Source: Iocasia fonsfrigidae (GTDB taxonomy: Bacteria; Bacillota; Halanaerobiia; Halanaerobiales; DTU029). From it: a DNA stretch of 64,000 nt. Shown piece after piece: positions 1 through 64,000 of this stretch. The position numbers and the translations under genes were made by a program. How positions within the stretch are numbered: position 1 is the first letter of the stretch; each line of letters opens with the position of its first letter. The stretch covers positions 186,001 through 250,000 of the forward strand of contig NZ_CP046640.1 in NCBI RefSeq assembly GCF_017751145.1, given 5' to 3'. The notes beneath the pieces were generated by a model. It searched no databases. It was not told the DNA's origin and saw nothing but the letters and a program-made list of their open reading frames with translations.

Positions 1-2
1 TC

Positions 3-101
3 CCTAAAGATATTATTGTACGTAATGAAGACCTGGCTGTAGGTATAGTAAGCCTTATCTATCATTTAAGCTGGAATAAACATGATAAACATGGAGGCTA
101 A
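3..101 (+). CDS. C-terminal end of an unidentified gene
   Basis: An open frame enters from the left edge and ends with TAA at 99-101, encoding about 32 residues that finish SWNKHDKHGG. The stop abuts the stop codon of the convergent cheR at 102. There is too little sequence to assign a family. The uninterrupted frame and the tight convergent packing suggest a genuine gene end, but this is inference. Confidence 0.4.
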   Translation, partial: PKDIIVRNEDLAVGIVSLIYHLSWNKHDKHGG

Positions 102-881
102 CTATAATTTTCGGTAAAAAGAAGAATAAACCTTTTCCAGGCCGTATTTCTGGGGGTTGAAAATAAATTCTGTATTACCGAGGAATAGATACCCACCAGG
201 TTTAAGGACTGAGCTAAATTTATGGCAGAGCATATCCTTTATCTCGTTTGTCAGATAAATAAAGAAATTGCGGCTTAGTATTAGATCCCAGCCCTTAAGG
301 AAGGGGTCATTAATTAAATCCATTTTTTCAAAAGCAACCTGTTTTTTTATCTTTTCCGATAAAATGTATTTTTTATTAGAATTTTGGTCAAGGGTAAAAT
401 ACTTATCAAATACCCCGGTGGGTACATTTTCCAGTGAATTTGAGCCGTAAACACCTGCTTTAGCTGTATTAAGTATATCAGGGTCTAAATCACTGGCTAA
501 GATCTGATATTTTTTATAATTTGATTCACTAAGGATTAGTGCCAGTGTATATGGTTCAGAACCATTTGAACAGGGTGCACTCCATATCTTGACACTGGAG
601 TTATTTTTAAAAATCTCAGGTAGTAGTTTGTCTTCCAGATATCTAAAATTCTCCGGGTTACGGTAGAATTCAGATGTGTTGATAGTAAAATGGCTAAGGT
701 ATGCTTCTTTAAAGGAGGGGTCATTTTTTAAGAGCCTAAGACATTCATCATAATCAGCTATATTATGGCGGCGCATCAGGCTTTCTGTCCTCCTCTGGAC
801 ACGCTTTAATTTATAACCACTTAGATTAATATTTAGGATATCAGAAGCAGTATCTTTGAAATCATTAAAGGTAATGGGCAT
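102..881 (-). CDS. cheR: CheR chemotaxis receptor methyltransferase
   Basis: This 259-residue protein matches CheR in length and domain order. A small N-terminal helical domain (about 1-75) is followed by a SAM-dependent methyltransferase domain. The SAM-binding loop SAPCSNGSEPYTLAL lies at 101-115, and the preceding segment INTSEFYRN corresponds to the family's TxFFR region. CheR transfers methyl groups from SAM to glutamates on methyl-accepting chemotaxis proteins, setting sensory adaptation in the cytoplasm. It follows cheB by 5 bp on the same strand, so the two opposing enzymes are co-transcribed. Several chemoreceptors elsewhere in the window are plausible substrates. Confidence 0.93.
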   Translation of the reverse strand: MPITFNDFKDTASDILNINLSGYKLKRVQRRTESLMRRHNIADYDECLRLLKNDPSFKEAYLSHFTINTSEFYRNPENFRYLEDKLLPEIFKNNSSVKIWSAPCSNGSEPYTLALILSESNYKKYQILASDLDPDILNTAKAGVYGSNSLENVPTGVFDKYFTLDQNSNKKYILSEKIKKQVAFEKMDLINDPFLKGWDLILSRNFFIYLTNEIKDMLCHKFSSVLKPGGYLFLGNTEFIFNPQKYGLEKVYSSFYRKL

Positions 882-886
882 ATGGT

Positions 887-1921
887 TTATATTCTCCTTT
901 CGACTAGTTCAATAATTTTAAATGGTATCTGGTGTAGGGGTAGTATTTCATCATAGGCATTGGCCTTGATAGTTGAACCGGGCATACCATAGACAAGGGC
1001 TGTACTCCTGTCTTCTACAATACCGAAGCCATTGTTTTTCTTGATGTTTTTCATGCCCTCAGCCCCATCAGAGCCCATACCGGTTAAGATAACACCTATT
1101 ACCCTATCTTTAAAATGCCGACTGGTTGAGGTCATCATGTAATCCACACAGGGCCGAACACCCCATTTAGTTGCCCATTGGTTAAGGACAACCTTGCCTT
1201 GTTTGTTGATTTGCATGTGGTAATTGCCAGGGGCCAGCAGGGCAAGACCAGGTGTCATTGTGTCACCTTCAGCGGCTTCTTTTACAGTAATAGCTGATTC
1301 CTGGTTAAGTCTATTGGCAAAAGAGGTGGTAAAACCTGCTGGCATATGCTGTACAATTAATAGGGCGGCTGGAAAGCCAGCTGGTATTACTGGTAAAACT
1401 GCTTTTAAGGCTTTGGGTCCACCTGAAGATGTACCGATGGCAATAATGGGAAAATTCTTTTTGGGTTTTTTTCTTGATATTTTACTCTTATATGGAGTTA
1501 TGGGTTTAATTTTCAACGGGTCTTTTGGTTCCATCCTGGCTGCAGCTTTGATTTTTAAAATAAGGCTTTTGGTTATGTCATCTATATTCATACTGACTGA
1601 GCCGTCTGGTTTTGGTATAAAGTCAAAAGCCCCTAATTCAAGTGCCTTCATGACAGTTTCTCTGTCATCCATAGCACTGATCATAATAGTAGGGATAGGG
1701 TGTTTTAATTTCATTATTTCCCTTAGGGTCTCCAGGCCGTTTTTTTCAGGCATTTCAACATCCATAGTGATTACGTCTGGTTTGATATCTTCTAGTTTTT
1801 TAAGTGCCTTGGCACCATTACTTGCAGTAGCAATAACTTTTAGGTCGTCACTCTCTTCAATGGTGTTTTTAAAAATCTGTCTCATAAAGAGGGAGTCATC
1901 TACTACCATTACTTTTATCAT
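887..1921 (-). CDS. cheB: CheB protein-glutamate methylesterase/deamidase
   Basis: This is a two-domain CheB of 344 residues. The N-terminal receiver (1-120) has acidic residues D8/D9, phospho-acceptor D54 in MDVEMPEKNG and a conserved lysine near 104. The C-terminal methylesterase domain (about 155-344) carries the catalytic serine in GTSSGG (163-168), the histidine in QHMPAGF (about 192) and the aspartate in GMGSDGAEGM (about 285). It removes methyl esters from chemoreceptors when phosphorylated by CheA. A GGGAGG site at 1929-1934 (complement) supports the start. It is the first gene of a cheB-cheR pair; no cheA, cheW or cheY is seen nearby. Confidence 0.95.
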   Translation of the reverse strand: MIKVMVVDDSLFMRQIFKNTIEESDDLKVIATASNGAKALKKLEDIKPDVITMDVEMPEKNGLETLREIMKLKHPIPTIMISAMDDRETVMKALELGAFDFIPKPDGSVSMNIDDITKSLILKIKAAARMEPKDPLKIKPITPYKSKISRKKPKKNFPIIAIGTSSGGPKALKAVLPVIPAGFPAALLIVQHMPAGFTTSFANRLNQESAITVKEAAEGDTMTPGLALLAPGNYHMQINKQGKVVLNQWATKWGVRPCVDYMMTSTSRHFKDRVIGVILTGMGSDGAEGMKNIKKNNGFGIVEDRSTALVYGMPGSTIKANAYDEILPLHQIPFKIIELVERRI

Positions 1922-2079
1922 AATAAAACCTCCCGTATATTAATTTATTTGGACAAATATTTTTATATGCCGGGATAATAAGTTTCAACTTTATAGACAA
2001 AAGACTTTTTCCGACAAAGATACATAATATATAATTTCTTCTTTCTAATCAAAAATCCTGCATGAAATGTGGTGAAATA

Positions 2080-2871
2080 ATGAAAATAAGGGTTTCAGTT
2101 TTGGCAAGTGGTAGTTCTGGTAATTCAATTTATATATCTAGTAATAAATTTAGTCTTTTAATTGATGCTGGATTGAGTGGTAAGGAAATCAGTCATAGAT
2201 TAAAGAAAATAGGTGTTTGTGCTGAGGAGTTGGACGCAGTGTTAGTTACTCATGAACATTCAGATCATATCAAAGGAGTAGGGGTTTTATCAAGGAGATA
2301 TGATCTGCCTATCTATGCCAATGAGTTGACCTGGCAGGAAGCTGCTAGCCATCTTGGTAAAATCCAAGAAAAAAACTGTCAGGTATTTAAGGGTGATTTT
2401 TCCCTTGGGGATTTAGGTATTTCTCCTTTTAGCACCTCACATGATGCTGTTTCTCCAGTCGGTTATATTATTAGTTGTGGTAAGACTAATATTGGGGTTG
2501 CCACAGATACAGGTTATATATCCAGTGAGATGGAAGAAAGACTCAGGGGATTAGATTTGTTAGTAATAGAGGCAAACCATGACCTGGATATGTTAATGAA
2601 TGGAGGTTATCCCTGGCATTTAAAGAAACGAATTAATGGAGATAAGGGACATTTATCTAATGATGCTGCAGCTGCTTTGTTACCCAGGCTTATTAATAGT
2701 AATTTTCCCCGCATATTGCTGGCCCATCTAAGTAAGGATAATAATAGGCCGGAACTTGCTTACATAACGGTTAAAAACAGTCTGGAGAATAATGGAATAT
2801 ATATTGACAGAGACCTGAAGCTAGATATGTGCTGCCGTGATAAGCCGACAGGGCTTTATGAGCTTGGATAA
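2080..2871 (+). CDS. walJ: WalJ/YycJ-type metallo-beta-lactamase-fold hydrolase
   Basis: This 263-residue metallo-beta-lactamase-fold protein has the metal-binding motif HEHSDH at about residues 58-63 and the N-terminal signature SVLASGSSGNS typical of YycJ/WalJ. Related proteins are 5'-3' exonuclease-like hydrolases linked to the WalRK operon and DNA maintenance; the exact substrate is not settled. A longer frame begins at 2062, but no ribosome site precedes it. The ATG at 2080 follows GGTG and starts the conserved MKIRVSV, so I chose it. The neighbourhood with rlmH downstream matches the yycJ region of many Bacillota, but walR/walK are not present in this window. Confidence 0.85.
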   Translation: MKIRVSVLASGSSGNSIYISSNKFSLLIDAGLSGKEISHRLKKIGVCAEELDAVLVTHEHSDHIKGVGVLSRRYDLPIYANELTWQEAASHLGKIQEKNCQVFKGDFSLGDLGISPFSTSHDAVSPVGYIISCGKTNIGVATDTGYISSEMEERLRGLDLLVIEANHDLDMLMNGGYPWHLKKRINGDKGHLSNDAAAALLPRLINSNFPRILLAHLSKDNNRPELAYITVKNSLENNGIYIDRDLKLDMCCRDKPTGLYELG

Positions 2872-2884
2872 AGGGGTTTAAGCT

Positions 2885-3136
2885 ATGAACTTATTCTTTA
2901 AAATCTGCTTAATTTTACTGGGCTGTTTTTTTCTGGGCTTGCTTATATTATATGTTACAATACTATTCTCCACAGAAAAAGTCCGTGAGATTCCAATTAT
3001 TATCGAACAGGAACCAGATAAATTAATCAGCCGCTTTTATTATAGTAAGCACCTTAACAGAGAAGGAGTTAATAATGGAGATAAATATTATTTGTCCAGG
3101 GAAAGCAAAAGAAGATTACTTGCAGATCGGTATTAA
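2885..3136 (+). CDS. small single-pass membrane protein, unknown function
   Basis: An 83-residue protein starts with a strongly hydrophobic segment (about 4-28, LLGCFFLGLLILYVTIL) followed by a basic/polar tail, suggesting an N-terminal membrane anchor with a short soluble domain. AAGGGG lies about 8 bp upstream of the ATG. It begins 13 bp after the walJ-like gene and overlaps rlmH by 62 bp in another frame. Both genes have their own ribosome sites, so translational coupling is possible. I do not recognise the family. Confidence 0.55.
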   Translation: MNLFFKICLILLGCFFLGLLILYVTILFSTEKVREIPIIIEQEPDKLISRFYYSKHLNREGVNNGDKYYLSRESKRRLLADRY

Positions 3137-3554
3137 TGAGTTTATTAAACGATTACAGCCCTATACTGGGGTGAATATAAGGGAGGTAGCTGATGAGAAA
3201 ATACCTGCTAATCCCTCAGAGGCCGATTTAGAGAGGGTTAAAGATAAGGAGGGGAAAGGGATTATTACTGCCCTGGCAGATAAAACATATATAATTGTCC
3301 TTGATGTAAAAGGCAAACCCATGACATCCCCCGGTTTAGCTAAATCAATTCAGAATTTACAGTTAAATGGTCGCAGTAGTATCAGTTTTGTTATCGGTGG
3401 AGCCCTGGGGTTAAGTAAGCATGTACTTAAAAAGGCCGATTACCGGCTGTCACTTTCTCATATGACTTTTACCCACCAGATGGTAAGATTGATACTTCTT
3501 GAACAGGTTTATAGGGCTTTTAAGATAATACGAGGTGAACCGTATCACCTGTAA
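3075..3554 (+). CDS. rlmH: RlmH, 23S rRNA pseudouridine-1915 N3-methyltransferase
   Basis: This 159-residue protein has the length and the conserved C-terminal half of RlmH, a SPOUT-class SAM methyltransferase. FVIGGALGLS (about 104-113) forms the knotted SAM site, and LSLSHMTFTHQMVRLILLEQVYRAF plus the terminal GEPYHL form the rRNA-contacting tail. RlmH methylates pseudouridine 1915 in helix 69 of 23S rRNA on assembled ribosomes. The ATG is preceded by AAGGAG at about 3063-3068. It overlaps the upstream small membrane gene by 62 bp. Confidence 0.95.
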   Translation: MEINIICPGKAKEDYLQIGINEFIKRLQPYTGVNIREVADEKIPANPSEADLERVKDKEGKGIITALADKTYIIVLDVKGKPMTSPGLAKSIQNLQLNGRSSISFVIGGALGLSKHVLKKADYRLSLSHMTFTHQMVRLILLEQVYRAFKIIRGEPYHL

Positions 3555-3807
3555 TGCATAAAACATCGTAACCCTATGGGTATCTTGGGGTCTCCCTTAT
3601 GGAAATCAAGTTATATAATTCAGAATTGAAGGTGATGGAAGTATTATGGGGGGGAAGGCACTTTAACAGTTGTTTAACTGGCTCGGATTTTGAAAAAAGA
3701 CACATGTAAATATTCCTGGGAAGCCCACTGCCAGAGATTTCTTCACTACAGGTTTGTGAGTTGTTTGTTAGATTAAAAATAAATTTGTTAAAGAGGTGGT
3801 ATTAGTT

Positions 3808-4394
3808 ATGAAAAAAGCTATTATAATTGGCGCTTCTTCAGGGATAGGGAGAGAATTAGCTAAAGTCTTATCGCACAATAATTATCTTCTTGGCTTAGTT
3901 AGTAGAAGGACAGAATTATTAAAAGAAATTCAACAGAGATTACCTGGAAAATCGTATATTAAAAGAATTGATATTTCTTCTTTGAATAGCAGGGATTATT
4001 TAGAAGAGCTGATTAGCGAAATGAGTGGGGTAGATTTAATAATCATTAGTGCTGGTTGTGGGTTTATTAATTGCTGAACTTGAATATGAAAAAGAAAAAA
4101 GGACAATTGATGTAAATGTTTCAGGCTTTAGTGTAATGATAAATGTTGCATATAGATACTTTTGCAAAAAAGGGAGGGGACATATAGTAGGGATTTCATC
4201 AGTTGCTTCTATTAGAGGTGGGCAAGATGCACCTGCTTATAATGCATCAAAGGCATGTTTCTCCTGAAAAGGTCGCCTTGCAAATATACAGTGCTATTGT
4301 TAAGAAGAAAGAATATGCATATATTACAAAACGTTGGGCGTTGATAGCCTGGTTACTTAAGATTATACCTGATTGTATATATCAAAAATTGTGA
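3808..4394 (+). pseudogene. broken short-chain dehydrogenase/reductase gene
   Basis: Three consecutive pieces in shifting frames together spell an SDR. The first (3808-4077) has the Rossmann motif GASSGIG and the NAG-like SAGCGF. After a frameshift near 4065 the second piece continues with TIDVNVSG, GISSVAS and the active-site YNASK (to 4267). The third piece (about 4263-4394) carries the C-terminal SPEKVALQIYSAI. Roughly 60-80 residues normally lying between YNASK and the tail are missing. One frameshift plus an internal deletion with frame change make it a pseudogene. GAGGTGG at 3793-3799 is the old ribosome site for ATG 3808. Confidence 0.85.
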
Positions 4395-4458
4395 TTGTTG
4401 AAATAGAAGGTTATTTATGATTTTTAGGTTATGAAGTTTAAAAAAGGAGAAGATTTCT

Positions 4459-4977
4459 TTGAAATTAAATAAAGTGGGTTTATTATTTTTGTTATTTGTT
4501 TTTTGTGTACTTTCTGCCTGTAATAAGGTTGGAACTGGAACTGATAATAATAAACATAGTCTTTCTATATATTTAGTTAAAGATTTATCAGTAGAAGAAG
4601 CTATGAGCATGAATATTGATGAATTACCACTGGAAACTTTACCTGTCTTAACAGATAATGAAATAGAAAAATATAATTGGGGGGAACACACTTTTTACAT
4701 AAAGAATGGTTTTAATATAGAGGGAAAATTAGAAGGGAAAGTACCATTAAATGGTAGACCGTTTGTATTTCTTATAGATGGTAAAAGAATATATTTGGGG
4801 AGTTTCTGGAATATGCTTTCTTCCTTACACTGGTCTAATATTCCGACGATTAATTCTGTATGGTCAGGGGAATTCACCGAGAATAAATACCATATTGCAA
4901 AAGCAAACGAACAACAGGACCCAAGAGAGGACAAAAGAATATTTGAAACCTTAAAAAGTTTAGGGAAATTGGAATAG
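4459..4977 (+). CDS. putative secreted lipoprotein, unknown function
   Basis: The protein has 172 residues with a lipoprotein signal: basic N-terminus, hydrophobic stretch and lipobox LSAC with the lipidated cysteine at 21. The start is TTG at 4459, preceded by AAGGAGA at 4444-4450. The mature part contains a segment with GRPFVFLIDGKRIYLGSFW, which recalls small uncharacterised lipoproteins of Bacillota that share a 'YLG.FW' motif. That comparison is from memory and gives no function. The next gene, a secreted alpha/beta hydrolase, lies 68 bp downstream in the same orientation, so the two may be co-expressed. Confidence 0.75.
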   Translation: MKLNKVGLLFLLFVFCVLSACNKVGTGTDNNKHSLSIYLVKDLSVEEAMSMNIDELPLETLPVLTDNEIEKYNWGEHTFYIKNGFNIEGKLEGKVPLNGRPFVFLIDGKRIYLGSFWNMLSSLHWSNIPTINSVWSGEFTENKYHIAKANEQQDPREDKRIFETLKSLGKLE

Positions 4978-5045
4978 TCCTGAAATATATTAACTCTTAC
5001 CTGTAAAAAAGTCTGAAAAAATAAAAAGAGAAAGGGGTTTTGATC

Positions 5046-5969
5046 ATGAAAAGACTTGTACTATTTGGATTGTTGATTTCAATTGTTTTAATGGTAATTT
5101 TTTGCAGCACAGGTAATGTAAGCTCAACAATGGAGAAAGGGGATATAAGTAATTCCAGGGGAGAACACCTGGAATATTATTTAGGGAAAAAGTCAGATAA
5201 GGAACTAAGTAATAAGCTTTTAGTTATGATTCAAGGGTCAGGCAGAGAATCAATAAGAGAAAGTTTTGGTATGGGTGCTGAAGGGGCAACTCTGGGTTAT
5301 GATGTTCTGTATATGGAAAAATATGCTTTTGATAATGAAGAGATGTATAATAAAACAAATTGTAGAGAAAGAAGAATTGGAGACATTGAACTAGTTATAA
5401 ATCATGTTATTAATAATGTATATGATAATAATCTAAAAGAAGTCCTTATCTTGGCAAATAGTGAAGGTGGTTCAATAGCACCTGAGATTGCATATGATAT
5501 AGAAGGAGTCACTCATATGATAATCATGGGGGCAGGTGGTTATTCTCAAGCCAAAGAATTTGAAACTTTAGTTAATAAAGAAATTAATGATGATCAAGAA
5601 AGAACTTTTGGAAAAGCTGGAATAAAAGATTTACAAGAGCTAAATGCAAAATTCAGAGAAATTACTAGTAATCCAACTTATGATAAATTCTGGTTAGGTC
5701 ATACATATAAGTACTGGAATACTTTTTTAAATTATAAACCAGATATATATTTAGATAAACTGGATATACCTGTATTATATATAATAGGAAAAGAAGATAA
5801 TAGTGTACCTTATCAGTCGGTTGAATCTCTAGCAAATAAATTTTCGGATAGGAATAATTTTGCTTTCAAAATCATTTCAGGGCTTGATCATAGTTTTACT
5901 GATAAATCTGGAAAAAACAAATTAAAAGAAGTAATAGAAAGAATAATTTTACCATGGCTTAAGAAATAA
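5046..5969 (+). CDS. exported alpha/beta-hydrolase family protein
   Basis: This 307-residue protein begins with a signal peptide or anchor (about 1-20; VIFC is a poor lipobox). The remainder has the layout of an alpha/beta hydrolase. Likely catalytic residues are the nucleophile serine in ANSEGGS (a GxSxG variant, about residue 142), an aspartate in GKEDNSVPYQS (about 253) and the histidine in GLDHSF (about 283). It probably acts outside the membrane as an esterase or peptidase, with unknown substrate. The ATG at 5046 has AAAGGGG upstream at correct spacing; a TTG six bases earlier is too close to that site. Confidence 0.75.
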   Translation: MKRLVLFGLLISIVLMVIFCSTGNVSSTMEKGDISNSRGEHLEYYLGKKSDKELSNKLLVMIQGSGRESIRESFGMGAEGATLGYDVLYMEKYAFDNEEMYNKTNCRERRIGDIELVINHVINNVYDNNLKEVLILANSEGGSIAPEIAYDIEGVTHMIIMGAGGYSQAKEFETLVNKEINDDQERTFGKAGIKDLQELNAKFREITSNPTYDKFWLGHTYKYWNTFLNYKPDIYLDKLDIPVLYIIGKEDNSVPYQSVESLANKFSDRNNFAFKIISGLDHSFTDKSGKNKLKEVIERIILPWLKK

Positions 5970-6200
5970 TAATTAATCTAGTGCATATAATTTTGAATGT
6001 ATTTCTGATGATATAGAAAAAAAAGAGCGATTGAAGTAGATAAAAAACTATAGTCGTTTAACACGGTTATTACGTTCAGACGAAGTACTTTCTTCATTAG
6101 TATCTTTCCAATTTTTCTGAATTGTGAACTGTTTGTATGAAAATACGAAGTCACCCTAATAAAGTCCAAAGTTAAATTGCGAAATAATATATAACAACAG

Positions 6201-6560
6201 TAATCAATTGTAATAAGAGATACAGGAATAATGGCAACTAGAACAATTAAGAATGATAGACAGAGAAGAACCACTGCTATGCTGACACCTTTTATGCCTT
6301 GTGGGGCAAAATTACCTGTAATTGCGCTATTTGCAGGTGCCTTTTTAAATGATGCTGCCTGGGTGGGAACATTAATGTATTTTATAGGTATTGTAATCAT
6401 CATTATTGGGGCTTTAATTGTATTAAGAATTACTGGTGAGAAAAATTCAAGGTCATTATTCATTATGGAAGTGCCAGAGTATAAAGGAGCCAAATGTATT
6501 GGCTGTCCGTACAGTCCTACAGATGGTAGTAGTTGTGTTTGTAACCATGATTTAGAGTAA
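6201..6560 (+). pseudogene. FeoB ferrous-iron transporter remnant
   Basis: The readable frame (from the stop at 6201 to 6560) contains a stretch diagnostic of the FeoB membrane domain: GIMATRTIKNDRQRR followed by TPFMPCGAKLPVIALFAGAF and later FIMEVPEY. In intact FeoB (about 650-800 residues) these motifs sit in the middle of the permease. Here the GTPase domain and first half are absent, and after VPEYKGA the frame jumps to a short Cys-rich tail (CIGCPYSPTDGSSCVC), reminiscent of the small Cys-rich proteins often found after feoB. I infer that deletions on both sides left this piece. It might be transcribed but cannot be a functional iron channel. Confidence 0.8.
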
Positions 6561-6885
6561 TTTTTAATAGAAAAAGCAGGGAAAAAGGGTAGCCAATATT
6601 TATAAGGGCTACTTTTTTTAGATTATAAAAAAATAAATAATCTTGCCTTTTAAATTAGAAGATTGTTAACTCTCTTTTAAAAAAGAAGGATTTTTTTGAG
6701 TAATGGCGTATAATATATATAAGAATATTGTCGAAATATGCAGAAAGGGCATATTTAGAAAAATGCAATGTGAAAATGCAAGAAGACATAGTTCTAATTT
6801 TTTTAAGGATAAAATTGAATTTGTTAACTGAGTCTAGTTTTTTGTGGAGTCTAGATTTTATAAAATAGGGGGGAGAAGTTAGTGT
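6561..6885. other. intergenic region upstream of chemoreceptor
   Basis: About 325 bp without a gene. It holds the terminator described separately at 6589-6619, a TATAAT at 6709-6714 without a convincing -35 box, and two AGTCTAG copies at about 6831 and 6848 just before the GGGGGGAGAAG ribosome-binding stretch of the chemoreceptor. Confidence 0.4.
6589..6619 (+). terminator. intrinsic terminator after FeoB remnant
   Basis: GTAGCC (6589-6594) pairs with GGCTAC (6607-6612), separated by an AT-rich 12-nt loop and followed by seven T residues. Position and T-run fit a Rho-independent terminator, probably inherited from the feo operon. Confidence 0.75.
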
Positions 6886-8961
6886 ATGAAAAAACTTAGT
6901 CATAGGATTATCTTATCAGTTTTATTGTTAATTATTATTACATGTTCAGTAATTGCTTATATAAGTATAAATCAGGCCTCCAGTAATATTGGAGATGAGG
7001 CTAGCAAAAAAATGGAAAAAGAAGCAGCTATGTATGCCAACGAATTTAGTTTACAGTTAAATACTGTGGGAAGTAAAGTTAGTACACTAGGTTCAATAAT
7101 AGAAGAAACTATAGATTTAAATAATCTTTATAATGAGAATTATGTTATTTCATACAAAAAACAGATAGCTCCGATAATAAAAAATATAGCTGAATCCAGT
7201 GAAGGTGTTAATGGGGTATATATCTTTTTTAACCCTGAAGTTGTTGGTTCAGAGTCAGCACATGACATTTATTATTATGATGAAAAAGCTAATGGAAAAT
7301 TTAAGCGAGTAAAGGAAAAGGATATAGAGGAATATGATGAGAGTTCTGAAGAAATGGATTGGTTTTATGCCCCATATAGAGAGGGTAAACCGTGTTGGAC
7401 AGAACCGTTCTATTATGAACATATCGATGATACTGTAATTTCTTATGTGAAAGCAGTAGTGATAAATGGGGAATTTATAGGTGTTATAGGTATGGATTTT
7501 AGTTTTAATGACATACAAAATACAATAAATGCGGTCAAGTCATATCAGACAGGATTTGCTTACTTAATGAACGAAAAAACAGAGTTTATAGTACATCCTG
7601 AATATGATAATACAGAATCACTCTACAGTCTGGGCTTGACAGGAGCGGCTGAAGAGATACAGGGAAATAATAGTGGTATATTTATTAATAAAGATCAGGG
7701 GAAAGAGCTGTACAATAGTTATGCAAAACTAAGTAATGGTTGGATAATGGTAATAGCTGCCCCGCGGAGTGAAGTTTTCGCAAAAATTAGTTCCCTAAGG
7801 AATTTTATCTTAATTATAACTATTATTATATTAATAATATCTGCTATTATAATGTATCTTCTAGGTAATAGTATTGCCAGGCCTATAAATGAACTGGCCA
7901 GGATTATTGATAAATTATCTAATTATGACCTATCCTTTGAACAGAATAGTAAGGCTATTAAGTATTTAAAGAGAAAAGATGAAATTGGGCAGATTAGTAA
8001 TGCGTTGTCTGTTATGCAGAAAAATTTTATTGAACTGATACAGTCAATAAAGGATGTTTCCAACCAAGTAGCTGCTTCGAGTGAAGAGCTATCTGCCAGC
8101 GGTGAACAGGTTGGGGAAACAGCTGAACAGGTCGGTGCTGCAATTCAGAATGTGGCTTCAGGTGCTGAAGAACAATCAGCTCAGGTAGAAGAAACTATCA
8201 GTAATATTGAAGACATGATAGAACAAATTGAACAAATAGATGTTAATAGTAATACTATGATTAATTCAGCGGGAAATGTTATGGAACAAATTGGAGTAGG
8301 TAACAAAGCAGTAAAAAAATCTATTTTACAAATTAATGAAGTTAGTAGTGATACCAGGGAGGTTGCTCATATTATACAAAATTTGGGAAATATCTCTGAT
8401 GAAATAGGTGGTATTATTGAAATTATTAATGGTATAGCAAATCAAACTAACCTTCTTGCCTTAAATGCTGCAATTGAAGCTGCCCGTGCAGGGGAAGCTG
8501 GAAGGGGATTTAGTGTAGTGGCCGATGAGATTAGAGAACTGGCTGAAGATTCAACTGAATCAACTGAGAAAATAGCTGGCTTGATAAAACAGATTCAAGG
8601 GAGTGTGAAAGAGGCAGTTGGTAAAATGGATGAAAACATAAGAACTGTTAATAATAGTGTTAATTCCATTGAAGATAACGGGAAGATATTTAATAGTATA
8701 AGTGAGCTGTCAAATAAACTTATGGATATGATTAATGGGGTTAAAAGAGATGCCAGTGACCTGGCAGTAAGGAGTGATCAAGTAATAGCAGCTATAAATA
8801 ATGTTGCTGCAGTAAGCCAGGAAGCAGCGGGCAATTCTGAAGAAGTAGCTGCATCAAGTGAAGAACAGGTTGCAGCAACAGAAGAGATAGTGGCAGGTAC
8901 TAAGTCATTGGCTGATATGGCTGATGAGTTGGCAAATCAGGTAAATAAATTTAAAATATAG
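6886..8961 (+). CDS. methyl-accepting chemotaxis protein, Cache-type
   Basis: The chemoreceptor has 691 residues. TM1 is at about 8-28, and a large extracytoplasmic sensor (about 35-300) carries the [17 protein letters not shown] and GVIGMDFSF patterns of dCache domains. TM2 is at about 305-330, a HAMP domain at about 331-385, and the signalling domain has its hairpin tip [20 protein letters not shown] at about 517-536. Such receptors bind small molecules outside the cell and control CheA. The receptors at 34129 and 36201 share nearly identical segments around [17 protein letters not shown], indicating paralogues. It has its own terminator downstream. Confidence 0.93.
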
Positions 8962-9047
8962 GTGCGAAATATTATTTTGCATATAATACTAATATTAGAT
9001 AATGATTTAATACTATGATTATCGGTTTAATTTTTTTAGCTACCTAA

Positions 9048-9086
9048 AGGTTGCAGGTGAATTGTTTTCATTTGCAATCTTTTTTT
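9048..9086 (+). terminator. intrinsic terminator after chemoreceptor
   Basis: A 14-bp stem pairs AGGTTGCAGGTGAA (9048-9061) with TTCATTTGCAATCT (9067-9080), including G-U pairs, with a 5-nt loop, followed by a run of T residues. It is a strong Rho-independent terminator. Confidence 0.88.
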
Positions 9087-9286
9087 ATTTTTTGCAGTTC
9101 TGCATATGGATTAGAGGTTTTTGCCGGCTGTTCTTTTAGATTGTAGCTTGATTACTGTGTAAAGAATGACTCCTAGAATATGAGAAAATTTTCTTAATAG
9201 TTTAGTAGGACATTTAAAAATTAAGAAATGGACAGTGATCTTAATTTGAAAAACTTGATCATTATCTTTCAATTGATAGTCAATTT

Positions 9287-9317
9287 TGGTATAATCAATC
9301 AGAGGTCAAATGACCTC
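9287..9317 (+). promoter_or_regulatory. extended -10 promoter followed by a palindromic operator/hairpin
   Basis: TGGTATAAT (9287-9295) is an extended -10 element. The palindrome GAGGTCAAATGACCTC (9302-9317) begins at the expected transcription start, followed by a T-rich tract. It could be an operator at +1 or a short attenuator hairpin. It lies 50 bp upstream of the kinase start and probably drives the two-component system. Confidence 0.55.
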
Positions 9318-9368
9318 ATTTTGTTTTTTTGTCTGGCTTATATTTATTATAGTTGGGGTGATATAAAA

Positions 9369-10892
9369 ATGAATTTATCCTTTTTAAACAAACAAAAAAG
9401 TGATGGGAAAAAATCTATTCGGGCCAGGATCACCCTTATATTTATTTTAGTGATTATGATTATGACTATAGCCTTCTTTTTTTTCATGATGAGAAAAGAT
9501 ATGATCAGTAATGTATATCAGCAAGATATGGATACAAACCTTAAGCTGAATCAATTATCCCTGGAATTAAATAATAACTCCAGGATATTTAATTTGTATT
9601 TTCAGACCAGGGATCAGGAAGATTTAAATAATTATATTGAGTCAAGAAATATGATAAGAGAATTAGTGGTTGAGTTAAAGGATAATGTAGCTGTAGATAA
9701 AGACAGTCGTATTTTTTACAGGACACTCTCTAATATGCTGGTTTATCATGATGAATTAGTTAACGAAATATTTACTAATAAAATATCAAATGCTGAGACT
9801 TATCAAATTTTAACTGATCTTAGAACCCTTTATTCATATATGAATAGTCATGCCCAAAAATTAATCATTTCCTATCAGGACTACAGCAGTAGTAAATATA
9901 TGGATTTATTAGAGGAATATCAAGCTATGGAGCGACGAATATATATTTTAACTATTCTGATCAGTATTATCTGTCTTTTTTTTGCTCTGGTTCTTTCTAA
10001 TGATATTTTAATAACAATAGATAGGCTTTCAGCCTCTGCCCGCTCTTTATCAGCAGGCCACTGGGAGGTTCGCGATATAAAAGAAAATAAATACCGTGAA
10101 TTGAATATTATGGGTCAGACTTTTAATTTAATGAAACATAATATCAATAAATTTATCAAGGAGCTGAAGCAAAAATCTGAACTGGAAAATAAATTAAACA
10201 AAGAAAAACTTGCCAGTGTTGAAAAAGATAGATTAATTAAAGAGACCCAGTTAATGAATTTGCAGATGCAGATAGACCCTCATTTTCTTTTTAATACGTT
10301 AACTACAGTTGCCAGAATAGCTTTATTTGAAAAGGCAAGAAAAACAGAAAGACTAATTGTTGCTATTTCCAGAATTTTAAGATATAACCTTGATAATAAG
10401 GGAAAAATGGTAGAAATATCTCAGGATTTGGAGGTACTGCAGGCATATTTATCAATCCAGCAAATTCGTTTTCAATCACAGATGAAGTTTAATATCCAAA
10501 TAGAAGGAAATATTGCGGGTATATTGGCCCCGCCCATGATACTGCAACCAATTGTAGAAAATGCCATAATTCATGGACTGGCAGATATAGATGAAAATGG
10601 GAAAATAGATATTAAAGTTATTAAAAAAGAAAAATATCTAGAATTTAAAATAATAGATAATGGAAAAGGTATTGATTCAGAATACCTTAAAAATATTTTT
10701 CAAAAAAAGGGTGGTAACAGGGGAAGATCAACAACAGGTCTGGGGCTGGCAAATGTGAAAAAACGTCTTGAATTGCATTATGGAGAAGAGTTAATCAGCA
10801 TAAATAGTGTTTTAGGTCAAGGAACAGAAGTTATAATCCAAATTCCACTGAGAAAGGGGGGGGATATAGATGATAAAATTAATGATTGCTGA
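9369..10892 (+). CDS. YesM-type sensor histidine kinase (LytS/His_kinase family)
   Basis: This 507-residue membrane kinase has TM1 at about 20-45, an extracytoplasmic helical sensor (about 46-190), TM2 (about 195-220), HAMP and a coiled segment. The family-defining MQIDPHFLFNTL has its phospho-acceptor histidine near residue 305. The ATPase domain has the N-box PIVENAIIHGL and G-box IDNGKGID. In this family the partner is an AraC-type response regulator, which is indeed the next gene, overlapping by 23 bp. The ATG at 9369 has GGGGTGAT upstream, while a frame starting at 9228 lacks a site and crosses the promoter. The TRAP operon just downstream is the probable target, with its substrate as possible signal. 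Confidence 0.9.
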   Translation: MNLSFLNKQKSDGKKSIRARITLIFILVIMIMTIAFFFFMMRKDMISNVYQQDMDTNLKLNQLSLELNNNSRIFNLYFQTRDQEDLNNYIESRNMIRELVVELKDNVAVDKDSRIFYRTLSNMLVYHDELVNEIFTNKISNAETYQILTDLRTLYSYMNSHAQKLIISYQDYSSSKYMDLLEEYQAMERRIYILTILISIICLFFALVLSNDILITIDRLSASARSLSAGHWEVRDIKENKYRELNIMGQTFNLMKHNINKFIKELKQKSELENKLNKEKLASVEKDRLIKETQLMNLQMQIDPHFLFNTLTTVARIALFEKARKTERLIVAISRILRYNLDNKGKMVEISQDLEVLQAYLSIQQIRFQSQMKFNIQIEGNIAGILAPPMILQPIVENAIIHGLADIDENGKIDIKVIKKEKYLEFKIIDNGKGIDSEYLKNIFQKKGGNRGRSTTGLGLANVKKRLELHYGEELISINSVLGQGTEVIIQIPLRKGGDIDDKINDC

Positions 10893-12384
10893 AGATGAAT
10901 ATATGGAAAGAAAGGCTCTTAGGTATTTTCTGGATAAGTATTATAGTTCTGAAATTAAAATAGTTGCAGAAGTTGCCAATGGGGAGAATGCTTTAAGTCA
11001 GGCCCTTATACAAAAGGTCGATATTATTTTATTAGATATTCAGATGCCTAAGTTAGATGGTTTAAAGGCTGCGGAATTAATAAAGGAAGATTTTGCTGAT
11101 ATCGAAATAATAATTCTCACTGCCCACAGCAAATTTGAGTATGCAAAAAAATCAATTCATATTGGGATTAGCGATTATCTAGTTAAACCCTACCTGGAAG
11201 AAGATTTTCGGGAGGTTTTAGATAAAACCATTGAGAAAATCAGATCTAAAAAAAAGAAAAAATCTAGTCAGTTAAATCTAAAAAATAAACTAGCAGAATT
11301 AACACCATTACTAGAACAGGAAATAATCCTGGAAATCATTTACGGAACTAGTTTATCTTTAAAAAAATTTGTGGAACATAAAAAATTGTTGGACATTAAT
11401 TCTAATAACTATATGTTTCTGATTATTGGTGCATCTGATGTTTGTATGTATAATAAGGAATTATTAACTAAAATTAAAAAGAAAATTAATAGAATTATTG
11501 ATCGAATTATTGCTTCTATAGCTCTGCAAGATATGGTGTTTTTATTATTAGATGATGAAATTGCTAGGATAAAAGAGTCCAGAGAATTTAAGGAGCTTAT
11601 CTTTGAGCTTAAATGTGATTTTAAACTTAACTACCATACTGAGATCATAATTGCTCAAAGTCAGGTATATAATGAGGTAGGGGATATATATCATTCTTAT
11701 AATCAAGCTAAGTCTGTTTTAATGGATGAAGGAAATAAGATCAAAAAACCATATCAAAGAGAAAAAGTTATTTGTGGTAAAATTATTGACCGGGATCTTG
11801 ATGCTGCTGTCAAAGAATTTAATAATATCTTTAGTATTTTGATAGAATGCTATGGTAAAAATGCAGGAAACATAAAAAAATACCTAAAAGAATTTATTAT
11901 TTTGCTTAATAGGGATATTAAAGATTATTTTGGTAGTGACATTGAGTTGTTTAGTACACAGCAAGTAGAAAAAGAGATATTTTCTTTTGAAGACCTTTAT
12001 GATATTAAGATATATATACAGCATCTAATAAGTAAAGTTGTATCGATTATATTAGAATATCAAAAAGATGGTAAAAATCAAGTTATAGAAACAGTTAAAA
12101 ACTATATAAAGGAAAATTATAATGAAGACATTAGTTTAAGCGAAATGGCTGAATATACCTCGTTTAGTCGTTATTATTTGAGTAGATTATTCAAAGAGGT
12201 TGAGGGTATTAATTTTAAAGATTATCTAATTAAGGTCAGGATGGAAAAGGCCAAAAAATTATTAAAAAGTGGGGAAAAAATAAAAGACATAGCTGATTTA
12301 ATTGGATATTCAAACCCCAATTATTTTAGTAGTGCCTTTAAAAAATATACAGGTATTTCCCCTACAAAGTATTTAAAAGCTTGA
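10870..12384 (+). CDS. YesN-type response regulator with AraC DNA-binding domain
   Basis: This 504-residue protein starts with a receiver domain (1-120; acidic D9/E10 region, phospho-acceptor D56 in LLDIQMPKLDG and the switch lysine in YLVKPY). A long middle region follows, and it ends in two AraC/XylS helix-turn-helix motifs (about 400-504; LSEMAEYTSFSRYYLSRLFK and IKDIADLIGYSNPNYFSSAFKK). It pairs with the upstream kinase, whose stop lies 23 bp inside this gene, so translation is coupled. The TRAP genes begin 119 bp downstream and are the likely regulated operon. Confidence 0.92.
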   Translation: MIKLMIAEDEYMERKALRYFLDKYYSSEIKIVAEVANGENALSQALIQKVDIILLDIQMPKLDGLKAAELIKEDFADIEIIILTAHSKFEYAKKSIHIGISDYLVKPYLEEDFREVLDKTIEKIRSKKKKKSSQLNLKNKLAELTPLLEQEIILEIIYGTSLSLKKFVEHKKLLDINSNNYMFLIIGASDVCMYNKELLTKIKKKINRIIDRIIASIALQDMVFLLLDDEIARIKESREFKELIFELKCDFKLNYHTEIIIAQSQVYNEVGDIYHSYNQAKSVLMDEGNKIKKPYQREKVICGKIIDRDLDAAVKEFNNIFSILIECYGKNAGNIKKYLKEFIILLNRDIKDYFGSDIELFSTQQVEKEIFSFEDLYDIKIYIQHLISKVVSIILEYQKDGKNQVIETVKNYIKENYNEDISLSEMAEYTSFSRYYLSRLFKEVEGINFKDYLIKVRMEKAKKLLKSGEKIKDIADLIGYSNPNYFSSAFKKYTGISPTKYLKA

Positions 12385-12503
12385 TTTTTTAAATAATAAT
12401 TTAAAAAAGGCAAGAAATTATAGAAAACAGCAATAAAACATATAGTTTTGATAATTTATAATTGATAGAATTTAATTAATAAATTATTAAGGGGGAAGAG
12501 AAA

Positions 12504-13487
12504 GTGAAAAAAATATTTGTGTATGTTTTATTGGCTACCTTAGTATTTTCATTAGGAGCACAGGCTGCGGAGATTACTCTACGTTTAGCAGACAATCAAC
12601 CAGAAGGATATCCTACTGTTGTTGGGGCTAAAGAATTTGCCCGTTTGGTTGAAGAGAGAACTGATGGGAGAATTAAGATTGATGTATATGCAGGTGGAAT
12701 TCTGGGAGATGAGAGTTCTACTATAGAACAGGTGCAATTTGGTGCTATTGACTTTGTAAGGACATCAATTACTCCAATGGCTAATTTTGAACCTGCTATG
12801 AATGTTTTATCATTACCTTATCTTTATCCAAGTGAAGAATATATGTTTCAGGTTCTCCAGGGAGAGATTGGGGAGAGTGTCCTTGATGGATTAAAAGATG
12901 ATGGTATTGTAGGTCTTACCTGGTATGATTCAGGTGCACGTAGTTTTTATATTGCTGATAAAAAAGTAACAGGTCCTGAAGATTTGAAAGGATTAAGGAT
13001 TCGTGTGCAGGAAAGTCAGTTAATGATGGATATGGTAGAGGCATTGGGTGCATCCCCAACTCCAATTGCCTGGGGTGAAGTTTATAGTGCCTTACAGACT
13101 GGTGTAGTAGATGCAGCTGAGAACAACTACCCTGGTTGGTATTATAATAGCCATCATGAAGTAGCACCTAATTTCGTAGAAGATGAACACAATCGTATTC
13201 CAGAGTTAATTATTATGAGTAAAATCACCTGGGATAGTTTGAGTGAAGAAGACCAGAAGATTATTAAACAGGCTGCAGTTGAATCAACTGAAGTCCAACG
13301 TGAAGCCTGGGATGCTAGAACAGAAGAGGCCAAAAAACTGGCTGTAGAAGAAGGTGCAAACATTACCACCCTGACAGCTGAACAAAAACAGGCTTTCCAG
13401 GATGCTGTAATGGATCTTTATCCAAAATACAGTGCAGGATATGAAGACCTGTTAGATAGTATTCTTAATTTTGAAATGGAAGAATAG
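12504..13487 (+). CDS. dctP: TRAP transporter substrate-binding protein (DctP family)
   Basis: The protein has 327 residues with a signal peptide ending AQA (cleavage near 22) and the DctP fold. Family signatures include the PEDLKGLRIRVQES strand, PTPIAWGEVYSALQTGVVDAAENN, whose arginine and asparagine positions normally hold the carboxylate of the ligand, and an N-terminal beta strand ITLRLADN. It captures an organic acid or sugar acid outside the membrane for the DctQM carrier encoded next. The start is GTG at 12504 after GGGGGAAGAG. The ligand cannot be told from sequence. It is followed by a hairpin (13524-13549) that may make it more abundant than the membrane subunits. Confidence 0.93.
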   Translation: MKKIFVYVLLATLVFSLGAQAAEITLRLADNQPEGYPTVVGAKEFARLVEERTDGRIKIDVYAGGILGDESSTIEQVQFGAIDFVRTSITPMANFEPAMNVLSLPYLYPSEEYMFQVLQGEIGESVLDGLKDDGIVGLTWYDSGARSFYIADKKVTGPEDLKGLRIRVQESQLMMDMVEALGASPTPIAWGEVYSALQTGVVDAAENNYPGWYYNSHHEVAPNFVEDEHNRIPELIIMSKITWDSLSEEDQKIIKQAAVESTEVQREAWDARTEEAKKLAVEEGANITTLTAEQKQAFQDAVMDLYPKYSAGYEDLLDSILNFEMEE

Positions 13488-13523
13488 AGTTAGTTAATAA
13501 TAAATATTAATATTCAAATCAAG

Positions 13524-13549
13524 GGTGGGGAATTTTTTCTCCGCCTTTT
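13524..13549 (+). terminator. partial terminator/attenuator hairpin between dctP and dctQ
   Basis: GGTGGGGA (13524-13531) pairs with TCTCCGCC (13538-13545), with two G-U pairs, a 6-nt loop and TTTTA after it. Its place inside the operon suggests incomplete termination or mRNA 3'-end protection, giving excess binding protein relative to the permease. Confidence 0.6.
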
Positions 13550-13566
13550 ATAAAGGGTGGAAAAGA

Positions 13567-14112
13567 ATGAATAAAAAAGAAAAAAATCAGGGACCCCTTG
13601 TTAAGGGTTTAAATTTTTCAGAAAAGATGATTAGTTATATCGCCATGTTATTTTTAATAATAATGATACTTATAGTTAGTACTACAGTTTTTACCAGATA
13701 TGTTTTTAATTATACCTTTCGCTGGTCAGATGAGGTTGCACTCTTAATGATGATCTGGTTTGGTTTTATTGGGCTTGCACTGGGTGTTAAAAATTCTATT
13801 CACTTAAGTATTGAGTATTTCATGAGTCTTATTCCTGATAAGTATCAAAAATGTATTTATCAGTTAGAGAATGTTTTAGTGGGTTTTTTTGGCTGGTTTA
13901 TGCTCAAATATGGGTATCAATTATATATGAGAACAAAAGCCACCAGATTGCCGGCAACCCAATGGTCAAGGGGTTTATTATTTATTATGCTTCCGATTTC
14001 AGGTGTCCTGGTACTATTATATTCCCTTGGTAAAATGTTTAATTTTATAAAACAAAAAGAGACTAAAACTGCTGCGGTTGCAAAAGATGAAGATGATAAA
14101 GGGGGGAATTAA
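13567..14112 (+). CDS. dctQ: TRAP transporter small membrane subunit (DctQ family)
   Basis: This 181-residue integral membrane protein has four predicted transmembrane helices. It carries the DctQ signature FTRYVFNYTFRWSDEVALLMMIWFGFIGLALGVK (helices 1-2) and a C-terminal acidic/basic tail. It joins DctM to form the sodium-driven carrier. ATG 13567 has AAGGGTGG upstream at correct spacing; an in-frame GTG at 13525 would begin inside the hairpin and is unlikely. The neighbours are dctP and dctM; the dctM start lies 3 bp downstream. Confidence 0.92.
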   Translation: MNKKEKNQGPLVKGLNFSEKMISYIAMLFLIIMILIVSTTVFTRYVFNYTFRWSDEVALLMMIWFGFIGLALGVKNSIHLSIEYFMSLIPDKYQKCIYQLENVLVGFFGWFMLKYGYQLYMRTKATRLPATQWSRGLLFIMLPISGVLVLLYSLGKMFNFIKQKETKTAAVAKDEDDKGGN

Positions 14113-14115
14113 ATT

Positions 14116-15405
14116 ATGGACAAAGCGATTATAATCTTATTAGGTTCTTTCTTAGTGATGTTAGTTCTTAGAATCCCTATTGCCTTCAGTCTTGGTATTT
14201 CAACACTACTTACAGCCTTTTATGTAGGTTTACCTCCTATGGTAGTAGCACAGCAGATGGTAAAGGGGATTAATTCTTTTTCTTTGATGGCTATCCCTTT
14301 CTTTATTATAGCAGGAGAGATTATGGGTCAGGGTGGGATATCTGACCGTTTAATCAAATTTTCCAATGTGATGATTGGATGGATGCGCGGGGGGCTGGCT
14401 ATGGTCAATATTTTAGCCAGTATGTTTTTTGGCGGAATTTCTGGCTCATCAGTGGCTGATGTTTCTTCTATTGGTACTATTCTTATACCAATGATGGAAA
14501 AGAATGGCTATGATAAAGATTATTCAATAAATGTAACTATTACTTCATCAGTACAGGGAATTATTATTCCCCCCAGTCATAATATGATCATATATGCCCT
14601 GGCGGCAGGTGGAGGAATTTCTGTTGCTAAACTATTTTTAGCTGGTGTTGTGCCTGGTGTTTTGCTTGGTATAGCTTTAATGGTATTGAGCCATCATATA
14701 GCTGTTAAAAGGGATTATCCGAGAGAAAAAAGGATTTCTTTTAAAGAATCTCTGAAGATTGTTCGGGATAGTATTCTTGGTCTGCTAACAGCATTTATTA
14801 TTATCGGTGGGGTAACAAGCGGTATTTTCACAGCCACCGAGTCAGCTGCTATTGCTGCCGTCTATGCCTTTATAATTACTTTTTTTGTCTATAAAGATAT
14901 ACCTCTCAAACAAATGGTTGGTATTTTGAGGAATTCTTTGAGTACACTCTCTATGGTTGTAGCAATAATTGCTACTTCCAGTGCTTTTGCCTGGATGATG
15001 TCTTATCTACAGGTGCCAAAAATGATTACAGAGGGATTACTAAATCTATCCAATAATCCAGTTATTATTCTTTTAATTGTTAATGTAATACTACTATTGC
15101 TGGGAACAATTATGGATATGGCTCCACTGATTCTTATTGCAACACCAATCCTACTGCCTGTTGTGACAAGTGTTGGTATGAACCCAATTACATTTGGTGT
15201 AGTAATGATGTTAAATCTGGGGGTAGGATTACTTACACCCCCTGTGGGTTCAACACTTTTTGTAGGTTGTTCTATTGGTGGTGCTTCAATTGAACGGATA
15301 GCGAGAAAGTTAGTTCCTTTTTATCTGCTCTTAGCAGTTATGGTTTTATTGTTAACTTTTATTCCAGAACTGACATTATGGCTGCCTAATTTTCTGATGG
15401 GATAG
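14116..15405 (+). CDS. dctM: TRAP transporter large permease subunit (DctM family)
   Basis: This 429-residue protein with about 12 membrane helices has the usual DctM length. Diagnostic motifs are MAIPFFIIAGEIM, MFFGGISGSSVADVSSIG, IIPPSHNMIIYA and the C-terminal LLTPPVGSTLFVG. It is the translocation subunit that carries substrate with Na+ from DctP. It starts 3 bp after the dctQ stop with GGGGGGAA upstream. A bidirectional terminator closes the operon at 15459-15488. Confidence 0.95.
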   Translation: MDKAIIILLGSFLVMLVLRIPIAFSLGISTLLTAFYVGLPPMVVAQQMVKGINSFSLMAIPFFIIAGEIMGQGGISDRLIKFSNVMIGWMRGGLAMVNILASMFFGGISGSSVADVSSIGTILIPMMEKNGYDKDYSINVTITSSVQGIIIPPSHNMIIYALAAGGGISVAKLFLAGVVPGVLLGIALMVLSHHIAVKRDYPREKRISFKESLKIVRDSILGLLTAFIIIGGVTSGIFTATESAAIAAVYAFIITFFVYKDIPLKQMVGILRNSLSTLSMVVAIIATSSAFAWMMSYLQVPKMITEGLLNLSNNPVIILLIVNVILLLLGTIMDMAPLILIATPILLPVVTSVGMNPITFGVVMMLNLGVGLLTPPVGSTLFVGCSIGGASIERIARKLVPFYLLLAVMVLLLTFIPELTLWLPNFLMG

Positions 15406-15458
15406 TATGGTAATAAAATACAATCTATTATCTCGATTAGATATATAAGATTTAAAAT

Positions 15459-15488
15459 AAAAACCTCTGTAAAATTACAGGGGTTTTT
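15459..15488. terminator. bidirectional terminator between dctM and araC-type gene
   Basis: AAAAACCTCTGTAA (15459-15472) pairs with TTACAGGGGTTTTT (15475-15488) with one G-U pair. A-run and T-run on opposite sides allow termination of both converging transcripts. Confidence 0.85.
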
Positions 15489-15504
15489 AAAGTTAAACTG
15501 TTGA

Positions 15505-16353
15505 CTATTTTTGATTCTTAGTATAATAATCCAAGGGGATATAGATTATTTTACTTATATTGTTTTTATTTGTCTTAATATTAACTTGTTCAATAGCATA
15601 AGGAGCATCAATAGTAATTGGTGTAAACTTTAATCTGGTTTGATATAAATATTGAAATATAAATTCCATATTAAAATAATTTGCAGAGATAATAAATTTG
15701 ATATATTTATATGCAGGTATCTTTTTCCCAAGAAAAATAGAAGGGGTATCTTCCGGTAAAGGGGCCTTATATGCTATTAGTTTGGGTTGCATATGACGAT
15801 AGTTTATAGGATTAAAGTAAATGATAAAGTTTTCTGGATTTTCTTTTACAGTTTTCAATTTGTTTATAATTTGATTTTGTAATTTATTAGTGATTTTTTT
15901 ATTTGTAACTAGACCTACAAAATAAAGAGCCTTTTCATTTATAATTTCTGTTTTAATATTAACCATGATGTTATTTATATAATCCAGATATTCTTGTGTT
16001 ATTGCTTGTTTAAGTACTAATTTATCCAGGTCTTTTTTAGTTTTGATATGGCTGGGTAGGTAGTTAAACATTTTTGTAAAGGCTCTTGTGAAGGTTTCAT
16101 GGCTGTTAAATTGATATTCAAAGGCTATATCGATAATTTTTTGCTCATTATTGATTAATTTTTTTGCAGCAATTGATAATCTGCGTCTCATTATATAATC
16201 ATAGGGACTATGCCCTGTAGTTTTACTAAAAATACGAGAAAAATAATAAAGAGAATAACCAATATGATTAGCAATTTTTTCGACAGACAAATCATTTTTC
16301 AAGTTATTTTCGATGTATTCAACAGCTTTATAGATATCTTCAATCTTTTTCAT
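15505..16353 (-). CDS. AraC-family regulator with effector-binding domain
   Basis: This 282-residue regulator has two N-terminal helix-turn-helix motifs (about 1-105: LSVEKIANHIGYSLYYFSRIF and IIDIAFEYQFNSHETFTRAF) followed by a GyrI-like/AraC effector-binding domain (about 125-280) with INYRHMQPKL and IPAYKYIKF. This domain order resembles the Rob/SoxS-related multidrug-sensing regulators of Bacillota. It lies 11 bp downstream of a gene for a stand-alone effector-binding protein on the same strand, so the pair forms an operon. The target is unknown. Confidence 0.85.
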   Translation of the reverse strand: MKKIEDIYKAVEYIENNLKNDLSVEKIANHIGYSLYYFSRIFSKTTGHSPYDYIMRRRLSIAAKKLINNEQKIIDIAFEYQFNSHETFTRAFTKMFNYLPSHIKTKKDLDKLVLKQAITQEYLDYINNIMVNIKTEIINEKALYFVGLVTNKKITNKLQNQIINKLKTVKENPENFIIYFNPINYRHMQPKLIAYKAPLPEDTPSIFLGKKIPAYKYIKFIISANYFNMEFIFQYLYQTRLKFTPITIDAPYAIEQVNIKTNKNNISKIIYIPLDYYTKNQK

Positions 16354-16364
16354 ATATTATCATC

Positions 16365-16880
16365 CTAAGGCTTTTTTCTTACAGGAATATAAATATCTAC
16401 TGCTGATTCCTTTATTTGGTCCATTCCTTTAAAACGCTCATCATAGTATTGGATATTGTAATTATAAGGACTTTCATAACCTGAATCTGGAAGCCATTTA
16501 TTATATATTTGGTTCTGCCAATCAGAATTAATTTCATTACCCTTTAGAGTGAAAACGGCATATTTGCTTGCTGGTAGTTGTTTGGCGACACAATTAAGAG
16601 GTATATATCCTATTTTTTCTACTAACACACCTACAAATACTTCATATATACCAATTTTCATTGATTCTTCTGTAGTTATAAAGACTTCCAGAGAAACATT
16701 TTTTTTGATTCTGTTTTTTATTTGTTCAGGATATTTACTTAGGAATGTTTCAAATCTATTCCATAAACGGCCTATTTCATTGTTTTCATCCCAAAATGCA
16801 TGATTACTAAAAGGGTCACCATAAAAATCCATTCCTAACAAAAACATTGTATTTTCATAAATGATTTTTTTTGCTTCCAT
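16365..16880 (-). CDS. GyrI-like/AraC-type effector-binding domain protein
   Basis: This 171-residue protein lacks a DNA-binding domain and looks like a stand-alone small-molecule-binding domain. Evidence is the pattern EVFVGVLVEK, LPASKYAVFTLKGN, and a tail with PYNYNIQYYDERF followed by VDIYIPV, shared with the SOUL/GyrI-like superfamily. It may bind drugs or signals, or sequester a ligand for the co-transcribed AraC regulator. The start at 16880 has GGGGGAAT at good spacing. A longer frame to 16925 adds 15 residues without a ribosome site. Confidence 0.72.
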   Translation of the reverse strand: MEAKKIIYENTMFLLGMDFYGDPFSNHAFWDENNEIGRLWNRFETFLSKYPEQIKNRIKKNVSLEVFITTEESMKIGIYEVFVGVLVEKIGYIPLNCVAKQLPASKYAVFTLKGNEINSDWQNQIYNKWLPDSGYESPYNYNIQYYDERFKGMDQIKESAVDIYIPVRKKP

Positions 16881-17036
16881 ACTAATTCCCCCTATTAAAG
16901 CAAGATAAGTCAAATTAAATTCCAAAGAGATTAAAAAGCTAATAATTATAGGGCAATAAAGGTCAAGATATTTTCTTTATTTCATATTATAATATTTTTA
17001 AATAAATATCAAAATATTTTTGGGAGGTTGAATTAT

Positions 17037-17519
17037 ATGAGTAAGAAAGAGTTTGTCATTAATCCATTAGGTTATGTAAGGCACAATGGTACAGGATTTT
17101 ATCTGGAATTACTGGAGAAATATGCAGGGGCAAGTAGGGGGTTAGAGGGGTTTAATTACATTAATGTTTTGTGGTGGGCTAATTTAACTGATGGAAATGA
17201 ATATAGAGCAATTTTGGAGTGTGAACAACCTTATAAGGGAGCACCTGAAAAAGTAGGGGTTTTTGCAACGAGATCTCCGGGTAGACCTAATCCCATTTCA
17301 CTATCATCGGTAAATGTACTAAGCCTTGAAAAAGGGAAGATACATGTAGCTTATATAGATGCTGAAGATGGAACACCAATAATTGATATAAAGCCATATC
17401 ATCCGTCATTAGATAGAATTAGGGATGTGAAAGTACCTGATTGGTGTAGTCATTGGCCGAAATGGTATGAAGATTCAGCAGTTTTTAATTGGGAAGCTGA
17501 GTTTATAAGTGCAAGGTGA
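17037..17519 (+). CDS. trmO: TrmO-like tRNA N6-threonylcarbamoyladenosine methyltransferase
   Basis: This 160-residue protein has the TrmO/TsaA (YaeB-like) beta-barrel signature. Motifs are NPLGYVRHN near the N-terminus, VGVFATRSPGRPNPISLSSV (about residues 76-95) and DGTPIIDIKPYHPSLD (about 118-133). The family methylates t6A37 in some tRNAs using SAM. The start ATG 17037 is 9 bp after GGGAGG (17022-17027); a TTG at 17028 abuts that site and is rejected. It is the short form without a C-terminal extension. The next gene, tag, lies about 190 bp away behind a hairpin. Confidence 0.85.
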   Translation: MSKKEFVINPLGYVRHNGTGFYLELLEKYAGASRGLEGFNYINVLWWANLTDGNEYRAILECEQPYKGAPEKVGVFATRSPGRPNPISLSSVNVLSLEKGKIHVAYIDAEDGTPIIDIKPYHPSLDRIRDVKVPDWCSHWPKWYEDSAVFNWEAEFISAR

Positions 17520-17624
17520 TGGTTCAAAATAAAGATTAAATATGATATAATAAATATCTCAGAGATAAAAAAATTATGTGAAGAACATTTTAAAAAGACA
17601 TTTTAATAAGCCCAAATTTGTGAA

Positions 17625-17657
17625 AAGGTGCTGTATAAGATAAGAAAACAGCACCTT
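17625..17657 (+). terminator. hairpin between trmO and tag (probable terminator)
   Basis: AAGGTGCTGT (17625-17634) pairs perfectly with ACAGCACCTT (17648-17657). The loop is 13 nt and the tail AATTTTCTTT is only moderately T-rich, so it could also be a leader structure for tag. Confidence 0.6.
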
Positions 17658-17711
17658 AATTTTCTTTATAGTCCACTTTACAGAGTACATTTAATGGAGG
17701 AGTCCCAAAAA

Positions 17712-18290
17712 ATGAATAGATGTCCTTGGTGTGAAAAAAATGACTTATATATTAAATATCACGATCAGGAATGGGGGTTACCTGTATTTGATGATAGAAG
17801 ATTATTTGAATTTCTTATTCTTGAATCGGCTCAAGCTGGCCTTAATTGGCTGACCATTTTAAAAAGAAGGGAAAATTACCGCAAGGCATATAACAATTTT
17901 GATCCGCTTAAAGTAGCTTCATATGATGATAATAAAATTGCAGAATTAGTTAGTAATCCCGGAATCATTAGATATAAAAGAAAGATTGAAGCATCTATTA
18001 ACAATGCTAAATGTTTTATAGATGTTCAGCATGAATTTGGTAGTTTCTCTGATTATATCTGGGGATTTGTCGATTTTAAGCCGATAATAAATACCTTTAC
18101 AGATTTAACTGAAATACCAGCCCAAACGAGTTTATCTCAAAAAGTGGACGAAGACCTTAAAAAAAGGGGGTTTAAATTTATTGGGCCGACGATTATTTAT
18201 GCCTATTTACAGGCAATTGGTATTGTCAATGATCACCTACAATCTTGTTTTCGTTATAAAGAAATAATTAGTAGTTACTCTGAATATTAA
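17712..18290 (+). CDS. tag: DNA-3-methyladenine glycosylase I
   Basis: This 192-residue enzyme matches Tag. The zinc ligands are C4 and H17 at the N-terminus (MNRCPWCEKN, KYHDQEWG) and the HxxxC pair in NDHLQSC near residue 181. LFEFLILESAQAGLNW and GFKFIGPTIIYAYLQAIG form the base-recognition pocket. It excises 3-methyladenine from alkylated DNA. The start at 17712 follows TGGAGGAG; the frame is open back to 17628, but that start would lie inside the upstream hairpin. Confidence 0.95.
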   Translation: MNRCPWCEKNDLYIKYHDQEWGLPVFDDRRLFEFLILESAQAGLNWLTILKRRENYRKAYNNFDPLKVASYDDNKIAELVSNPGIIRYKRKIEASINNAKCFIDVQHEFGSFSDYIWGFVDFKPIINTFTDLTEIPAQTSLSQKVDEDLKKRGFKFIGPTIIYAYLQAIGIVNDHLQSCFRYKEIISSYSEY

Positions 18291-18439
18291 GGTAATATAA
18301 TTAGTCTTATATAAAATCTTTTTTCTCTTTTCAAGTTTTCTATTGAGTTCTTATAATAGCGGTTTGTTGAAAAAACTTGACCCAGATACTAAATAAAAAT
18401 AATTATAATGTTGATACAGTGCATGATAGAGAAATTGGA

Positions 18440-18461
18440 GTTTAAACTTAGTTTACATTTT
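18440..18461 (+). promoter_or_regulatory. tandem 11-bp repeat, likely OmpR-type regulator site
   Basis: GTTTAAACTTA (18440-18450) is followed directly by GTTTACATTTT (18451-18461). An 11-bp direct repeat placed before the -10 region is the usual binding arrangement for OmpR/PhoB-family regulators. A closely matching pair lies upstream of the ABC exporter at 20380-20401, so the regulator encoded next probably controls both transcripts. This is inference from sequence similarity. Confidence 0.6.
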
Positions 18462-18529
18462 TATTTTAGTATATTGATTAGTGTTATTAAGCTTTTGTTT
18501 ATTTTATTTATAAAGAGGGGGATATTACT

Positions 18530-19204
18530 TTGAGTACAATATTAGTAGTGGATGATGACCCACATATTCGAGAATTACTCAGAGTGTTTTTGAAAAAAGA
18601 AGGTTTTGATACTCAGGAAGCATTAGACGGAGAGGAAGCCCTTGTCAAATTAGAACAAGTAAAGGTAGATCTTGTAATTCTTGATATAATGATGCCAAAG
18701 ATGGATGGTTGGCAATTGTGCAAAGAACTTAGGGGGTATTATGATATTCCTATATTAATGCTGACTGCAAAAGGGGAAACTAGTCAAAAAATCAAGGGAT
18801 TTCAATTAGGTACTGATGATTACTTGGTTAAACCCTTTGAACCAATGGAACTGGTAATGAGGGTTAAGGCTTTATTGAAGAGGTATCAAATTGCTGTTTC
18901 ACAAAAAGTAAAGATCGGAAAATTAACAATGAATCATAAAACATATGAAACTTTAGTGGGGAGTAAAATATTAGATCTACCCCTTAAGGAATTTGAACTC
19001 CTATTTAAACTGGCCAGTTTTCCTGGAAGGACTTTTACCAGAGACCAACTAATCGAAGATATCTGGGGTTATGATTTTGACGGTAATGAACGAACACTGG
19101 ATGTACATATTAGCCGTTTGCGGGAGCGGTTTCCAGAGGAGGAATACTCCTTTAAAATTAAAACTATTCGGGGTTTAGGTTATCGTCTAGAGGTATTTTC
19201 ATGA
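18530..19204 (+). CDS. OmpR/PhoB-family response regulator
   Basis: This 224-residue regulator has a receiver domain (1-115; DDD at 8-10, phospho-acceptor D52 in LDIMMPKMDG, K in YLVKPF) and a winged-helix DNA-binding domain (about 128-224, ending with HISRLRERF and KTIRGLGYRLE). It starts at TTG 18530 after GAGGGGG. Its stop overlaps the start of the kinase gene by 4 bp (TCATGA), so the two are translationally coupled. Tandem repeats upstream of this gene and of the ABC exporter suggest autoregulation and control of export. Confidence 0.93.
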   Translation: MSTILVVDDDPHIRELLRVFLKKEGFDTQEALDGEEALVKLEQVKVDLVILDIMMPKMDGWQLCKELRGYYDIPILMLTAKGETSQKIKGFQLGTDDYLVKPFEPMELVMRVKALLKRYQIAVSQKVKIGKLTMNHKTYETLVGSKILDLPLKEFELLFKLASFPGRTFTRDQLIEDIWGYDFDGNERTLDVHISRLRERFPEEEYSFKIKTIRGLGYRLEVFS

Positions 19205-20265
19205 AGGTAAAGCATAAGATCTCTGGTTTAGTAAGATTTATATTAATGTTAATATTTTTGGTTATCATGTATTCAGCAGCTTTTTTCATAACAGATTATA
19301 TATATAAAATATTGGACTGGGAACTCAATGAGTTGTTAAATCAGATTATAAATTCAATTTTCGGTTTGATTTTAACTGGTCTAATGCTGAGTATTATTCG
19401 AAAGATTGCCCTCTCCAAAGGGTGGATGCGGAAAAGGGATGCATTTGGGACAATAATTGAAGCCGTGGAAAGAATAGCAACTGGTGATTTTAGTATCAGG
19501 TTGGACGATGACGATATTCATGAACATTACCCGGTAGCTAAGTTAAGGGAAAGTGTAAATAAGATGGCCCTGGAACTGGATAAGATGGAAAATATGCGTC
19601 AGGAGTTTATATCTAATGTATCTCATGAGATTCAATCCCCCTTGACTTCTATTAGTGGTTTTGCAGAAATACTGGGAAATGAAGAACTTAGTTTAGAGGA
19701 GAGACAACACTATCTGGGTATTATTCGGATAGAGAGTAAAAGGTTATCAAGGTTAAGTGATAATTTGCTCCAATTAGCATCACTGGATGCGGAAACAATT
19801 AAGTTTGAACCAGAAGTATATCATTTAGATGAACAGGTTAGGAATCTTATTCTGGCATGTGAGCCTCAGTGGGCGGTAAAAAAGGTTGAAATAGAGCTTG
19901 TGCTGGATAAGGTAAGTATTACTGCTGATAAGGATATGTTGACACAGGCCTGGATTAATTTAATTAATAATAGTATTAAGTATACACCTGAGGGTGGAAG
20001 GATAAAGATTGAGTTATATCAAGAGTCCAAAAAAGTACTTTTTAAAATAACGGATACAGGAATTGGTATTGCTGAAGAAGACCAGAAGCATATCTTTGAA
20101 CGTTTTTTTAAAACAGATAAATCTCGACAGCGTTCAAAAAAAGGAAATGGTTTAGGACTGTCCATAGTTAAAAAAATAATAGATATGCATCATGGTGAAA
20201 TTGAAGTTGATAGTAAGCTGGGAGAAGGAACAAGTTTTACAGTATTGCTGCCAGTTAAACAATAG
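19201..20265 (+). CDS. HAMP-domain sensor histidine kinase
   Basis: This 354-residue kinase has two membrane helices (about 9-32 and 42-64) with almost no extracytoplasmic loop, then HAMP (about 75-135). Next are the dimerisation/phospho-acceptor helix EFISNVSHEIQSPLTSISGF (histidine near 144) and the ATPase domain with NLINNSIKYT, DTGIGI and GNGLGLSIVKKI. The tiny external region suggests that it senses the membrane itself, as in BceS/LiaS-type intramembrane-sensing kinases. With a drug-type ABC exporter next door, response to a membrane-active compound is plausible but inferred. Confidence 0.93.
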   Translation: MKVKHKISGLVRFILMLIFLVIMYSAAFFITDYIYKILDWELNELLNQIINSIFGLILTGLMLSIIRKIALSKGWMRKRDAFGTIIEAVERIATGDFSIRLDDDDIHEHYPVAKLRESVNKMALELDKMENMRQEFISNVSHEIQSPLTSISGFAEILGNEELSLEERQHYLGIIRIESKRLSRLSDNLLQLASLDAETIKFEPEVYHLDEQVRNLILACEPQWAVKKVEIELVLDKVSITADKDMLTQAWINLINNSIKYTPEGGRIKIELYQESKKVLFKITDTGIGIAEEDQKHIFERFFKTDKSRQRSKKGNGLGLSIVKKIIDMHHGEIEVDSKLGEGTSFTVLLPVKQ

Positions 20266-20290
20266 TGAAAACAAAATATAAAATTGTTTG

Positions 20291-20328
20291 AAATACAGTC
20301 TGAAGGTATTAGAAGACTGTATTTTTTT
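20291..20328 (+). terminator. intrinsic terminator after the two-component pair
   Basis: AAATACAGTCT (20291-20301) pairs with AGACTGTATTT (20314-20324), with a 12-nt loop and a seven-T run overlapping the end of the stem. It separates the regulators from the exporter genes. Confidence 0.88.
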
Positions 20329-20379
20329 ATGTCAGGTAAATTATATTTATCTTGGGAATAAGTAATATTTGCGTTTTAA

Positions 20380-20401
20380 GTTTAAATTCAGTTTAAATTG
20401 C
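20380..20401 (+). promoter_or_regulatory. second tandem 11-bp repeat upstream of ABC exporter
   Basis: GTTTAAATTCA (20380-20390) and GTTTAAATTGC (20391-20401) repeat with an exact 11-bp period, like the pair at 18440-18461. AT-rich -10-like sequence (TATTATATT) follows at once, so a bound regulator would sit at the -35 position as an activator. Confidence 0.6.
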
Positions 20402-20435
20402 TATTATATTATTTTAGATGAAGGGAGAGGTAAAG

Positions 20436-21341
20436 ATGATTGAAGTGAAAAACTTTACAAAAAAATACGGAGATTTTATAGCAGTTGATAATATTTCTTT
20501 TAATGTGGAAGAAGGAACAATATTTGCTTTTCTGGGCCCAAATGGGGCCGGCAAATCGACAACTATTAATACTCTTTGTACGATACTTGATAAGACAGAG
20601 GGCGAATTAACTATCAATGGGAACGATGTAAACAGGCATAAGTCCAGAGTGCGCAAGGATATTGGGATTGTATTTCAGGAGTCAACCCTTGATAAACAAT
20701 TAACAGTAGAAGAAAATCTTAAATTGCACTGTGATTTTTATAGTATACCTAAATATCAAGTAAAAGAGAGAATTGATTTTGCACTGGAACTGGTAGATTT
20801 GCTGGAATGGCGGAGATCTTCTGTTAATAGTCTTTCTGGTGGTATGAAAAGGAGGGTAGAGATTGCCCGTGGTCTGGTACATTATCCCAGAGTATTATTT
20901 CTTGATGAACCTACTGCTGGACTTGATCCGCAGACGCGGGCTAATATCTGGGATTATATCTGTAAGCTGCAGCAAGAAAAAAATATTACCATTTTTTTAA
21001 CCACACATTATATGGATGAAGCTGAAATATGTGATATGGTAGCTATTATAGATCAAGGTCAAATTGTTGCCTTTGATACACCTGATAATCTTAAAAATTT
21101 ATATACTACAGCAACTATAAAGGTTAAAGTGTCTGAAAAAAAGGATTTAGAAGAATATCTTAAAGGACAATCTATCAATTACCAATTGGCAGATAAGCAA
21201 TTTACTATTGTTTCATCAGCACTTAATGAAACCTTAGAAATTATTTCAAGATTTAAATTTTTAATCATAGATATAGAAGTTTATAAAGGGACTTTAAATG
21301 ATGTATTTCTGGCTATAACTGGAAAAGAAATCAGGGAATAA
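20436..21341 (+). CDS. ABC transporter ATPase, DrrA/daunorubicin-resistance type
   Basis: This 301-residue ATPase has Walker A GPNGAGKST (about 38-46), the signature LSGGMKRRVEIARGL (about 137-151), Walker B VLFLDEPTAGLDP and the switch histidine in TTHYMDEAE. The C-terminal extension of about 80 residues is typical of DrrA-like exporters. It forms an exporter with the ABC-2 permease encoded next. ATG 20436 follows GGGAGAGG; an earlier ATG at 20418 lies upstream of that site. The substrate may be an antibiotic, lipid or other amphipath. Confidence 0.92.
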   Translation: MIEVKNFTKKYGDFIAVDNISFNVEEGTIFAFLGPNGAGKSTTINTLCTILDKTEGELTINGNDVNRHKSRVRKDIGIVFQESTLDKQLTVEENLKLHCDFYSIPKYQVKERIDFALELVDLLEWRRSSVNSLSGGMKRRVEIARGLVHYPRVLFLDEPTAGLDPQTRANIWDYICKLQQEKNITIFLTTHYMDEAEICDMVAIIDQGQIVAFDTPDNLKNLYTTATIKVKVSEKKDLEEYLKGQSINYQLADKQFTIVSSALNETLEIISRFKFLIIDIEVYKGTLNDVFLAITGKEIRE

Positions 21342-21366
21342 CAAATAGAAAGGGGATTAAAAAACT

Positions 21367-22191
21367 ATGCGTGCAGTAAAAGCAATATTGATTAGAAATT
21401 CAATAAATTTTTCGAGAGATAAAATGAAATTATTTTTTACAATATTGATGTCAATTTTATTTCTCTTTATATTTTCCTTTGTAATGAAGTCAGCAGCTAT
21501 TGGGGTAGAGAAACCATTAGATTATCTGATAACTGGTATAATAATAATGACGGTCTTTCAGTCTGCTCTAAGTAATTCCATGAATACCCTGGAGGATATT
21601 TCCAGCGGATTCATGAAAGAAATTCTGGTTTCCCCGGTAAGTAGATGGCAGATTTCTATAGGGCAAATTCTTTCATCATCAATTATTGCGGTATTTCAGG
21701 GTTTGATAATAATTGTAATAGCTTTAATTATGGGTCTAAGAATTGATCTATTTCATCTGATAGAAATGAGTGCTTTTATGATTATAGTAGGGATTACTTT
21801 TAGTTCAATAGGTCTATATCTGGCAACTCTGGCTAAAAGTTCAACAACATTTCAACTAATGATAAATGTATTTGTAATGCCCTTGACCTTTTTATCAGGG
21901 GCGTATATTCCAATAACAGTAATGCCGGGGTTTTTAAAGCCGATAGTATATTTAAATCCTCTGACTTATATAACAGCTATTTTTCGATATATTTCTTTAC
22001 AAATGGAGACATCATCTTCCTTAGAACTAATCAAGGCAGGTGTAGCATTTAGTATTAAAGGCTTTACTATTTTACCATATATGGGATTGTTTATTATACT
22101 AGCCATATGTTTAATATTTTTTGGATTATGTGTTTACCAGTTTAATAAAGCAGATTTTTCTCGTGTTCAGGTTTTTACCCATAGACATTAA
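21367..22191 (+). CDS. ABC-2 type permease (DrrB-like)
   Basis: This 274-residue membrane protein has six predicted helices and the ABC-2 fold. The cytosolic coupling region MNTLEDISSGFMKEILVSPVSRW and the motif FLSGAYIPITVMPGFLKPIVYLNPLTY are characteristic of DrrB-like exporters. It starts 25 bp after the ATPase stop with AAAGGGG upstream. Its last codons overlap the beginning of a methyltransferase relic, suggesting that a deletion joined the two. Confidence 0.92.
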   Translation: MRAVKAILIRNSINFSRDKMKLFFTILMSILFLFIFSFVMKSAAIGVEKPLDYLITGIIIMTVFQSALSNSMNTLEDISSGFMKEILVSPVSRWQISIGQILSSSIIAVFQGLIIIVIALIMGLRIDLFHLIEMSAFMIIVGITFSSIGLYLATLAKSSTTFQLMINVFVMPLTFLSGAYIPITVMPGFLKPIVYLNPLTYITAIFRYISLQMETSSSLELIKAGVAFSIKGFTILPYMGLFIILAICLIFFGLCVYQFNKADFSRVQVFTHRH

Positions 22192-22348
22192 AGAGTTGAA
22201 TAGAATAATTAAGCAGGGTGGTAAATTATATATTGAGGATGGACATCAATCCCGTGAAGAGTCTTTGAAAAAAATAAAAGAGTCTAGTTTGTGGGAAATA
22301 GAGGCTAAAAAGGATACTTATTTGATATGTAAGGCAGTTAAATATTAA
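22185..22348 (+). pseudogene. C-terminal remnant of a class I SAM methyltransferase
   Basis: The frame from about 22185 to the stop at 22346-22348 reads IKELNRIIKQGGKLYIEDGH and then SLWEIEAKKDTYLICKA. It matches the late strands of Rossmann-type methyltransferases (the 'ELyRilKPGGkLYI' region). The SAM-binding half is absent. The fragment starts exactly where the ABC permease ends, so a deletion fused the exporter operon to this relic. A start codon inside the permease gene could be read but would give an unrelated N-terminus. Confidence 0.6.
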
Positions 22349-22488
22349 AATTTAATAGGTGTTAATAATATTTTTTAATGAGGGTTTTGGATAATAGTTC
22401 AAATGCCTTCTTTTTTTATTTGCTTTTATATAAGGGTATTATTGTGGTATTTCTAAAAGAAAAAGCACTTAATATAGCTTGTGTTTAG

Positions 22489-22517
22489 TTGATTTTAGTT
22501 TATAAATAGTATATAAT
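22489..22517 (+). promoter_or_regulatory. sigma-A-type promoter for the HTH-Uma2 gene
   Basis: TTGATT (22489-22494) and TATAAT (22512-22517) are separated by 17 bp. The gene starts 34 bp downstream. Confidence 0.6.
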
Positions 22518-22550
22518 TGAATTATAATTAATAATTCTGGAGGTGGAATT

Positions 22551-23315
22551 ATGTCAGAAAAAAAAGAGCTGATAACTGCTCAGGATGTGGCTGAAAGTCT
22601 GGATCTTTCTGTTGAAACTATCTGGAGGTATACAAGAGAGGGGAAAATACCCTTTATTGAACTGGGTAAAAAACAATACCGTTATAAACTGGCTGATGTT
22701 ATTAAAGCATTGACTGATCCGGTTGTTAAAGAATCAAAAGCTGATTATAAAACAGGGAATCAGAAAAATTTTACATATCAGGATTATTTGAAACTTCCGG
22801 AGGAACCAGGTTATCAGTTTGAAGTACTGGAGGGCTGTCTGGTTAAGGAACCATCTCCAAATGTTATGCACCAGCGGGTTTCCCGCAGGCTCCAGCGAAT
22901 TCTAGAAGATTATTTCTATAAAATTGATCATGATGGGGAAATTTTTAATGCACCTTTAGATGTAACTTTCTCTAATACAACTGTAGTCCAGCCTGATTTA
23001 TTTTATATATCAGCTAATCAAAATAAGATAATAAAAGAAAAACGGATTGATGGTTCACCTGTACTGGTAGTTGAAATTATTTCTCCCTATAACCCCCGTA
23101 AGGATCGACTGCAAAAGATGCGAATTTACCAGAAAGCCAAAATAAAACACTACTGGCTGGTAAATCCAGAAGAGAGAACCCTGGAATGTTTTGCTCTTCG
23201 TAATAATGCTTATACTTTGCTTGCTTCAGGGATGGATGAAGATATTGTAGAACATCCAGATTTTCAAAATTTAAGTATTCCCTTAGAAAAATTGTGGCAT
23301 AAAAGTAGTATGTAA
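22551..23315 (+). CDS. HTH-Uma2 fusion: DNA-binding domain plus Uma2-type putative nuclease
   Basis: This 254-residue protein has two parts. Residues 8-52 (LITAQDVAESLDLSVETIWR followed by YTREGKIPFIELGKKQYRY) form an excisionase/MerR-like helix-turn-helix. Residues 70-250 form a Uma2 (DUF820) domain of the PD-(D/E)xK fold; its core is the aspartate of VVQPDLFYI and the ELVEI-like VLVVEIISP, with Y/K in MRIYQKAKIKHYWLV. Uma2 proteins are presumed restriction-like endonucleases of unknown role, often in many copies in cyanobacteria and other lineages. Fusion with an HTH suggests a site-targeted or self-regulated nuclease. The gene stands alone with its own promoter. Confidence 0.85.
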   Translation: MSEKKELITAQDVAESLDLSVETIWRYTREGKIPFIELGKKQYRYKLADVIKALTDPVVKESKADYKTGNQKNFTYQDYLKLPEEPGYQFEVLEGCLVKEPSPNVMHQRVSRRLQRILEDYFYKIDHDGEIFNAPLDVTFSNTTVVQPDLFYISANQNKIIKEKRIDGSPVLVVEIISPYNPRKDRLQKMRIYQKAKIKHYWLVNPEERTLECFALRNNAYTLLASGMDEDIVEHPDFQNLSIPLEKLWHKSSM

Positions 23316-23319
23316 TTTT

Positions 23320-23940
23320 CTAATCCTCTATTTTTTGAGTATATGCAGGGTTTTCATTTTTTAGGTCTAAATATAATGAACCATCTGTATTTAGTGATGC
23401 TAAAATGACTTTTGATAGGTCATCAATATTTTGCTTATATAACTCTTTATATAGCCAGTTAAGATCCAGATTGTTTTGTTTTAGGTTTTGTTCCAGAACT
23501 GTACCATCTTTGATTAATTCAGTGGCTAGCCCCTGGTAACTAGTTTTTAGACCCAGGTCTTTAGGGGTTACAGGCTTATAAGGTGTTTTTTTGAGTACAC
23601 TTAATTTACCATCTGCCTCTAATACAGCAAATTCTACTTCATTTAAATTAAAAACCTTATTTTCCCTTAATTGCATTTCTAGGGCATCTAAAGTATATCT
23701 GGCTTTTAACATGTTTTTTTCTAAAATTTTGCCGTTTTGAATAATTACTATGGGTTCTCCCTTAAATAACTTTCTTATTTTTAAACTTTTTAATGTTGAA
23801 TATCCTAGGGCCAGAGTGCAGATAACCATGACAACTGGACTAAGTAAAACGGCATGTCCTCTTACTTCATTTACAACATATGCCCCGGCAATTGTACCAA
23901 TAGTTACCCCTGTAACAAAATCAAAAAAAATATTTTCTCT
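23320..23940 (-). pseudogene. N-terminally truncated YetF/DUF421 membrane protein
   Basis: The open frame bounded upstream by a TAG at 23941-23943 begins RENIFFDFVTGVTIGTIAGAY and continues through a second helix, then the C-terminal YetF domain (about 60 residues in: KLFKGEPIVIIQNGKILEKN; LEMQLRENKVFNLNEVEFAVLEADGKLSV). Intact members carry about 35-40 more N-terminal residues with the first helix. No suitable start codon lies before the conserved FDFVTG; the first ATG (23829) would remove it. I conclude that it is a truncated gene, though a shortened protein from 23829 might still be made. A T8 tract at the break could have caused a frameshift. Confidence 0.6.
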
Positions 23941-24052
23941 CTATATTCAAAAATATTTAAAGTTTATGATATTATCTTGTATCCTTAGATATACTGTGGT
24001 ATTATCAAAGATAAGGTGATTTATCCTATATTTATAGTGGTGGTGTTATTAG

Positions 24053-25075
24053 ATGATAATACTTTCTGAAATCAACTGGAAGAAATTATTGCTTTTAACT
24101 ATTGTTTTTATCATGATTGTTATTATATTGCGTTTTTTCATCTTTACTTTAACCCCCTTTTTCTTTGGTTTAATTATAGCTACAATTATTGATAAACCAG
24201 TTGAGCTAATCTCAAAAAAAATTCCTCGCAGTCTTGCTGTTTTAATTATGGTTGTTCTTGTTTTAAGTGTTGTCCTTTTACTTACTTCATTTATTATCAC
24301 AAACAGTGTTTATGAATTAATATATTTGTCCCGTTATTTACCACAATACCGGGAACAGATAATGGATTATGTTGATGAGGCTCTATTAAAACAACAGGAG
24401 TTATTTGCTAGGATGCCTGATGTTATTTCTAATGTTTTACAGAGGAACCTGGATGCTCTTTACCGCCGAGGAGAAGATGTCTTATCCAATATTATCGAAA
24501 AAACAGTAAATATAACCTTTAATATACCGGGTTTAATTATTTTGCTCTTATTTACTATCATATCTGCTTTTTTTCTCAGTAAAGACAAAGAAAAGATTGT
24601 TGGCTATCTTAAGAAAAAAACTAGATTCTCAGATAATAAACAGTCCAATATTGTTAATGATATCTTTAGTTATATCAGGGTTCAATTACTTATAATGAGC
24701 AATACTACTGTGTTAACTGCTATGGTATTTTATTTTTTGAACTATCCCTATGCAATCTTATTAGCTCTTTTATCAGGTGTACTGGATTTGATTCCAGTGG
24801 TAGGACCTGGTGCAGTCCTCTGGCCGATGATAATATACAATGTAATTTTTAACCCTAAAAATGCTGTGATAATATTTATTCTTTATTTAATTATAATTGG
24901 CGCCAGACCAACACTGGAAAGCAGAATTTTGGGGAGGAATATAGGGGTTTCACCAATAATTCTTCTACTGGGGGTTTACCTTGGTTTAATTACATTCGGC
25001 TTTCAGGGTGTTATACTGGCACCTATTTCCATAATTATATTTAAGTCTATTCTAAATACGGGGATAGATTTCTAA
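24053..25075 (+). CDS. AI-2E/PerM-family membrane protein, YtvI-like
   Basis: This 340-residue protein has about eight membrane helices arranged as in the AI-2E transporter (UPF0118) family, with a large extracytoplasmic or peripheral region after helix 3. The conserved C-terminal segment YAILLALLSGVLDLIPVVGPG and later GRNIGVSPIILLLGVYLGLITFGFQGVILAPI are diagnostic. Members include sporulation protein YtvI, Na+(Li+)/H+ antiporters and the E. coli AI-2 exporter candidate TqsA. Length and the last motif are closest to YtvI-like proteins. The function is uncertain. Confidence 0.82.
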   Translation: MIILSEINWKKLLLLTIVFIMIVIILRFFIFTLTPFFFGLIIATIIDKPVELISKKIPRSLAVLIMVVLVLSVVLLLTSFIITNSVYELIYLSRYLPQYREQIMDYVDEALLKQQELFARMPDVISNVLQRNLDALYRRGEDVLSNIIEKTVNITFNIPGLIILLLFTIISAFFLSKDKEKIVGYLKKKTRFSDNKQSNIVNDIFSYIRVQLLIMSNTTVLTAMVFYFLNYPYAILLALLSGVLDLIPVVGPGAVLWPMIIYNVIFNPKNAVIIFILYLIIIGARPTLESRILGRNIGVSPIILLLGVYLGLITFGFQGVILAPISIIIFKSILNTGIDF

Positions 25076-25125
25076 CTGGCTGCACAGTTTGATAGGGTGG
25101 TGCATATTATTTTATTAAAGTTTTG

Positions 25126-25154
25126 TTGACAAATAGAGGTTTATATAATAAAAT
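25126..25154 (+). promoter_or_regulatory. promoter for ferredoxin-type gene
   Basis: TTGACA (25126-25131) and TAAAAT (25149-25154) have a 17-bp spacer. The gene starts 57 bp downstream after GGGGGGATTAAG. Confidence 0.55.
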
Positions 25155-25211
25155 TAATATCGTTATATCTAAATATATAAATATAATTTTAAATTTAGGG
25201 GGGATTAAGAT

Positions 25212-25934
25212 ATGGGTAGGATAAACCTTAGTATAAATCAATCTTTTACTCTAATTAAAAAATACGCCTGGATATTAACTCTAGTAGTAGCAATTGGTGG
25301 TCTGTGGTATCCCAGATTGGGTCTTTTGGTTATGCCAATCATGATATCCCTGATTACAATGTCATTCTTTAAAGGGCGGTACTGGTGTGGCAATTTCTGT
25401 CCACATGGGAGTTTTTTTGATCAATTATTAAGTTCATTCAGTAAAAATAGGAAAATCCCTGGAGTTTTTAGGTCAAAGATAATAGCAGTCCTATTTTTCC
25501 TGTTTTTTTCATATAATTTGGGCAGAAGGTTTCTGAATACAGCAAAATTATGGGAGACAGTAGAATTCTGGGATAAATTAGGCTTTATTTTTGTAGTCAG
25601 CTATCTGATGGTAGTAATTGTTGGTGGAGGGCTAAGTATTTTTATTAGTTACCGCACCTGGTGTCATATCTGTCCAATGGGTACAATGCAGAGAATGTCT
25701 TATAGCCTGGGGAAATTACTTGGTATTGCTAGAAAAACCGACAGTAAGGTCACTATCAGTCGGAAAGATTCATGTGTTAGCTGTGGTAAATGTGCAGCAG
25801 TTTGCCCGATGCAGCTTAGCCCATACACAGGCTTTTCAGAGATGAAACAGTTTGATAATGAATTATGTATCAGGTGTTCAAAGTGTGTGGAAAATTGTCC
25901 TTTAGGGATATTAAGTTTAGCTAAAGAGGCATAA
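25212..25934 (+). CDS. NapH/polyferredoxin-like 4Fe-4S membrane protein
   Basis: This 240-residue protein has about four membrane helices. CxxxCP motifs are seen in WCGNFCPHGS and WCHICPMG. Two C-terminal bacterial 4Fe-4S clusters follow (CVSCGKCAAVCP and CIRCSKCVENCP). This matches the NapH/NosR/MauN-type group that passes electrons from the membrane to partner redox proteins. No partner oxidoreductase is adjacent. It is transcribed alone from its own promoter and ends at a bidirectional terminator. Confidence 0.85.
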   Translation: MGRINLSINQSFTLIKKYAWILTLVVAIGGLWYPRLGLLVMPIMISLITMSFFKGRYWCGNFCPHGSFFDQLLSSFSKNRKIPGVFRSKIIAVLFFLFFSYNLGRRFLNTAKLWETVEFWDKLGFIFVVSYLMVVIVGGGLSIFISYRTWCHICPMGTMQRMSYSLGKLLGIARKTDSKVTISRKDSCVSCGKCAAVCPMQLSPYTGFSEMKQFDNELCIRCSKCVENCPLGILSLAKEA

Positions 25935-25947
25935 GATGTGATTATAT

Positions 25948-25977
25948 AAAAGGGAGATGTTGTTCACCTCCCTTTTT
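25948..25977. terminator. bidirectional terminator between converging genes
   Basis: AAAAGGGAG (25948-25956) pairs with CTCCCTTTT (25968-25976), flanked by an A-rich and a T-rich side, serving the ferredoxin gene and the opposing exporter gene. Confidence 0.85.
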
Positions 25978-25986
25978 ATAATTTAT

Positions 25987-27006
25987 TTATATCTGACCGG
26001 ACAAAAATTGTACTATGAGGGATACCAGTACCACGATAAGTGATACAATAAAACCCAGAATCATTGGTTGGATTCCTGATTGAAGCATTTTCCTGAGGTC
26101 GGTTTTGAGACCTACAGCAGCCAGGGCCATAGCCATTAGAAATTTGCTGCCCTGTTTAATAGGTGTATACAGATTGGCTGGAATAAGTCCCAGGGTATTT
26201 ATAATTGAGCCCAGGACAAAGATTAATATAAACCAGGGGAAGAGATTGCTAAGCCCTGGAGTTGCTTTTCCACTGGATAGCTTTTTTTCCCTGTTATGAT
26301 AGCTTGCAATAATAGAGAAAAGCAGAGTAATGGGTACTATAGAAGTAGTTCTGGTAAGTTTTACAATAGTAGCAAAGTTCCCGGCAGCATCACTAAAGGC
26401 ATAAGCAGCTGCTACAACTGATGAGGTATCATTAACAGCTGTCCCGGTCCAGAGACCGAAGGCCAGGTCTGACAAATTGAGCGCCTTCCCCATAAGTGGA
26501 AAGAGCAGGATCATCAACACATCAAAGATAAAAGTAGCTGACATGGCATAGGCTATATCTGTATCATCAGCTTCCAATACTGGGGATAGGGCTGCTATAG
26601 CTGATCCTCCACAAATACCGGTCCCTGCACCGATAAGGTTACTTAGCTTCCAGTTTATTTTAAGTAAGTTGCCAAAAACATAGGCTGAACCGAAGGCTGC
26701 TGTCAGGGTAAAGACCATGACAAATAAGGAATATTTTCCTACTTCCAGAACCTTACTGATACTTAAACCAGTGCCTAGGAGGATAATCGCCAGGCGGAGG
26801 AGTCTTCTAGAGACAAAATCCAGTCCTTCTTTGAGTTCATTTTCTACCGGGGATATAAAATTACATAAGATACCGATAAATAACGCCAGAATACTCCCCC
26901 CAATGATAGGGAGTATCTTACCCATTAAAACCGCTATAACTGCTATCAGGCAGGTCATCCCAATACCAGAGCTTAGTTTTTTAGCCTTATTAAAGTAATA
27001 CATCAT
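25987..27006 (-). CDS. UPF0324/YeiH-family membrane protein, putative sulfate/sulfite exporter
   Basis: This 339-residue membrane protein has about ten helices. Family signatures are LLRLAIILLGTGLSISKVLEVG, GAGTGICGGSAIAALSPVLEADD and WTGTAVNDTSSVVAAAYAF. The family (Cons_hypoth698, YeiH) is annotated as a putative sulfate exporter. A tandem ATG at 27006/27003 follows AGAAGGG at 27014-27020 (complement); the frame is open to 27108 but without a ribosome site. A LysR regulator is divergently transcribed, the same arrangement as yeiE-yeiH in enterobacteria, suggesting direct control. Confidence 0.88.
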   Translation of the reverse strand: MMYYFNKAKKLSSGIGMTCLIAVIAVLMGKILPIIGGSILALFIGILCNFISPVENELKEGLDFVSRRLLRLAIILLGTGLSISKVLEVGKYSLFVMVFTLTAAFGSAYVFGNLLKINWKLSNLIGAGTGICGGSAIAALSPVLEADDTDIAYAMSATFIFDVLMILLFPLMGKALNLSDLAFGLWTGTAVNDTSSVVAAAYAFSDAAGNFATIVKLTRTTSIVPITLLFSIIASYHNREKKLSSGKATPGLSNLFPWFILIFVLGSIINTLGLIPANLYTPIKQGSKFLMAMALAAVGLKTDLRKMLQSGIQPMILGFIVSLIVVLVSLIVQFLSGQI

Positions 27007-27137
27007 CAACAATCCCTTCTCTTGATTTATTAGTGGATTTTTACTTGCAAGAATTATTATAACAGAGGGTATTGTATAATTAAAATAATATGTTATTATA
27101 ATATCCATAAGTAATTACTAATAGGAGGGAATAGGAT

Positions 27138-28034
27138 TTGTTGAGCTTACGACAGCTTAGAATCTTTATTTTTGTTTGCAAAACTGGCAGTATGACGAAA
27201 ACAGCTGAAGAATTATATATGACACAACCAGCTGTTAGCCAGACTATACTTGATCTGGAAGACAGCTTAAATGTCAGATTGTTTGACAGGATCAAGAATA
27301 GTCTGGTTCTGACAAATACAGGAGAGATACTCCTGGAATATAGTCAAAAAATAATACATTTGATGGAAGAAACAGAGGATGTAATAGACAGAATAGTCAA
27401 TATAAAACAAGGCGGTTTGAGGATTGGGGCTAGTATGACTATTGGTACGTATTTATTGCCGGAAATTTTAAATGGTTTCAGGGAAAGGTTTAGTGGGGTG
27501 GATTTGCCTCTGATAGTAGATAACACAGTTTTAATTGTAAATAAGATTCTCAATAATGAACTGGACCTGGCCCTAGTAGAGGGACCGATTAACTCTCCAG
27601 ATATAATTGTTGAGCCTTATTGTGAAGACAGCTTATCTCTGGTCTGTTCAGTAGAACATCACTGGTCTCAACGGGATTATATAGACCCTGCAGAAATTGA
27701 AGGTGAAAAATTAATTATCAGAGAGGAAGGGAGTGGAACCAGAGACCTTATCCAGAATACTTTTTTGCAACATAATGTGTTATATAATATTGCACACACT
27801 ATAAATAATTTTGAAGCAATTAAAAAGGCTGTTTCAGCCAATATCGGTATATCTTTAATCCCGGCAATAGGTATAAAAAAGGAGATAAAAAAAGGAGAAC
27901 TAAAAGAAATTAGACTTGAGGATATTAGCTTTAAGCGTCTTTTTAAGCTGATTTATCACAAAGATAAGTATCTGACAGGGCTATTTAAGGAATTTTATGA
28001 TTATATTTATGAATATAAGGATAAAAAACTTTAG
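27138..28034 (+). CDS. LysR-family transcriptional regulator (YeiE/CysB-like context)
   Basis: The regulator has 298 residues. The N-terminal winged helix is at 1-60 (LRQLRIFIFVCKTGSMTKTA, MTQPAVSQTILDLEDSLNVRLFDR). A linker helix and a two-lobe periplasmic-binding-like effector domain (about 92-295) follow, with RIGASMTIGTYLLP, SLVCSVEHHWS and IREEGSGTRDLIQ. Two tandem TTG codons (27138, 27141) follow AGGAGG; the first has the better spacing. It is divergent from the UPF0324 gene and probably regulates it. Confidence 0.92.
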   Translation: MLSLRQLRIFIFVCKTGSMTKTAEELYMTQPAVSQTILDLEDSLNVRLFDRIKNSLVLTNTGEILLEYSQKIIHLMEETEDVIDRIVNIKQGGLRIGASMTIGTYLLPEILNGFRERFSGVDLPLIVDNTVLIVNKILNNELDLALVEGPINSPDIIVEPYCEDSLSLVCSVEHHWSQRDYIDPAEIEGEKLIIREEGSGTRDLIQNTFLQHNVLYNIAHTINNFEAIKKAVSANIGISLIPAIGIKKEIKKGELKEIRLEDISFKRLFKLIYHKDKYLTGLFKEFYDYIYEYKDKKL

Positions 28035-28174
28035 TAGTTATGCTGCATTGACAGTATGGATTATATTTCCTAATAAAAGATGGTAAAGTATGAAGGAACT
28101 GCCAGCTAAATATAGAAATTTATAGATAGTTAGAAGAAAGTTTTGCTGAACATTAAAGGAGATATATAATTACT

Positions 28175-31100
28175 ATGTTTAAAACAGTCTTAAAAACCAA
28201 ATTTGAACTTCCTTTGACCAGGAAGATTTTCTGGAAGAACAGGAAACTTTATAAGGAGTTTTCTCTACTGGATAAATATCCACTTACAGTTATTCAGGCC
28301 CCATTAGGATATGGAAAGACTAAGAATCTAGCTCTTTATTTAAAGGATAATTTCCCGGGTAATAGTCTTTACTGGTATAGGTTGCATAAAGAAGACAATA
28401 ATATAATTGACTTGTGGCACGGCCTGGTTTATTTGTTTTATAAATATCAGGGTAAAACAGGTGAGCTGTTTTACAATAACGATAAAAATAAATTAGAACT
28501 AATTATCAATAATCTGCTTAATTACCTTGATGATAAACTGACTGCAGATACCTTTCTTGTTCTGGATAATTATCAATTAATTAATAAGCAGGAAATAATT
28601 TCTTCGCTGGCATATTTTATTGACCTGATTCCTAACAGATTACACCTGGTTTTAATCAGTAGGAATATGATATCCTTTCCCCAGATAAGCAGCTGGCAGA
28701 TAAATAAAGAGGTTTTCTTTTTAGATAAAAGCAATTTTCTTTTAGATAGAGAACAGCTTGAAGATTTTCTGCTGATACAACATCACCTGCAGCTATCTGC
28801 CAAAAGATTGGAGCAGCTGCTTTCCTGCACAGAGGGCTGGTTGGTTGCTGTTGATTATATTGCTGATTTGATTAAAACTGGGAATGCGCCAGTTGATTTA
28901 GCAGGTCTTGTTAATGATGATAATAATTTAATGGATTCTTTTTATAATTATCTGGATTACGAAATATTAAATAATTCCAGGATATTAAATAATGTATTGA
29001 AAAAATATTTATTAGAATCCTCTATACTTAAGGAATTAAAGCTGGATATTTGTCAGGAATTTATGGAAGTGACGGACTGTGAGGAGTTGATTAAGTATTT
29101 CCTGGAAATTGGTTTGCCCTTTAAAAAGATTGGCAGGGGAGTATATCAATATAATAGTTTGTTCCATGACTACTTAAATAATAGAGCTAGAGAAAAATAC
29201 AACTTTGAAACCTTACATCAAAAGGCCTTTAAGATTTATAAAAATAAAGGGATAGCTGAAGGAGAGGTTTATCATTTAATAGAGTTAAATGCTCAGGAAC
29301 CACTTGTTAATCTCATAAAAATAGAGGCTGCTGAGTGGTTGAAGAATGAACGTTTTGATTTACTGGAAAGCAGTCTTGAACATCTGCCCAGGAACTGTTA
29401 TATTCAAAACCCAGAATTATATATCTGTCAGGGTGACCTCTTTTTTTGGCAGAACAAGCTTGAACAGGCCCTGAAGGTATACCAGCAGGCTGAAATTATA
29501 TCTTATCAAAAAGGGGATAGTTGTGTCTTAATAAAGGCCTTATTGAAATTGATGAACTTATATTTTTCTGTTCATTCTATTCAGGGTCTGTATTATCTGG
29601 ATAAGTTAAAGGGCTATAAGAACGATTTGTCAGCTGAGCAATATCAGGATTATATCTCTAATAAGATTACTGCCATGTTTATAACGGGTGATGTAAAGGG
29701 GGCTTCTTCCCTTTTAGCTGGTTTAAGTGATATGGGGGGGGATATAGATAGATTTAAGGCTATGACCTCTTTTATAGAAGGCAATTTGCAGGAAGCGGTT
29801 GATTTTATTCTTTCAATAGATAGTTCTGAAAGGGATTATTTTCTTGAATCATTACATATTGTAATCCACCTTTTCAGGGGAGAGAAATATCATGTCAGGG
29901 AGCTTTTGTGGAAAGGCATGGAATCTACGACAGGTATTATTAGTTTAATTTTTGAGAGATTAGAATTAACCCTTTTTGAAATTATGGGTAGCTATAAGGC
30001 CAGAAATAACAGGGTTAAATACAGACAACTGTTGAAAGATACCCGTGGTTCAATTTTAGATACCTCCTGGTATAACCGGGAGACTGTTATGTCATTACTT
30101 AACTGGGAGGCCTATTTTGGAGATCCGGAACGGGGTCTTAAGTTTGCAGAGGAAAGAATGGCTAGGCTGAAGGAAGAGGATTACTTTTATAAGATACAAC
30201 TTAAGCATATGATGGGCATTAATCATTTTGCTCAAGCAGAATATACATTAGCTCGAAAATGTTTTAATGAGGCAGTAGAAGCGGTTGCTTCTCTTGGTAA
30301 TCAATTAAATACAGCTGTATCCCTCTACTGGCTTGTTTTGACCAGATATCAAGAAGGATTAAATTTTGAGTCAGATATTAAACACTTACTGGAATTGGCT
30401 AAAACTAATTCCTATGACTTCTTATTTATTACTACTAATATATTATCCAGTCTTGACCCCAACAACTTCATCCCTATTTTACTGGAGTGCCGGGCTAAAG
30501 GTATTGAGAGGGATTATATCAATAGCCTGTTAGCCAGGGTAGATTTCCTAGAGATAGAGCAGCACCCAGGTTATACATTACGATTTAAAACACTGGGAGG
30601 ATTTAAGTTGTACCGGGGGAATAAAGTGGTGAAAGATGAAGAATGGAAGAGGAGTAAGTCACAAGAACTTCTTTACCTTTTTTTAATAAATTATGGAGAG
30701 AGTTTACCCAGAGAAAGGCTGTATAATTACCTGTGGCCGGATAAGATTGATAAGACAGCCAAGCAAAATTTTTATGTTGCTTTTAGCAGTCTAAATAAAA
30801 TTCTGGAACCAGATAGAAAAACCAGTCAGCAGGCTTGTTTTATTGAAAGTAATGATTCACATTATGGTTTAACAAGGAGATTTGCCTGTTCATATGATGC
30901 TGACCAATTTGAGGAATTGATTTCAAGAGGCAGGAAAAGTGATAATGAGTATATTAAAATTAAATATTACCAGGAGGCTGTTGATATATATCAGGGCAAT
31001 TTTTTGCCAGATGTAATAGGGCTACCGTGGGTTGAGGAAGAACGGGAGCGGCTAAAAAAAAATTATCTCAGGGCTGCTGTAGCAATTATGGAATACTATT

Positions 31101-31327
31101 ATTATAAAAATAAATATCAAGTCTGTATAGAGACGGCGGATAAGATACAGACTGTGGATAACTGTATTGATGAACTCTATCTCTATAAAATGAAAAGCTA
31201 TCATCAACTGGGGAAACATGGTATGGTAATAAAGACATATTATGAATGTAATGAGATTTTTAAAGATGAGTTAGGGATTGCCCCGGATCCTGCTGTCGAG
31301 GATTTCTATAAACGAATATCTCTATAA
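28175..31327 (+). CDS. large STAND-type ATPase regulator with BTAD output domain
   Basis: This 1050-residue cytoplasmic regulator recalls MalT-like proteins. The N-terminal NTPase domain has Walker A APLGYGKT (42-49) and a Walker B-like TFLVLDNYQ (about 126-134). A long helical tetratricopeptide-like middle (about 370-800; QGDLFFWQNKLEQALKVYQ and similar repeats) follows. At the C-terminus, in place of a LuxR helix-turn-helix, there is an OmpR-like winged helix (about 808-880: LKTLGGFKLYRGN, LPRERLYNYLWPDK) plus a bacterial transcriptional activation domain (about 890-1050). This architecture links nucleotide-dependent sensing to SARP-like DNA binding. The targets are not evident: neighbours are a LysR gene and a chemoreceptor. 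Confidence 0.85.
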   Translation: MFKTVLKTKFELPLTRKIFWKNRKLYKEFSLLDKYPLTVIQAPLGYGKTKNLALYLKDNFPGNSLYWYRLHKEDNNIIDLWHGLVYLFYKYQGKTGELFYNNDKNKLELIINNLLNYLDDKLTADTFLVLDNYQLINKQEIISSLAYFIDLIPNRLHLVLISRNMISFPQISSWQINKEVFFLDKSNFLLDREQLEDFLLIQHHLQLSAKRLEQLLSCTEGWLVAVDYIADLIKTGNAPVDLAGLVNDDNNLMDSFYNYLDYEILNNSRILNNVLKKYLLESSILKELKLDICQEFMEVTDCEELIKYFLEIGLPFKKIGRGVYQYNSLFHDYLNNRAREKYNFETLHQKAFKIYKNKGIAEGEVYHLIELNAQEPLVNLIKIEAAEWLKNERFDLLESSLEHLPRNCYIQNPELYICQGDLFFWQNKLEQALKVYQQAEIISYQKGDSCVLIKALLKLMNLYFSVHSIQGLYYLDKLKGYKNDLSAEQYQDYISNKITAMFITGDVKGASSLLAGLSDMGGDIDRFKAMTSFIEGNLQEAVDFILSIDSSERDYFLESLHIVIHLFRGEKYHVRELLWKGMESTTGIISLIFERLELTLFEIMGSYKARNNRVKYRQLLKDTRGSILDTSWYNRETVMSLLNWEAYFGDPERGLKFAEERMARLKEEDYFYKIQLKHMMGINHFAQAEYTLARKCFNEAVEAVASLGNQLNTAVSLYWLVLTRYQEGLNFESDIKHLLELAKTNSYDFLFITTNILSSLDPNNFIPILLECRAKGIERDYINSLLARVDFLEIEQHPGYTLRFKTLGGFKLYRGNKVVKDEEWKRSKSQELLYLFLINYGESLPRERLYNYLWPDKIDKTAKQNFYVAFSSLNKILEPDRKTSQQACFIESNDSHYGLTRRFACSYDADQFEELISRGRKSDNEYIKIKYYQEAVDIYQGNFLPDVIGLPWVEEERERLKKNYLRAAVAIMEYYYYKNKYQVCIETADKIQTVDNCIDELYLYKMKSYHQLGKHGMVIKTYYECNEIFKDELGIAPDPAVEDFYKRISL

Positions 31328-31334
31328 ATTTTTA

Positions 31335-31358
31335 GCACCCTGTTCAGGGTGTTTTTTT
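31335..31358 (+). terminator. intrinsic terminator after the STAND/BTAD regulator
   Basis: CACCCTG (31336-31342) pairs with CAGGGTG (31345-31351) and is followed by seven T residues. Confidence 0.85.
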
Positions 31359-31458
31359 GTTACTTTAGTCCAGTTTTTAAAAGGAAAGCAGGGTTTTAAT
31401 CTATGATAAAAGAATATTTATAAGTAAATATATATTAGTTGAGGGGGTCTTTAAAGAG

Positions 31459-33237
31459 GTGAAGTTTACTTGTAGAATATTTCTCTCAATACTGATGATT
31501 TCAATTTTATTATCGTTAGTATTAGGATCTTATAATATAATTACTTTAATAAGACATAATAGAGAGGAACTGGATAAATTTGAAGAAAATTTGATAATTG
31601 CTTATGACCAAATGGTTAAAAATGAAGTGTCTACAGCTATTTCTGTACTTAATTATGCCTATCAAGAGCAGGAAACTGGTAATCTCTCAACTGCTGAAGC
31701 AAAAGGACTTGCTAAAAAATTAGTTAGAGAATTACGATATGGTGATAATGGGTGTTTTTGGATAGATAATCTAAATTATGAATTGATTGTTCATCCTATG
31801 ATTCCTGAAAACGAAGGGTTAAACCGCCTGGATCTTACTGATCCAGCAGGTGCGGAATTAGTAAAAGAAATTATCAAAGGGGTTAAAGAAAATAATGGAA
31901 CATATACAGAAACAATGTGGGAAAAACCCGAGGATTTAGGAACAGGAAAACTTACCCGCAAAAGGGTTTATTCCCAACTGTTTGAACCATGGGGTTGGAT
32001 TGTTAGTACTGCTAATTATATGGATCAAATAGAAAAAAGGGTTGAGGTCAGAGCCGAGGAAGCCAGGGAAAGCCTGACCAAGGTTATTTTTAGGGCTGTT
32101 TTTCTTACATTATTTATCTTGTTACTAACAACAGTATTAGCTTTTTTCTTCAGCCAAAAGATTTCACTGCCTATTAAAAACCTGAAAAACCGGCTTGGAA
32201 AAGAAGCGGCTGATATTTTAAATGCTGAAACTGAAGTAGTATCAAGTGATGAATTTAATCAATTAAGCAAAATTATCAATTTAGTGATTTCCACTTCGCG
32301 AGGTTTAATAAAGAAATTCAAGTTGATATCTAGCGGTCTTAATCAAAAAAATCAAGAATTGACTACTTTGATTCAAGAAAGCAGACAATCTTCTAAACAG
32401 ATGGTAAAAACAATTAATGGGTTTACCAAAATTGCCTCTGCACAGGCTAATGATACCCAGGTAAGTGTAGCTGCCATAAAAAAATTGGCAGATTCCCTGG
32501 ATAATATAATATTACAGACTAATACGGTTATGGATGTTGTCGAAAAAACTGGAAAATTAAGCAATGAAGGGATACAGGCTGTTAAGGCACAGAAGGAAAA
32601 AATGCAGGATAACAAAGAGGCAAGTGATAAAGTTGCCAGGGCAGTTGGTGTTTTAGCCAGTCAGGCAGAGGATATTATTAAAATTGTGAATACGATTAAG
32701 GCAATCTCCAACCAGACAAATTTACTGGCCTTAAATGCCGCTATTGAAGCCGCCCGCGCAGGACAGCATGGCAAAGGATTTGCAGTAGTTGCAGAGGAGG
32801 TCAGGGGATTGGCTGTTGAGACAGAAAAAGCTACCCAGGAGGTAACAGATATAATTGAACGGATTAGAGAGAATATAAACCTGGTTTCACATGAAATGGA
32901 TTTGACAGGAGAAGCGGTTAACTCACAGGTCCAGGTAGTTGATAGGGTCAGTTTTATATTTGAAGGAATTTATGATAATATCTGTAATCTTAATGATAAA
33001 GCCCGGTTGATTAAACAGGCTAATGAAGATAGTTCACAACAGATTTATGTAATGGTAGAGATGATCAATAATCTTAGTGAAAGTGCTGAAGAAACTGCTG
33101 CCGGTGCTGAAAAAACCTCAGCGATATCACAAGGACAGAATAATATCACAGAACAGCTTTCCTTATCAGTAGATGATTTTGTAAGTCTTACAGAAGATTT
33201 AAATGGAATCTTGGTTAATTATCAAGTAGAGGATTAA
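31459..33237 (+). CDS. methyl-accepting chemotaxis protein, single-Cache type
   Basis: This 592-residue receptor has TM1 (about 5-27) and a short extracytoplasmic sCache domain (about 40-205) with [32 protein letters not shown] and [17 protein letters not shown]2 is at about 212-232, then a HAMP-like region, and the signalling domain has its tip [20 protein letters not shown] near 418-437. The start is GTG 31459. Its signalling domain differs from the other three receptors here, lacking the [14 protein letters not shown] block, so it belongs to another paralogue group. Single-Cache receptors with this motif often bind organic acids; the ligand is unknown. Confidence 0.92.
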
Positions 33238-33249
33238 TCTTAAAAATCC

Positions 33250-33278
33250 TTGACAGTGAAATTTAATAATGTTATACA
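33250..33278 (+). promoter_or_regulatory. promoter for nicotinamidase gene
   Basis: TTGACA (33250-33255) and TATACA (33273-33278) are 17 bp apart, 75 bp before the gene. Confidence 0.65.
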
Positions 33279-33352
33279 TAGATTAAGAAAAATGATTATT
33301 ACAGAAATTATTTGAAGTTTAGGACTAGTGAATGGAAAGGGGTATCTAAATT

Positions 33353-33886
33353 ATGAAGGCTTTATTAATTGTTGATCTCCAAAATGATTTTTGCCCGGGG
33401 GGAAAACTGGCAGTACCAGACGGGGGTAAAGTTGTTCCGGTAATTAATCAGTTACTAGATAAATTTCCCCTGGTACTGGCCTCTCAGGACTGGCATCCGG
33501 TGAAAACTGTCCACTTTGATAAGTGGCCGGTTCATTGTGTAAGAGAGTCTGAAGGAGCTAAATTACATCCTGACTTAAAAAGAAAGAAAATAACTAAGGT
33601 TTTTTTAAAAGGGACAGATAACAAAGATGATGGTTATTCAGTTTTTGAGGCTACTAATGATGATTTAGAAGGTTTTCTGCGGGGGAATAATGTAGAGGAG
33701 CTCTATCTTACTGGTCTGGCTACTGAGTATTGTGTAAAAGCTACAGCTATAGATGCTGTGGAAAAGGGTTTTAAGGTATTTGTAATTAGAGAAGGTGTGG
33801 CAGGTATTAAGGAAGAGGATGTAGAAAAGGCAGTAAAAGAGATGGAAAGTAAGGGGATTAACTATATTAATTATTCCAGCATTTAA
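33353..33886 (+). CDS. pncA: nicotinamidase (isochorismatase superfamily)
   Basis: This 177-residue protein has a complete nicotinamidase site. Catalytic D8 (IVDLQNDF), K86 (VFLKGTD) and C127 (GLATEYCVKAT) are present. The metal ligands D46/H48 lie in SQDWHP, with H54 and H61 (WPVHCV) completing the set. It hydrolyses nicotinamide to nicotinate for NAD salvage. It has its own promoter upstream and a terminator just after the stop, so it is monocistronic. Confidence 0.93.
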   Translation: MKALLIVDLQNDFCPGGKLAVPDGGKVVPVINQLLDKFPLVLASQDWHPVKTVHFDKWPVHCVRESEGAKLHPDLKRKKITKVFLKGTDNKDDGYSVFEATNDDLEGFLRGNNVEELYLTGLATEYCVKATAIDAVEKGFKVFVIREGVAGIKEEDVEKAVKEMESKGINYINYSSI

Positions 33887-33903
33887 ATTATAGATTATTT
33901 TAC

Positions 33904-33928
33904 CACCCTATTAAGGGTGTTTTTTTTG
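33904..33928 (+). terminator. intrinsic terminator after pncA
   Basis: CACCCT (33904-33909) pairs with AGGGTG (33914-33919) around an ATTA loop, followed by eight or more T residues. Confidence 0.85.
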
Positions 33929-33970
33929 TTAAAAACTCAAAACATAGGTTCAAAATAATAGTAACTAAGA

Positions 33971-34013
33971 TTTTGTTAGTACTTTTGTTAGTACTTTTGT
34001 GCTATATTATAAT
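33971..34013 (+). promoter_or_regulatory. promoter with tandem 12-bp repeats
   Basis: TTTTGTTAGTAC occurs twice in tandem (33971-33982 and 33983-33994), and a third copy begins (TTTTGTGC). TTGTTA at 33985-33990 within the second copy and TATAAT at 34008-34013 form a promoter with a 17-bp spacer. The repeat could be a regulator site upstream of the chemoreceptor gene. Confidence 0.5.
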
Positions 34014-34128
34014 AAATAGCGTAAAAAATCGATATTTGTCGAATGACAGGATATGTTTATCTTTAGCTTGGACTCGGAAAATATTGGCAAAAGGTTAATA
34101 ACAAATTAAGAACTAGGAGGAGAAAAGT

Positions 34129-35841
34129 ATGCATTTTAAAGATTGGTCGATAAGAATAAAATTTATTGTAACGTTTGTTTTAGGTATATCATTATTAGTG
34201 GTCCCTTCTATTGTAGTTCTAAGAATAATAATTAGTAATGAAGCAAAAGAAGCGGCTGTGGAAAAAGCAAGATCGGATTTAGCTACTGGGTTGGCTATTA
34301 TAAATGAAAAGTATTCAGGAGATTGGAAATTGGAAGGCAATAAATTATATAAAGGGAATACCTTAATAAGTGGTAATAATGAGGTGGTTGATTATATAGG
34401 GGAATTAACCGATGATATTGTAACAATCTTTGCTAATAACATCAGAACAACAACTAATGTTAAGGAAAATGGCCAAAGGGCTGTGGGAACTCCGGTATCT
34501 GATGTAGTAGTGGAAACGGTCTTAAGGAATGGACAAACCTATTACGGGGAGGCTGATGTGATAGGTACTCTTTATCAAACTGCCTATACACCAATAAAAA
34601 ACAGTCAGGGCAAAATTATTGGGATATGGTCTTTAGGTACTTCCAAAGAATTTGTTAATGGTATGATTAATAGTGCTTTTAAGGGGTTAGCTTATATTTT
34701 ATTAATTGTATTGGTAATAACACTGCCCCTAATCTTTTTTATTTCTAAATTAATTGCTGATCCTCTTATTGACTTAACACAAATTATTAATAAACTGGCA
34801 AATTATGATTTGACATATGATGAAAATAGTAAAGCAGTCAATTATCTAGAAAGAAAAGATGAGATAGGTCAGATTACTAATTCCCTGGTAACAATGCAAG
34901 AGAATTTCAGTAATCTAATAAATGATGTCAAAGATGTAGCTAACCAGGTAGCTGCCTCAAGTGAAGAACTCTCTGCTTCAGGTGAACAGGTAGGAGAAAC
35001 AGCTGAACAGGTAGGTAGTGCAATTGAGAATGTAGCCTCAGGTGCAGAGGAACAGTCGGCTCAGATAGAGGAAACCAGTAAAAATGTTGAGCATATGATT
35101 AGTCAGGTTAAAGAGGTTAATTCAAGTTCTGTTAACATGAGTAGTTCTGCCAAAACTGTGATGGGTAAAATAAAAGAGGGGAAACAGTCAGTAGATAAAT
35201 CAATTAATGAAATAGATAATGTAAAAGGAGATGTCCAGGGGGTTGCTGGTATTATAGAGTCTCTGGGTAAGGCTTCAGGAGAGATTGGAGGTATTATTGA
35301 GATTATTAATAGTATAGCCAATCAGACCAATCTCTTGGCTTTAAATGCAGCAATTGAAGCCGCCCGAGCAGGGGAAGCAGGTAAGGGTTTTAGTGTAGTG
35401 GCTGAGGAGATCAGGGGACTGGCTGAAGACTCAACTAAGTCAACCGAAAAAATAGCAAATTTGATAAAACAAATCCAACATGATGTAAGTGAAGCAGTTA
35501 AAAAGATGGATAAAAGTATGTCTACAGTTAATAGTAGTGTAGTATCTATTGAAGAAAATGGGCAGATTTTTAATGATATAAATCAGGTCTCTAATGAATT
35601 GATGGAACTTATTACTGGTGTTAATGAAAAAAGTAAGGAACTAGCTGAAAATAGTGATAAAATATCACAGGCTATAAATAATGTTGCGGCAGTAAGCCAG
35701 GAAGCAGCAGGTAATGCAGAAGAGGTAGCAGCCTCCAGTGAAGAACAGATTGCCTCAACTGAAGAGATAGTCTCAGGTGCCAGAGAACTGGCCGATGTGG
35801 CTGATAAGCTGGCTAATGAGGTTGATAAGTTTAAATTATAG
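34129..35841 (+). CDS. methyl-accepting chemotaxis protein, Cache_3-type
   Basis: This 570-residue receptor has TM1 at about 12-34. Its compact extracytoplasmic domain (about 40-180) has [51 protein letters not shown] and [12 protein letters not shown], the hallmark of sCache_3 sensors. TM2 (about 185-208), HAMP, and a signalling domain with its tip near residue 397 follow. Its last 100 codons were duplicated immediately downstream and decayed there. The signalling module is nearly the same as in the 6886 and 36201 receptors. Confidence 0.93.
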
Positions 35842-35855
35842 AGGGCAGTGTTATA

Positions 35856-35890
35856 AGAACCGTGTTTATGAATGGTCTAAACGCGGTTCT
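35856..35890 (+). terminator. 13-bp hairpin after chemoreceptor gene
   Basis: AGAACCGTGTTTA (35856-35868) pairs with TAAACGCGGTTCT (35878-35890) with one G-U pair. No T-run follows, so termination would be weak; it may instead protect the 3' end of the mRNA. Confidence 0.5.
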
Positions 35891-35925
35891 ATTAGGTTTA
35901 CATAAATTAATTTTTTATAGAGATA

Positions 35926-36132
35926 AAGAAAATGGACAGGTTTTTAATGAAATACCAGCTGTTATGGAGAACATTGCGGTAGTAAGCCAGGAAACAGCAG
36001 GTAATGCAGAAGAGGTAACAGTCTTCAGTGAAGAACAGATTGAACTCAATTGAAGAGATAGTCTCAGGTGCCAGGGAACTAGCCGATGTTGCTGCTAAGC
36101 TGGCTAATGAGCTTGATAAGTTTAAGTTATAG
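35926..36132 (+). pseudogene. decayed duplicate of the chemoreceptor 3' end
   Basis: The stretch reads ENGQVFNEI, then VVSQETAGNAEEVTVFSEEQI, and after a frameshift near 36045 [20 protein letters not shown] and DKFKL. It matches the last part of the gene ending at 35841 almost word for word, except that about 30 codons are missing between the first two segments. It is a tandem partial duplication or the relic of a third receptor gene. It encodes no start, membrane helices or sensor. Confidence 0.85.
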
Positions 36133-36200
36133 TAAAGTATATCTTAGTTTAGTAAAACTAAGATTTTTTAAAAAATATATAAGAAAGAAGGGATCTTATA

Positions 36201-38234
36201 ATGAAATTAAAATCACCTAAAATTAACAGTTTGTTCGGTAAGATTCTGGTTATTTCATTATTATGTATGCTAATACCTATGCTTATCAGCCTATTTTCTT
36301 CATCATTTTTGGCAGGTAAATATATTGGTCAGGAAGCCAGTGATTCATTATTTAGTATTGCTGTTGAAAAGCAGAGCCAGCTTGAATTAGCATTAAAAAA
36401 TTTGGTAAATCAGCTTAAAACGATGGCCAGACAGCCGTATATTCTTGAGACGTTTAAGGAGGCTGGGGCAACAGGTGAGTTAGATAGTATACGTCTCACA
36501 AGAATAGAACAGAATTTACAGGAAAACTTTGCAGAAGGTGATGGCCTCTTTGAGAATCTATTTTTAATGTATGGAAATACAACTGTGGTTGATGGGATTG
36601 GCGGTAAATCTGTAGGCTGGCAGATGGCAAAGGAAGACCTGGCAAATCTACAGGAATTAACAGTCAGGAATCCTACACTTTCACCGACTACAGGTCAACC
36701 TGTTATATCAGTTATGGGGTCAGTGAGAGATGATAATGGAGAGCGGCAGGGTATTTTAGCAATGGCAATTGAGTTAAATGTCTTATCAGAAAAGATTATT
36801 AAGGGACATTCCAGTAGTGAGTTTAAGACCCTTATTTTAGATACAGCAGGCCTTACCCTGTCAGCGGAAGATTCTGAGCATGTGCTTAGTCTTGATTTTC
36901 AGCAAGAAGAGAATTTGAAGGATTTTTATCAAACAATGAAAAAAGATGGTTCAGGCATAACTTATTTTACCTTAAATGGGATTGAAAATATAGCGGCTTT
37001 TACTAAGAGTGAAGAATATGGTATGTATATTGTTACCTATGAACCAGTAACAAATTATATGGCAGGTATAAATAAATTGAAAATAGGGTTATTGATAATT
37101 ATTTTACTTAGTATAATTGTCTCGGCAGTTGTTATATATCTCTTTTCAAAGGGTATTTCAAAGCCTATTTTGGCAGTAACAAAACAGGCAGAATTATTGG
37201 CAGATGGTGACCTGTCACAGGATATAGCTGAGGAATATTTAGATAGAAAGGATGAGTTAGGTAAATTAACAGATTCTTTCACCCGGATGAATAAAAACTT
37301 TAGACAGATGATTGCTCAAATAAGTAATACATCTGAACAGGTAGCTGCCTCCAGTGAGGAGTTGTCAGCCTCAGGTGAGCAGGTGGGAGAGGCAGCAGAA
37401 CAAGTAGGAACGACTATTCAGACGGTTGCTGCTGGAGCTGAAGAACAGTCTGCCCAGGTTGATGATACTATTGAAAATCTTTCTGCTTTAATTGAACAGG
37501 TGGATGAAGTAAATAAAGGTGCAGATACTATGAATAATACGACAGCAAACATGATGGAAAGTGTTACTAGAGGGAGTAAATCGGTTAGTGAGTCTATTGA
37601 GAAGATCAAGAATGTTAAGGAAGATACAGAAGAGGTTTCCAGTGTTATTAGTGATCTGGGTAAAAGATCAGATGAGATTGGTGAGATTGTGGAATTAATC
37701 AGTAGTATTGCTGAACAGACCAATCTACTTGCCTTAAATGCAGCTATTGAGGCTGCCAGGGCAGGTGAAGCTGGACGGGGCTTTAGTGTTGTGGCAGATG
37801 AAATAAGGGATTTAGCTGAGGAATCAGCAGATGCCACAGGAAAAATTACCGGTTTAATTAAAGATATCAGGAATGGGGTACTTACTGCTACTAACAAAAT
37901 GGATGATAGTATTACCTCTGTTAATACCAGTGTAGAGGCTATTGAAGAAAATGGCAGTATTTTTACAGAAATTAATAATGAAGCAGAGGGTCTCAAAGAG
38001 GTAGTAAGAAATCTCACACAAAATGCCCAGACTATGGCTGAAAGGAGTTATAGTTTCCAGCAGATTATGGAGGAAATAGCCAAGGTGAGTCAGGAGTTTG
38101 CCAGTAGTTCAGAGGAAGTTGCAGCCTCCAGTGAAGAGCAGGTTGCTGCGACAGAAGAGATAGTCTCTTCTTCTAAGCAGTTAGCTGATATGGCTGAAGA
38201 AATGTCTACTGCTGTAAAAAAATTCAGACTGTAA
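36201..38234 (+). CDS. methyl-accepting chemotaxis protein, dCache type
   Basis: This 677-residue receptor has TM1 at about 15-38 and a large extracytoplasmic dCache region (about 42-285; [53 protein letters not shown]). TM2 (about 293-315), HAMP (about 316-370) and the signalling domain with tip [20 protein letters not shown] near 504-523 follow. The sensor resembles amino-acid-binding receptors such as McpB-type proteins of Bacillota, but the ligand is inferred only by domain type. The signalling domain shares the [17 protein letters not shown] block with two other receptors here. Confidence 0.93.
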
Positions 38235-38294
38235 AATAAAATTTTTTAGTCACAAAAAGGTTTTAAAAATATCAAAATTTGGCAGGGATTTTTC

Positions 38295-38323
38295 TTGACA
38301 ATGTTTAATGGCTAGTGTATACT
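38295..38323 (+). promoter_or_regulatory. promoter of the T-box/ilvB transcript
   Basis: TTGACA (38295-38300) matches the -35 consensus fully. TATACT (38318-38323) follows after 17 bp. Transcription should start near 38330. Confidence 0.85.
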
Positions 38324-38354
38324 TAAATACAATAATTATATACCTAAATGTTTT

Positions 38355-38654
38355 GATAGGGAGGAAGATGGTTTTAAAGGATTACAGAGAGCCGGGGTGC
38401 TGAGAAACCGGTATCTAGCTAAACTGTTTTTGTAGCCCTTGAACTGTAAAGCTGAAAAACTGTGAGTAGGTTTTACCGGTATCCTTTTTGAGGAAAATGG
38501 CACCCGTTACCAGATGCCGAGGTATGAAATATGTTTAAAAACATATGTGTACTTAAGGCTGCTGCGTAAGTGGTGGTGAATTTGGGTGGTACCACGTGAG
38601 ATATAACTCTCGTCCCAATTAATAGTTTTCTATTAATTAGGACGGGAGTTTTTT
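38355..38654 (+). promoter_or_regulatory. T-box riboswitch leader upstream of ilvB
   Basis: The region has the classic T-box elements: AGAGAGCC at the base of stem I, the closing helix GGGTGC (38395-38400) with GCACCC (38500-38505), the GAGTAGG box (38464-38470) and the conserved T-box GGGTGGTACCACG (38584-38596). It is followed by the terminator. Uncharged tRNA binding would favour the antiterminator and allow ilvB expression. The specifier appears just after the ACCGGT helix: ATC (38481-38483, Ile) is likeliest and the overlapping GTA (38479-38481, Val) is possible. Both fit a branched-chain amino acid gene. Confidence 0.93.
38606..38654 (+). terminator. T-box-controlled intrinsic terminator
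   Basis: ACTCTCGTCC (38606-38615) pairs with GGACGGGAGT (38640-38649), extended by ATTAATAG/CTATTAAT inside, followed by a run of T residues. It competes with the antiterminator formed with the T-box sequence. Confidence 0.9.
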
Positions 38655-38686
38655 AATTTTAGATGATAAAAAAAGAGGAGTGAGCA

Positions 38687-40429
38687 ATGGTGAAAAAGAT
38701 GACTGGTGCTGAGATTTTTGTTGAGTCGCTTCATCAAGAGGGTGTTGAGCTTATCTTTGGGTATCTGGGGGCAAAGGTAATCTCGATTTATGATGTGCTA
38801 TATGATGCGGATATTAAACATATTATGCCACATCACGAACAGGGGGGTATTCATGCAGCAGATGGGTATGCCCGCTCTACTGGTAAAGTTGGTGTCTGTA
38901 TTACTACTTCTGGGCCAGGGGCAACTAATTTAGTAACGGGACTGGCCACTGCCAACATGGATTCAGTACCCGTGGTAGCTTTTACAGGTCAGGTAGCCCA
39001 TTCGATGATTGGGACAGATGGTTTTCAGGAAGCAGATATTAAAGGGGTTACCCTACCAATTACCAAAAACAATTATATTGTTGATGATGTTAAAAATTTG
39101 GCTCGGGTTATTAAAGAGGCTTTTTATATCGCACAAACTGGTAGACCTGGGCCTGTTCTGGTTGACCTGCCACAGGATGTTCTGTCTGCTGAAACTGAAT
39201 TCAATTATCCGGCTGCTGTTTCCATACCCGGTTATAAACCGACCTATCAAGGTAATTTGCTGCAGATTAAAAAGGCGGCAGAGTTGATTAATCAAGCTCA
39301 TAAACCAGTAATTTATGCTGGTGGTGGGGTTATAATCTCCGGGGCCAATGAACAATTAAGGCAGCTGGCAGCTAAGGCTGAGATTCCTGTGACAACAACC
39401 CTAACAGGGATTGGTTCCTTTGATGAGAAGAACTCTTTAAGCCTGGGAATGCTTGGAATGCACGGGACAACAGAGGCTAATCTGGCTATGACCAATGCTG
39501 ACCTAATCATTGCTCTAGGGGCTCGTTTTGATGATCGGGTAACAGGTGAACTGGATTCTTTTGCCCCTGAAGCCAGGATTATTCATGTTGATATTGATCC
39601 GGCAGAGATTAGTAAACTGGTCAAAGCAGATATCCCAATAGTTGGTGATGTTAAGAGGGTTTTGGAGGATTTAAATCCACTTGTTCAGGAGAAAAAACAT
39701 GGTCAATGGTTGAGAGAGATTCAAGAATGGAGGGGACTTGAACGGAGAAGGGGCTCAGGAAAGACTGGTAAATTGCTCCCTGGAGAGATTATTGAGGAAA
39801 TTGATAATTTGACTAAGGGAGAGGCTCTGATTACTACTGAGGTTGGTCAGCACCAAATGTGGGCAGCACATCATTACAGTTTTAGTAAACCACGTAGTTT
39901 TATCACATCTGGTGGGTTAGGAACAATGGGCTATGGTTTCCCGGCGGCAATCGGGGTACAACTTGGTAATCCTGGAGCTGATGTTTTCTGCCTGGCAGGT
40001 GATGGTAGTTTTCAGATGAATATTCAGGAACTGGCTACAGTAGCCAAAAATAAACTACCGATTAAGATTATAATCTTTAATAACCAGTACCTGGGAATGG
40101 TGAGGCAGTGGCAGGAATTATTTTTCGACAAACGCTATTCCGCTACCTGTTTAAGGCGGCAGGAAGGGTGCCCGCCCCGGTGTTCAGGACCAGGTGAAAA
40201 CTGTCCTGAGATGATTCCTGATTTTGTTCAGGTTGCTAAGGGGTATGGTATTAAGGGGAAAAGGGTAAGTAGGCCGGAGGAAATAAGACCAGCCCTACAG
40301 GAAGCCCTTGATATTAATGAGGCCTATCTACTTGATTTTATTATAGAAGAGGAAGAGAATGTCTTTCCTATGGTTCCGGCAGGTGGTAGTCTGGATGATA
40401 TGATTCTAAGGCAGGATATTGAACATTAG
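38687..40429 (+). CDS. ilvB: acetolactate synthase large subunit
   Basis: This 580-residue ThDP enzyme condenses pyruvate (or pyruvate and 2-oxobutyrate) in Ile/Val/Leu synthesis. It has the catalytic glutamate E51 in HHEQGG, the SGPGATN and TGQV motifs, an FAD-binding middle domain and the ThDP/Mg motif GDGSFQMN through FNNQYLGMVRQWQ. Two features stand out. The usual GxPGGAVLP near residue 26 reads GYLGAKVIS, and a Cys-rich insertion CLRRQEGCPPRCSGPGENC (about 488-506) interrupts the region before PDFV. No ilvN regulatory subunit follows. The T-box leader ties expression to branched-chain aminoacyl-tRNA supply. Confidence 0.92.
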   Translation: MVKKMTGAEIFVESLHQEGVELIFGYLGAKVISIYDVLYDADIKHIMPHHEQGGIHAADGYARSTGKVGVCITTSGPGATNLVTGLATANMDSVPVVAFTGQVAHSMIGTDGFQEADIKGVTLPITKNNYIVDDVKNLARVIKEAFYIAQTGRPGPVLVDLPQDVLSAETEFNYPAAVSIPGYKPTYQGNLLQIKKAAELINQAHKPVIYAGGGVIISGANEQLRQLAAKAEIPVTTTLTGIGSFDEKNSLSLGMLGMHGTTEANLAMTNADLIIALGARFDDRVTGELDSFAPEARIIHVDIDPAEISKLVKADIPIVGDVKRVLEDLNPLVQEKKHGQWLREIQEWRGLERRRGSGKTGKLLPGEIIEEIDNLTKGEALITTEVGQHQMWAAHHYSFSKPRSFITSGGLGTMGYGFPAAIGVQLGNPGADVFCLAGDGSFQMNIQELATVAKNKLPIKIIIFNNQYLGMVRQWQELFFDKRYSATCLRRQEGCPPRCSGPGENCPEMIPDFVQVAKGYGIKGKRVSRPEEIRPALQEALDINEAYLLDFIIEEEENVFPMVPAGGSLDDMILRQDIEH

Positions 40430-40454
40430 TTATAAATATTTTTGTTAATTTTAC

Positions 40455-40483
40455 TTTACAATTTATAAAAATAATGGTATGAT
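40455..40483 (+). promoter_or_regulatory. promoter of the FMN riboswitch transcript
   Basis: TTTACA (40455-40460) and TATGAT (40478-40483) are 17 bp apart, about 30 bp before the riboswitch. Confidence 0.65.
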
Positions 40484-40513
40484 AATGGCAAAGCTGAATA
40501 TAGTTATTTAAAT

Positions 40514-40628
40514 ACTAATGAGGATGGGTGAAATTCCCTACCGGTGGTTAAAGTCCACAAGCCTTTTTATAAAAAGGTTGATCTGGTGAAACTCCAGAAC
40601 CGACAGTATAGTCTGGAAGGGAGTTAGT
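40514..40628 (+). promoter_or_regulatory. FMN riboswitch (RFN element)
   Basis: The conserved RFN motifs occur in order: AGGATGGGTGAAATTCCC (from 40521), TACCGGTGGT, the variable P3 hairpin with CCTTTTTATAAAAAGG, GATCTGGTGAAACTCCAGA and ACCGACAGTATAGTCTGGA. ACTAA (40514-40518) and TTAGT (40624-40628) close P1. It binds FMN and then favours the terminator at 40679-40712, reducing expression of the riboflavin genes downstream. Confidence 0.95.
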
Positions 40629-40678
40629 ATAATTGTTTTATCTATGTAGATATTATGACTAGGTAGATGATGATATAT

Positions 40679-40712
40679 AATCCTTTCCAGTTAAATGGAA
40701 GGGATTTTTTTG
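40679..40712 (+). terminator. FMN riboswitch terminator
   Basis: AATCCTTTCCA pairs with TGGAAGGGATT (one G-U pair) around a short AT loop and is followed by seven T residues. It is the expression platform of the riboswitch. Confidence 0.88.
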
Positions 40713-40759
40713 TGTCAGGAAACTATGCGATTTTGAGATTGTGGATAACTTTGAAGGCC

Positions 40760-40933
40760 GACAGATATATTTGTTTCCCTTGTCGTTTACCGCAGGCACT
40801 CCGCATCTAAGCAGAGCGTACAAGAAAATTAATGTTGCGCTGCGGTGTCCTACCTCCGTTTACTGTCGAGAAATTCTCCTTCGGCGTCCTGCCTACGGAT
40901 AATATCTAGAGTCGTACAACAAATATATCTGTC
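40760..40933. repeat. 174-bp element with 16-bp perfect terminal inverted repeats
   Basis: GACAGATATATTTGTT (40760-40775) recurs as its exact reverse complement at 40918-40933. The interior is visibly richer in G+C than the neighbours, has no open frame, and shows imperfect inner complementarity (GGCACTCCGCA against TGCGGTGTCC). The size and termini resemble a MITE or a large REP-type palindrome. It lies between the riboswitch terminator and ribD. No clear target-site duplication is visible. Confidence 0.65.
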
Positions 40934-41046
40934 TGGTTAATAGTTTATTGATTAACTATGTGTAATAAATAGTCTAAGTTAAGAAAGCTGGAATTTTTGA
41001 TTAATCCGGATGGCCGTAGGCCATTTCGTTCTGAAAGGAGATATAA

Positions 41047-42153
41047 ATGGATAAAAAAGATGACCTATATTACATGAGAGAGGCATTAAAACTGGCTTGG
41101 AAGGGGGAGGGGTATACCAGTCCTAATCCCCTGGTAGGGGCTGTTGTTGTTAAAGATGGGGAGGTTGTTGGTAGGGGTTATCATAGGTATTATGGTGGGC
41201 CTCATGCAGAGGTATATGCCTTAGATGAAGCCGGTAAACAGGCTGAAGGGGCAACTATCTATGTAAATCTGGAACCCTGTAGTCATTATGGGAAAACACC
41301 ACCCTGTTCCTTAAAAATAATAGAATCGGGTATTAAACGGGTAGTTATTGCTATGCAAGACCCCAATCCCAGGGTTTCTGGTAGAGGTATTAATCAACTG
41401 CAAAAAGCTGGTATACTGGTTAAAATAGGTCTTTTAGCAGATGAGGCCCGGGAACTCAATGAGTCTTTTATAAAATATATTACTTCAGATTACCCCTTTG
41501 TTTATCTAAAGATAGCCCAGACATTGGATGGTTTTCTGGCAACTAGAACAGGAGAATCTAAATGGATCAGTAATGAGCAAGCCCGCTTAATGGGTCATAG
41601 ATTAAGACATAAAGTAGATGCTATTTTAATAGGGGGTGGTACAATTTTAGCAGACAATCCCTCGTTAACAACCCGTTTGCCAGATGATAAGGGAAAGGAC
41701 AGTATTAGGATTATACTTGACTCCCGGCTAGAGACACCTTTAGATGCCAGGCTCCTTAATCAGGATTCTGCAGCAAGAACCATTCTGGTAATTGATGAAC
41801 AGCTTAATACAACCAGAAGAAATCTGTATACTAATAAAAAAAATATAGAGCTTTTACCACTGGATTTAGATACTAAAGGGAGGATTCCTCTGAAGATATT
41901 ATTAAATAAACTACATGAAAGGGGTATAGGGAGTATTTTAGTTGAGGGAGGTGGTAGGATAAATTATTCATTCCTACAGGAGAACTTAATAGATAAAGTA
42001 TATGCTTTTATTACCCCCAAAGTTCTGGGAGGAAATGATGGCATAGCCAGTTTTACAGGGGAAGGTCCTGATAGTATGGCAGAGGTAAAGAAACTAAAAA
42101 ATATTAAGTACATGGTTTTAGGGGATAATATACTTTTAAGTGGCAATCTTTAA
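41047..42153 (+). CDS. ribD: RibD, bifunctional pyrimidine deaminase/reductase
   Basis: This 368-residue protein makes the second and third steps of riboflavin synthesis. The deaminase domain (1-145) has the zinc site H53-A-E55 and PCSHYGKTPPC (C78, C87). The reductase domain (about 147-368) has YLKIAQTLDGFLATRTGESKWIS, GGGTILADNPSLTTR and the NADPH loop ILVEGGGRINYSFL. It is the first gene of a tight operon; ribE overlaps or abuts its end. AAAGGAG precedes the ATG. Confidence 0.95.
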   Translation: MDKKDDLYYMREALKLAWKGEGYTSPNPLVGAVVVKDGEVVGRGYHRYYGGPHAEVYALDEAGKQAEGATIYVNLEPCSHYGKTPPCSLKIIESGIKRVVIAMQDPNPRVSGRGINQLQKAGILVKIGLLADEARELNESFIKYITSDYPFVYLKIAQTLDGFLATRTGESKWISNEQARLMGHRLRHKVDAILIGGGTILADNPSLTTRLPDDKGKDSIRIILDSRLETPLDARLLNQDSAARTILVIDEQLNTTRRNLYTNKKNIELLPLDLDTKGRIPLKILLNKLHERGIGSILVEGGGRINYSFLQENLIDKVYAFITPKVLGGNDGIASFTGEGPDSMAEVKKLKNIKYMVLGDNILLSGNL

Positions 42154-42166
42154 AGGTGGTGGGATT

Positions 42167-42817
42167 TTGTTTACTGGGATTATACAGGAACTTGGTATTT
42201 TACAGGGGAGCTTGAGGACAGAAAATAGCTATCAACTGTTAATTAAAGCTAAAAGGGTTTTAAATAATATTAAAAAAGGGGACAGTATAGCTGTTAATGG
42301 TGTCTGTCTTACGGTTGTTGACTTTACTGGAGAATCCTTTACAGTTGATATTATGCCTGAAACCCTGCGGGCAAGTAATTTAGGTAGTTTAAAACAGGGC
42401 TCTCAGCTAAACCTGGAACAGGCTGTTAGGGCTGATGGTTTTTTGGGTGGACACCTACTTAGTGGGCACATTGATGGTGTGGGTCGGGTGAAACAATTTA
42501 CTACAGAAAAAAATGCAGTGATAATTGAAATAATGGTCGATTCAGAGTTGACAAAGTTTATGGTTGATAAGGGTTCTGTGGGCTTAAATGGGGTTAGTTT
42601 GACTATTATGAAACTCAGGCAGGATTCTATAATGGTTTCTTTGATACCTACTACCCGGCAGGATACTAATCTAGATAACTTAAAAGTGGGTCAGCTGATT
42701 AATATCGAGACAGATTTAATTGCTAAATATGTTTATAAAATAATGGAAAAAGGAAAAAGTGAAAAGACGGGTTCTGAAATTGATAAAAATTTTTTAAGGG
42801 ATAATGGGTTTCTCTAG
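42167..42817 (+). CDS. ribE: RibE, riboflavin synthase alpha chain
   Basis: This 216-residue enzyme has two tandem lumazine-binding domains (about 1-97 and 98-200), seen in MFTGIIQELG at the start and two similar repeats, GDSIAVNGVCLTVVDF and GSVGLNGVSLTIMKL. It dismutates 6,7-dimethyl-8-ribityllumazine to riboflavin. The invariable MFTGII start corresponds to TTG at 42167, preceded by AAGGTGGTGGG; an in-frame ATG at 42140 inside ribD would add a non-conserved leader. Confidence 0.93.
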   Translation: MFTGIIQELGILQGSLRTENSYQLLIKAKRVLNNIKKGDSIAVNGVCLTVVDFTGESFTVDIMPETLRASNLGSLKQGSQLNLEQAVRADGFLGGHLLSGHIDGVGRVKQFTTEKNAVIIEIMVDSELTKFMVDKGSVGLNGVSLTIMKLRQDSIMVSLIPTTRQDTNLDNLKVGQLINIETDLIAKYVYKIMEKGKSEKTGSEIDKNFLRDNGFL

Positions 42818-42826
42818 AGGGGGGGT

Positions 42827-44050
42827 ATGATGAATACCATAGGAGAGGCAATTAATGATATAAAAGAAGGTAAGATGATTATTGTTGTTGATGATGAAGC
42901 CCGGGAAAATGAAGGCGATTTTGTAATGGCGGCAGAGAAAGTGACTCCAGCTAGTATTAATTTTATGATCAGCCAGGGCAGAGGGCTTGTCTGTGTTCCC
43001 ATGGAGGAAGAAGACCTGGAAAAACTTAAAATTCCCCGGATGGTAAGTGATAATACAGAGGCACAGGGGACGGCTTTTACAGTATCAGTGGATCATAAGG
43101 CAACTACAACAGGCATTTCTGCTGTTGAAAGGGCATTAACTATTAAGGAACTGGTTAATCCGGTAAGTAAGGCAGTAGATTTTAATAGGCCTGGACATGT
43201 TTTTCCTTTAAAGGCTAGAAAGGGTGGGGTTTTAAGGCGGGCAGGGCATACTGAAGCAGCAGTGGATTTGTGTAGACTGGCAGGATTAAAACCTGCTGCT
43301 GTTATCTGTGAGCTTATTAATGAGGATGGTACAATGGCCCGTCTGCCTCAACTAAAGGAGTTTGCTAGGATTCATCAATTAAAGCTTATTAGTATAGAGG
43401 ATTTAATAAAATATAGAAAAATGAATGATAAATTAGTTCATAAGGAGGCTGAGGCTGTTTTACCTACCAGGTATGGAGAATTTAAGCTCAGGGTTTATAC
43501 TTCAACTGTTGATGATAGGGAACATGTAGTACTTATAAAAGGTGATCTTAGTGGGGGAGAAGATATTCTGACCAGGGTACATTCAGAGTGTTTAACAGGA
43601 GATATTTTTGCCTCATTGCGCTGTGATTGTGGAGAACAGCTGGCGGCAGCTTTAAAAATGATAGCAGCTGAAGGACAGGGTGTTTTCGTATACATGCGTC
43701 AGGAGGGAAGGGGAATAGGTTTAATTAATAAAATTAAGGCCTATAGTCTTCAGGATAAGGGGATGGATACCGTTGAGGCTAATGAGGCCCTTGGTTTTGC
43801 AGCTGATTTAAGGGACTATGGTCTTGGGGCCCAGATCCTGGTTGACCTTGGTTTGAGTTCTATAAAATTGATTACTAATAATCCCAGAAAAATTATTGGA
43901 TTAGAAGGTTATGGCTTAACAATTATTGATCGAGTGCCATTAGAGATAGAGCCCAATAAGGAGAATGAATTTTATCTCCAGGTGAAGAAAGATAAACTGG
44001 GACATTTGCTAAACATCAATCAAGAGAAAAAAATTGACGAGGGAGTGTAA
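42827..44050 (+). CDS. ribBA: RibBA, DHBP synthase / GTP cyclohydrolase II
   Basis: This 407-residue bifunctional enzyme supplies both riboflavin precursors. The DHBP synthase domain (about 1-203) has [17 protein letters not shown] and [17 protein letters not shown]. The GTP cyclohydrolase II domain (about 208-400) has the zinc site [15 protein letters not shown] with its preceding HSECLTGD, and [10 protein letters not shown]. Tandem ATGs follow GAGGGGGGG. It stands 9 bp after ribE and 3 bp before ribH. Confidence 0.95.
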
Positions 44051-44053
44051 TTA

Positions 44054-44518
44054 ATGACAATTGTTTATGAAGGTAAACTTATAGGTGAAGGTATAAAAGT
44101 TGGTATTATAGTAGGCAGATTTAATGAATTTATTTCACAGAAACTGTTGGCAGGGGCTGTAGATGGACTTAAAAGGCATGGGGTGAAAGGTGACAATATC
44201 AATATAGCCTGGGTTCCTGGTTCTTTTGAAATACCCTTGACAGCCCAGAGAATGGCCAATTCAGGTAAATATGATGGGGTTATCTGTCTGGGAGCCGTTA
44301 TTAGGGGTGAAACACCACATTTTGAATATGTTTCTGCTGAGGTTGCTAAAGGAGTTGCTAAGATTGGATTGGATACCAATATTCCGGTTATTTTCGGTGT
44401 CTTAACAACAGATACAATTGAACAGGCGATATCAAGGGCGGGAACCAAATCAGGTAATAAGGGTTTTGATGCAGCAATGTCTTTAATTGAAATGGTTAAT
44501 CTGTTAAAGGAAATTTGA
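44054..44518 (+). CDS. ribH: RibH, 6,7-dimethyl-8-ribityllumazine synthase
   Basis: This 154-residue lumazine synthase has [15 protein letters not shown] near the N-terminus, [29 protein letters not shown] with the catalytic histidine (about 90) and [17 protein letters not shown]. It condenses the DHBP and ribitylamino-pyrimidine products of RibBA and RibD and forms icosahedral or pentameric assemblies. It is the last gene of the rib operon. The opposing permease gene ends 16 bp away and I see no strong terminator in the gap. Confidence 0.95.
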
Positions 44519-44534
44519 GTCTTCACAGTAATGT

Positions 44535-45974
44535 TTAATTGTCATCTGCTTTTTTTTCAATATTTTCACATATTTCATTAGCAAACTCACTCTCATATTG
44601 AGATGTATATGTTTGTTTCAGTGATATATATTGTAGGTCTTTTTTAATTTTTTTAAAACTTGTTTTTTTAAAGAGATATATTAGTAAATATAATCCCACT
44701 AATAATGAACCGGCAATAAGACCTGAACCTTGTCCTGGGATTAAAGGCATACTGGCAATTATGGCAATTAATGAAATAAGAGCTAATATAGATGAATAAG
44801 GATAGCCCGGTAATTTGCATTTTCCTTGAGGAGGGCATCCATATATTTTACGAAATTTAATATGGGTGATCAGAATGATTACATAAACAAATAATAGGGA
44901 GAAGCCACCTGAACTAATTAAAAAGATATAGATCTGCTCTGGTAATATAAAACCCATCATTAAACCGACTAACATAGCAAGACCAGAGAAAATTATCCCT
45001 CGAAATGGAATGTCACTATTATCCTTTAACCAGTGTGGAGCATGCCCTTCGTCTGCGAGGGATCTCGCCATTCTGGCAATACCAAAGGTTGCTGCTAACA
45101 TTGTAGATAAGATAGCAATTACCAATATAATATTAATAATGTTTCCAGCCCAATCTAGTCCATTATTAAGCAGGGCTATTACCATCGGGCTGGAATTTTC
45201 GTGTAATTCGTCTGTAGGGACTAATGGTAAAATAAGGGATATTGTGAGCAAATAAAGTCCAAGCAGTCCGAAAACAGTATAGGTAATAGCTTTTGGAATT
45301 GTTTGGTGTGGATTATCTGCTTCAGATGCGGCTAGTCCGATTACTTCAAAACCAGCATAAGTAAATAGTACTAACAACATACTGCCGGCTATGCCACTTA
45401 GTCCTTTTGGTAATAGTTTTTCTGTTGATAAAGGCCCAAGCCCTCTGGCGCTTTCTCCAGGTAATAATCCGGAAACAAGTAGGATTGCTATTACAATAAA
45501 TCCTACTAAGGCCATTAGCTTTATAACTGCAAGTCCGCCTTCAAGATTGCTTAATTTATCAACTCCTAAAAGGTTAGTAATAGTTACTGCAATTATCACT
45601 ATAGCTCCTAATAAAGCCAGGGGTAAGAAAGGAAACCACCTCTTTAATAAGATAGAGACTGCTACTGATTCACTTGACATAGCTAGAATCAGCCCTGTCC
45701 AGTAGACCCATCCTACTGTAAAGCCGGCCAAAGGGCCATACATATTCTCACAATATGTTCTAAATGAACCTGGAGCAGGATTGGCAACTGTCATTTCAGA
45801 TAGTGAATATAGGATAAGATAAACTAGTCCACCTCCAAATATGTATGAGATTATAACTGCTGGCCCTGCTGCCTTTATGGCAATAGATGAACCTAGAAAA
45901 AAAGAACCTCCTACAACTGTCCCCAGTGCGAGCATTGTTAGCTGCCATACTGATAAACCGTTTTTATAATTCAT
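44535..45974 (-). CDS. APC-superfamily amino acid permease
   Basis: This 479-residue membrane protein has about twelve helices and typical APC motifs: LGTVVGGSFFLGSS in helix 1, VIISYIFGGGLVYLILYSLSEM in helix 2, GWVYWTGLILAMSSE and the helix-6 region LLVLFTYAGFEVIGLAASEADNP. The closing C-terminal tail is charged. It imports amino acids or polyamines by cation symport or exchange; the substrate is not evident. It is monocistronic and convergent with the rib operon. Confidence 0.9.
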   Translation of the reverse strand: MNYKNGLSVWQLTMLALGTVVGGSFFLGSSIAIKAAGPAVIISYIFGGGLVYLILYSLSEMTVANPAPGSFRTYCENMYGPLAGFTVGWVYWTGLILAMSSESVAVSILLKRWFPFLPLALLGAIVIIAVTITNLLGVDKLSNLEGGLAVIKLMALVGFIVIAILLVSGLLPGESARGLGPLSTEKLLPKGLSGIAGSMLLVLFTYAGFEVIGLAASEADNPHQTIPKAITYTVFGLLGLYLLTISLILPLVPTDELHENSSPMVIALLNNGLDWAGNIINIILVIAILSTMLAATFGIARMARSLADEGHAPHWLKDNSDIPFRGIIFSGLAMLVGLMMGFILPEQIYIFLISSGGFSLLFVYVIILITHIKFRKIYGCPPQGKCKLPGYPYSSILALISLIAIIASMPLIPGQGSGLIAGSLLVGLYLLIYLFKKTSFKKIKKDLQYISLKQTYTSQYESEFANEICENIEKKADDN

Positions 45975-46440
45975 GTTTTAGTATCCTCTCTAGTTAAATA
46001 CTATTTTCCAATTAGTTAAGTAAATTTATAAGTATATATTATTATTAGCAGATTTGATATTTATTATTAATTTCGTTCTTTATAAGTATAGAATGGGCAA
46101 AAAATGATCATTGATGTCTGATTAAATACAGAGTAAGCTCGGCTAAAAAATGGTAGACAATTATGTATTAAGAAGTAAGATGTAGGGAGTCGGAGGCAAA
46201 CTAAAATATCAATGTTCCCTAAATACCATCATAGTAACAGCAAATTTAGCCGAGAGTATTCATACATAATATGGGGGTGGAAAACGGTAAAGATGGATTG
46301 GTCAGCTAGAAAATGGGATTTAAGTGAATTGTATTAAAATTTAAACTTCGTTTTGGGTCTTTAAGAACATTAGTTTTCAGAGTATAATATAGACATAACC
46401 TGATAACAAATATAAGATTATAAGAGAGGGTGATTATAAG
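45975..46440. other. gene-poor region with an inverted-repeat structure
   Basis: About 465 bp with no gene. The first 160 bp should contain the permease promoter. The structured repeat at 46138-46254 is listed separately. A TATAAT-like box at about 46385 (AGTATAATATAGAC) may drive the 35-residue frame that follows. Confidence 0.45.
46138..46254. repeat. 117-bp nested inverted-repeat element or structured RNA
   Basis: CTCGGCTAAA (46138-46147) is exactly complementary to TTTAGCCGAG (46245-46254). Inside, ATGGTA (46150-46155) pairs with TACCAT (46224-46229), and TAGGGA (about 46183-46188) with TCCCTA (about 46216-46221). Three nested, correctly ordered helices suggest a folded RNA or a small palindromic mobile element. 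I do not recognise a known RNA family. Confidence 0.5.
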
Positions 46441-46548
46441 ATGTTAAAAAGGATTATAGAATTTTTAGGACGTATTGGTGAGAAAGAATATCAGGAGTTT
46501 AAGAAATCATATGAAAAAAATCCTGATAAGTTTAATTATTATCTTTAG
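46441..46548 (+). CDS. small protein of 35 residues, unknown
   Basis: ATG at 46441 is preceded by GAGAGGGTGA at good spacing. The product begins MLKRIIEFLGRIGEKEYQEF and ends KSYEKNPDKFNYYL, an amphipathic helix-like, lysine/glutamate-rich peptide without a membrane segment. A plausible -10 box lies about 50 bp upstream, and a terminator hairpin follows at 46611. I cannot assign a function. Confidence 0.45.
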   Translation: MLKRIIEFLGRIGEKEYQEFKKSYEKNPDKFNYYL

Positions 46549-46610
46549 TGTTATGTAATTAAAATAAAGATTATAAAAGACTATACGACTATAATTTAAT
46601 TATGCAAGTA

Positions 46611-46634
46611 AGCCGCCTTGAAGGGCGGTCTTTT
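46611..46634 (+). terminator. intrinsic terminator
   Basis: CCGCC pairs with GGCGG around a TTGAAG-type loop, with flanking AAG/CTT pairing and a run of seven T residues. It probably ends the transcript of the 35-residue frame. Confidence 0.75.
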
Positions 46635-46635
46635 T

Positions 46636-46836
46636 TTGGAAAAATTCTACTATGGGAGCAGATGCAATTTTAATTTGTTTTACGAGGAATTGCTAGAAGA
46701 CTTTACTAAACAATATATCGAAGCTCAAGCTGGTCCTAGAGCAAATTTTGGCTGGCAAGGCAGAGAACCAACTTTACGAGGGCTTGAGTTCTTCCAAAAA
46801 GCAGTAGAATTGCAAAAAAATATTTACCGCAAATAA
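46636..46836 (+). pseudogene. remnant of an anaerobic sulfatase-maturating (radical SAM) enzyme
   Basis: The frame reads GSRCNFN followed directly by LLEDFTKQYIEAQAG, NFGWQGREPTLRGLEF and FQKAVELQK. In the anSME/radical SAM family these segments flank the CxxxCxxC cluster loop and the GGEPTL SAM motif. Here the segment with the second and third cysteines is deleted and GGEPTL has become GREPTL. The frame stops after 72 codons of a normally about 370-residue enzyme. No sulfatase gene is adjacent. Confidence 0.75.
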
Positions 46837-46847
46837 TAGAATATTGA

Positions 46848-46952
46848 TTTATTTGTAATAACACATTTAATATTTCTGTAGAGGGCATAGAAGATATAGG
46901 TGCAATTGAGTTAAACTCGGGTGGAAGAGCTGCTGGAAAAATTAAATTTTAG
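46848..46952 (+). pseudogene. short C-terminal fragment of an unidentified gene
   Basis: An open stretch between stops ends ISVEGIEDIGAIELNSGGRA and AGKIKF, which looks like the compositionally normal end of a real protein rather than random sequence. No start codon or ribosome site precedes it. The parent family is not recognised. It lies right after the radical SAM relic in a different frame. A perfect palindrome CAGACTCGAGTCTG (46959-46972) separates it from the PHP gene end. Confidence 0.35.
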
Positions 46953-46979
46953 GGTCTACAGACTCGAGTCTGAAGGATG

Positions 46980-48017
46980 TTAATAAATATAAATTGGATT
47001 ACTAAAGATCCAGGGCCTATATTTTAAATTAAATCCTCTAAAGGCCTTTAAATAAACCTCTGCTCTATATGCCCCTGGTTCATTTATTTTTTTTACTAAT
47101 AGCTTTGTATTATTTTTTTCTGCAATAATTTGTCCATCTTTAATTACTTTTAATAAAGCTGGCTCAGGTGTTGAGATAGTTAATACAACCCCTGTTCTTA
47201 TATTCAACTCATCCCCCATAATAACCTCTTTTTGCATATTTTTGGCTGAATACATAAAACCTGCAGCATTAGCAAGATAATCATAACTTAGATAACAGTT
47301 TCCCTTTTTTAATGCTTCATAAACTAAACTTTTATCTTTTTTGAAAAAAGCCGATTGAAAAGTTAGGGTTTTTTCTAAAAGAAGATGGGTGTGTAATGTC
47401 TCAAACATCTTTTTATAAGAATAAAAGTATCCATGAGCATCTACACTGCCAATCCCTATAATTTTTTGATAACGTAAAAGCTCATCCCACTTTTTAAGGG
47501 TTTTTGACAGTGGCCCATCAATAAAATTATCAGGCCAACTTAGACCGATAAGAAAATTTAACGGAGTAAAATTATCAATCCAGTCATGACTATAATTCCA
47601 TATTTCTATGCCATTAAACCCAATTACATTCCAATCATTCCATTTAACCGAGGTAATATTAAAATCATCAAAGTAACTTTTGTTATATGGATGGGCAATA
47701 AAACCTATACCACCTTGTTTTTTAACTTCATCTATTGTTTCCTGTGGTCTATTATGAGGGGCTATTTCTGATTCAAATCCCATTGCTAAATAGTGGCCTT
47801 CATCTTCCCCTATAGTTATTTCTTCTCCCACCAGGAGAATAGTATTATTATACCATCCTTCTTTTGAAAGTCCTTTTAGTGTGTCATGGTCACTTAAGAT
47901 CATATAGTTACATCCAGCTTCATTAGCAGCTTGAATGATATCAGGTATTTTTTTTAACCCATCTGAATAGGTAGAATGAATATGAATTACTCCAGCATAA
48001 TCATGATACATGGTCAT
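46980..48017 (-). CDS. PHP-domain phosphoesterase-like protein
   Basis: This 345-residue protein has the PHP metal-binding motifs: HIHSTYSDG (H12, H14), SDHDTLKG (D43-H44-D45), FIAHPYN and the late VDAHGY. It also has a C-terminal beta-rich extension (about 260-345). PHP proteins hydrolyse phosphoester bonds of small metabolites or nucleic acids; related stand-alone proteins are often annotated as CehA/McbA or phosphotransferases. The ATG at 48017 has GAGG upstream. It appears monocistronic within a gene-poor region. Confidence 0.8.
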   Translation of the reverse strand: MTMYHDYAGVIHIHSTYSDGLKKIPDIIQAANEAGCNYMILSDHDTLKGLSKEGWYNNTILLVGEEITIGEDEGHYLAMGFESEIAPHNRPQETIDEVKKQGGIGFIAHPYNKSYFDDFNITSVKWNDWNVIGFNGIEIWNYSHDWIDNFTPLNFLIGLSWPDNFIDGPLSKTLKKWDELLRYQKIIGIGSVDAHGYFYSYKKMFETLHTHLLLEKTLTFQSAFFKKDKSLVYEALKKGNCYLSYDYLANAAGFMYSAKNMQKEVIMGDELNIRTGVVLTISTPEPALLKVIKDGQIIAEKNNTKLLVKKINEPGAYRAEVYLKAFRGFNLKYRPWIFSNPIYIY

Positions 48018-48260
48018 CTTCTTTGCCTCACTTTTTATAGCTTAGAAAGGAACAATTTATCGTTATTATACTGATAAATGGTTGAATTTGTTACTATAAA
48101 GTTCTTTATTTAAACCATATAGCTAAGGCAATAAGGACATATGGTAGGAATATGGACCGCCCATTATAATTAGTTGGATTGGTATATAAAATATTTTTAT
48201 AAAAAAGGCAGTTAAATTATTACATTTTAGCAAAGGGGTATTTTTATATAATGTAATAAT

Positions 48261-48468
48261 ATGGGTAAATTATCTCTGCTCAGGTTATAAAATTTTCTTT
48301 AATTATATTGAACCTTATATGAAAGAGATAATTGCTAGGATAAAAAAACACCAATCTCCCAATTGAATAAAAACAGAGTTAATAAAATTGCATGCTCAAA
48401 TATGGGATGTTGGTAGAAATGATCGTTGTCCCTGTGATAGTGGTGAAAATATAAAAAGTGTTGTATAG
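48261..48468 (+). pseudogene. SEC-C motif protein remnant
   Basis: In one frame the region reads NYIEPYMKEIIARIKKHQSPN, an in-frame TGA (48364-48366), then IKTELIKLHAQIWDVGRNDR followed by CPCDSGENIKSVV and a stop at 48466-48468. The last part is a degenerate SEC-C zinc motif: the consensus GRNDPCPCGSGKKYKKCC has lost its last two cysteines and a glycine. Premature stop and motif loss show a dead gene end. No upstream part is recognisable. Confidence 0.65.
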
Positions 48469-48605
48469 ATCGGAAATAATAGAAATATGGATTTGTTTAA
48501 CTTTTTGTTGCTTTAGGTTTGCCTGGTATGATTGCCAGCTCTAAATTGCCAAAATACCACGTTTATGGTTAAATTTAGCAATTTAATTGTTTTATATAAA
48601 AATTC

Positions 48606-48634
48606 TTGACAAGTTTTAAGAATAATGATATTAT
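48606..48634 (+). promoter_or_regulatory. promoter of the lacI-type regulator
   Basis: TTGACA (48606-48611) and TATTAT (48629-48634) are 17 bp apart. Confidence 0.75.
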
Positions 48635-48645
48635 ATAGTCACTTG

Positions 48646-48697
48646 AAAACGTTATTATAAAAGTTCTGTTATTTTACTTATTAAATAAAAACGTTTT
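48646..48697 (+). promoter_or_regulatory. paired LacI-family operators in the leader
   Basis: AAAACGTTAT is centred at 48650 and AAAACGTTTT at 48692, each with the AACGTT core typical of LacI/CcpA-type regulators. The centres are 42 bp apart, about four helical turns, immediately downstream of the promoter. Autorepression by looping or road-block is likely. A third AACGTT core lies at 49741-49746 before alsB. Confidence 0.6.
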
Positions 48698-48718
48698 TAT
48701 AATATTTGGGGGATAATT

Positions 48719-49711
48719 ATGGGTGTTAGTATAAAGGATGTAGCCAAAAAAGCCGGTGTTTCTGTATCTACGGTTTCTCGGGTTTTAAATAATGGTAAGT
48801 ATGTAACTGATGAAACCAGTGAGAAAGTAATGAAGGCTGTGAAACTTTTAGGATATCGTCCGAATATAATTGCCCGGGGTTTGAGGACAAAAAAGACAAA
48901 TTCCGTTGGTTTAATAGTTCCTGATATAACTAATGAGTTTTTTGCGAAATTGGCGAAAACTATTGAAGAAAATCTTAATAATAACAATTATAGTTTATTA
49001 TTATGTAATTCTGGTGAGAATGAGGATAAAGAAAGGAAATATATAAAAACTCTCCTAGATAAATTTGTTGATGGTATTATCTTTATATCGAGTGGTTATG
49101 ATCAAAACATGCATTTATTTCCCGATGATTTGCCAATCATAGCTATAGATCGCAAACCTAATGCAAAAAGAGTTAATTTTATAAGTAGTGAAAACAAAAA
49201 AGGTGGTTATCTAGCTACCAAACATTTAATTGAAAATGGCTGTTCTAAAATATTAATGCTTAAGGATAGAAAAGCAGTTTCACCAATGAATGCCCGTTTA
49301 GAAGGATATCGTGATGCTTTAAGGGAATATAATATGTTGTTTGATGAAGATATGATTATTGAATCGGAAGTAGAACTAGAATATGTTAAAGAAAAGATAT
49401 TAAAAATACACAAGCGACTTGAATTTGATGGTATTTTTGCAGGAACAGATTTGCTGGCAATAGGTGCTATCAAAACCCTTTTAAAACTTGGTTATAAAAT
49501 ACCTAAAGATATTCAAGTAATAGGTTTTGACAATGTCTTGACATCCCAATATTATAACCCTGGTTTAACCACTATTGCTCAAAGATTAAGTGAGATTGGG
49601 GAAAGAAGTGCTTCTCTAATGGTTGATTTGATTGAAAACGGAGTCAAAAATACAGAATCAAAGTCTTATTTTCTGCCGGTAGAATTAATTAAAAGGGATA
49701 CAACTAGATGA
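48719..49711 (+). CDS. LacI-family repressor, likely regulator of the allose operon
   Basis: This 330-residue regulator has an N-terminal helix-turn-helix with hinge (VSIKDVAKKAGVSVSTVSRVLNN, then GYRPNIIARGL) and a periplasmic-binding-type core with SVGLIVPDITNEFFAKLAK, DGIIFISSG and GFDNVLTSQYYNPGLTTIAQ. It precedes the als operon, and AACGTT operator cores lie in front of itself and of alsB. In E. coli the als genes use an RpiR-type repressor (AlsR), so this organism uses a different family. It binds a sugar or sugar phosphate, perhaps allose or allose-6-phosphate. Confidence 0.9.
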   Translation: MGVSIKDVAKKAGVSVSTVSRVLNNGKYVTDETSEKVMKAVKLLGYRPNIIARGLRTKKTNSVGLIVPDITNEFFAKLAKTIEENLNNNNYSLLLCNSGENEDKERKYIKTLLDKFVDGIIFISSGYDQNMHLFPDDLPIIAIDRKPNAKRVNFISSENKKGGYLATKHLIENGCSKILMLKDRKAVSPMNARLEGYRDALREYNMLFDEDMIIESEVELEYVKEKILKIHKRLEFDGIFAGTDLLAIGAIKTLLKLGYKIPKDIQVIGFDNVLTSQYYNPGLTTIAQRLSEIGERSASLMVDLIENGVKNTESKSYFLPVELIKRDTTR

Positions 49712-49740
49712 TAAAAGATTTATTTTTGGCTTTAAATAAT

Positions 49741-49790
49741 AACGTTTTCAGAAAAAAGTGCTATAATATGCTATTTTAATAAAAACGATA
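49741..49790 (+). promoter_or_regulatory. alsB promoter/operator region
   Basis: AACGTT at 49741-49746 (in AATAACGTTTTCAG) and a half-match AAAAACGATA at 49781-49790 flank TATAAT at 49762-49767. A bound LacI-type regulator would cover the promoter of the als operon. The -35 box is not clear. Confidence 0.55.
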
Positions 49791-49985
49791 CTATTTTTTT
49801 TAAAAAATGTAATGATGAAAAATAATAGCTATTAGGGATTATTGTGAATTGCAAAGAGAAATATCATACATTAGATGAATAGTTTGGATTATATAGGTGT
49901 TTTATTTATTAAGGGGGTGATTCTGCAAGAGAACTTCGCAATTCTTTGGAACAGGTCAAACAATTAATAAGAGGAGGAATTACAA

Positions 49986-50921
49986 ATGAGAAAAATTACT
50001 ATTTTAATGTTGGTTTTATTTATGGTAGGCACTACAGTTGGTATAGCTATGGCGGAATCATCTCTTCAGGATGTTAAGGCTAATGGTGATTATAAAATTG
50101 GTATTATTTTAAAAACCCTGGCTAATCCGTTTTGGGTTTCCATGGAACAAGGTATTTTGGATGAGGCAGAAAAGCAAGGAGTTGAGGTAGATATATATGC
50201 TGTATCCCAGGAAGGGGATGCAAATGAACAGTTAAGACTCTTTGAAAATCTCCTTAATAAAGACTATGATGGAATTGCTTTTGCACCAATAACACCAGTA
50301 AATTTAATTCCTTCAATAGTAAAAGCAAATGATCAGGGGGTTCCAGTGGTTAATCTTGATGAACGTGTTCCCCAAGAACCACTAAGGAACAGGGGTGGTT
50401 TTGTTTACTCCTTTGTTACAACTAACAATGTTAAAGTAGGTGGTCAGGCTGCTGAGTTTGTAATTGAACAATTACCAGATGGTGGGAAAGTAGCTGTGAT
50501 TGAAGGTATGGCAGGTAATGCTTCTGGAGAAGACAGAAAAATGGGTTTTACAAATATAATTAGGAGTAATTCTAAATTTGAAATTGTTGCCAGTCAGCCA
50601 GCTGATTGGGATAGAATTAAAGCAATAGATGTTACCAGGAACATAATGACGAGAAACCCTGATGTTAAGGCAATATATGCCTGTAATGACACTATGGCTC
50701 TTGGTGCAGTAAAGGCCTTGGAGAATATGGGTAAACTGGATGAGGTTATAGTTGTAGGAACCGATGGTATTCCTGAAGCAGTTAAATCTGTTGAAGAAGG
50801 AAGATTATCCTCTACCGTAAAACAAGATCCCTATAATATAGGAGTGACTGGTTTAAGGCTTCTTATTCAAGCACTTAATATTCCTGCTGAAGTAGAGGTT
50901 CCCTCTATTGTTGTTAAATAG
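49986..50921 (+). CDS. alsB: sugar-binding protein of D-allose ABC transporter (AlsB-like)
   Basis: This 311-residue protein has a signal peptide ending AMA (about residue 23) and the type I periplasmic-binding fold: IGIILKTLANPFWVSMEQGI, DANEQLRLFENLLNKDYDGIAFAPI, AVIEGMAGNASGEDRKMGF and CNDTMALGAVKALE. It resembles ribose/allose-binding proteins. The order alsB-alsA-alsC-alsE-alsK matches the E. coli D-allose operon, which favours allose. GAGGAGGAAT precedes the ATG. Confidence 0.88.
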   Translation: MRKITILMLVLFMVGTTVGIAMAESSLQDVKANGDYKIGIILKTLANPFWVSMEQGILDEAEKQGVEVDIYAVSQEGDANEQLRLFENLLNKDYDGIAFAPITPVNLIPSIVKANDQGVPVVNLDERVPQEPLRNRGGFVYSFVTTNNVKVGGQAAEFVIEQLPDGGKVAVIEGMAGNASGEDRKMGFTNIIRSNSKFEIVASQPADWDRIKAIDVTRNIMTRNPDVKAIYACNDTMALGAVKALENMGKLDEVIVVGTDGIPEAVKSVEEGRLSSTVKQDPYNIGVTGLRLLIQALNIPAEVEVPSIVVK

Positions 50922-50986
50922 CATTGATTAGGAGTTAATAGCCAGCCCATATATGGGCTGGCCCAATTATAGAAGGAGTGGGCTTG

Positions 50987-52525
50987 ATGCTTAAAGATTA
51001 TCTTGTAAGAATGAAAGATGTATCTAAAAGGTTTGGTGGAGTTATTGCTCTGGAAAATGTTAATTTTTCAATAAAACCTGGAGAAGTACATGTTTTATTG
51101 GGAGAGAATGGTGCAGGGAAATCTACTTTAATGAAAATACTGTCTGGTGTTTATCAATTATCATCTGGAGAGTTATATATTAAAGGAAAAGAAGCCTCTA
51201 ATTTAACTCCCAAAGAGGCTCAGAATCTGGGTATAAGTATTATTCATCAAGAATTAAGTTTGATCAATGAATTATCAGTTGCTGAAAATATATTTGTGGG
51301 AAGATTACCAGAAACTTCTATAGGTACTGTTGATTATAAAAAATTAGCAAGTGAAACAAGCAATGTTTTAAAAAGAGTAGGTTTAAAAATAGACTCTTTT
51401 GAGATGGTAGAAACACTTAAAATATCTCATAAACAATTAGTTGAGATCGCCAAGGCTTTATCTTTGAATGCTGATGTGATTATTATGGATGAACCCACAT
51501 CTTCTCTAACCTTTGATGAAGTTGATGTCTTGTTTGATATAATACGAATTTTAAAAAAAGAGGGTGTTGGTATAGTCTATATTTCCCATAAATTGGATGA
51601 AGTTATGGAAATAGGAGATAGGGTAACTGTCTTAAAAGATGGGAAATATGTTGGAACAGAAAAGATTGAAGATATTACTACTAATCAGTTAATAACTATG
51701 ATGGTGGGTAAAAGTTTATCTACTAAGTATTCCGAAGAAAATAAAAAAAAGATTAATTATGTATCAGATAAGGTAAAAATGGAAGTTAAAGATCTAAAAA
51801 GAGCAGATAAGAGTATCAAGGATATTTCATTTTCATTATACAAAGGAGAAGTGTTAGGTTTTTTTGGATTGATTGGTTCTGGGAGAACAGAAACAGTTAG
51901 GGCAATTATTGGTGCAGACAAGAAGGAAACAGGCCAAGTTATAATAGATGGTAAGGAAGTGAAAATTAATAATCCCTATAATGGCTTAAAAATGGGTATT
52001 GGGCTTATTCCAGAAAATAGAACAGAAGAGGGTTTTTTTGATAATTTAACGATCTGGCAAAATGTTTCACTACCTAGTTTAATTAAAACAGCCGCCTGGA
52101 AGGGAATAGGTGGTTTAACTAAAAGTTCTTATGAAAGAAAACTGGCTGAAAATGTAGTAAATAATTTGAATTTAAAATGTGATTCAATTGAGCAAAGTGT
52201 TTCAGAATTAAGTGGTGGCAACCAACAAAAGGTAGTTGTTGGAAAATGGTTAGAAGCGGGTGTTGATATATATATATTTGATGAGCCTACCAGGGGTATT
52301 GATGTAGGGGTTAAACAAAATATCTATAATATAATTAATGAATTGGCTAAAATGGGTAAGTCGATCATATTAGTTTCATCAGAGTTACCGGAACTTTTAT
52401 CTATTTGTGATAGAATCATAGTATTTAAAGAGGGTAGAATTGCTGCTGATTATGATATAGATGAAGCAAATAAAGAGAATATTATGTATTCTGCTACTAT
52501 TGGCAAGAAAAAAATGGAGGGTTAA
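50987..52525 (+). CDS. alsA: sugar ABC transporter ATPase, two-domain (AlsA-like)
   Basis: This 512-residue protein has two tandem ABC domains. The first has Walker A LGENGAGKST (about 39-48), the signature region and VIIMDEPTSSLT. The second has the relaxed P-loop GLIGSGRTE and the intact signature LSGGNQQKVVVGKWL, then IYIFDEPTRGIDVG. This is the RbsA/MglA/AlsA architecture of monosaccharide importers. ATG 50987 follows AAGGAG; a GTG nine bases earlier overlaps that site. It forms the importer with AlsB and AlsC. Confidence 0.92.
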   Translation: MLKDYLVRMKDVSKRFGGVIALENVNFSIKPGEVHVLLGENGAGKSTLMKILSGVYQLSSGELYIKGKEASNLTPKEAQNLGISIIHQELSLINELSVAENIFVGRLPETSIGTVDYKKLASETSNVLKRVGLKIDSFEMVETLKISHKQLVEIAKALSLNADVIIMDEPTSSLTFDEVDVLFDIIRILKKEGVGIVYISHKLDEVMEIGDRVTVLKDGKYVGTEKIEDITTNQLITMMVGKSLSTKYSEENKKKINYVSDKVKMEVKDLKRADKSIKDISFSLYKGEVLGFFGLIGSGRTETVRAIIGADKKETGQVIIDGKEVKINNPYNGLKMGIGLIPENRTEEGFFDNLTIWQNVSLPSLIKTAAWKGIGGLTKSSYERKLAENVVNNLNLKCDSIEQSVSELSGGNQQKVVVGKWLEAGVDIYIFDEPTRGIDVGVKQNIYNIINELAKMGKSIILVSSELPELLSICDRIIVFKEGRIAADYDIDEANKENIMYSATIGKKKMEG

Positions 52526-52527
52526 TT

Positions 52528-53478
52528 ATGAACAAAGATCTTCGCTATTACTGGCAACGATTTGGGACATTATTGATATTTGTACTTCTAATTATAATAA
52601 TGAGTATTTTATCTCCAAAGTACTTTTTTACTGTAGATAATTTTGTGCAAATTCTACTACAATCTGCTATAACTATTCTAATTGCTGTAGGTGAGTTTTT
52701 TGCTATATTAATTGCTGGAATTGACCTATCAGTGGGTTCGGTATTAGGATTAACAGGAATGGTTACAGCACTTTTACTCAGTAAATCAGTGAATATTTAT
52801 TTGGCTATTTTAATTGGTGGTATTTTATTAGGGGCTTTATTAGGGGCTATTAATGGAAGTTTAGTAGTTTTCACAGGTCTTCATCCCTTTATAATCACCT
52901 TAGGAGGATTAACAATTTTTAGAGGGCTGACATTGATGATTTCAGATGCCAGACCAATTTATAATATTCCACCTGGGTTTAGCAGGTCAATTTCTGGAAC
53001 TATCTTATCTATACCAGTACCAATAATAATAGCTATAATTGTAGCGATTATATTTGCTTTTGTCACTAGAAAAACAAAGCTTGGAAGAAATATATATGCC
53101 CTGGGTGGTAATGAAGAAGCTGCCTGGTTATCAGGAATTAATGTTAAAATGCATAAAGTACTGGTATTTATGTTTTCGGGGGTATGTGCGGGTATAGCAG
53201 GTGTGGTTATGACAGCTCGCATGGGAGCTGCCGAACCGCTGGCGGGAAATGGTTATGAACTATTTGCTATTGCTTCAGCTATTATAGGTGGTACAAGTTT
53301 CTTTGGTGGAAAAGGCAAGATCTTTGGAGTAGTAATGGGTGCTTTAATAATTGGTTTGATTAATAATGCCCTTAATATTTTAAATGTCCAGACTTATTAT
53401 CAGCAAATCTTTATGGGCTTATTGATTATTGGCTCTGTTTCTCTTGATAAATTTCTCAGCAAAGGAAGTAGTAAATAA
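52528..53478 (+). CDS. alsC: sugar ABC transporter permease (AlsC-like)
   Basis: This 316-residue membrane protein of the RbsC/AlsC family has about nine helices. Key segments are FFAILIAGIDLSVGSVLGLTG, LHPFIITLGGLTIFRGL, ALGGNEEAAWLSGINVKMHK (cytosolic coupling loop) and AIASAIIGGTSFFGGKGK. It starts 2 bp after alsA. It forms the homodimeric channel for the sugar. Confidence 0.93.
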   Translation: MNKDLRYYWQRFGTLLIFVLLIIIMSILSPKYFFTVDNFVQILLQSAITILIAVGEFFAILIAGIDLSVGSVLGLTGMVTALLLSKSVNIYLAILIGGILLGALLGAINGSLVVFTGLHPFIITLGGLTIFRGLTLMISDARPIYNIPPGFSRSISGTILSIPVPIIIAIIVAIIFAFVTRKTKLGRNIYALGGNEEAAWLSGINVKMHKVLVFMFSGVCAGIAGVVMTARMGAAEPLAGNGYELFAIASAIIGGTSFFGGKGKIFGVVMGALIIGLINNALNILNVQTYYQQIFMGLLIIGSVSLDKFLSKGSSK

Positions 53479-53688
53479 TCTTAATATCTTGATTTTGCTT
53501 GATGAAAGAATATGTAGTTTATTGAAATTGGATAGTATATAAATAATTATAATTCTCTGATTACTCTATAAGGGATTGCTTTTGTATGTTTCCCAGATAT
53601 GGAGTGTGAATAAAAATAAAAAGTAGGAATTATAATTATCTCATAAATTTGGCTGACTTAGCTACTTCAAATTAAAGGGGATGAAATA

Positions 53689-54357
53689 ATGGCGGAAAAG
53701 ATTTCTGTATCAGTTATGTGTGGGGATTACAAGAAATTAGGTGAACAGTTAGAGAAAATAAATGATTTTACAGATGAGTATCACTTTGATTTTATGGATG
53801 GTCATTATGTTCCCAATATAACTTTAAATTTTGATATGATCAAGAGTTTGCGGGAAGTTGCTTCAAAACCGATTAATGTTCACTTAATGGTAACTAACCC
53901 TGAAGATTATATAGAGAGATTAATCAATCTGGGTGTAGATTCTATCTCTTTTCATTTAGATACTATTAGAAATCAGGCCTTTAGGGTTATCAATGAAGTA
54001 AAAGATAATGATATAAAAGTTGGGATTGTTCTTAATCCTGCAGAAAGAGAAGTGTCTTTACAATATCTCTTTGATGTGATTGATCGGGTTACAGTAATGA
54101 CGGTGGATCCGGGGTTTGCAGGTCAAAAGTTTATCCCACAAATGCTTAGTAAAATAAAGAACTTAAAGTCCATAAGAGAAGATAATAATTATAATTATGA
54201 GATTGAAGTTGATGGTAGTGTTAATCAAGGAACAATCGATCAATTAATTGTTGCAGGGGTAGATATTTATATATTAGGTAACTCTGGCTTTTTTTCCTTG
54301 GGTGCTGATCTGGATGAAGCAATTGAAAATACTAAAAAATATATCTGTTTTAAGTAA
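53689..54357 (+). CDS. alsE: D-allulose-6-phosphate 3-epimerase (AlsE-like)
   Basis: This 222-residue TIM barrel belongs to the ribulose-phosphate 3-epimerase family but shows AlsE-type sequence: SVSVMCGDYKKL, YHFDFMDGHYVPNITL, HLMVTNPEDYIERL, RVTVMTVDPGFAGQKFIPQM and EIEVDGSVNQGTIDQLIVAGVD. It would convert D-allulose-6-phosphate to D-fructose-6-phosphate. The metal-binding His, Asp and Glu residues are in place. It lies about 210 bp after the permease gene, next to the kinase gene as in E. coli. Confidence 0.9.
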   Translation: MAEKISVSVMCGDYKKLGEQLEKINDFTDEYHFDFMDGHYVPNITLNFDMIKSLREVASKPINVHLMVTNPEDYIERLINLGVDSISFHLDTIRNQAFRVINEVKDNDIKVGIVLNPAEREVSLQYLFDVIDRVTVMTVDPGFAGQKFIPQMLSKIKNLKSIREDNNYNYEIEVDGSVNQGTIDQLIVAGVDIYILGNSGFFSLGADLDEAIENTKKYICFK

Positions 54358-54406
54358 TTTCAAATGTATTCAATAAAAAAAAGAGACATAAAAGTGAGTG
54401 GTTAAT

Positions 54407-55291
54407 ATGACCGAAAAAGTAGTTCTTGGAATAGATATTGGGGGTACTAATTTAAGACTTGCCTTGGTAGATAATAATTATAAAACCCACGATATGTTTA
54501 TTACCAATATTGCTGATTATAAAAATAAAAATTTTAAAAAATGGCTTATTAATACTATAAATGATTATATAGAAAACAGTAGTAAAGAAGTTGCAGCTAT
54601 CGGAGTTGGAGTACCAGGTATAGTAGATAGAGACCAGATTATATCATGTCCAAATATAACTGAGTTAGAAAATAGCAAATTAAAAGAAACACTTTATAAC
54701 CAATTTAAAATTCCTATTGTAATTGAAAAAGATGTAAATTTAATAATGTTAGCTGAACAAAAACTATTAAATAGGACTGCGCAGAATATAGTTGGCTTTT
54801 TTATTGGGACAGGTTTTGGATGTAGTATTATTATCAATGGAAGGCTTTATAAAGGATTCAGAGGGTTTGCAGGTGAATTAGGTCATATACCACTAAAAGG
54901 CAAAAGCAAACCTTGTAATTGTGGGAGTAAAGGTTGTCTTGAAATGTATGCAGCGGGAAAGGCTTTGGAAAAAATAGCTTCTAATAATAATATTACTATC
55001 GAGAATTTCTTTATAGATATGAAAGGGAAATCTGAAGTAGAAGAGTTCCTGGATAACCTTGCTATTGGAATAGTTACTTCTGTAAATTTACTTGATCCAG
55101 AATTAATAATTATAGACGGTGGGGTTATTAGAATGAAAGGATTTCCACTGAAATATTTAAAAGAGTTAATAAAACAACGTCTGAGGTCTAATATAATGAT
55201 TGATAATTTGGAGATTATAGATTCTAATATAGGTAAATATGGAGGATGTCTAGGTGCAGGTGTTTATTTTTTTGATTATATTCAAAAATAG
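54407..55291 (+). CDS. alsK: D-allose kinase-like ROK protein (AlsK-like)
   Basis: This 294-residue ROK kinase has LGIDIGGTNLRLALV (ATP-binding loop), GVGVPGIVD, the phosphate loop FIGTGFGCSIIINGRL, ELGHIPL and the zinc motif CNCGSKGCLE (CxCGxxGCxE). The late segment VTSVNLLDPELIIIDGGV matches AlsK more closely than glucokinases, and its place after alsE supports allokinase: D-allose to D-allose-6-phosphate. ATG 54407 follows GAGTGG. Confidence 0.85.
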   Translation: MTEKVVLGIDIGGTNLRLALVDNNYKTHDMFITNIADYKNKNFKKWLINTINDYIENSSKEVAAIGVGVPGIVDRDQIISCPNITELENSKLKETLYNQFKIPIVIEKDVNLIMLAEQKLLNRTAQNIVGFFIGTGFGCSIIINGRLYKGFRGFAGELGHIPLKGKSKPCNCGSKGCLEMYAAGKALEKIASNNNITIENFFIDMKGKSEVEEFLDNLAIGIVTSVNLLDPELIIIDGGVIRMKGFPLKYLKELIKQRLRSNIMIDNLEIIDSNIGKYGGCLGAGVYFFDYIQK

Positions 55292-55325
55292 TTCAAATAA
55301 CAGTATATGTAGGGAGGTATTATGA

Positions 55326-55766
55326 GTGATAGCTATAGGTAGTGATCATGCTGCTTTTGAATTCAAAAATAAAATAAAAAAATATTTAGCTGGTAAGGGT
55401 ATTGAATGTAAGGATTATGGATGCGATGATACAAATAGAACAGATTATCCTATATATGGAGAAGCTGTGGCTAGGGCTGTAACCAAGGGCGAGTGTGAAA
55501 GAGGTATTGTCTGCTGTGGCACGGGTGTCGGGATATCTCTGGCAGCTAATAAAGTTAAGGGAATTAGAGCGGTTGTTTGTAGTGAGGTCTATACTGCAAA
55601 ACTTTCCCGTGCACATAACAATACGAATATTCTTTCTTTAGGTTCAAGGGTTGTTACTATAGAAAGGGCAAAAATGATTATTGATGCTTGGCTGAATACA
55701 GAGTATGAAGGTGGAAGACATGAAAAACGAATAAAGATGATTAGTAAGATAGAAGATAAGAATTAA
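55326..55766 (+). CDS. rpiB: RpiB-type sugar-phosphate isomerase
   Basis: This 146-residue protein is an RpiB/LacAB-family isomerase. It has SDHAAFEFK (catalytic Asp/His), CCGTGVGISLAANKVKGIRA with the general-base cysteine (about 64), and RAHNNTNILSLGSRVV. RpiB from E. coli also isomerises D-allose-6-phosphate to D-allulose-6-phosphate, which is the step missing between AlsK and AlsE; E. coli likewise has rpiB beside als. GTG 55326 follows GGGAGGT; an overlapping ATG at 55322 is out of frame. Confidence 0.9.
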   Translation: MIAIGSDHAAFEFKNKIKKYLAGKGIECKDYGCDDTNRTDYPIYGEAVARAVTKGECERGIVCCGTGVGISLAANKVKGIRAVVCSEVYTAKLSRAHNNTNILSLGSRVVTIERAKMIIDAWLNTEYEGGRHEKRIKMISKIEDKN

Positions 55767-55897
55767 AATTTTAAGTTTATTTGTGTTTAAATGAGGTGCT
55801 TGAGGCTTTTTTGATTGAGTGGTGGGGCTACTTGAAATATATAGTGTAATGTTTTATAATAAAAAACATAGTAGCCATATATAGGAAGGGAATTATT

Positions 55898-56671
55898 ATG
55901 AAAAATAAAAAACCTCAGCAATTAGTGCAGTCACTTGATAGGGCCTTAGATGTGGTAGAAAAACTGGTAGAGTCTAATAAAAGTATGGGAGTAACTGAAT
56001 TAAGTAATAGTCTTGGGCTGCATAAGAGTACAGTCTATCGCCTGCTGGCAACTTTAGGTTACAGGGGATATGTAGAACAGGATGATTATAATCAGTATAA
56101 AGTTGGATTAAAACTATTTGAAATAGGTGGGCTGGTCTTAAACAGCCTGGATTTACGAGAACAGATAAAACCATATTTAAAGAGGCTGCGTGAAGAGACC
56201 AGAGAAACTGTACACCTTGGTATTATGGATGGTACAGAAGTAGTCTATATTGATAAAGAAGAGACCTCTGAAACCATAAGGATGTATTCGAGAATAGGCA
56301 GACGTGTATGTGCTCATTGTACCAGTCTGGGCAAGGTAATTCTGGCTTATTCTAAACCAGAACTAAGAGATCAGGTCATTGAGAATGGCTTAAAGAAATA
56401 CACTGATAAGACTATTACTGATGAGATTGAATTTAGAAAACATATTAAAGAGGTCTTTGACCAGGGATATGCTATTGATGACGAAGAGCAGAGGATGGGA
56501 ATCAGGTGTATCGGTGGTCCTATTTTTAATTTTAACAGGGATGTAATAGCTGCCTTCAGTATTTCAGCTCCTATTAATAGAATGACTCATGAAAGAATTG
56601 ATGAACTGGCAGAAGTTGTTCATGAATACAGCAGACAAATTTCGGCAGCTTTTGGTTACAAATATAAGTAA
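55898..56671 (+). CDS. IclR-family transcriptional regulator
   Basis: This 257-residue regulator has a winged helix at about 10-75 (LVQSLDRALDVVEKLVES, GVTELSNSLGLHKSTVYRLL, ATLGYRGYVEQ). The GAF-like effector domain (about 90-255) has TVHLGIMDGTEVVYIDKEE, RRVCAHCTSLGKVILA and GYAIDDEEQRMGIRCIGGPIF. Members such as KdgR respond to 2-keto-3-deoxygluconate, the likely end product of the sugar-acid genes downstream. That link is inferred from neighbourhood. A probable terminator follows. Confidence 0.9.
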   Translation: MKNKKPQQLVQSLDRALDVVEKLVESNKSMGVTELSNSLGLHKSTVYRLLATLGYRGYVEQDDYNQYKVGLKLFEIGGLVLNSLDLREQIKPYLKRLREETRETVHLGIMDGTEVVYIDKEETSETIRMYSRIGRRVCAHCTSLGKVILAYSKPELRDQVIENGLKKYTDKTITDEIEFRKHIKEVFDQGYAIDDEEQRMGIRCIGGPIFNFNRDVIAAFSISAPINRMTHERIDELAEVVHEYSRQISAAFGYKYK

Positions 56672-56775
56672 CACGACAAGGGGATCGCCAAAACATTGCC
56701 AAAGGTTGTATCTAAAATTGAATATTTATTAGTTTAATTAACATAAAGTTGTGATTAAGCAGAGTTTTTCTTTAA

Positions 56776-56812
56776 AGGCGGCGCCATGTTTTAGAATGGG
56801 GTTGCTTTTTTT
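56776..56812 (+). terminator. probable terminator after iclR-type gene
   Basis: AGGCGGCGCCAT (56776-56787) can pair with ATGGGGTTGCTT (56796-56807) at 11 of 12 positions, counting G-U pairs, followed by T residues. Confidence 0.6.
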
Positions 56813-56990
56813 ATTTTGGTTTTTCTTTAAACTGTTTATGGCTGTTTATAGGTTTAAGCTGGTTTTAAGAAACGTTTACGATGTAGATTAGGAGTTGGCT
56901 GAAGCCTTAATTTTTTCAATTCTAAAGAAAAAGCAATAAAAGAATTTAACTTGTCAGATTGTTTATGCAATTTAAAAAAACAAAAAAATA

Positions 56991-57020
56991 TTGACAAATG
57001 AATTTAGGTAGTGGTATAAT
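56991..57020 (+). promoter_or_regulatory. strong promoter of the sugar-acid operon
   Basis: TTGACA (56991-56996) and TATAAT (57015-57020) match both consensus hexamers with an 18-bp spacer. The -10 carries an upstream TG (TGGTATAAT). Confidence 0.85.
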
Positions 57021-57026
57021 ATGTAC

Positions 57027-57043
57027 AACTCATAATACAAGTT
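57027..57043 (+). promoter_or_regulatory. putative GntR/FadR-type operator O1
   Basis: AACTCATAATACAAGTT at the expected transcription start matches 14 of 17 positions of the palindrome at 57187-57203. Binding here would block transcription. Confidence 0.55.
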
Positions 57044-57183
57044 ATTGTTTTTTACATGTATGATGTATTATGTGTGTTCCCCAAGAAAAAAGGAATTATC
57101 TATAAAAATAGTAATAGAATGGTTTATATTTAATTGCTATTTTTGCAAATAATATTATTAAATACTAATCACAACCAGGTTAG

Positions 57184-57210
57184 CAACAAACTTGTCATAC
57201 AAGTTTGTTG
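57184..57210 (+). promoter_or_regulatory. putative GntR/FadR-type operator O2
   Basis: CAACAAACTTG and CAAGTTTGTTG form a perfect 11-bp inverted repeat around TCATA. Its core AACTTGTCATACAAGTT has the AACTTGT-n3-ACAAGTT form typical of FadR-group GntR regulators. It lies 76 bp before the gene and about 157 bp after O1. The GntR gene at 59437 is the natural candidate to bind it. Confidence 0.65.
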
Positions 57211-57285
57211 AAGCTTTAAAAACAAAGTGATATTTTAAACTTTTTTAAAACTTATAAAGCCAGCATGAAATTTAAGGAGGGAAAT

Positions 57286-58311
57286 ATGAAATCTGTAGTA
57301 GTTACAAAACCTAAAGAATATAAAATTATTGAGAGTGAAATACCTGAATTAAATAGTGATTATGAAGTTCTAATTAAGATGAAGGCAGCAGGTGTATGTG
57401 GTTCAGACTATCATATTTATCATGGAACAAATCCAAACTCTACATACCCTTTAATACCAGGGCATGAAAATGTTGGTGTTGTAGAAAAAGTTGGTTCTAA
57501 AGTCACTATGGTAAAAGAAGGAGACCATGTAGCTATTGATTTAATAATAACATGTGGTGAATGCTATCAATGTAAAATTGGCAGAGAAAACATCTGCGAG
57601 AATGTACTGGTTCGTGGTAGTGGTACAGATGGTGGTTTTAGAGAATATTTAACTGCACCTGAAGATGACGTATATATTATTCCAAAGAATATACCCTTTA
57701 AGGATGCAGCATTAATAGAACCTTATGCTATTGGAGCTCATACGACTACTCGAGGAAGAGTAGTATCAGATGATATTGTATTTATTTTAGGGGCAGGTAC
57801 AATTGGTACAATCATTATGCAGACCTGTAAGGCCAAAGGAGCTACAGTTATATCCTGTGATATAAATCAAGAGTCCTTAGAGAGGGCTAAAGGTTATGGG
57901 GCAGATTATATTATTAATAGCCAAAATGAAAATATAATAGAAAAAGTACAAGAGATAACTAAGGGGAAGGGGGTTACTATTGCCTTTGATGCTGCTTGTT
58001 TTCAAGGTTCATTAACAAGTTTATTTGAAAAGGGATTGATTAGAAATGCAGGTAGAATTGTGAGTTTAGGTTTTTGTACAGAACCAGAAGCTATTTCACA
58101 GGCCATGATTGATGTAAGAGAACTGGACTTAATCGGTTCCAGGATGTCGGCCTATCAGTTTGAACCAGTAATTAAAGATTTTGAAGAAAAGAAATATAAT
58201 TTAGATGGTATTGTAACTGACTTTATTAAGTTTAGTCAGATTGATAAAGTATTTTATAATATAGATCATCCGAATCCCAAAGTTAAAAAAATGGTTATTT
58301 TATTTGATTAA
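57286..58311 (+). CDS. RspB-like zinc alcohol dehydrogenase (gulonate/sugar-acid dehydrogenase)
   Basis: This 341-residue medium-chain dehydrogenase has catalytic-zinc residues in AAGVCGSDYH and PGHENVG, a structural-zinc set CGECYQCKIGRENIC, and the cofactor loop LGAGTIGTIIMQ followed by SCDIN. Segments FDAACFQGSL and IVSLGFCTEPEAISQ resemble RspB, whose relatives oxidise L-gulonate to D-fructuronate. With an RspA/ManD-like dehydratase in the same cluster this makes an RspAB pair. ATG 57286 follows GGAGGG. The exact substrate is inferred. Confidence 0.8.
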   Translation: MKSVVVTKPKEYKIIESEIPELNSDYEVLIKMKAAGVCGSDYHIYHGTNPNSTYPLIPGHENVGVVEKVGSKVTMVKEGDHVAIDLIITCGECYQCKIGRENICENVLVRGSGTDGGFREYLTAPEDDVYIIPKNIPFKDAALIEPYAIGAHTTTRGRVVSDDIVFILGAGTIGTIIMQTCKAKGATVISCDINQESLERAKGYGADYIINSQNENIIEKVQEITKGKGVTIAFDAACFQGSLTSLFEKGLIRNAGRIVSLGFCTEPEAISQAMIDVRELDLIGSRMSAYQFEPVIKDFEEKKYNLDGIVTDFIKFSQIDKVFYNIDHPNPKVKKMVILFD

Positions 58312-58626
58312 GCGTCTTGCATAATTGATTGTTCCCAGACAAAAACTCCGCAACGAATTTAGTATTAGCCAATTATGGGCTGTTTTAAACTCCCTACGGT
58401 CAAACAGGAAAATAGCCTTTTTCATAATTGTCTTTACTAAATTCTGCAACCTTAAACTGTTATTGTATAGTCTATTTAAATAGGGAGTGCCCTAGGTGCT
58501 CCGTTTTAATCATCTGGATAACAATTCAATTATGCAAAAGGTCTATTATGAAAGAGCCTTGATTAGAAGTTGCATTTATTTTTGTTAAGAATAAACTTTT
58601 ACTATATTATATTGGGAGGAATACAA
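58312..58626. other. intergenic region filled by an inverted-repeat element
   Basis: The gap of about 315 bp between the dehydrogenase and the SDR gene is mostly occupied by the element at 58317-58537. The last 85 bp are AT-rich and lead to GGGAGGA before the SDR start. Confidence 0.6.
58317..58537. repeat. 221-bp MITE-like element with terminal inverted repeats
   Basis: TTGCATAATTGATTGTT (58317-58333) faces AACAATTCAATTATGCAA (58520-58537), complementary except for one extra base. CCAGA and AAAAC blocks extend the match inward. Inside is a second nested pair: GAATTTAGTA...CAATTATG on the left and CATAATTG...TACTAAATTC on the right. It has no open frame. It may be a mobile palindrome or a structured RNA between operon genes. 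Confidence 0.6.
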
Positions 58627-59388
58627 GTGATAAATTCAATGTTTGATGTTACCGGGAAAAGGGTTATAGTCACAGGGGCAGCTCAAGGGCTTGGTTATGG
58701 AATGGCAGAAGGGTTCCTGGAATCTGGTTCTGAGGTTGTATTAATGGATATTTCAGATAAGTTAGACCAGGTAGTAAAAGATTTCAAGGAAAAAGGTTAT
58801 AAGGCTCATACTGTAAAAGGTGATTTATCTGATCGACTAGATATCCAGAGAATGTTTGATGATGCAATGAAAATAATGGACGGAGTTGATGTTTTAGTCA
58901 CAGCAGCTGGTATTCAAAGAAGACACCGCTCGGATAAATTCCCAATTGAAGATTGGGATGCAGTTATTGCTGTTAATTTAACTGCAGTATTCCTGATGGA
59001 CCAATTATGTGCAAAAAAAATGATTGAACAAGGTAAAGGAAAAATTATAAATATTGCCTCTATGGTCTCATGGTTTGGAGGTATTAATGTTCCTGCTTAT
59101 ACAGCAGCTAAAGGGGGAGTTGCCCAGATGACTAAAACTATGGGGAATGATTGGGCTGCTTTAGGTGTTAATGTAAATGCAATTGCTCCGGGATATATGG
59201 CTACAGAAATGAACCAAAAACTTATTAAGGATGAGGAAAGGAGTAAAGAAATTACTGATAGAATCCCAGCAAAAAGATGGGGTACTCCAGATGATATGAA
59301 AGGGATTGCTCTCTTTTTGGCATCATCTGCAAGTGACTACTTAAGTGGTGCAGTTATTCCAGTTGATGGTGGTTATTTGTGCCGGTAA
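58627..59388 (+). CDS. SDR oxidoreductase, KduD/gluconate-5-dehydrogenase-like
   Basis: This 253-residue classical SDR has the Rossmann motif GAAQGLGYGMA, VTAAGIQRRHRSDKFPIEDWDAVIAVNL, catalytic serine in IASMVSW, YxxxK in YTAAKGG and the late PGYMATEMNQ. The segment IQRRH..FP.EDW is typical of KduD and related 2-keto-3-deoxygluconate or mannonate/fructuronate oxidoreductases. In this cluster it could interconvert fructuronate and mannonate or act on ketodeoxygluconate. GTG 58627 is 6 bp after GGGAGGA; earlier frame extension lacks a site. Confidence 0.85.
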   Translation: MINSMFDVTGKRVIVTGAAQGLGYGMAEGFLESGSEVVLMDISDKLDQVVKDFKEKGYKAHTVKGDLSDRLDIQRMFDDAMKIMDGVDVLVTAAGIQRRHRSDKFPIEDWDAVIAVNLTAVFLMDQLCAKKMIEQGKGKIINIASMVSWFGGINVPAYTAAKGGVAQMTKTMGNDWAALGVNVNAIAPGYMATEMNQKLIKDEERSKEITDRIPAKRWGTPDDMKGIALFLASSASDYLSGAVIPVDGGYLCR

Positions 59389-59436
59389 GTTTTAATGATG
59401 TTATATTCTTGACTTTGGCAAAAGGAAGGTAGAAAT

Positions 59437-60153
59437 ATGGTTAATAAACCTAATGTTACACAACAAGTACTAGATTATTTTATTAAACAAATTCAGAATG
59501 GAAATTGGAAGATAGGAGAAAAGATTTACTCGGAGAGCAGGCTTACTAAAGAGCTCGGGGTTAGTAGGACAAGTATAAGGGCTGCTATACAGCAATTAGT
59601 TGGTATTGGTGCGATGGAGAGTATTCACGGTAAGGGAACGTTTTTACGCTCAGATGATTTGTCCAGTTTAGGATTAGGGAAACATAATAAAAAAGAGTAT
59701 GATTATGTAGATTTGAGTTCATTACTTGAATTTAGACTTATTTTAGAGACAGATAGTTGTTATCATGCAGTTAAACGGGCTACGAAGGAAACTATCGAAA
59801 AATTACATTATTATCTTCAAAAGATGAAAGAATCAATTGGAAGCCCTGATGAATTTGTTCAATTTGATAGATTGTTTCACGAAGAAATTATACATGCAAC
59901 AGGTAACAAACTATTAGAAAGGTCTTTAAAAAATGCGTTTGCTCAAAAGGAAGAAAGGTTGCATGATTTTAATGAAATGTTTGGTTACAAAGATGGTATT
60001 TATTATCATACCCTTCTATTGAAGGCTTTTGAGGCTAAGAATGCTTCACGGGCGAAACGAATAATGAAAACTCATTTACAGAAGGCTATTGATGATATTT
60101 ATTATGAGAATAATACTGATGCTGAAGAACAAGACATTTTAGAACAGATATAA
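59437..60153 (+). CDS. GntR-family regulator with FCD domain
   Basis: This 238-residue regulator has the GntR winged helix (about 8-70; VLDYFIKQIQNGNWKIGEKI, YSESRLTKELGVSRTSIRAAI) and a helical FCD ligand domain (about 88-225; SLLEFRLILETDSCYHAVKRA, FDRLFHEEIIHATGNKLL with metal-binding D and H residues). FCD regulators usually sense sugar acids such as gluconate, fructuronate or mannonate. Its expected operator type, a short AACTTGT...ACAAGTT palindrome, occurs twice upstream of the dehydrogenase gene of this cluster. Confidence 0.9.
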   Translation: MVNKPNVTQQVLDYFIKQIQNGNWKIGEKIYSESRLTKELGVSRTSIRAAIQQLVGIGAMESIHGKGTFLRSDDLSSLGLGKHNKKEYDYVDLSSLLEFRLILETDSCYHAVKRATKETIEKLHYYLQKMKESIGSPDEFVQFDRLFHEEIIHATGNKLLERSLKNAFAQKEERLHDFNEMFGYKDGIYYHTLLLKAFEAKNASRAKRIMKTHLQKAIDDIYYENNTDAEEQDILEQI

Positions 60154-60192
60154 ACTTCTTGTAGTTTTATTTCATAAATGGAGAGTGGAGTT

Positions 60193-61437
60193 ATGGCAAT
60201 TAAAATAAGAGATGTTAAAGTAATTTTAACTGCACCAGAAGGAATAAATTTAGTTGTGGTAAAAGTAGAAACAACTGAGCCTGAACTATATGGATTGGGG
60301 TGTGCAACCTTTGCGTATAGGCACTTAGCAGTTAAATGTTTGATAGAAGAATATATTAAACCTTTAGTAATTGGTAAAGACGTATCAAAGATTAGTCAAT
60401 TGTGGCATTTAATGCACCAAAATGGGTATTGGCGTAATGGTCCTATTGAAAATAATGCTATTTCTGGTGTGGATATGGCCCTGTGGGATATAAAAGGTAA
60501 AATGGCAAATATGCCTTTGTATGATCTTCTAGGTGGGAAATGCCGTGAAGGCGTACCTATTTATCGCCATGCAGATGGTAGAGATATAAATGAATTAATT
60601 GATAATATACTGGAATATAAAGAGCAGGGGATTACAACTATTCGCTGTCAATGTGGTGGCTATGGCGGTATTTATGGAACAGCACCATCAACTGCACCTG
60701 AGGGTTCACCTGAGGGAGTCTACTTGGATTCACATAAATATATGAGGGATACTGTAGAGTTATTTGATAGAATACGTAGTAAAGTTGGCTATGATATAAA
60801 TCTTTGTCATGATGTACATGAACGGCTTCGACCAGTAGATGCAATTAAGTTAGCTCAAGAATTGGAACCATATAAATTATTTTTTTTAGAAGATGCTATT
60901 TCTTTAGAACAAGGTGAATGGTTACGTCAGTTGAGATCTAAGACAACTATACCATTAGCCCAGGGTGAGTTGTTTAATAATCCATATGAATGGAGATTTC
61001 TAATTAAGGAGCAATTAATTGATTTTATTAGGGTCCATATAAGCCAAATAGGAGGTATTACCCCTGCTCATAAATTGCAGATTTTTGCGGAAGAATTCGG
61101 GATAAAGACAGCCTGGCATGGACCTGGCGATATGTCTCCTGTAGCTCATGCAGCTAATATTCACATTGACCTTGCGTCACAGAATCTTGGTATTCAAGAG
61201 TGGTCTGGTACGGAACCACCTAATTTTATAATACAGGAGCTTAGTGATGCAAAAAAAGCGCTGCTTGATGTATTTTCCGGATTGCCTGAATATAAAGAAG
61301 GTTATGTGTATGCTAATGCTAAACCAGGGCTCGGCATTGATATTGATGAAGATGAAGCAGCTAAATACCCTTGTAAAAATAATGTTACTACTTGGACACA
61401 AACACGTCTTCGAGATGGTACATTACAGACTCCATAA
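60193..61437 (+). CDS. RspA/ManD-type sugar-acid dehydratase, enolase superfamily
   Basis: This 414-residue enolase-superfamily enzyme has signatures NGPIENNAISGVDMALWDIKGK, IYRHADGRDINELI, LCHDVHERLRPVDAIKLA (metal-ligand Asp and catalytic His), LFFLEDAISLEQGEWLRQL, AQGELFNNPYEW and AWHGPGDMSPVAHAANIHID. These match the RspA/D-mannonate dehydratase subgroup, which turns D-mannonate (or D-gluconate at low rate) into 2-keto-3-deoxygluconate. ATG 60193 has GAGTGGAG upstream; the frame is open to an ATG at 60178. It is 39 bp after the GntR gene. Confidence 0.88.
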   Translation: MAIKIRDVKVILTAPEGINLVVVKVETTEPELYGLGCATFAYRHLAVKCLIEEYIKPLVIGKDVSKISQLWHLMHQNGYWRNGPIENNAISGVDMALWDIKGKMANMPLYDLLGGKCREGVPIYRHADGRDINELIDNILEYKEQGITTIRCQCGGYGGIYGTAPSTAPEGSPEGVYLDSHKYMRDTVELFDRIRSKVGYDINLCHDVHERLRPVDAIKLAQELEPYKLFFLEDAISLEQGEWLRQLRSKTTIPLAQGELFNNPYEWRFLIKEQLIDFIRVHISQIGGITPAHKLQIFAEEFGIKTAWHGPGDMSPVAHAANIHIDLASQNLGIQEWSGTEPPNFIIQELSDAKKALLDVFSGLPEYKEGYVYANAKPGLGIDIDEDEAAKYPCKNNVTTWTQTRLRDGTLQTP

Positions 61438-61719
61438 AAATTGTTATATCTACAAAAAGACTTATCGGCTAGAGCAATTATTTTAAAGACATTTATTCAT
61501 CATGTAGCTATAATAGAGGTCGATAATGACTGATAGTATTTATAATGATTTACAATAGTATTATTTTATTTATTACCTTTTTTGATTTTTCAAATAACTA
61601 CCTCAAGTAAATAAGGGGTTTAAAGGTAGCCCTTTATATAAATTAAAAAAGAAGGGGGGGATAGTGAGTTTAGTAATAATAATTTTTACAAAAATCAAAA
61701 AACAAACGGAGGGATAAAT

Positions 61720-62781
61720 GTGAAAAAAATAAGTATAGTCTTATTTATTAGTATGTTGGTTGTAGCAATGATTGGTGGCAATATTTTAGCCAAAGATTTG
61801 AATCCTAGTCCAGAAAACCCAGTAACTCTTCGTATTGGTGCCGGTGATGCTCAAGAAGATTTAGCAGTAGGTCTGGAATATACAATAATTAAGCTTTTTG
61901 AATCTATGGTTGAAACTAATACCAGTGGGGCTATCCAGGTGGAAATTTTCCCAGGAGGACAGCTGGGTTCCTTAATGTCTATGTTAGAAGCAGTACAGGG
62001 CGGACAATTAGAGGCTATGTCTGGGACAGGGGTAATAACCTCTATATACCCTGAATGGCAGGTGTTTTCAATTCCATATCTGTTCCAGAACTCTGATATA
62101 GCTATGTCTGTAATGAATGAAAGTGATTTTATGGCAGATATCTATGAAGATATGAGAGAAGAAACAGGAGTCAGGGTTTTAGGTGTAGCTCAGAATGGAT
62201 TTAGACACTTTACTAATAATGAAAGAGTAATAAAAACCCCAGAAGATTTAAAAGGACTTAAATTTAGAGTAATGCAAGGTCAAATTTACCAGAAGGTTGT
62301 TGAAGCAGCTGGTGGAACTGCAACTCCAATAGCCTGGTCTGAACTTTATACAGCCCTCCAAACTGGGGTAGTTGATGGTCAGGAAAACCCTATTTCAGCT
62401 GTAAAATTAGGGAGTTTAGATGAAGTACAAAAATATATTACCTTAGATGGTCATCTGTGGAGCGAAAACTTTTTAGTTATCAATGATGAATTCTTTAATA
62501 GTCTACCGAAAAAGTATCAAGTAGAAATATTAAATGCAGGTAAAGAAGCCGCTCTAGCTGGTACCGCCTCTGAACACATTGCTTCCTACGTTAATGGTGT
62601 TAATTATGTAACAGAAAAAGGAATGTCAATTTATAGACCTACTCCTGCTGAGTTAGAATTATTTAAAGCCAAGACTCAACCATCAGTAATTGAATGGTTA
62701 AGTTCTGAAATTGGTTCAGATGTTGTAGAGGGTATGTTAGATACTGTTGAAAAATATGAAAAGAAATTAGGTTATAAATAA
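61720..62781 (+). CDS. dctP: TRAP transporter substrate-binding protein (DctP family)
   Basis: This 353-residue exported protein has a signal peptide ending ILA (about 23) and DctP signatures: FPGGQLGSLMSMLEAVQGG, KTPEDLKGLKFRVMQGQIYQK, GTATPIAWSELYTALQTGVVDGQENP. The arginine in KFRVMQ and the asparagine in GQEN hold ligand carboxylates in this family. Given the cluster, a hexuronate, gulonate or mannonate is the likely ligand. The start is GTG 61720 after GGAGGG. About 280 bp upstream lack a gene. It is followed by a strong hairpin. Confidence 0.92.
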   Translation: MKKISIVLFISMLVVAMIGGNILAKDLNPSPENPVTLRIGAGDAQEDLAVGLEYTIIKLFESMVETNTSGAIQVEIFPGGQLGSLMSMLEAVQGGQLEAMSGTGVITSIYPEWQVFSIPYLFQNSDIAMSVMNESDFMADIYEDMREETGVRVLGVAQNGFRHFTNNERVIKTPEDLKGLKFRVMQGQIYQKVVEAAGGTATPIAWSELYTALQTGVVDGQENPISAVKLGSLDEVQKYITLDGHLWSENFLVINDEFFNSLPKKYQVEILNAGKEAALAGTASEHIASYVNGVNYVTEKGMSIYRPTPAELELFKAKTQPSVIEWLSSEIGSDVVEGMLDTVEKYEKKLGYK

Positions 62782-62790
62782 ATAAAAACC

Positions 62791-62826
62791 TGTCCTATCA
62801 GAGATAATCTTATCTCTGATAGGACA
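62791..62826 (+). repeat. 17-bp perfect hairpin between dctP and dctQ
   Basis: TGTCCTATCAGAGATAA (62791-62807) and its exact reverse complement (62810-62826) leave a 2-nt spacer. No T-run follows, so it is more likely an mRNA stabiliser for dctP than a terminator. The first TRAP operon has a hairpin in the same place. Confidence 0.8.
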
Positions 62827-62852
62827 ACTATAGTTAATAGGAGGGGATATTT

Positions 62853-63377
62853 TTGCTTAATAGTCTAAAAAATATTACAGTAACTATCAGTGATTCAATT
62901 AATAAAGTAGCAAAAATAACAGCGGTTATATTTCTAGCTGTATTAGTAAGCATAGTCTTATTACAGATAGTTTTTCGCTATATCTTAAATTTAGGCCTTC
63001 CCTGGGTTGATGAACTTTCACGTTTTTTAAATATCTGGATAGGATTTTTAGGTGCCAGTATTGGGTTTAAATATGGTGAGCATGTTGGTGTTGCGTTTTT
63101 TGTTGAGAAGTTACCCGAAAAAAAATTAAGGATATTTAACTTTGTAACCAAGCTAATATCATTAGCCCTATTTATTTTTGTTATCTACTATAGTTTTGGA
63201 TTTATTGTAGATTCAAGATCATTAACACCTGCTATGAATCTATCGTATAAATGGCCTAAATCCAGTTTATTTATAGGTTTTAGTATTATAGGTATTCACT
63301 TGGTAAGTTTTATTCTAACAGATATAGTTGACTTTATGAATGGTAATTTTTCTATAGCTAAGTCTAATAACTCATAA
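62853..63377 (+). CDS. dctQ: TRAP transporter small membrane subunit (DctQ family)
   Basis: This 174-residue four-helix protein has the DctQ signature VFRYILNLGLPWVDELSRFLNIWIGFLGASIGFKYGEHVG. It starts at TTG 62853, 6 bp after GGAGGGG. It links DctP recognition to the DctM channel encoded next. Confidence 0.92.
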   Translation: MLNSLKNITVTISDSINKVAKITAVIFLAVLVSIVLLQIVFRYILNLGLPWVDELSRFLNIWIGFLGASIGFKYGEHVGVAFFVEKLPEKKLRIFNFVTKLISLALFIFVIYYSFGFIVDSRSLTPAMNLSYKWPKSSLFIGFSIIGIHLVSFILTDIVDFMNGNFSIAKSNNS

Positions 63378-63451
63378 TTAATTGTTTTAATATACTTATC
63401 TTAAAATTTAGAAATCAGCCAATAATATTGAATTAAGAGGGAGGATTAAGA

Positions 63452-64000
63452 ATGATATATTTGTTGCTTATTGCCTTTTTTGTATTATTAATTTCTAATA
63501 TCCCAATTGCTTTTACTCTATTATTTTCTTCTTCTATATTTTTGCATGAATGGGGAATGATTTCTCCAGGTATCCTACCGAATAAAGTATTTAATGGCAT
63601 CAATTCTTTTCCATATCTGGCCGTACCATTTTTTATCCTGGCAGGTCAATTAATGAATAAGACAGGAATTACAACTAGACTGGTTAAATTTGCAGATATT
63701 GTTATAGGGAAAATACATGGTGGTCTGGCCCAGGCCAATATATTATCCAGTATAATATTTGCAGGTTTAACTGGCTCAGGGGTTGCTGATACATCAGCAG
63801 TTGGATCTATACTAATTCCAGCAATGACCGAGCAAGGCTTTGATAAAGATTATAGTGCAGCAGTTACTGCCGCTTCTTCAGTAATCGGTCCAATTATCCC
63901 TCCTAGTGTATTAATGGTTATTTATGCTAATATCGTAGGGATATCTGTTGGGGATTTATTTGTGGCCGGTTTTATTCCTGGTGTATTAATAGGCTTAGGA
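63452..64000 (+). CDS. dctM: TRAP transporter large permease subunit (DctM family), cut by window end
   Basis: The first 183 codons are present; the gene continues past the window. The frame has the DctM patterns NSFPYLAVPFFILAGQLM, FAGLTGSGVADTSAVGS and IIPPSVLMVIYANI. ATG 63452 follows GAGGGAGGA, 74 bp after dctQ. A full DctM has about 425 residues. Confidence 0.93.
   Translation, partial: MIYLLLIAFFVLLISNIPIAFTLLFSSSIFLHEWGMISPGILPNKVFNGINSFPYLAVPFFILAGQLMNKTGITTRLVKFADIVIGKIHGGLAQANILSSIIFAGLTGSGVADTSAVGSILIPAMTEQGFDKDYSAAVTAASSVIGPIIPPSVLMVIYANIVGISVGDLFVAGFIPGVLIGLG

Follow-up and report, generated by a model that had tools for sequence, protein, structure and literature searches.

The rib leader and the gap before ribD

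What lies between ribD and its riboswitch in Iocasia fonsfrigidae, where did it come from, and does it affect control by FMN? In the window analysed here, meaning the whole stretch of 64,000 nucleotides (coordinates are those of the window unless the genome is named), an FMN riboswitch aptamer (RF00050, 40510–40632, 110.7 bits, E 3e-26) is followed on the same, forward strand by its intrinsic terminator (40679–40712), a hairpin with an 11-pair stem (40679–40706) and a T tract, and the RFN aptamer and the expression platform of an FMN riboswitch are thus both present. The first gene of the rib operon, ribD (41047–42153, forward strand; TIGR00326, 375.7 bits), starts only at 41047, as the first-pass annotation had recognized in describing the riboswitch, the terminator and the gap. 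The sequence TGGAAGGGA at 40614–40622, within the aptamer, recurs at 40696 as part of the terminator's 3' arm, so that the 5' arm of the terminator is able to pair with either strand and the copy at 40614–40622 can serve as the antiterminator strand. Judged from its sequence, the rib leader is an ordinary attenuation switch, with all of its parts upstream of position 40713. A promoter-like site, TTTACA-17-TATGAT with TG before the -10 (40455–40483, forward strand), could drive the leader; promoter-like sites in this region are no more numerous than in shuffled sequences, which makes this one weak on its own. Further upstream, and in the same direction as ribD, is the gene for the large subunit of acetolactate synthase (38687–40429; TIGR00118). 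The distance from the aptamer end to ribD is 414 nt, compared with about 70–257 nt in 18 relatives that have the riboswitch, which fits an insertion, and it falls to ~99 nt when 315 bp are subtracted.

An inserted element of 315 bp and its inner module

We propose that these 315 bp (40717–41031, forward strand) are a non-autonomous element of the IS91 family of rolling-circle (HUH) transposons, mobilised in trans by a 1.6-kb insertion sequence (IS) of the same genome, a reading that we hold to be very probable. The ends were taken from an alignment of copies compared together with their flanks, and they are common to the IS, which is 1598 bp in length. The element at ribD starts with AGGAAACTATG at 40717 and closes with a hairpin and ATTTCGTTC, with GGCCATTTCGTTC ending at 41031. 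This right end (41010–41031, forward strand), an ATGGCC-GTA-GGCCAT hairpin with a T-rich tail and GTTC, is the same in relatives. No target-site duplication was seen at 40717/41031 in the sequence of the occupied site, and the site before insertion is predicted to have read ...TTTTTTTGTGTC followed directly by TGAAAGGAG.

The genome (3.93 Mb, one contig) carries copies at ~65 scattered sites, as counted by genome searches and by individually read stretches. They fall into size classes of ~155, 262–266, 313–317 and 374–376 bp, distinguished by what they have as inner module, and the dispersed copies contain no transposase gene, as is characteristic of non-autonomous elements. Variation and frequent erosion at the left ends make the exact junctions of old copies uncertain. 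A conserved, extended ribD leader with a regulatory role would be expected to have the same sequence at the same place and no other copies, and the structured inner module, with stems that covary across copies, would suit such a role. The opposite was found, in that the genome holds many copies, with the same element sequence standing before dozens of unrelated genes, and a search of 40 relatives turned up no full copy. These results point to insertion and refute a conserved leader as the origin of the sequence, and we regard a regulatory leader of this kind as extremely improbable.

The first-pass annotation had placed the ends of the mobile unit at a perfect 16-bp inverted repeat bounding 174 bp (40760–40933, forward strand). 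That repeat is real (40760–40775 and 40918–40933, with arms that lie 142 nt apart and are complementary at 16/16 positions), and the base composition differs as claimed, with a GC content of 0.454 versus 0.341 for the window, at the 97th percentile of the 174-bp stretches within it. The claim of an insertion therefore stands and the boundaries do not: similarity among copies passes the inverted repeat on both sides and continues to the unlike outer ends at 40717 and 41031, so that the mobile unit has 315 bp and encloses the 174-bp piece as an optional module. A classical MITE is marked by inverted repeats at its termini, and this unit has none there. In ~10 copies the module is missing and only a palindrome, GACAAATATATTTGTC, stands in its place. 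The inverted repeat is not due to chance, since the genome holds dozens of instances of the module, the arms of which still pair in spite of changes. Both the arms and the inner hairpins stay paired across copies through changes on both sides, which is why we think that the module probably acts in a folded form, as single-stranded DNA or as RNA; the wobble pairs in the inner hairpin (16 G-T versus 12 A-C) show no clear asymmetry by which to assign a strand and leave DNA and RNA undistinguished.

The 174-bp piece might instead be an independent MITE that inserted at ribD. In its favor are the single-palindrome copies and a relative of the inner core in another genus (L072, about 1450–1620) that lies inside a different, longer inverted repeat (TTTTTCAAAGCTATTATCTTTTT...). 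Since the inverted repeats around the core in L072 are unrelated, the core may constitute a separate module, mobile or structured, and may once have moved alone. At numerous sites, ribD among them, homology nevertheless crosses both flanks of the module to the same outer ends, which makes an independent MITE very unlikely and indicates that it was the outer element, with the core already inside it, that arrived at ribD.

Two further features of the copies should be noted. A perfect match to the DnaA box, TGTGGATAA, recurs in several types of element from more than one genus, ~25–30 nt in from the left end (this genome, G003, G017, G033 and G035). It was dropped as a special left-end signal, being exact in only 34/59 miniature copies with neighboring positions better conserved. 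The elements are often adjoined by another repeat, which has similar hairpins (GGAGGCAGGACGCCGGA), apparently in reverse sense, and AATAATTTTAATTCT inverted repeats at its boundaries (genome positions 1710430–1710639, 52000, 3239600 and 3909200).

The IS91-family partner transposon

Directly behind several copies begins an open reading frame, read as 441 amino acids, for a transposase of the IS91 family (NF033538, 286.8 bits with a cut-off of 125; PF04986 and PF14319 also above cut-off). The HUH motif and two catalytic tyrosines, assigned by eye, are found in its translation as FNPHIHALLTEG and RYIGRYLARPAM and are kept in relatives. The autonomous IS is present in eight nearly identical copies of 1598 bp that begin AGGTATAGGAAATTATGTG...TTTGTGGATAACTT and end GGGTGGCGGAGCCATTTTGTTC, both of which match the ends of the miniature copies. 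As is typical of IS91, the two ends are unlike and non-inverted, with a hairpin and a tetranucleotide of the GAAC/GTTC type. The left junction follows the GTTC end of another element in 7/7 of the IS copies read, and in the eighth by its coordinates, and IS and miniature copies stand head-to-tail in tandem arrays joined at GTTC. Because an IS91-family transposon of the same genome has the same two ends and stands head-to-tail with the miniature copies, we assign the ribD insert to this family as a non-autonomous member; its mobilisation in trans and the chemistry of cutting and joining are what we infer. A search of genome contigs with the transposase as query gave no match. Elsewhere in the genome, two transposase genes from another subgroup of the IS91 type (1594913 and 1607085) are on the strand opposite to the fork direction. 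The transposases of L161, L163 and L164 have kept a QLKLI/QLRLI peptide that resembles a beta-clamp binding motif, which we mention only as a lead.

Insertion behind intrinsic terminators

The terminator of the rib leader ends just before the element, and the same arrangement is found elsewhere. Where the upstream gene is on the leading strand (40 sites), the element starts 6–16 nt past the first T of the T tract of an intrinsic terminator in 15 cases, as compared with 1.9 +/- 1.3 for random positions in the same gaps (maximum 7 in 2000 draws). A terminator was visible to the detector in 23/40 gaps and none in 17/40; targeting of terminators may thus be a preference, the detector may miss some of them, or the terminator may since have been lost at other copies. 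For other genera, in which the transposases of related IS copies reach at best 64–66% identity, a terminator is present at the left junction in 11/15 related elements versus 102/1500 random positions (6.8%); these 15 comprise IS copies together with short elements that have similar ends and different insides (L075 and L142), and in L075 the element comes directly after GCCTTCTGGATTAATCCAGGAGGCTTTTTAAATGTC. The right end of the element, a hairpin and then ATTTTGTTC, itself looks like a terminator, and this resemblance would explain new copies landing behind old ones.

We put forward a mechanism, with slightly better than even confidence, in which this branch of the IS91-family HUH elements has adopted terminators as its target, recognizing a hairpin and T tract on the single-stranded lagging-strand template, and in which a right end that mimics a terminator seeds arrays. 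Specifically, the transposase would most likely recognize as its target a single DNA strand on which a hairpin precedes a T-rich tract, and both an intrinsic terminator and the element's own right end look like such a target. The left end would be joined just 3' of the T-rich tract, so that a new copy would come to lie downstream of a terminator or of the right end of a copy already in place, and the latter event would build the tandem arrays. The terminator of the FMN riboswitch (40679–40712) would be one such target. The ribD case itself is an ordinary insertion by this IS91-family group, and three further attenuators have an element directly behind them, namely the glycine riboswitch before gcvT, the T-box before ileS and the PyrR-type attenuator before pyrB (sites L014, L102 and L104, near genome positions 3909536, 1833539 and 2176821, with the three genes named from their translated N-termini).

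Selection could produce a similar pattern on its own if insertion took place anywhere between genes and copies survived only behind terminators and co-directional with genes. Nearly all copies do lie between two co-directional leading-strand genes, gaps of which type make up 119/144 in the sample, and the loss by selection of copies that hit promoters or coding sequence could add to the pattern. The distance from the T tract nevertheless stays narrow (6–16 nt) where a gap is long and leaves hundreds of bases free, and the same narrow rule holds in other genera at different sites. We therefore consider selection alone to be unlikely and retain targeting of terminators as our working proposal.

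Polarity relative to the replication fork

All copies point with the fork, as determined for 50/50 left ends and 40/40 right ends, with dnaA at position 1 of the genome and the GC skew reversing between 2.045 and 2.10 Mb. A single polarity relative to the fork would follow from terminator targeting because the polarity of terminators follows that of genes (~91% leading; 254 leading versus 24 lagging in the sample). Perhaps it would also follow from the use of the single-stranded lagging-strand template as target. The abundance of the target tetranucleotide was rejected as a cause, since GTTC is rarer in the leading sense (533 versus 722) and predicts the opposite bias.

It may be that targeting of terminators is sufficient and that the fork has no direct role, given that terminators number 53 leading versus 8 lagging and most targets are already so oriented. 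Such targeting predicts ~13% reversed copies, whereas none was observed (P about 0.004 for 40 sites), a conclusion that is loose in that the expected rate rests on eight terminators. We give this simpler account somewhat less than an even chance, and the absence of reversed copies loosely favors an added effect of replication, for example through the lagging-strand template as target. Gaps with a lagging gene on either side (4/144 in the sample) give no power to separate an effect of the fork from one of gene direction, and IS91 copies across the phylum are too few per complete genome for a test of orientation. A replication-linked bias in the orientation of insertion sequences in Firmicutes was reportedly described by Gomez et al. 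in 2014, a study that PMC6006769 cites, and it resembles the present case in being an orientation relative to replication.

Consequences for ribD

The first-pass annotation had suggested that the insert could weaken control by FMN, and for this we find no support. The aptamer, the antiterminator and terminator pairing and the Shine-Dalgarno sequence of ribD are all intact. The last of these, GAAAGGAG, lies with the start codon just beyond the element (41033–41049, forward strand), and because the element sits between the T tract and GAAAGGAG, both the FMN switch and the Shine-Dalgarno sequence are preserved. Within the element, the search for promoters gave one 9/12 match, which is not above shuffled sequences. 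Control by FMN is hence expected to be intact at ribD, where the effect of the insertion would be neutral, with read-through ribD mRNA acquiring a structured spacer of 315 nt.

Relation to known systems and significance

Elements of the IS91 family and their miniature derivatives are already known (PMC3189936, PMC5714925), as are small derivatives and co-mobilised neighbors of IS801 (PMC3189936). The group described here shares with IS91 and IS801 the transposase family (NF033538, PF04986, PF14319), the HUH motif and the paired tyrosines, and with IS801 a terminal tetranucleotide that reads GTTC, or GAAC on the complementary strand. It differs in its preference for terminators and its strict polarity to the fork, both undescribed in the IS91/IS801 literature within reach, and a literature text search, with most subscription papers beyond its reach, gave no earlier report of terminator-directed insertion by the IS91 family. 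Compared with ISCR elements, the transposase gene would be in the opposite sense if the strand ending in GTTC is the one transferred.

Group IIC introns also insert at intrinsic terminators (PMC4424553), by a route that uses the strands of the replication fork, but they are RNA-based retroelements, whereas the element here is tied to a DNA transposase; a search for group II ribozyme RNA over 39500–42500 gave no match. Elements of the IS608 type are HUH elements that use the lagging-strand template, and the IS200/IS605 group, to which IS608 belongs, and the REP/TnpA-REP systems resemble the present one in having HUH enzymes, single-stranded DNA, hairpins at the ends and many short intergenic repeats (PMC6006769). 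They differ in that their enzymes have a single tyrosine and belong to another family, and terminators are not described as their target.

If terminators are indeed the target, this branch of the IS91 family would be the DNA-transposon counterpart of group IIC introns, arrived at by convergence. Use of the lagging-strand template by IS91-type elements is assumed rather than shown in the literature within reach, and the element offers a direct test. Insertion behind terminators would also constitute a safe-haven strategy in which genes are spared, and would explain the strict polarity of the copies. For the organism, the same targeting would mean that structured spacers are repeatedly put between riboswitches or other attenuators and the genes that they control, as seen at all four attenuators: FMN-ribD, glycine-gcvT, T-box-ileS and PyrR-pyrB.
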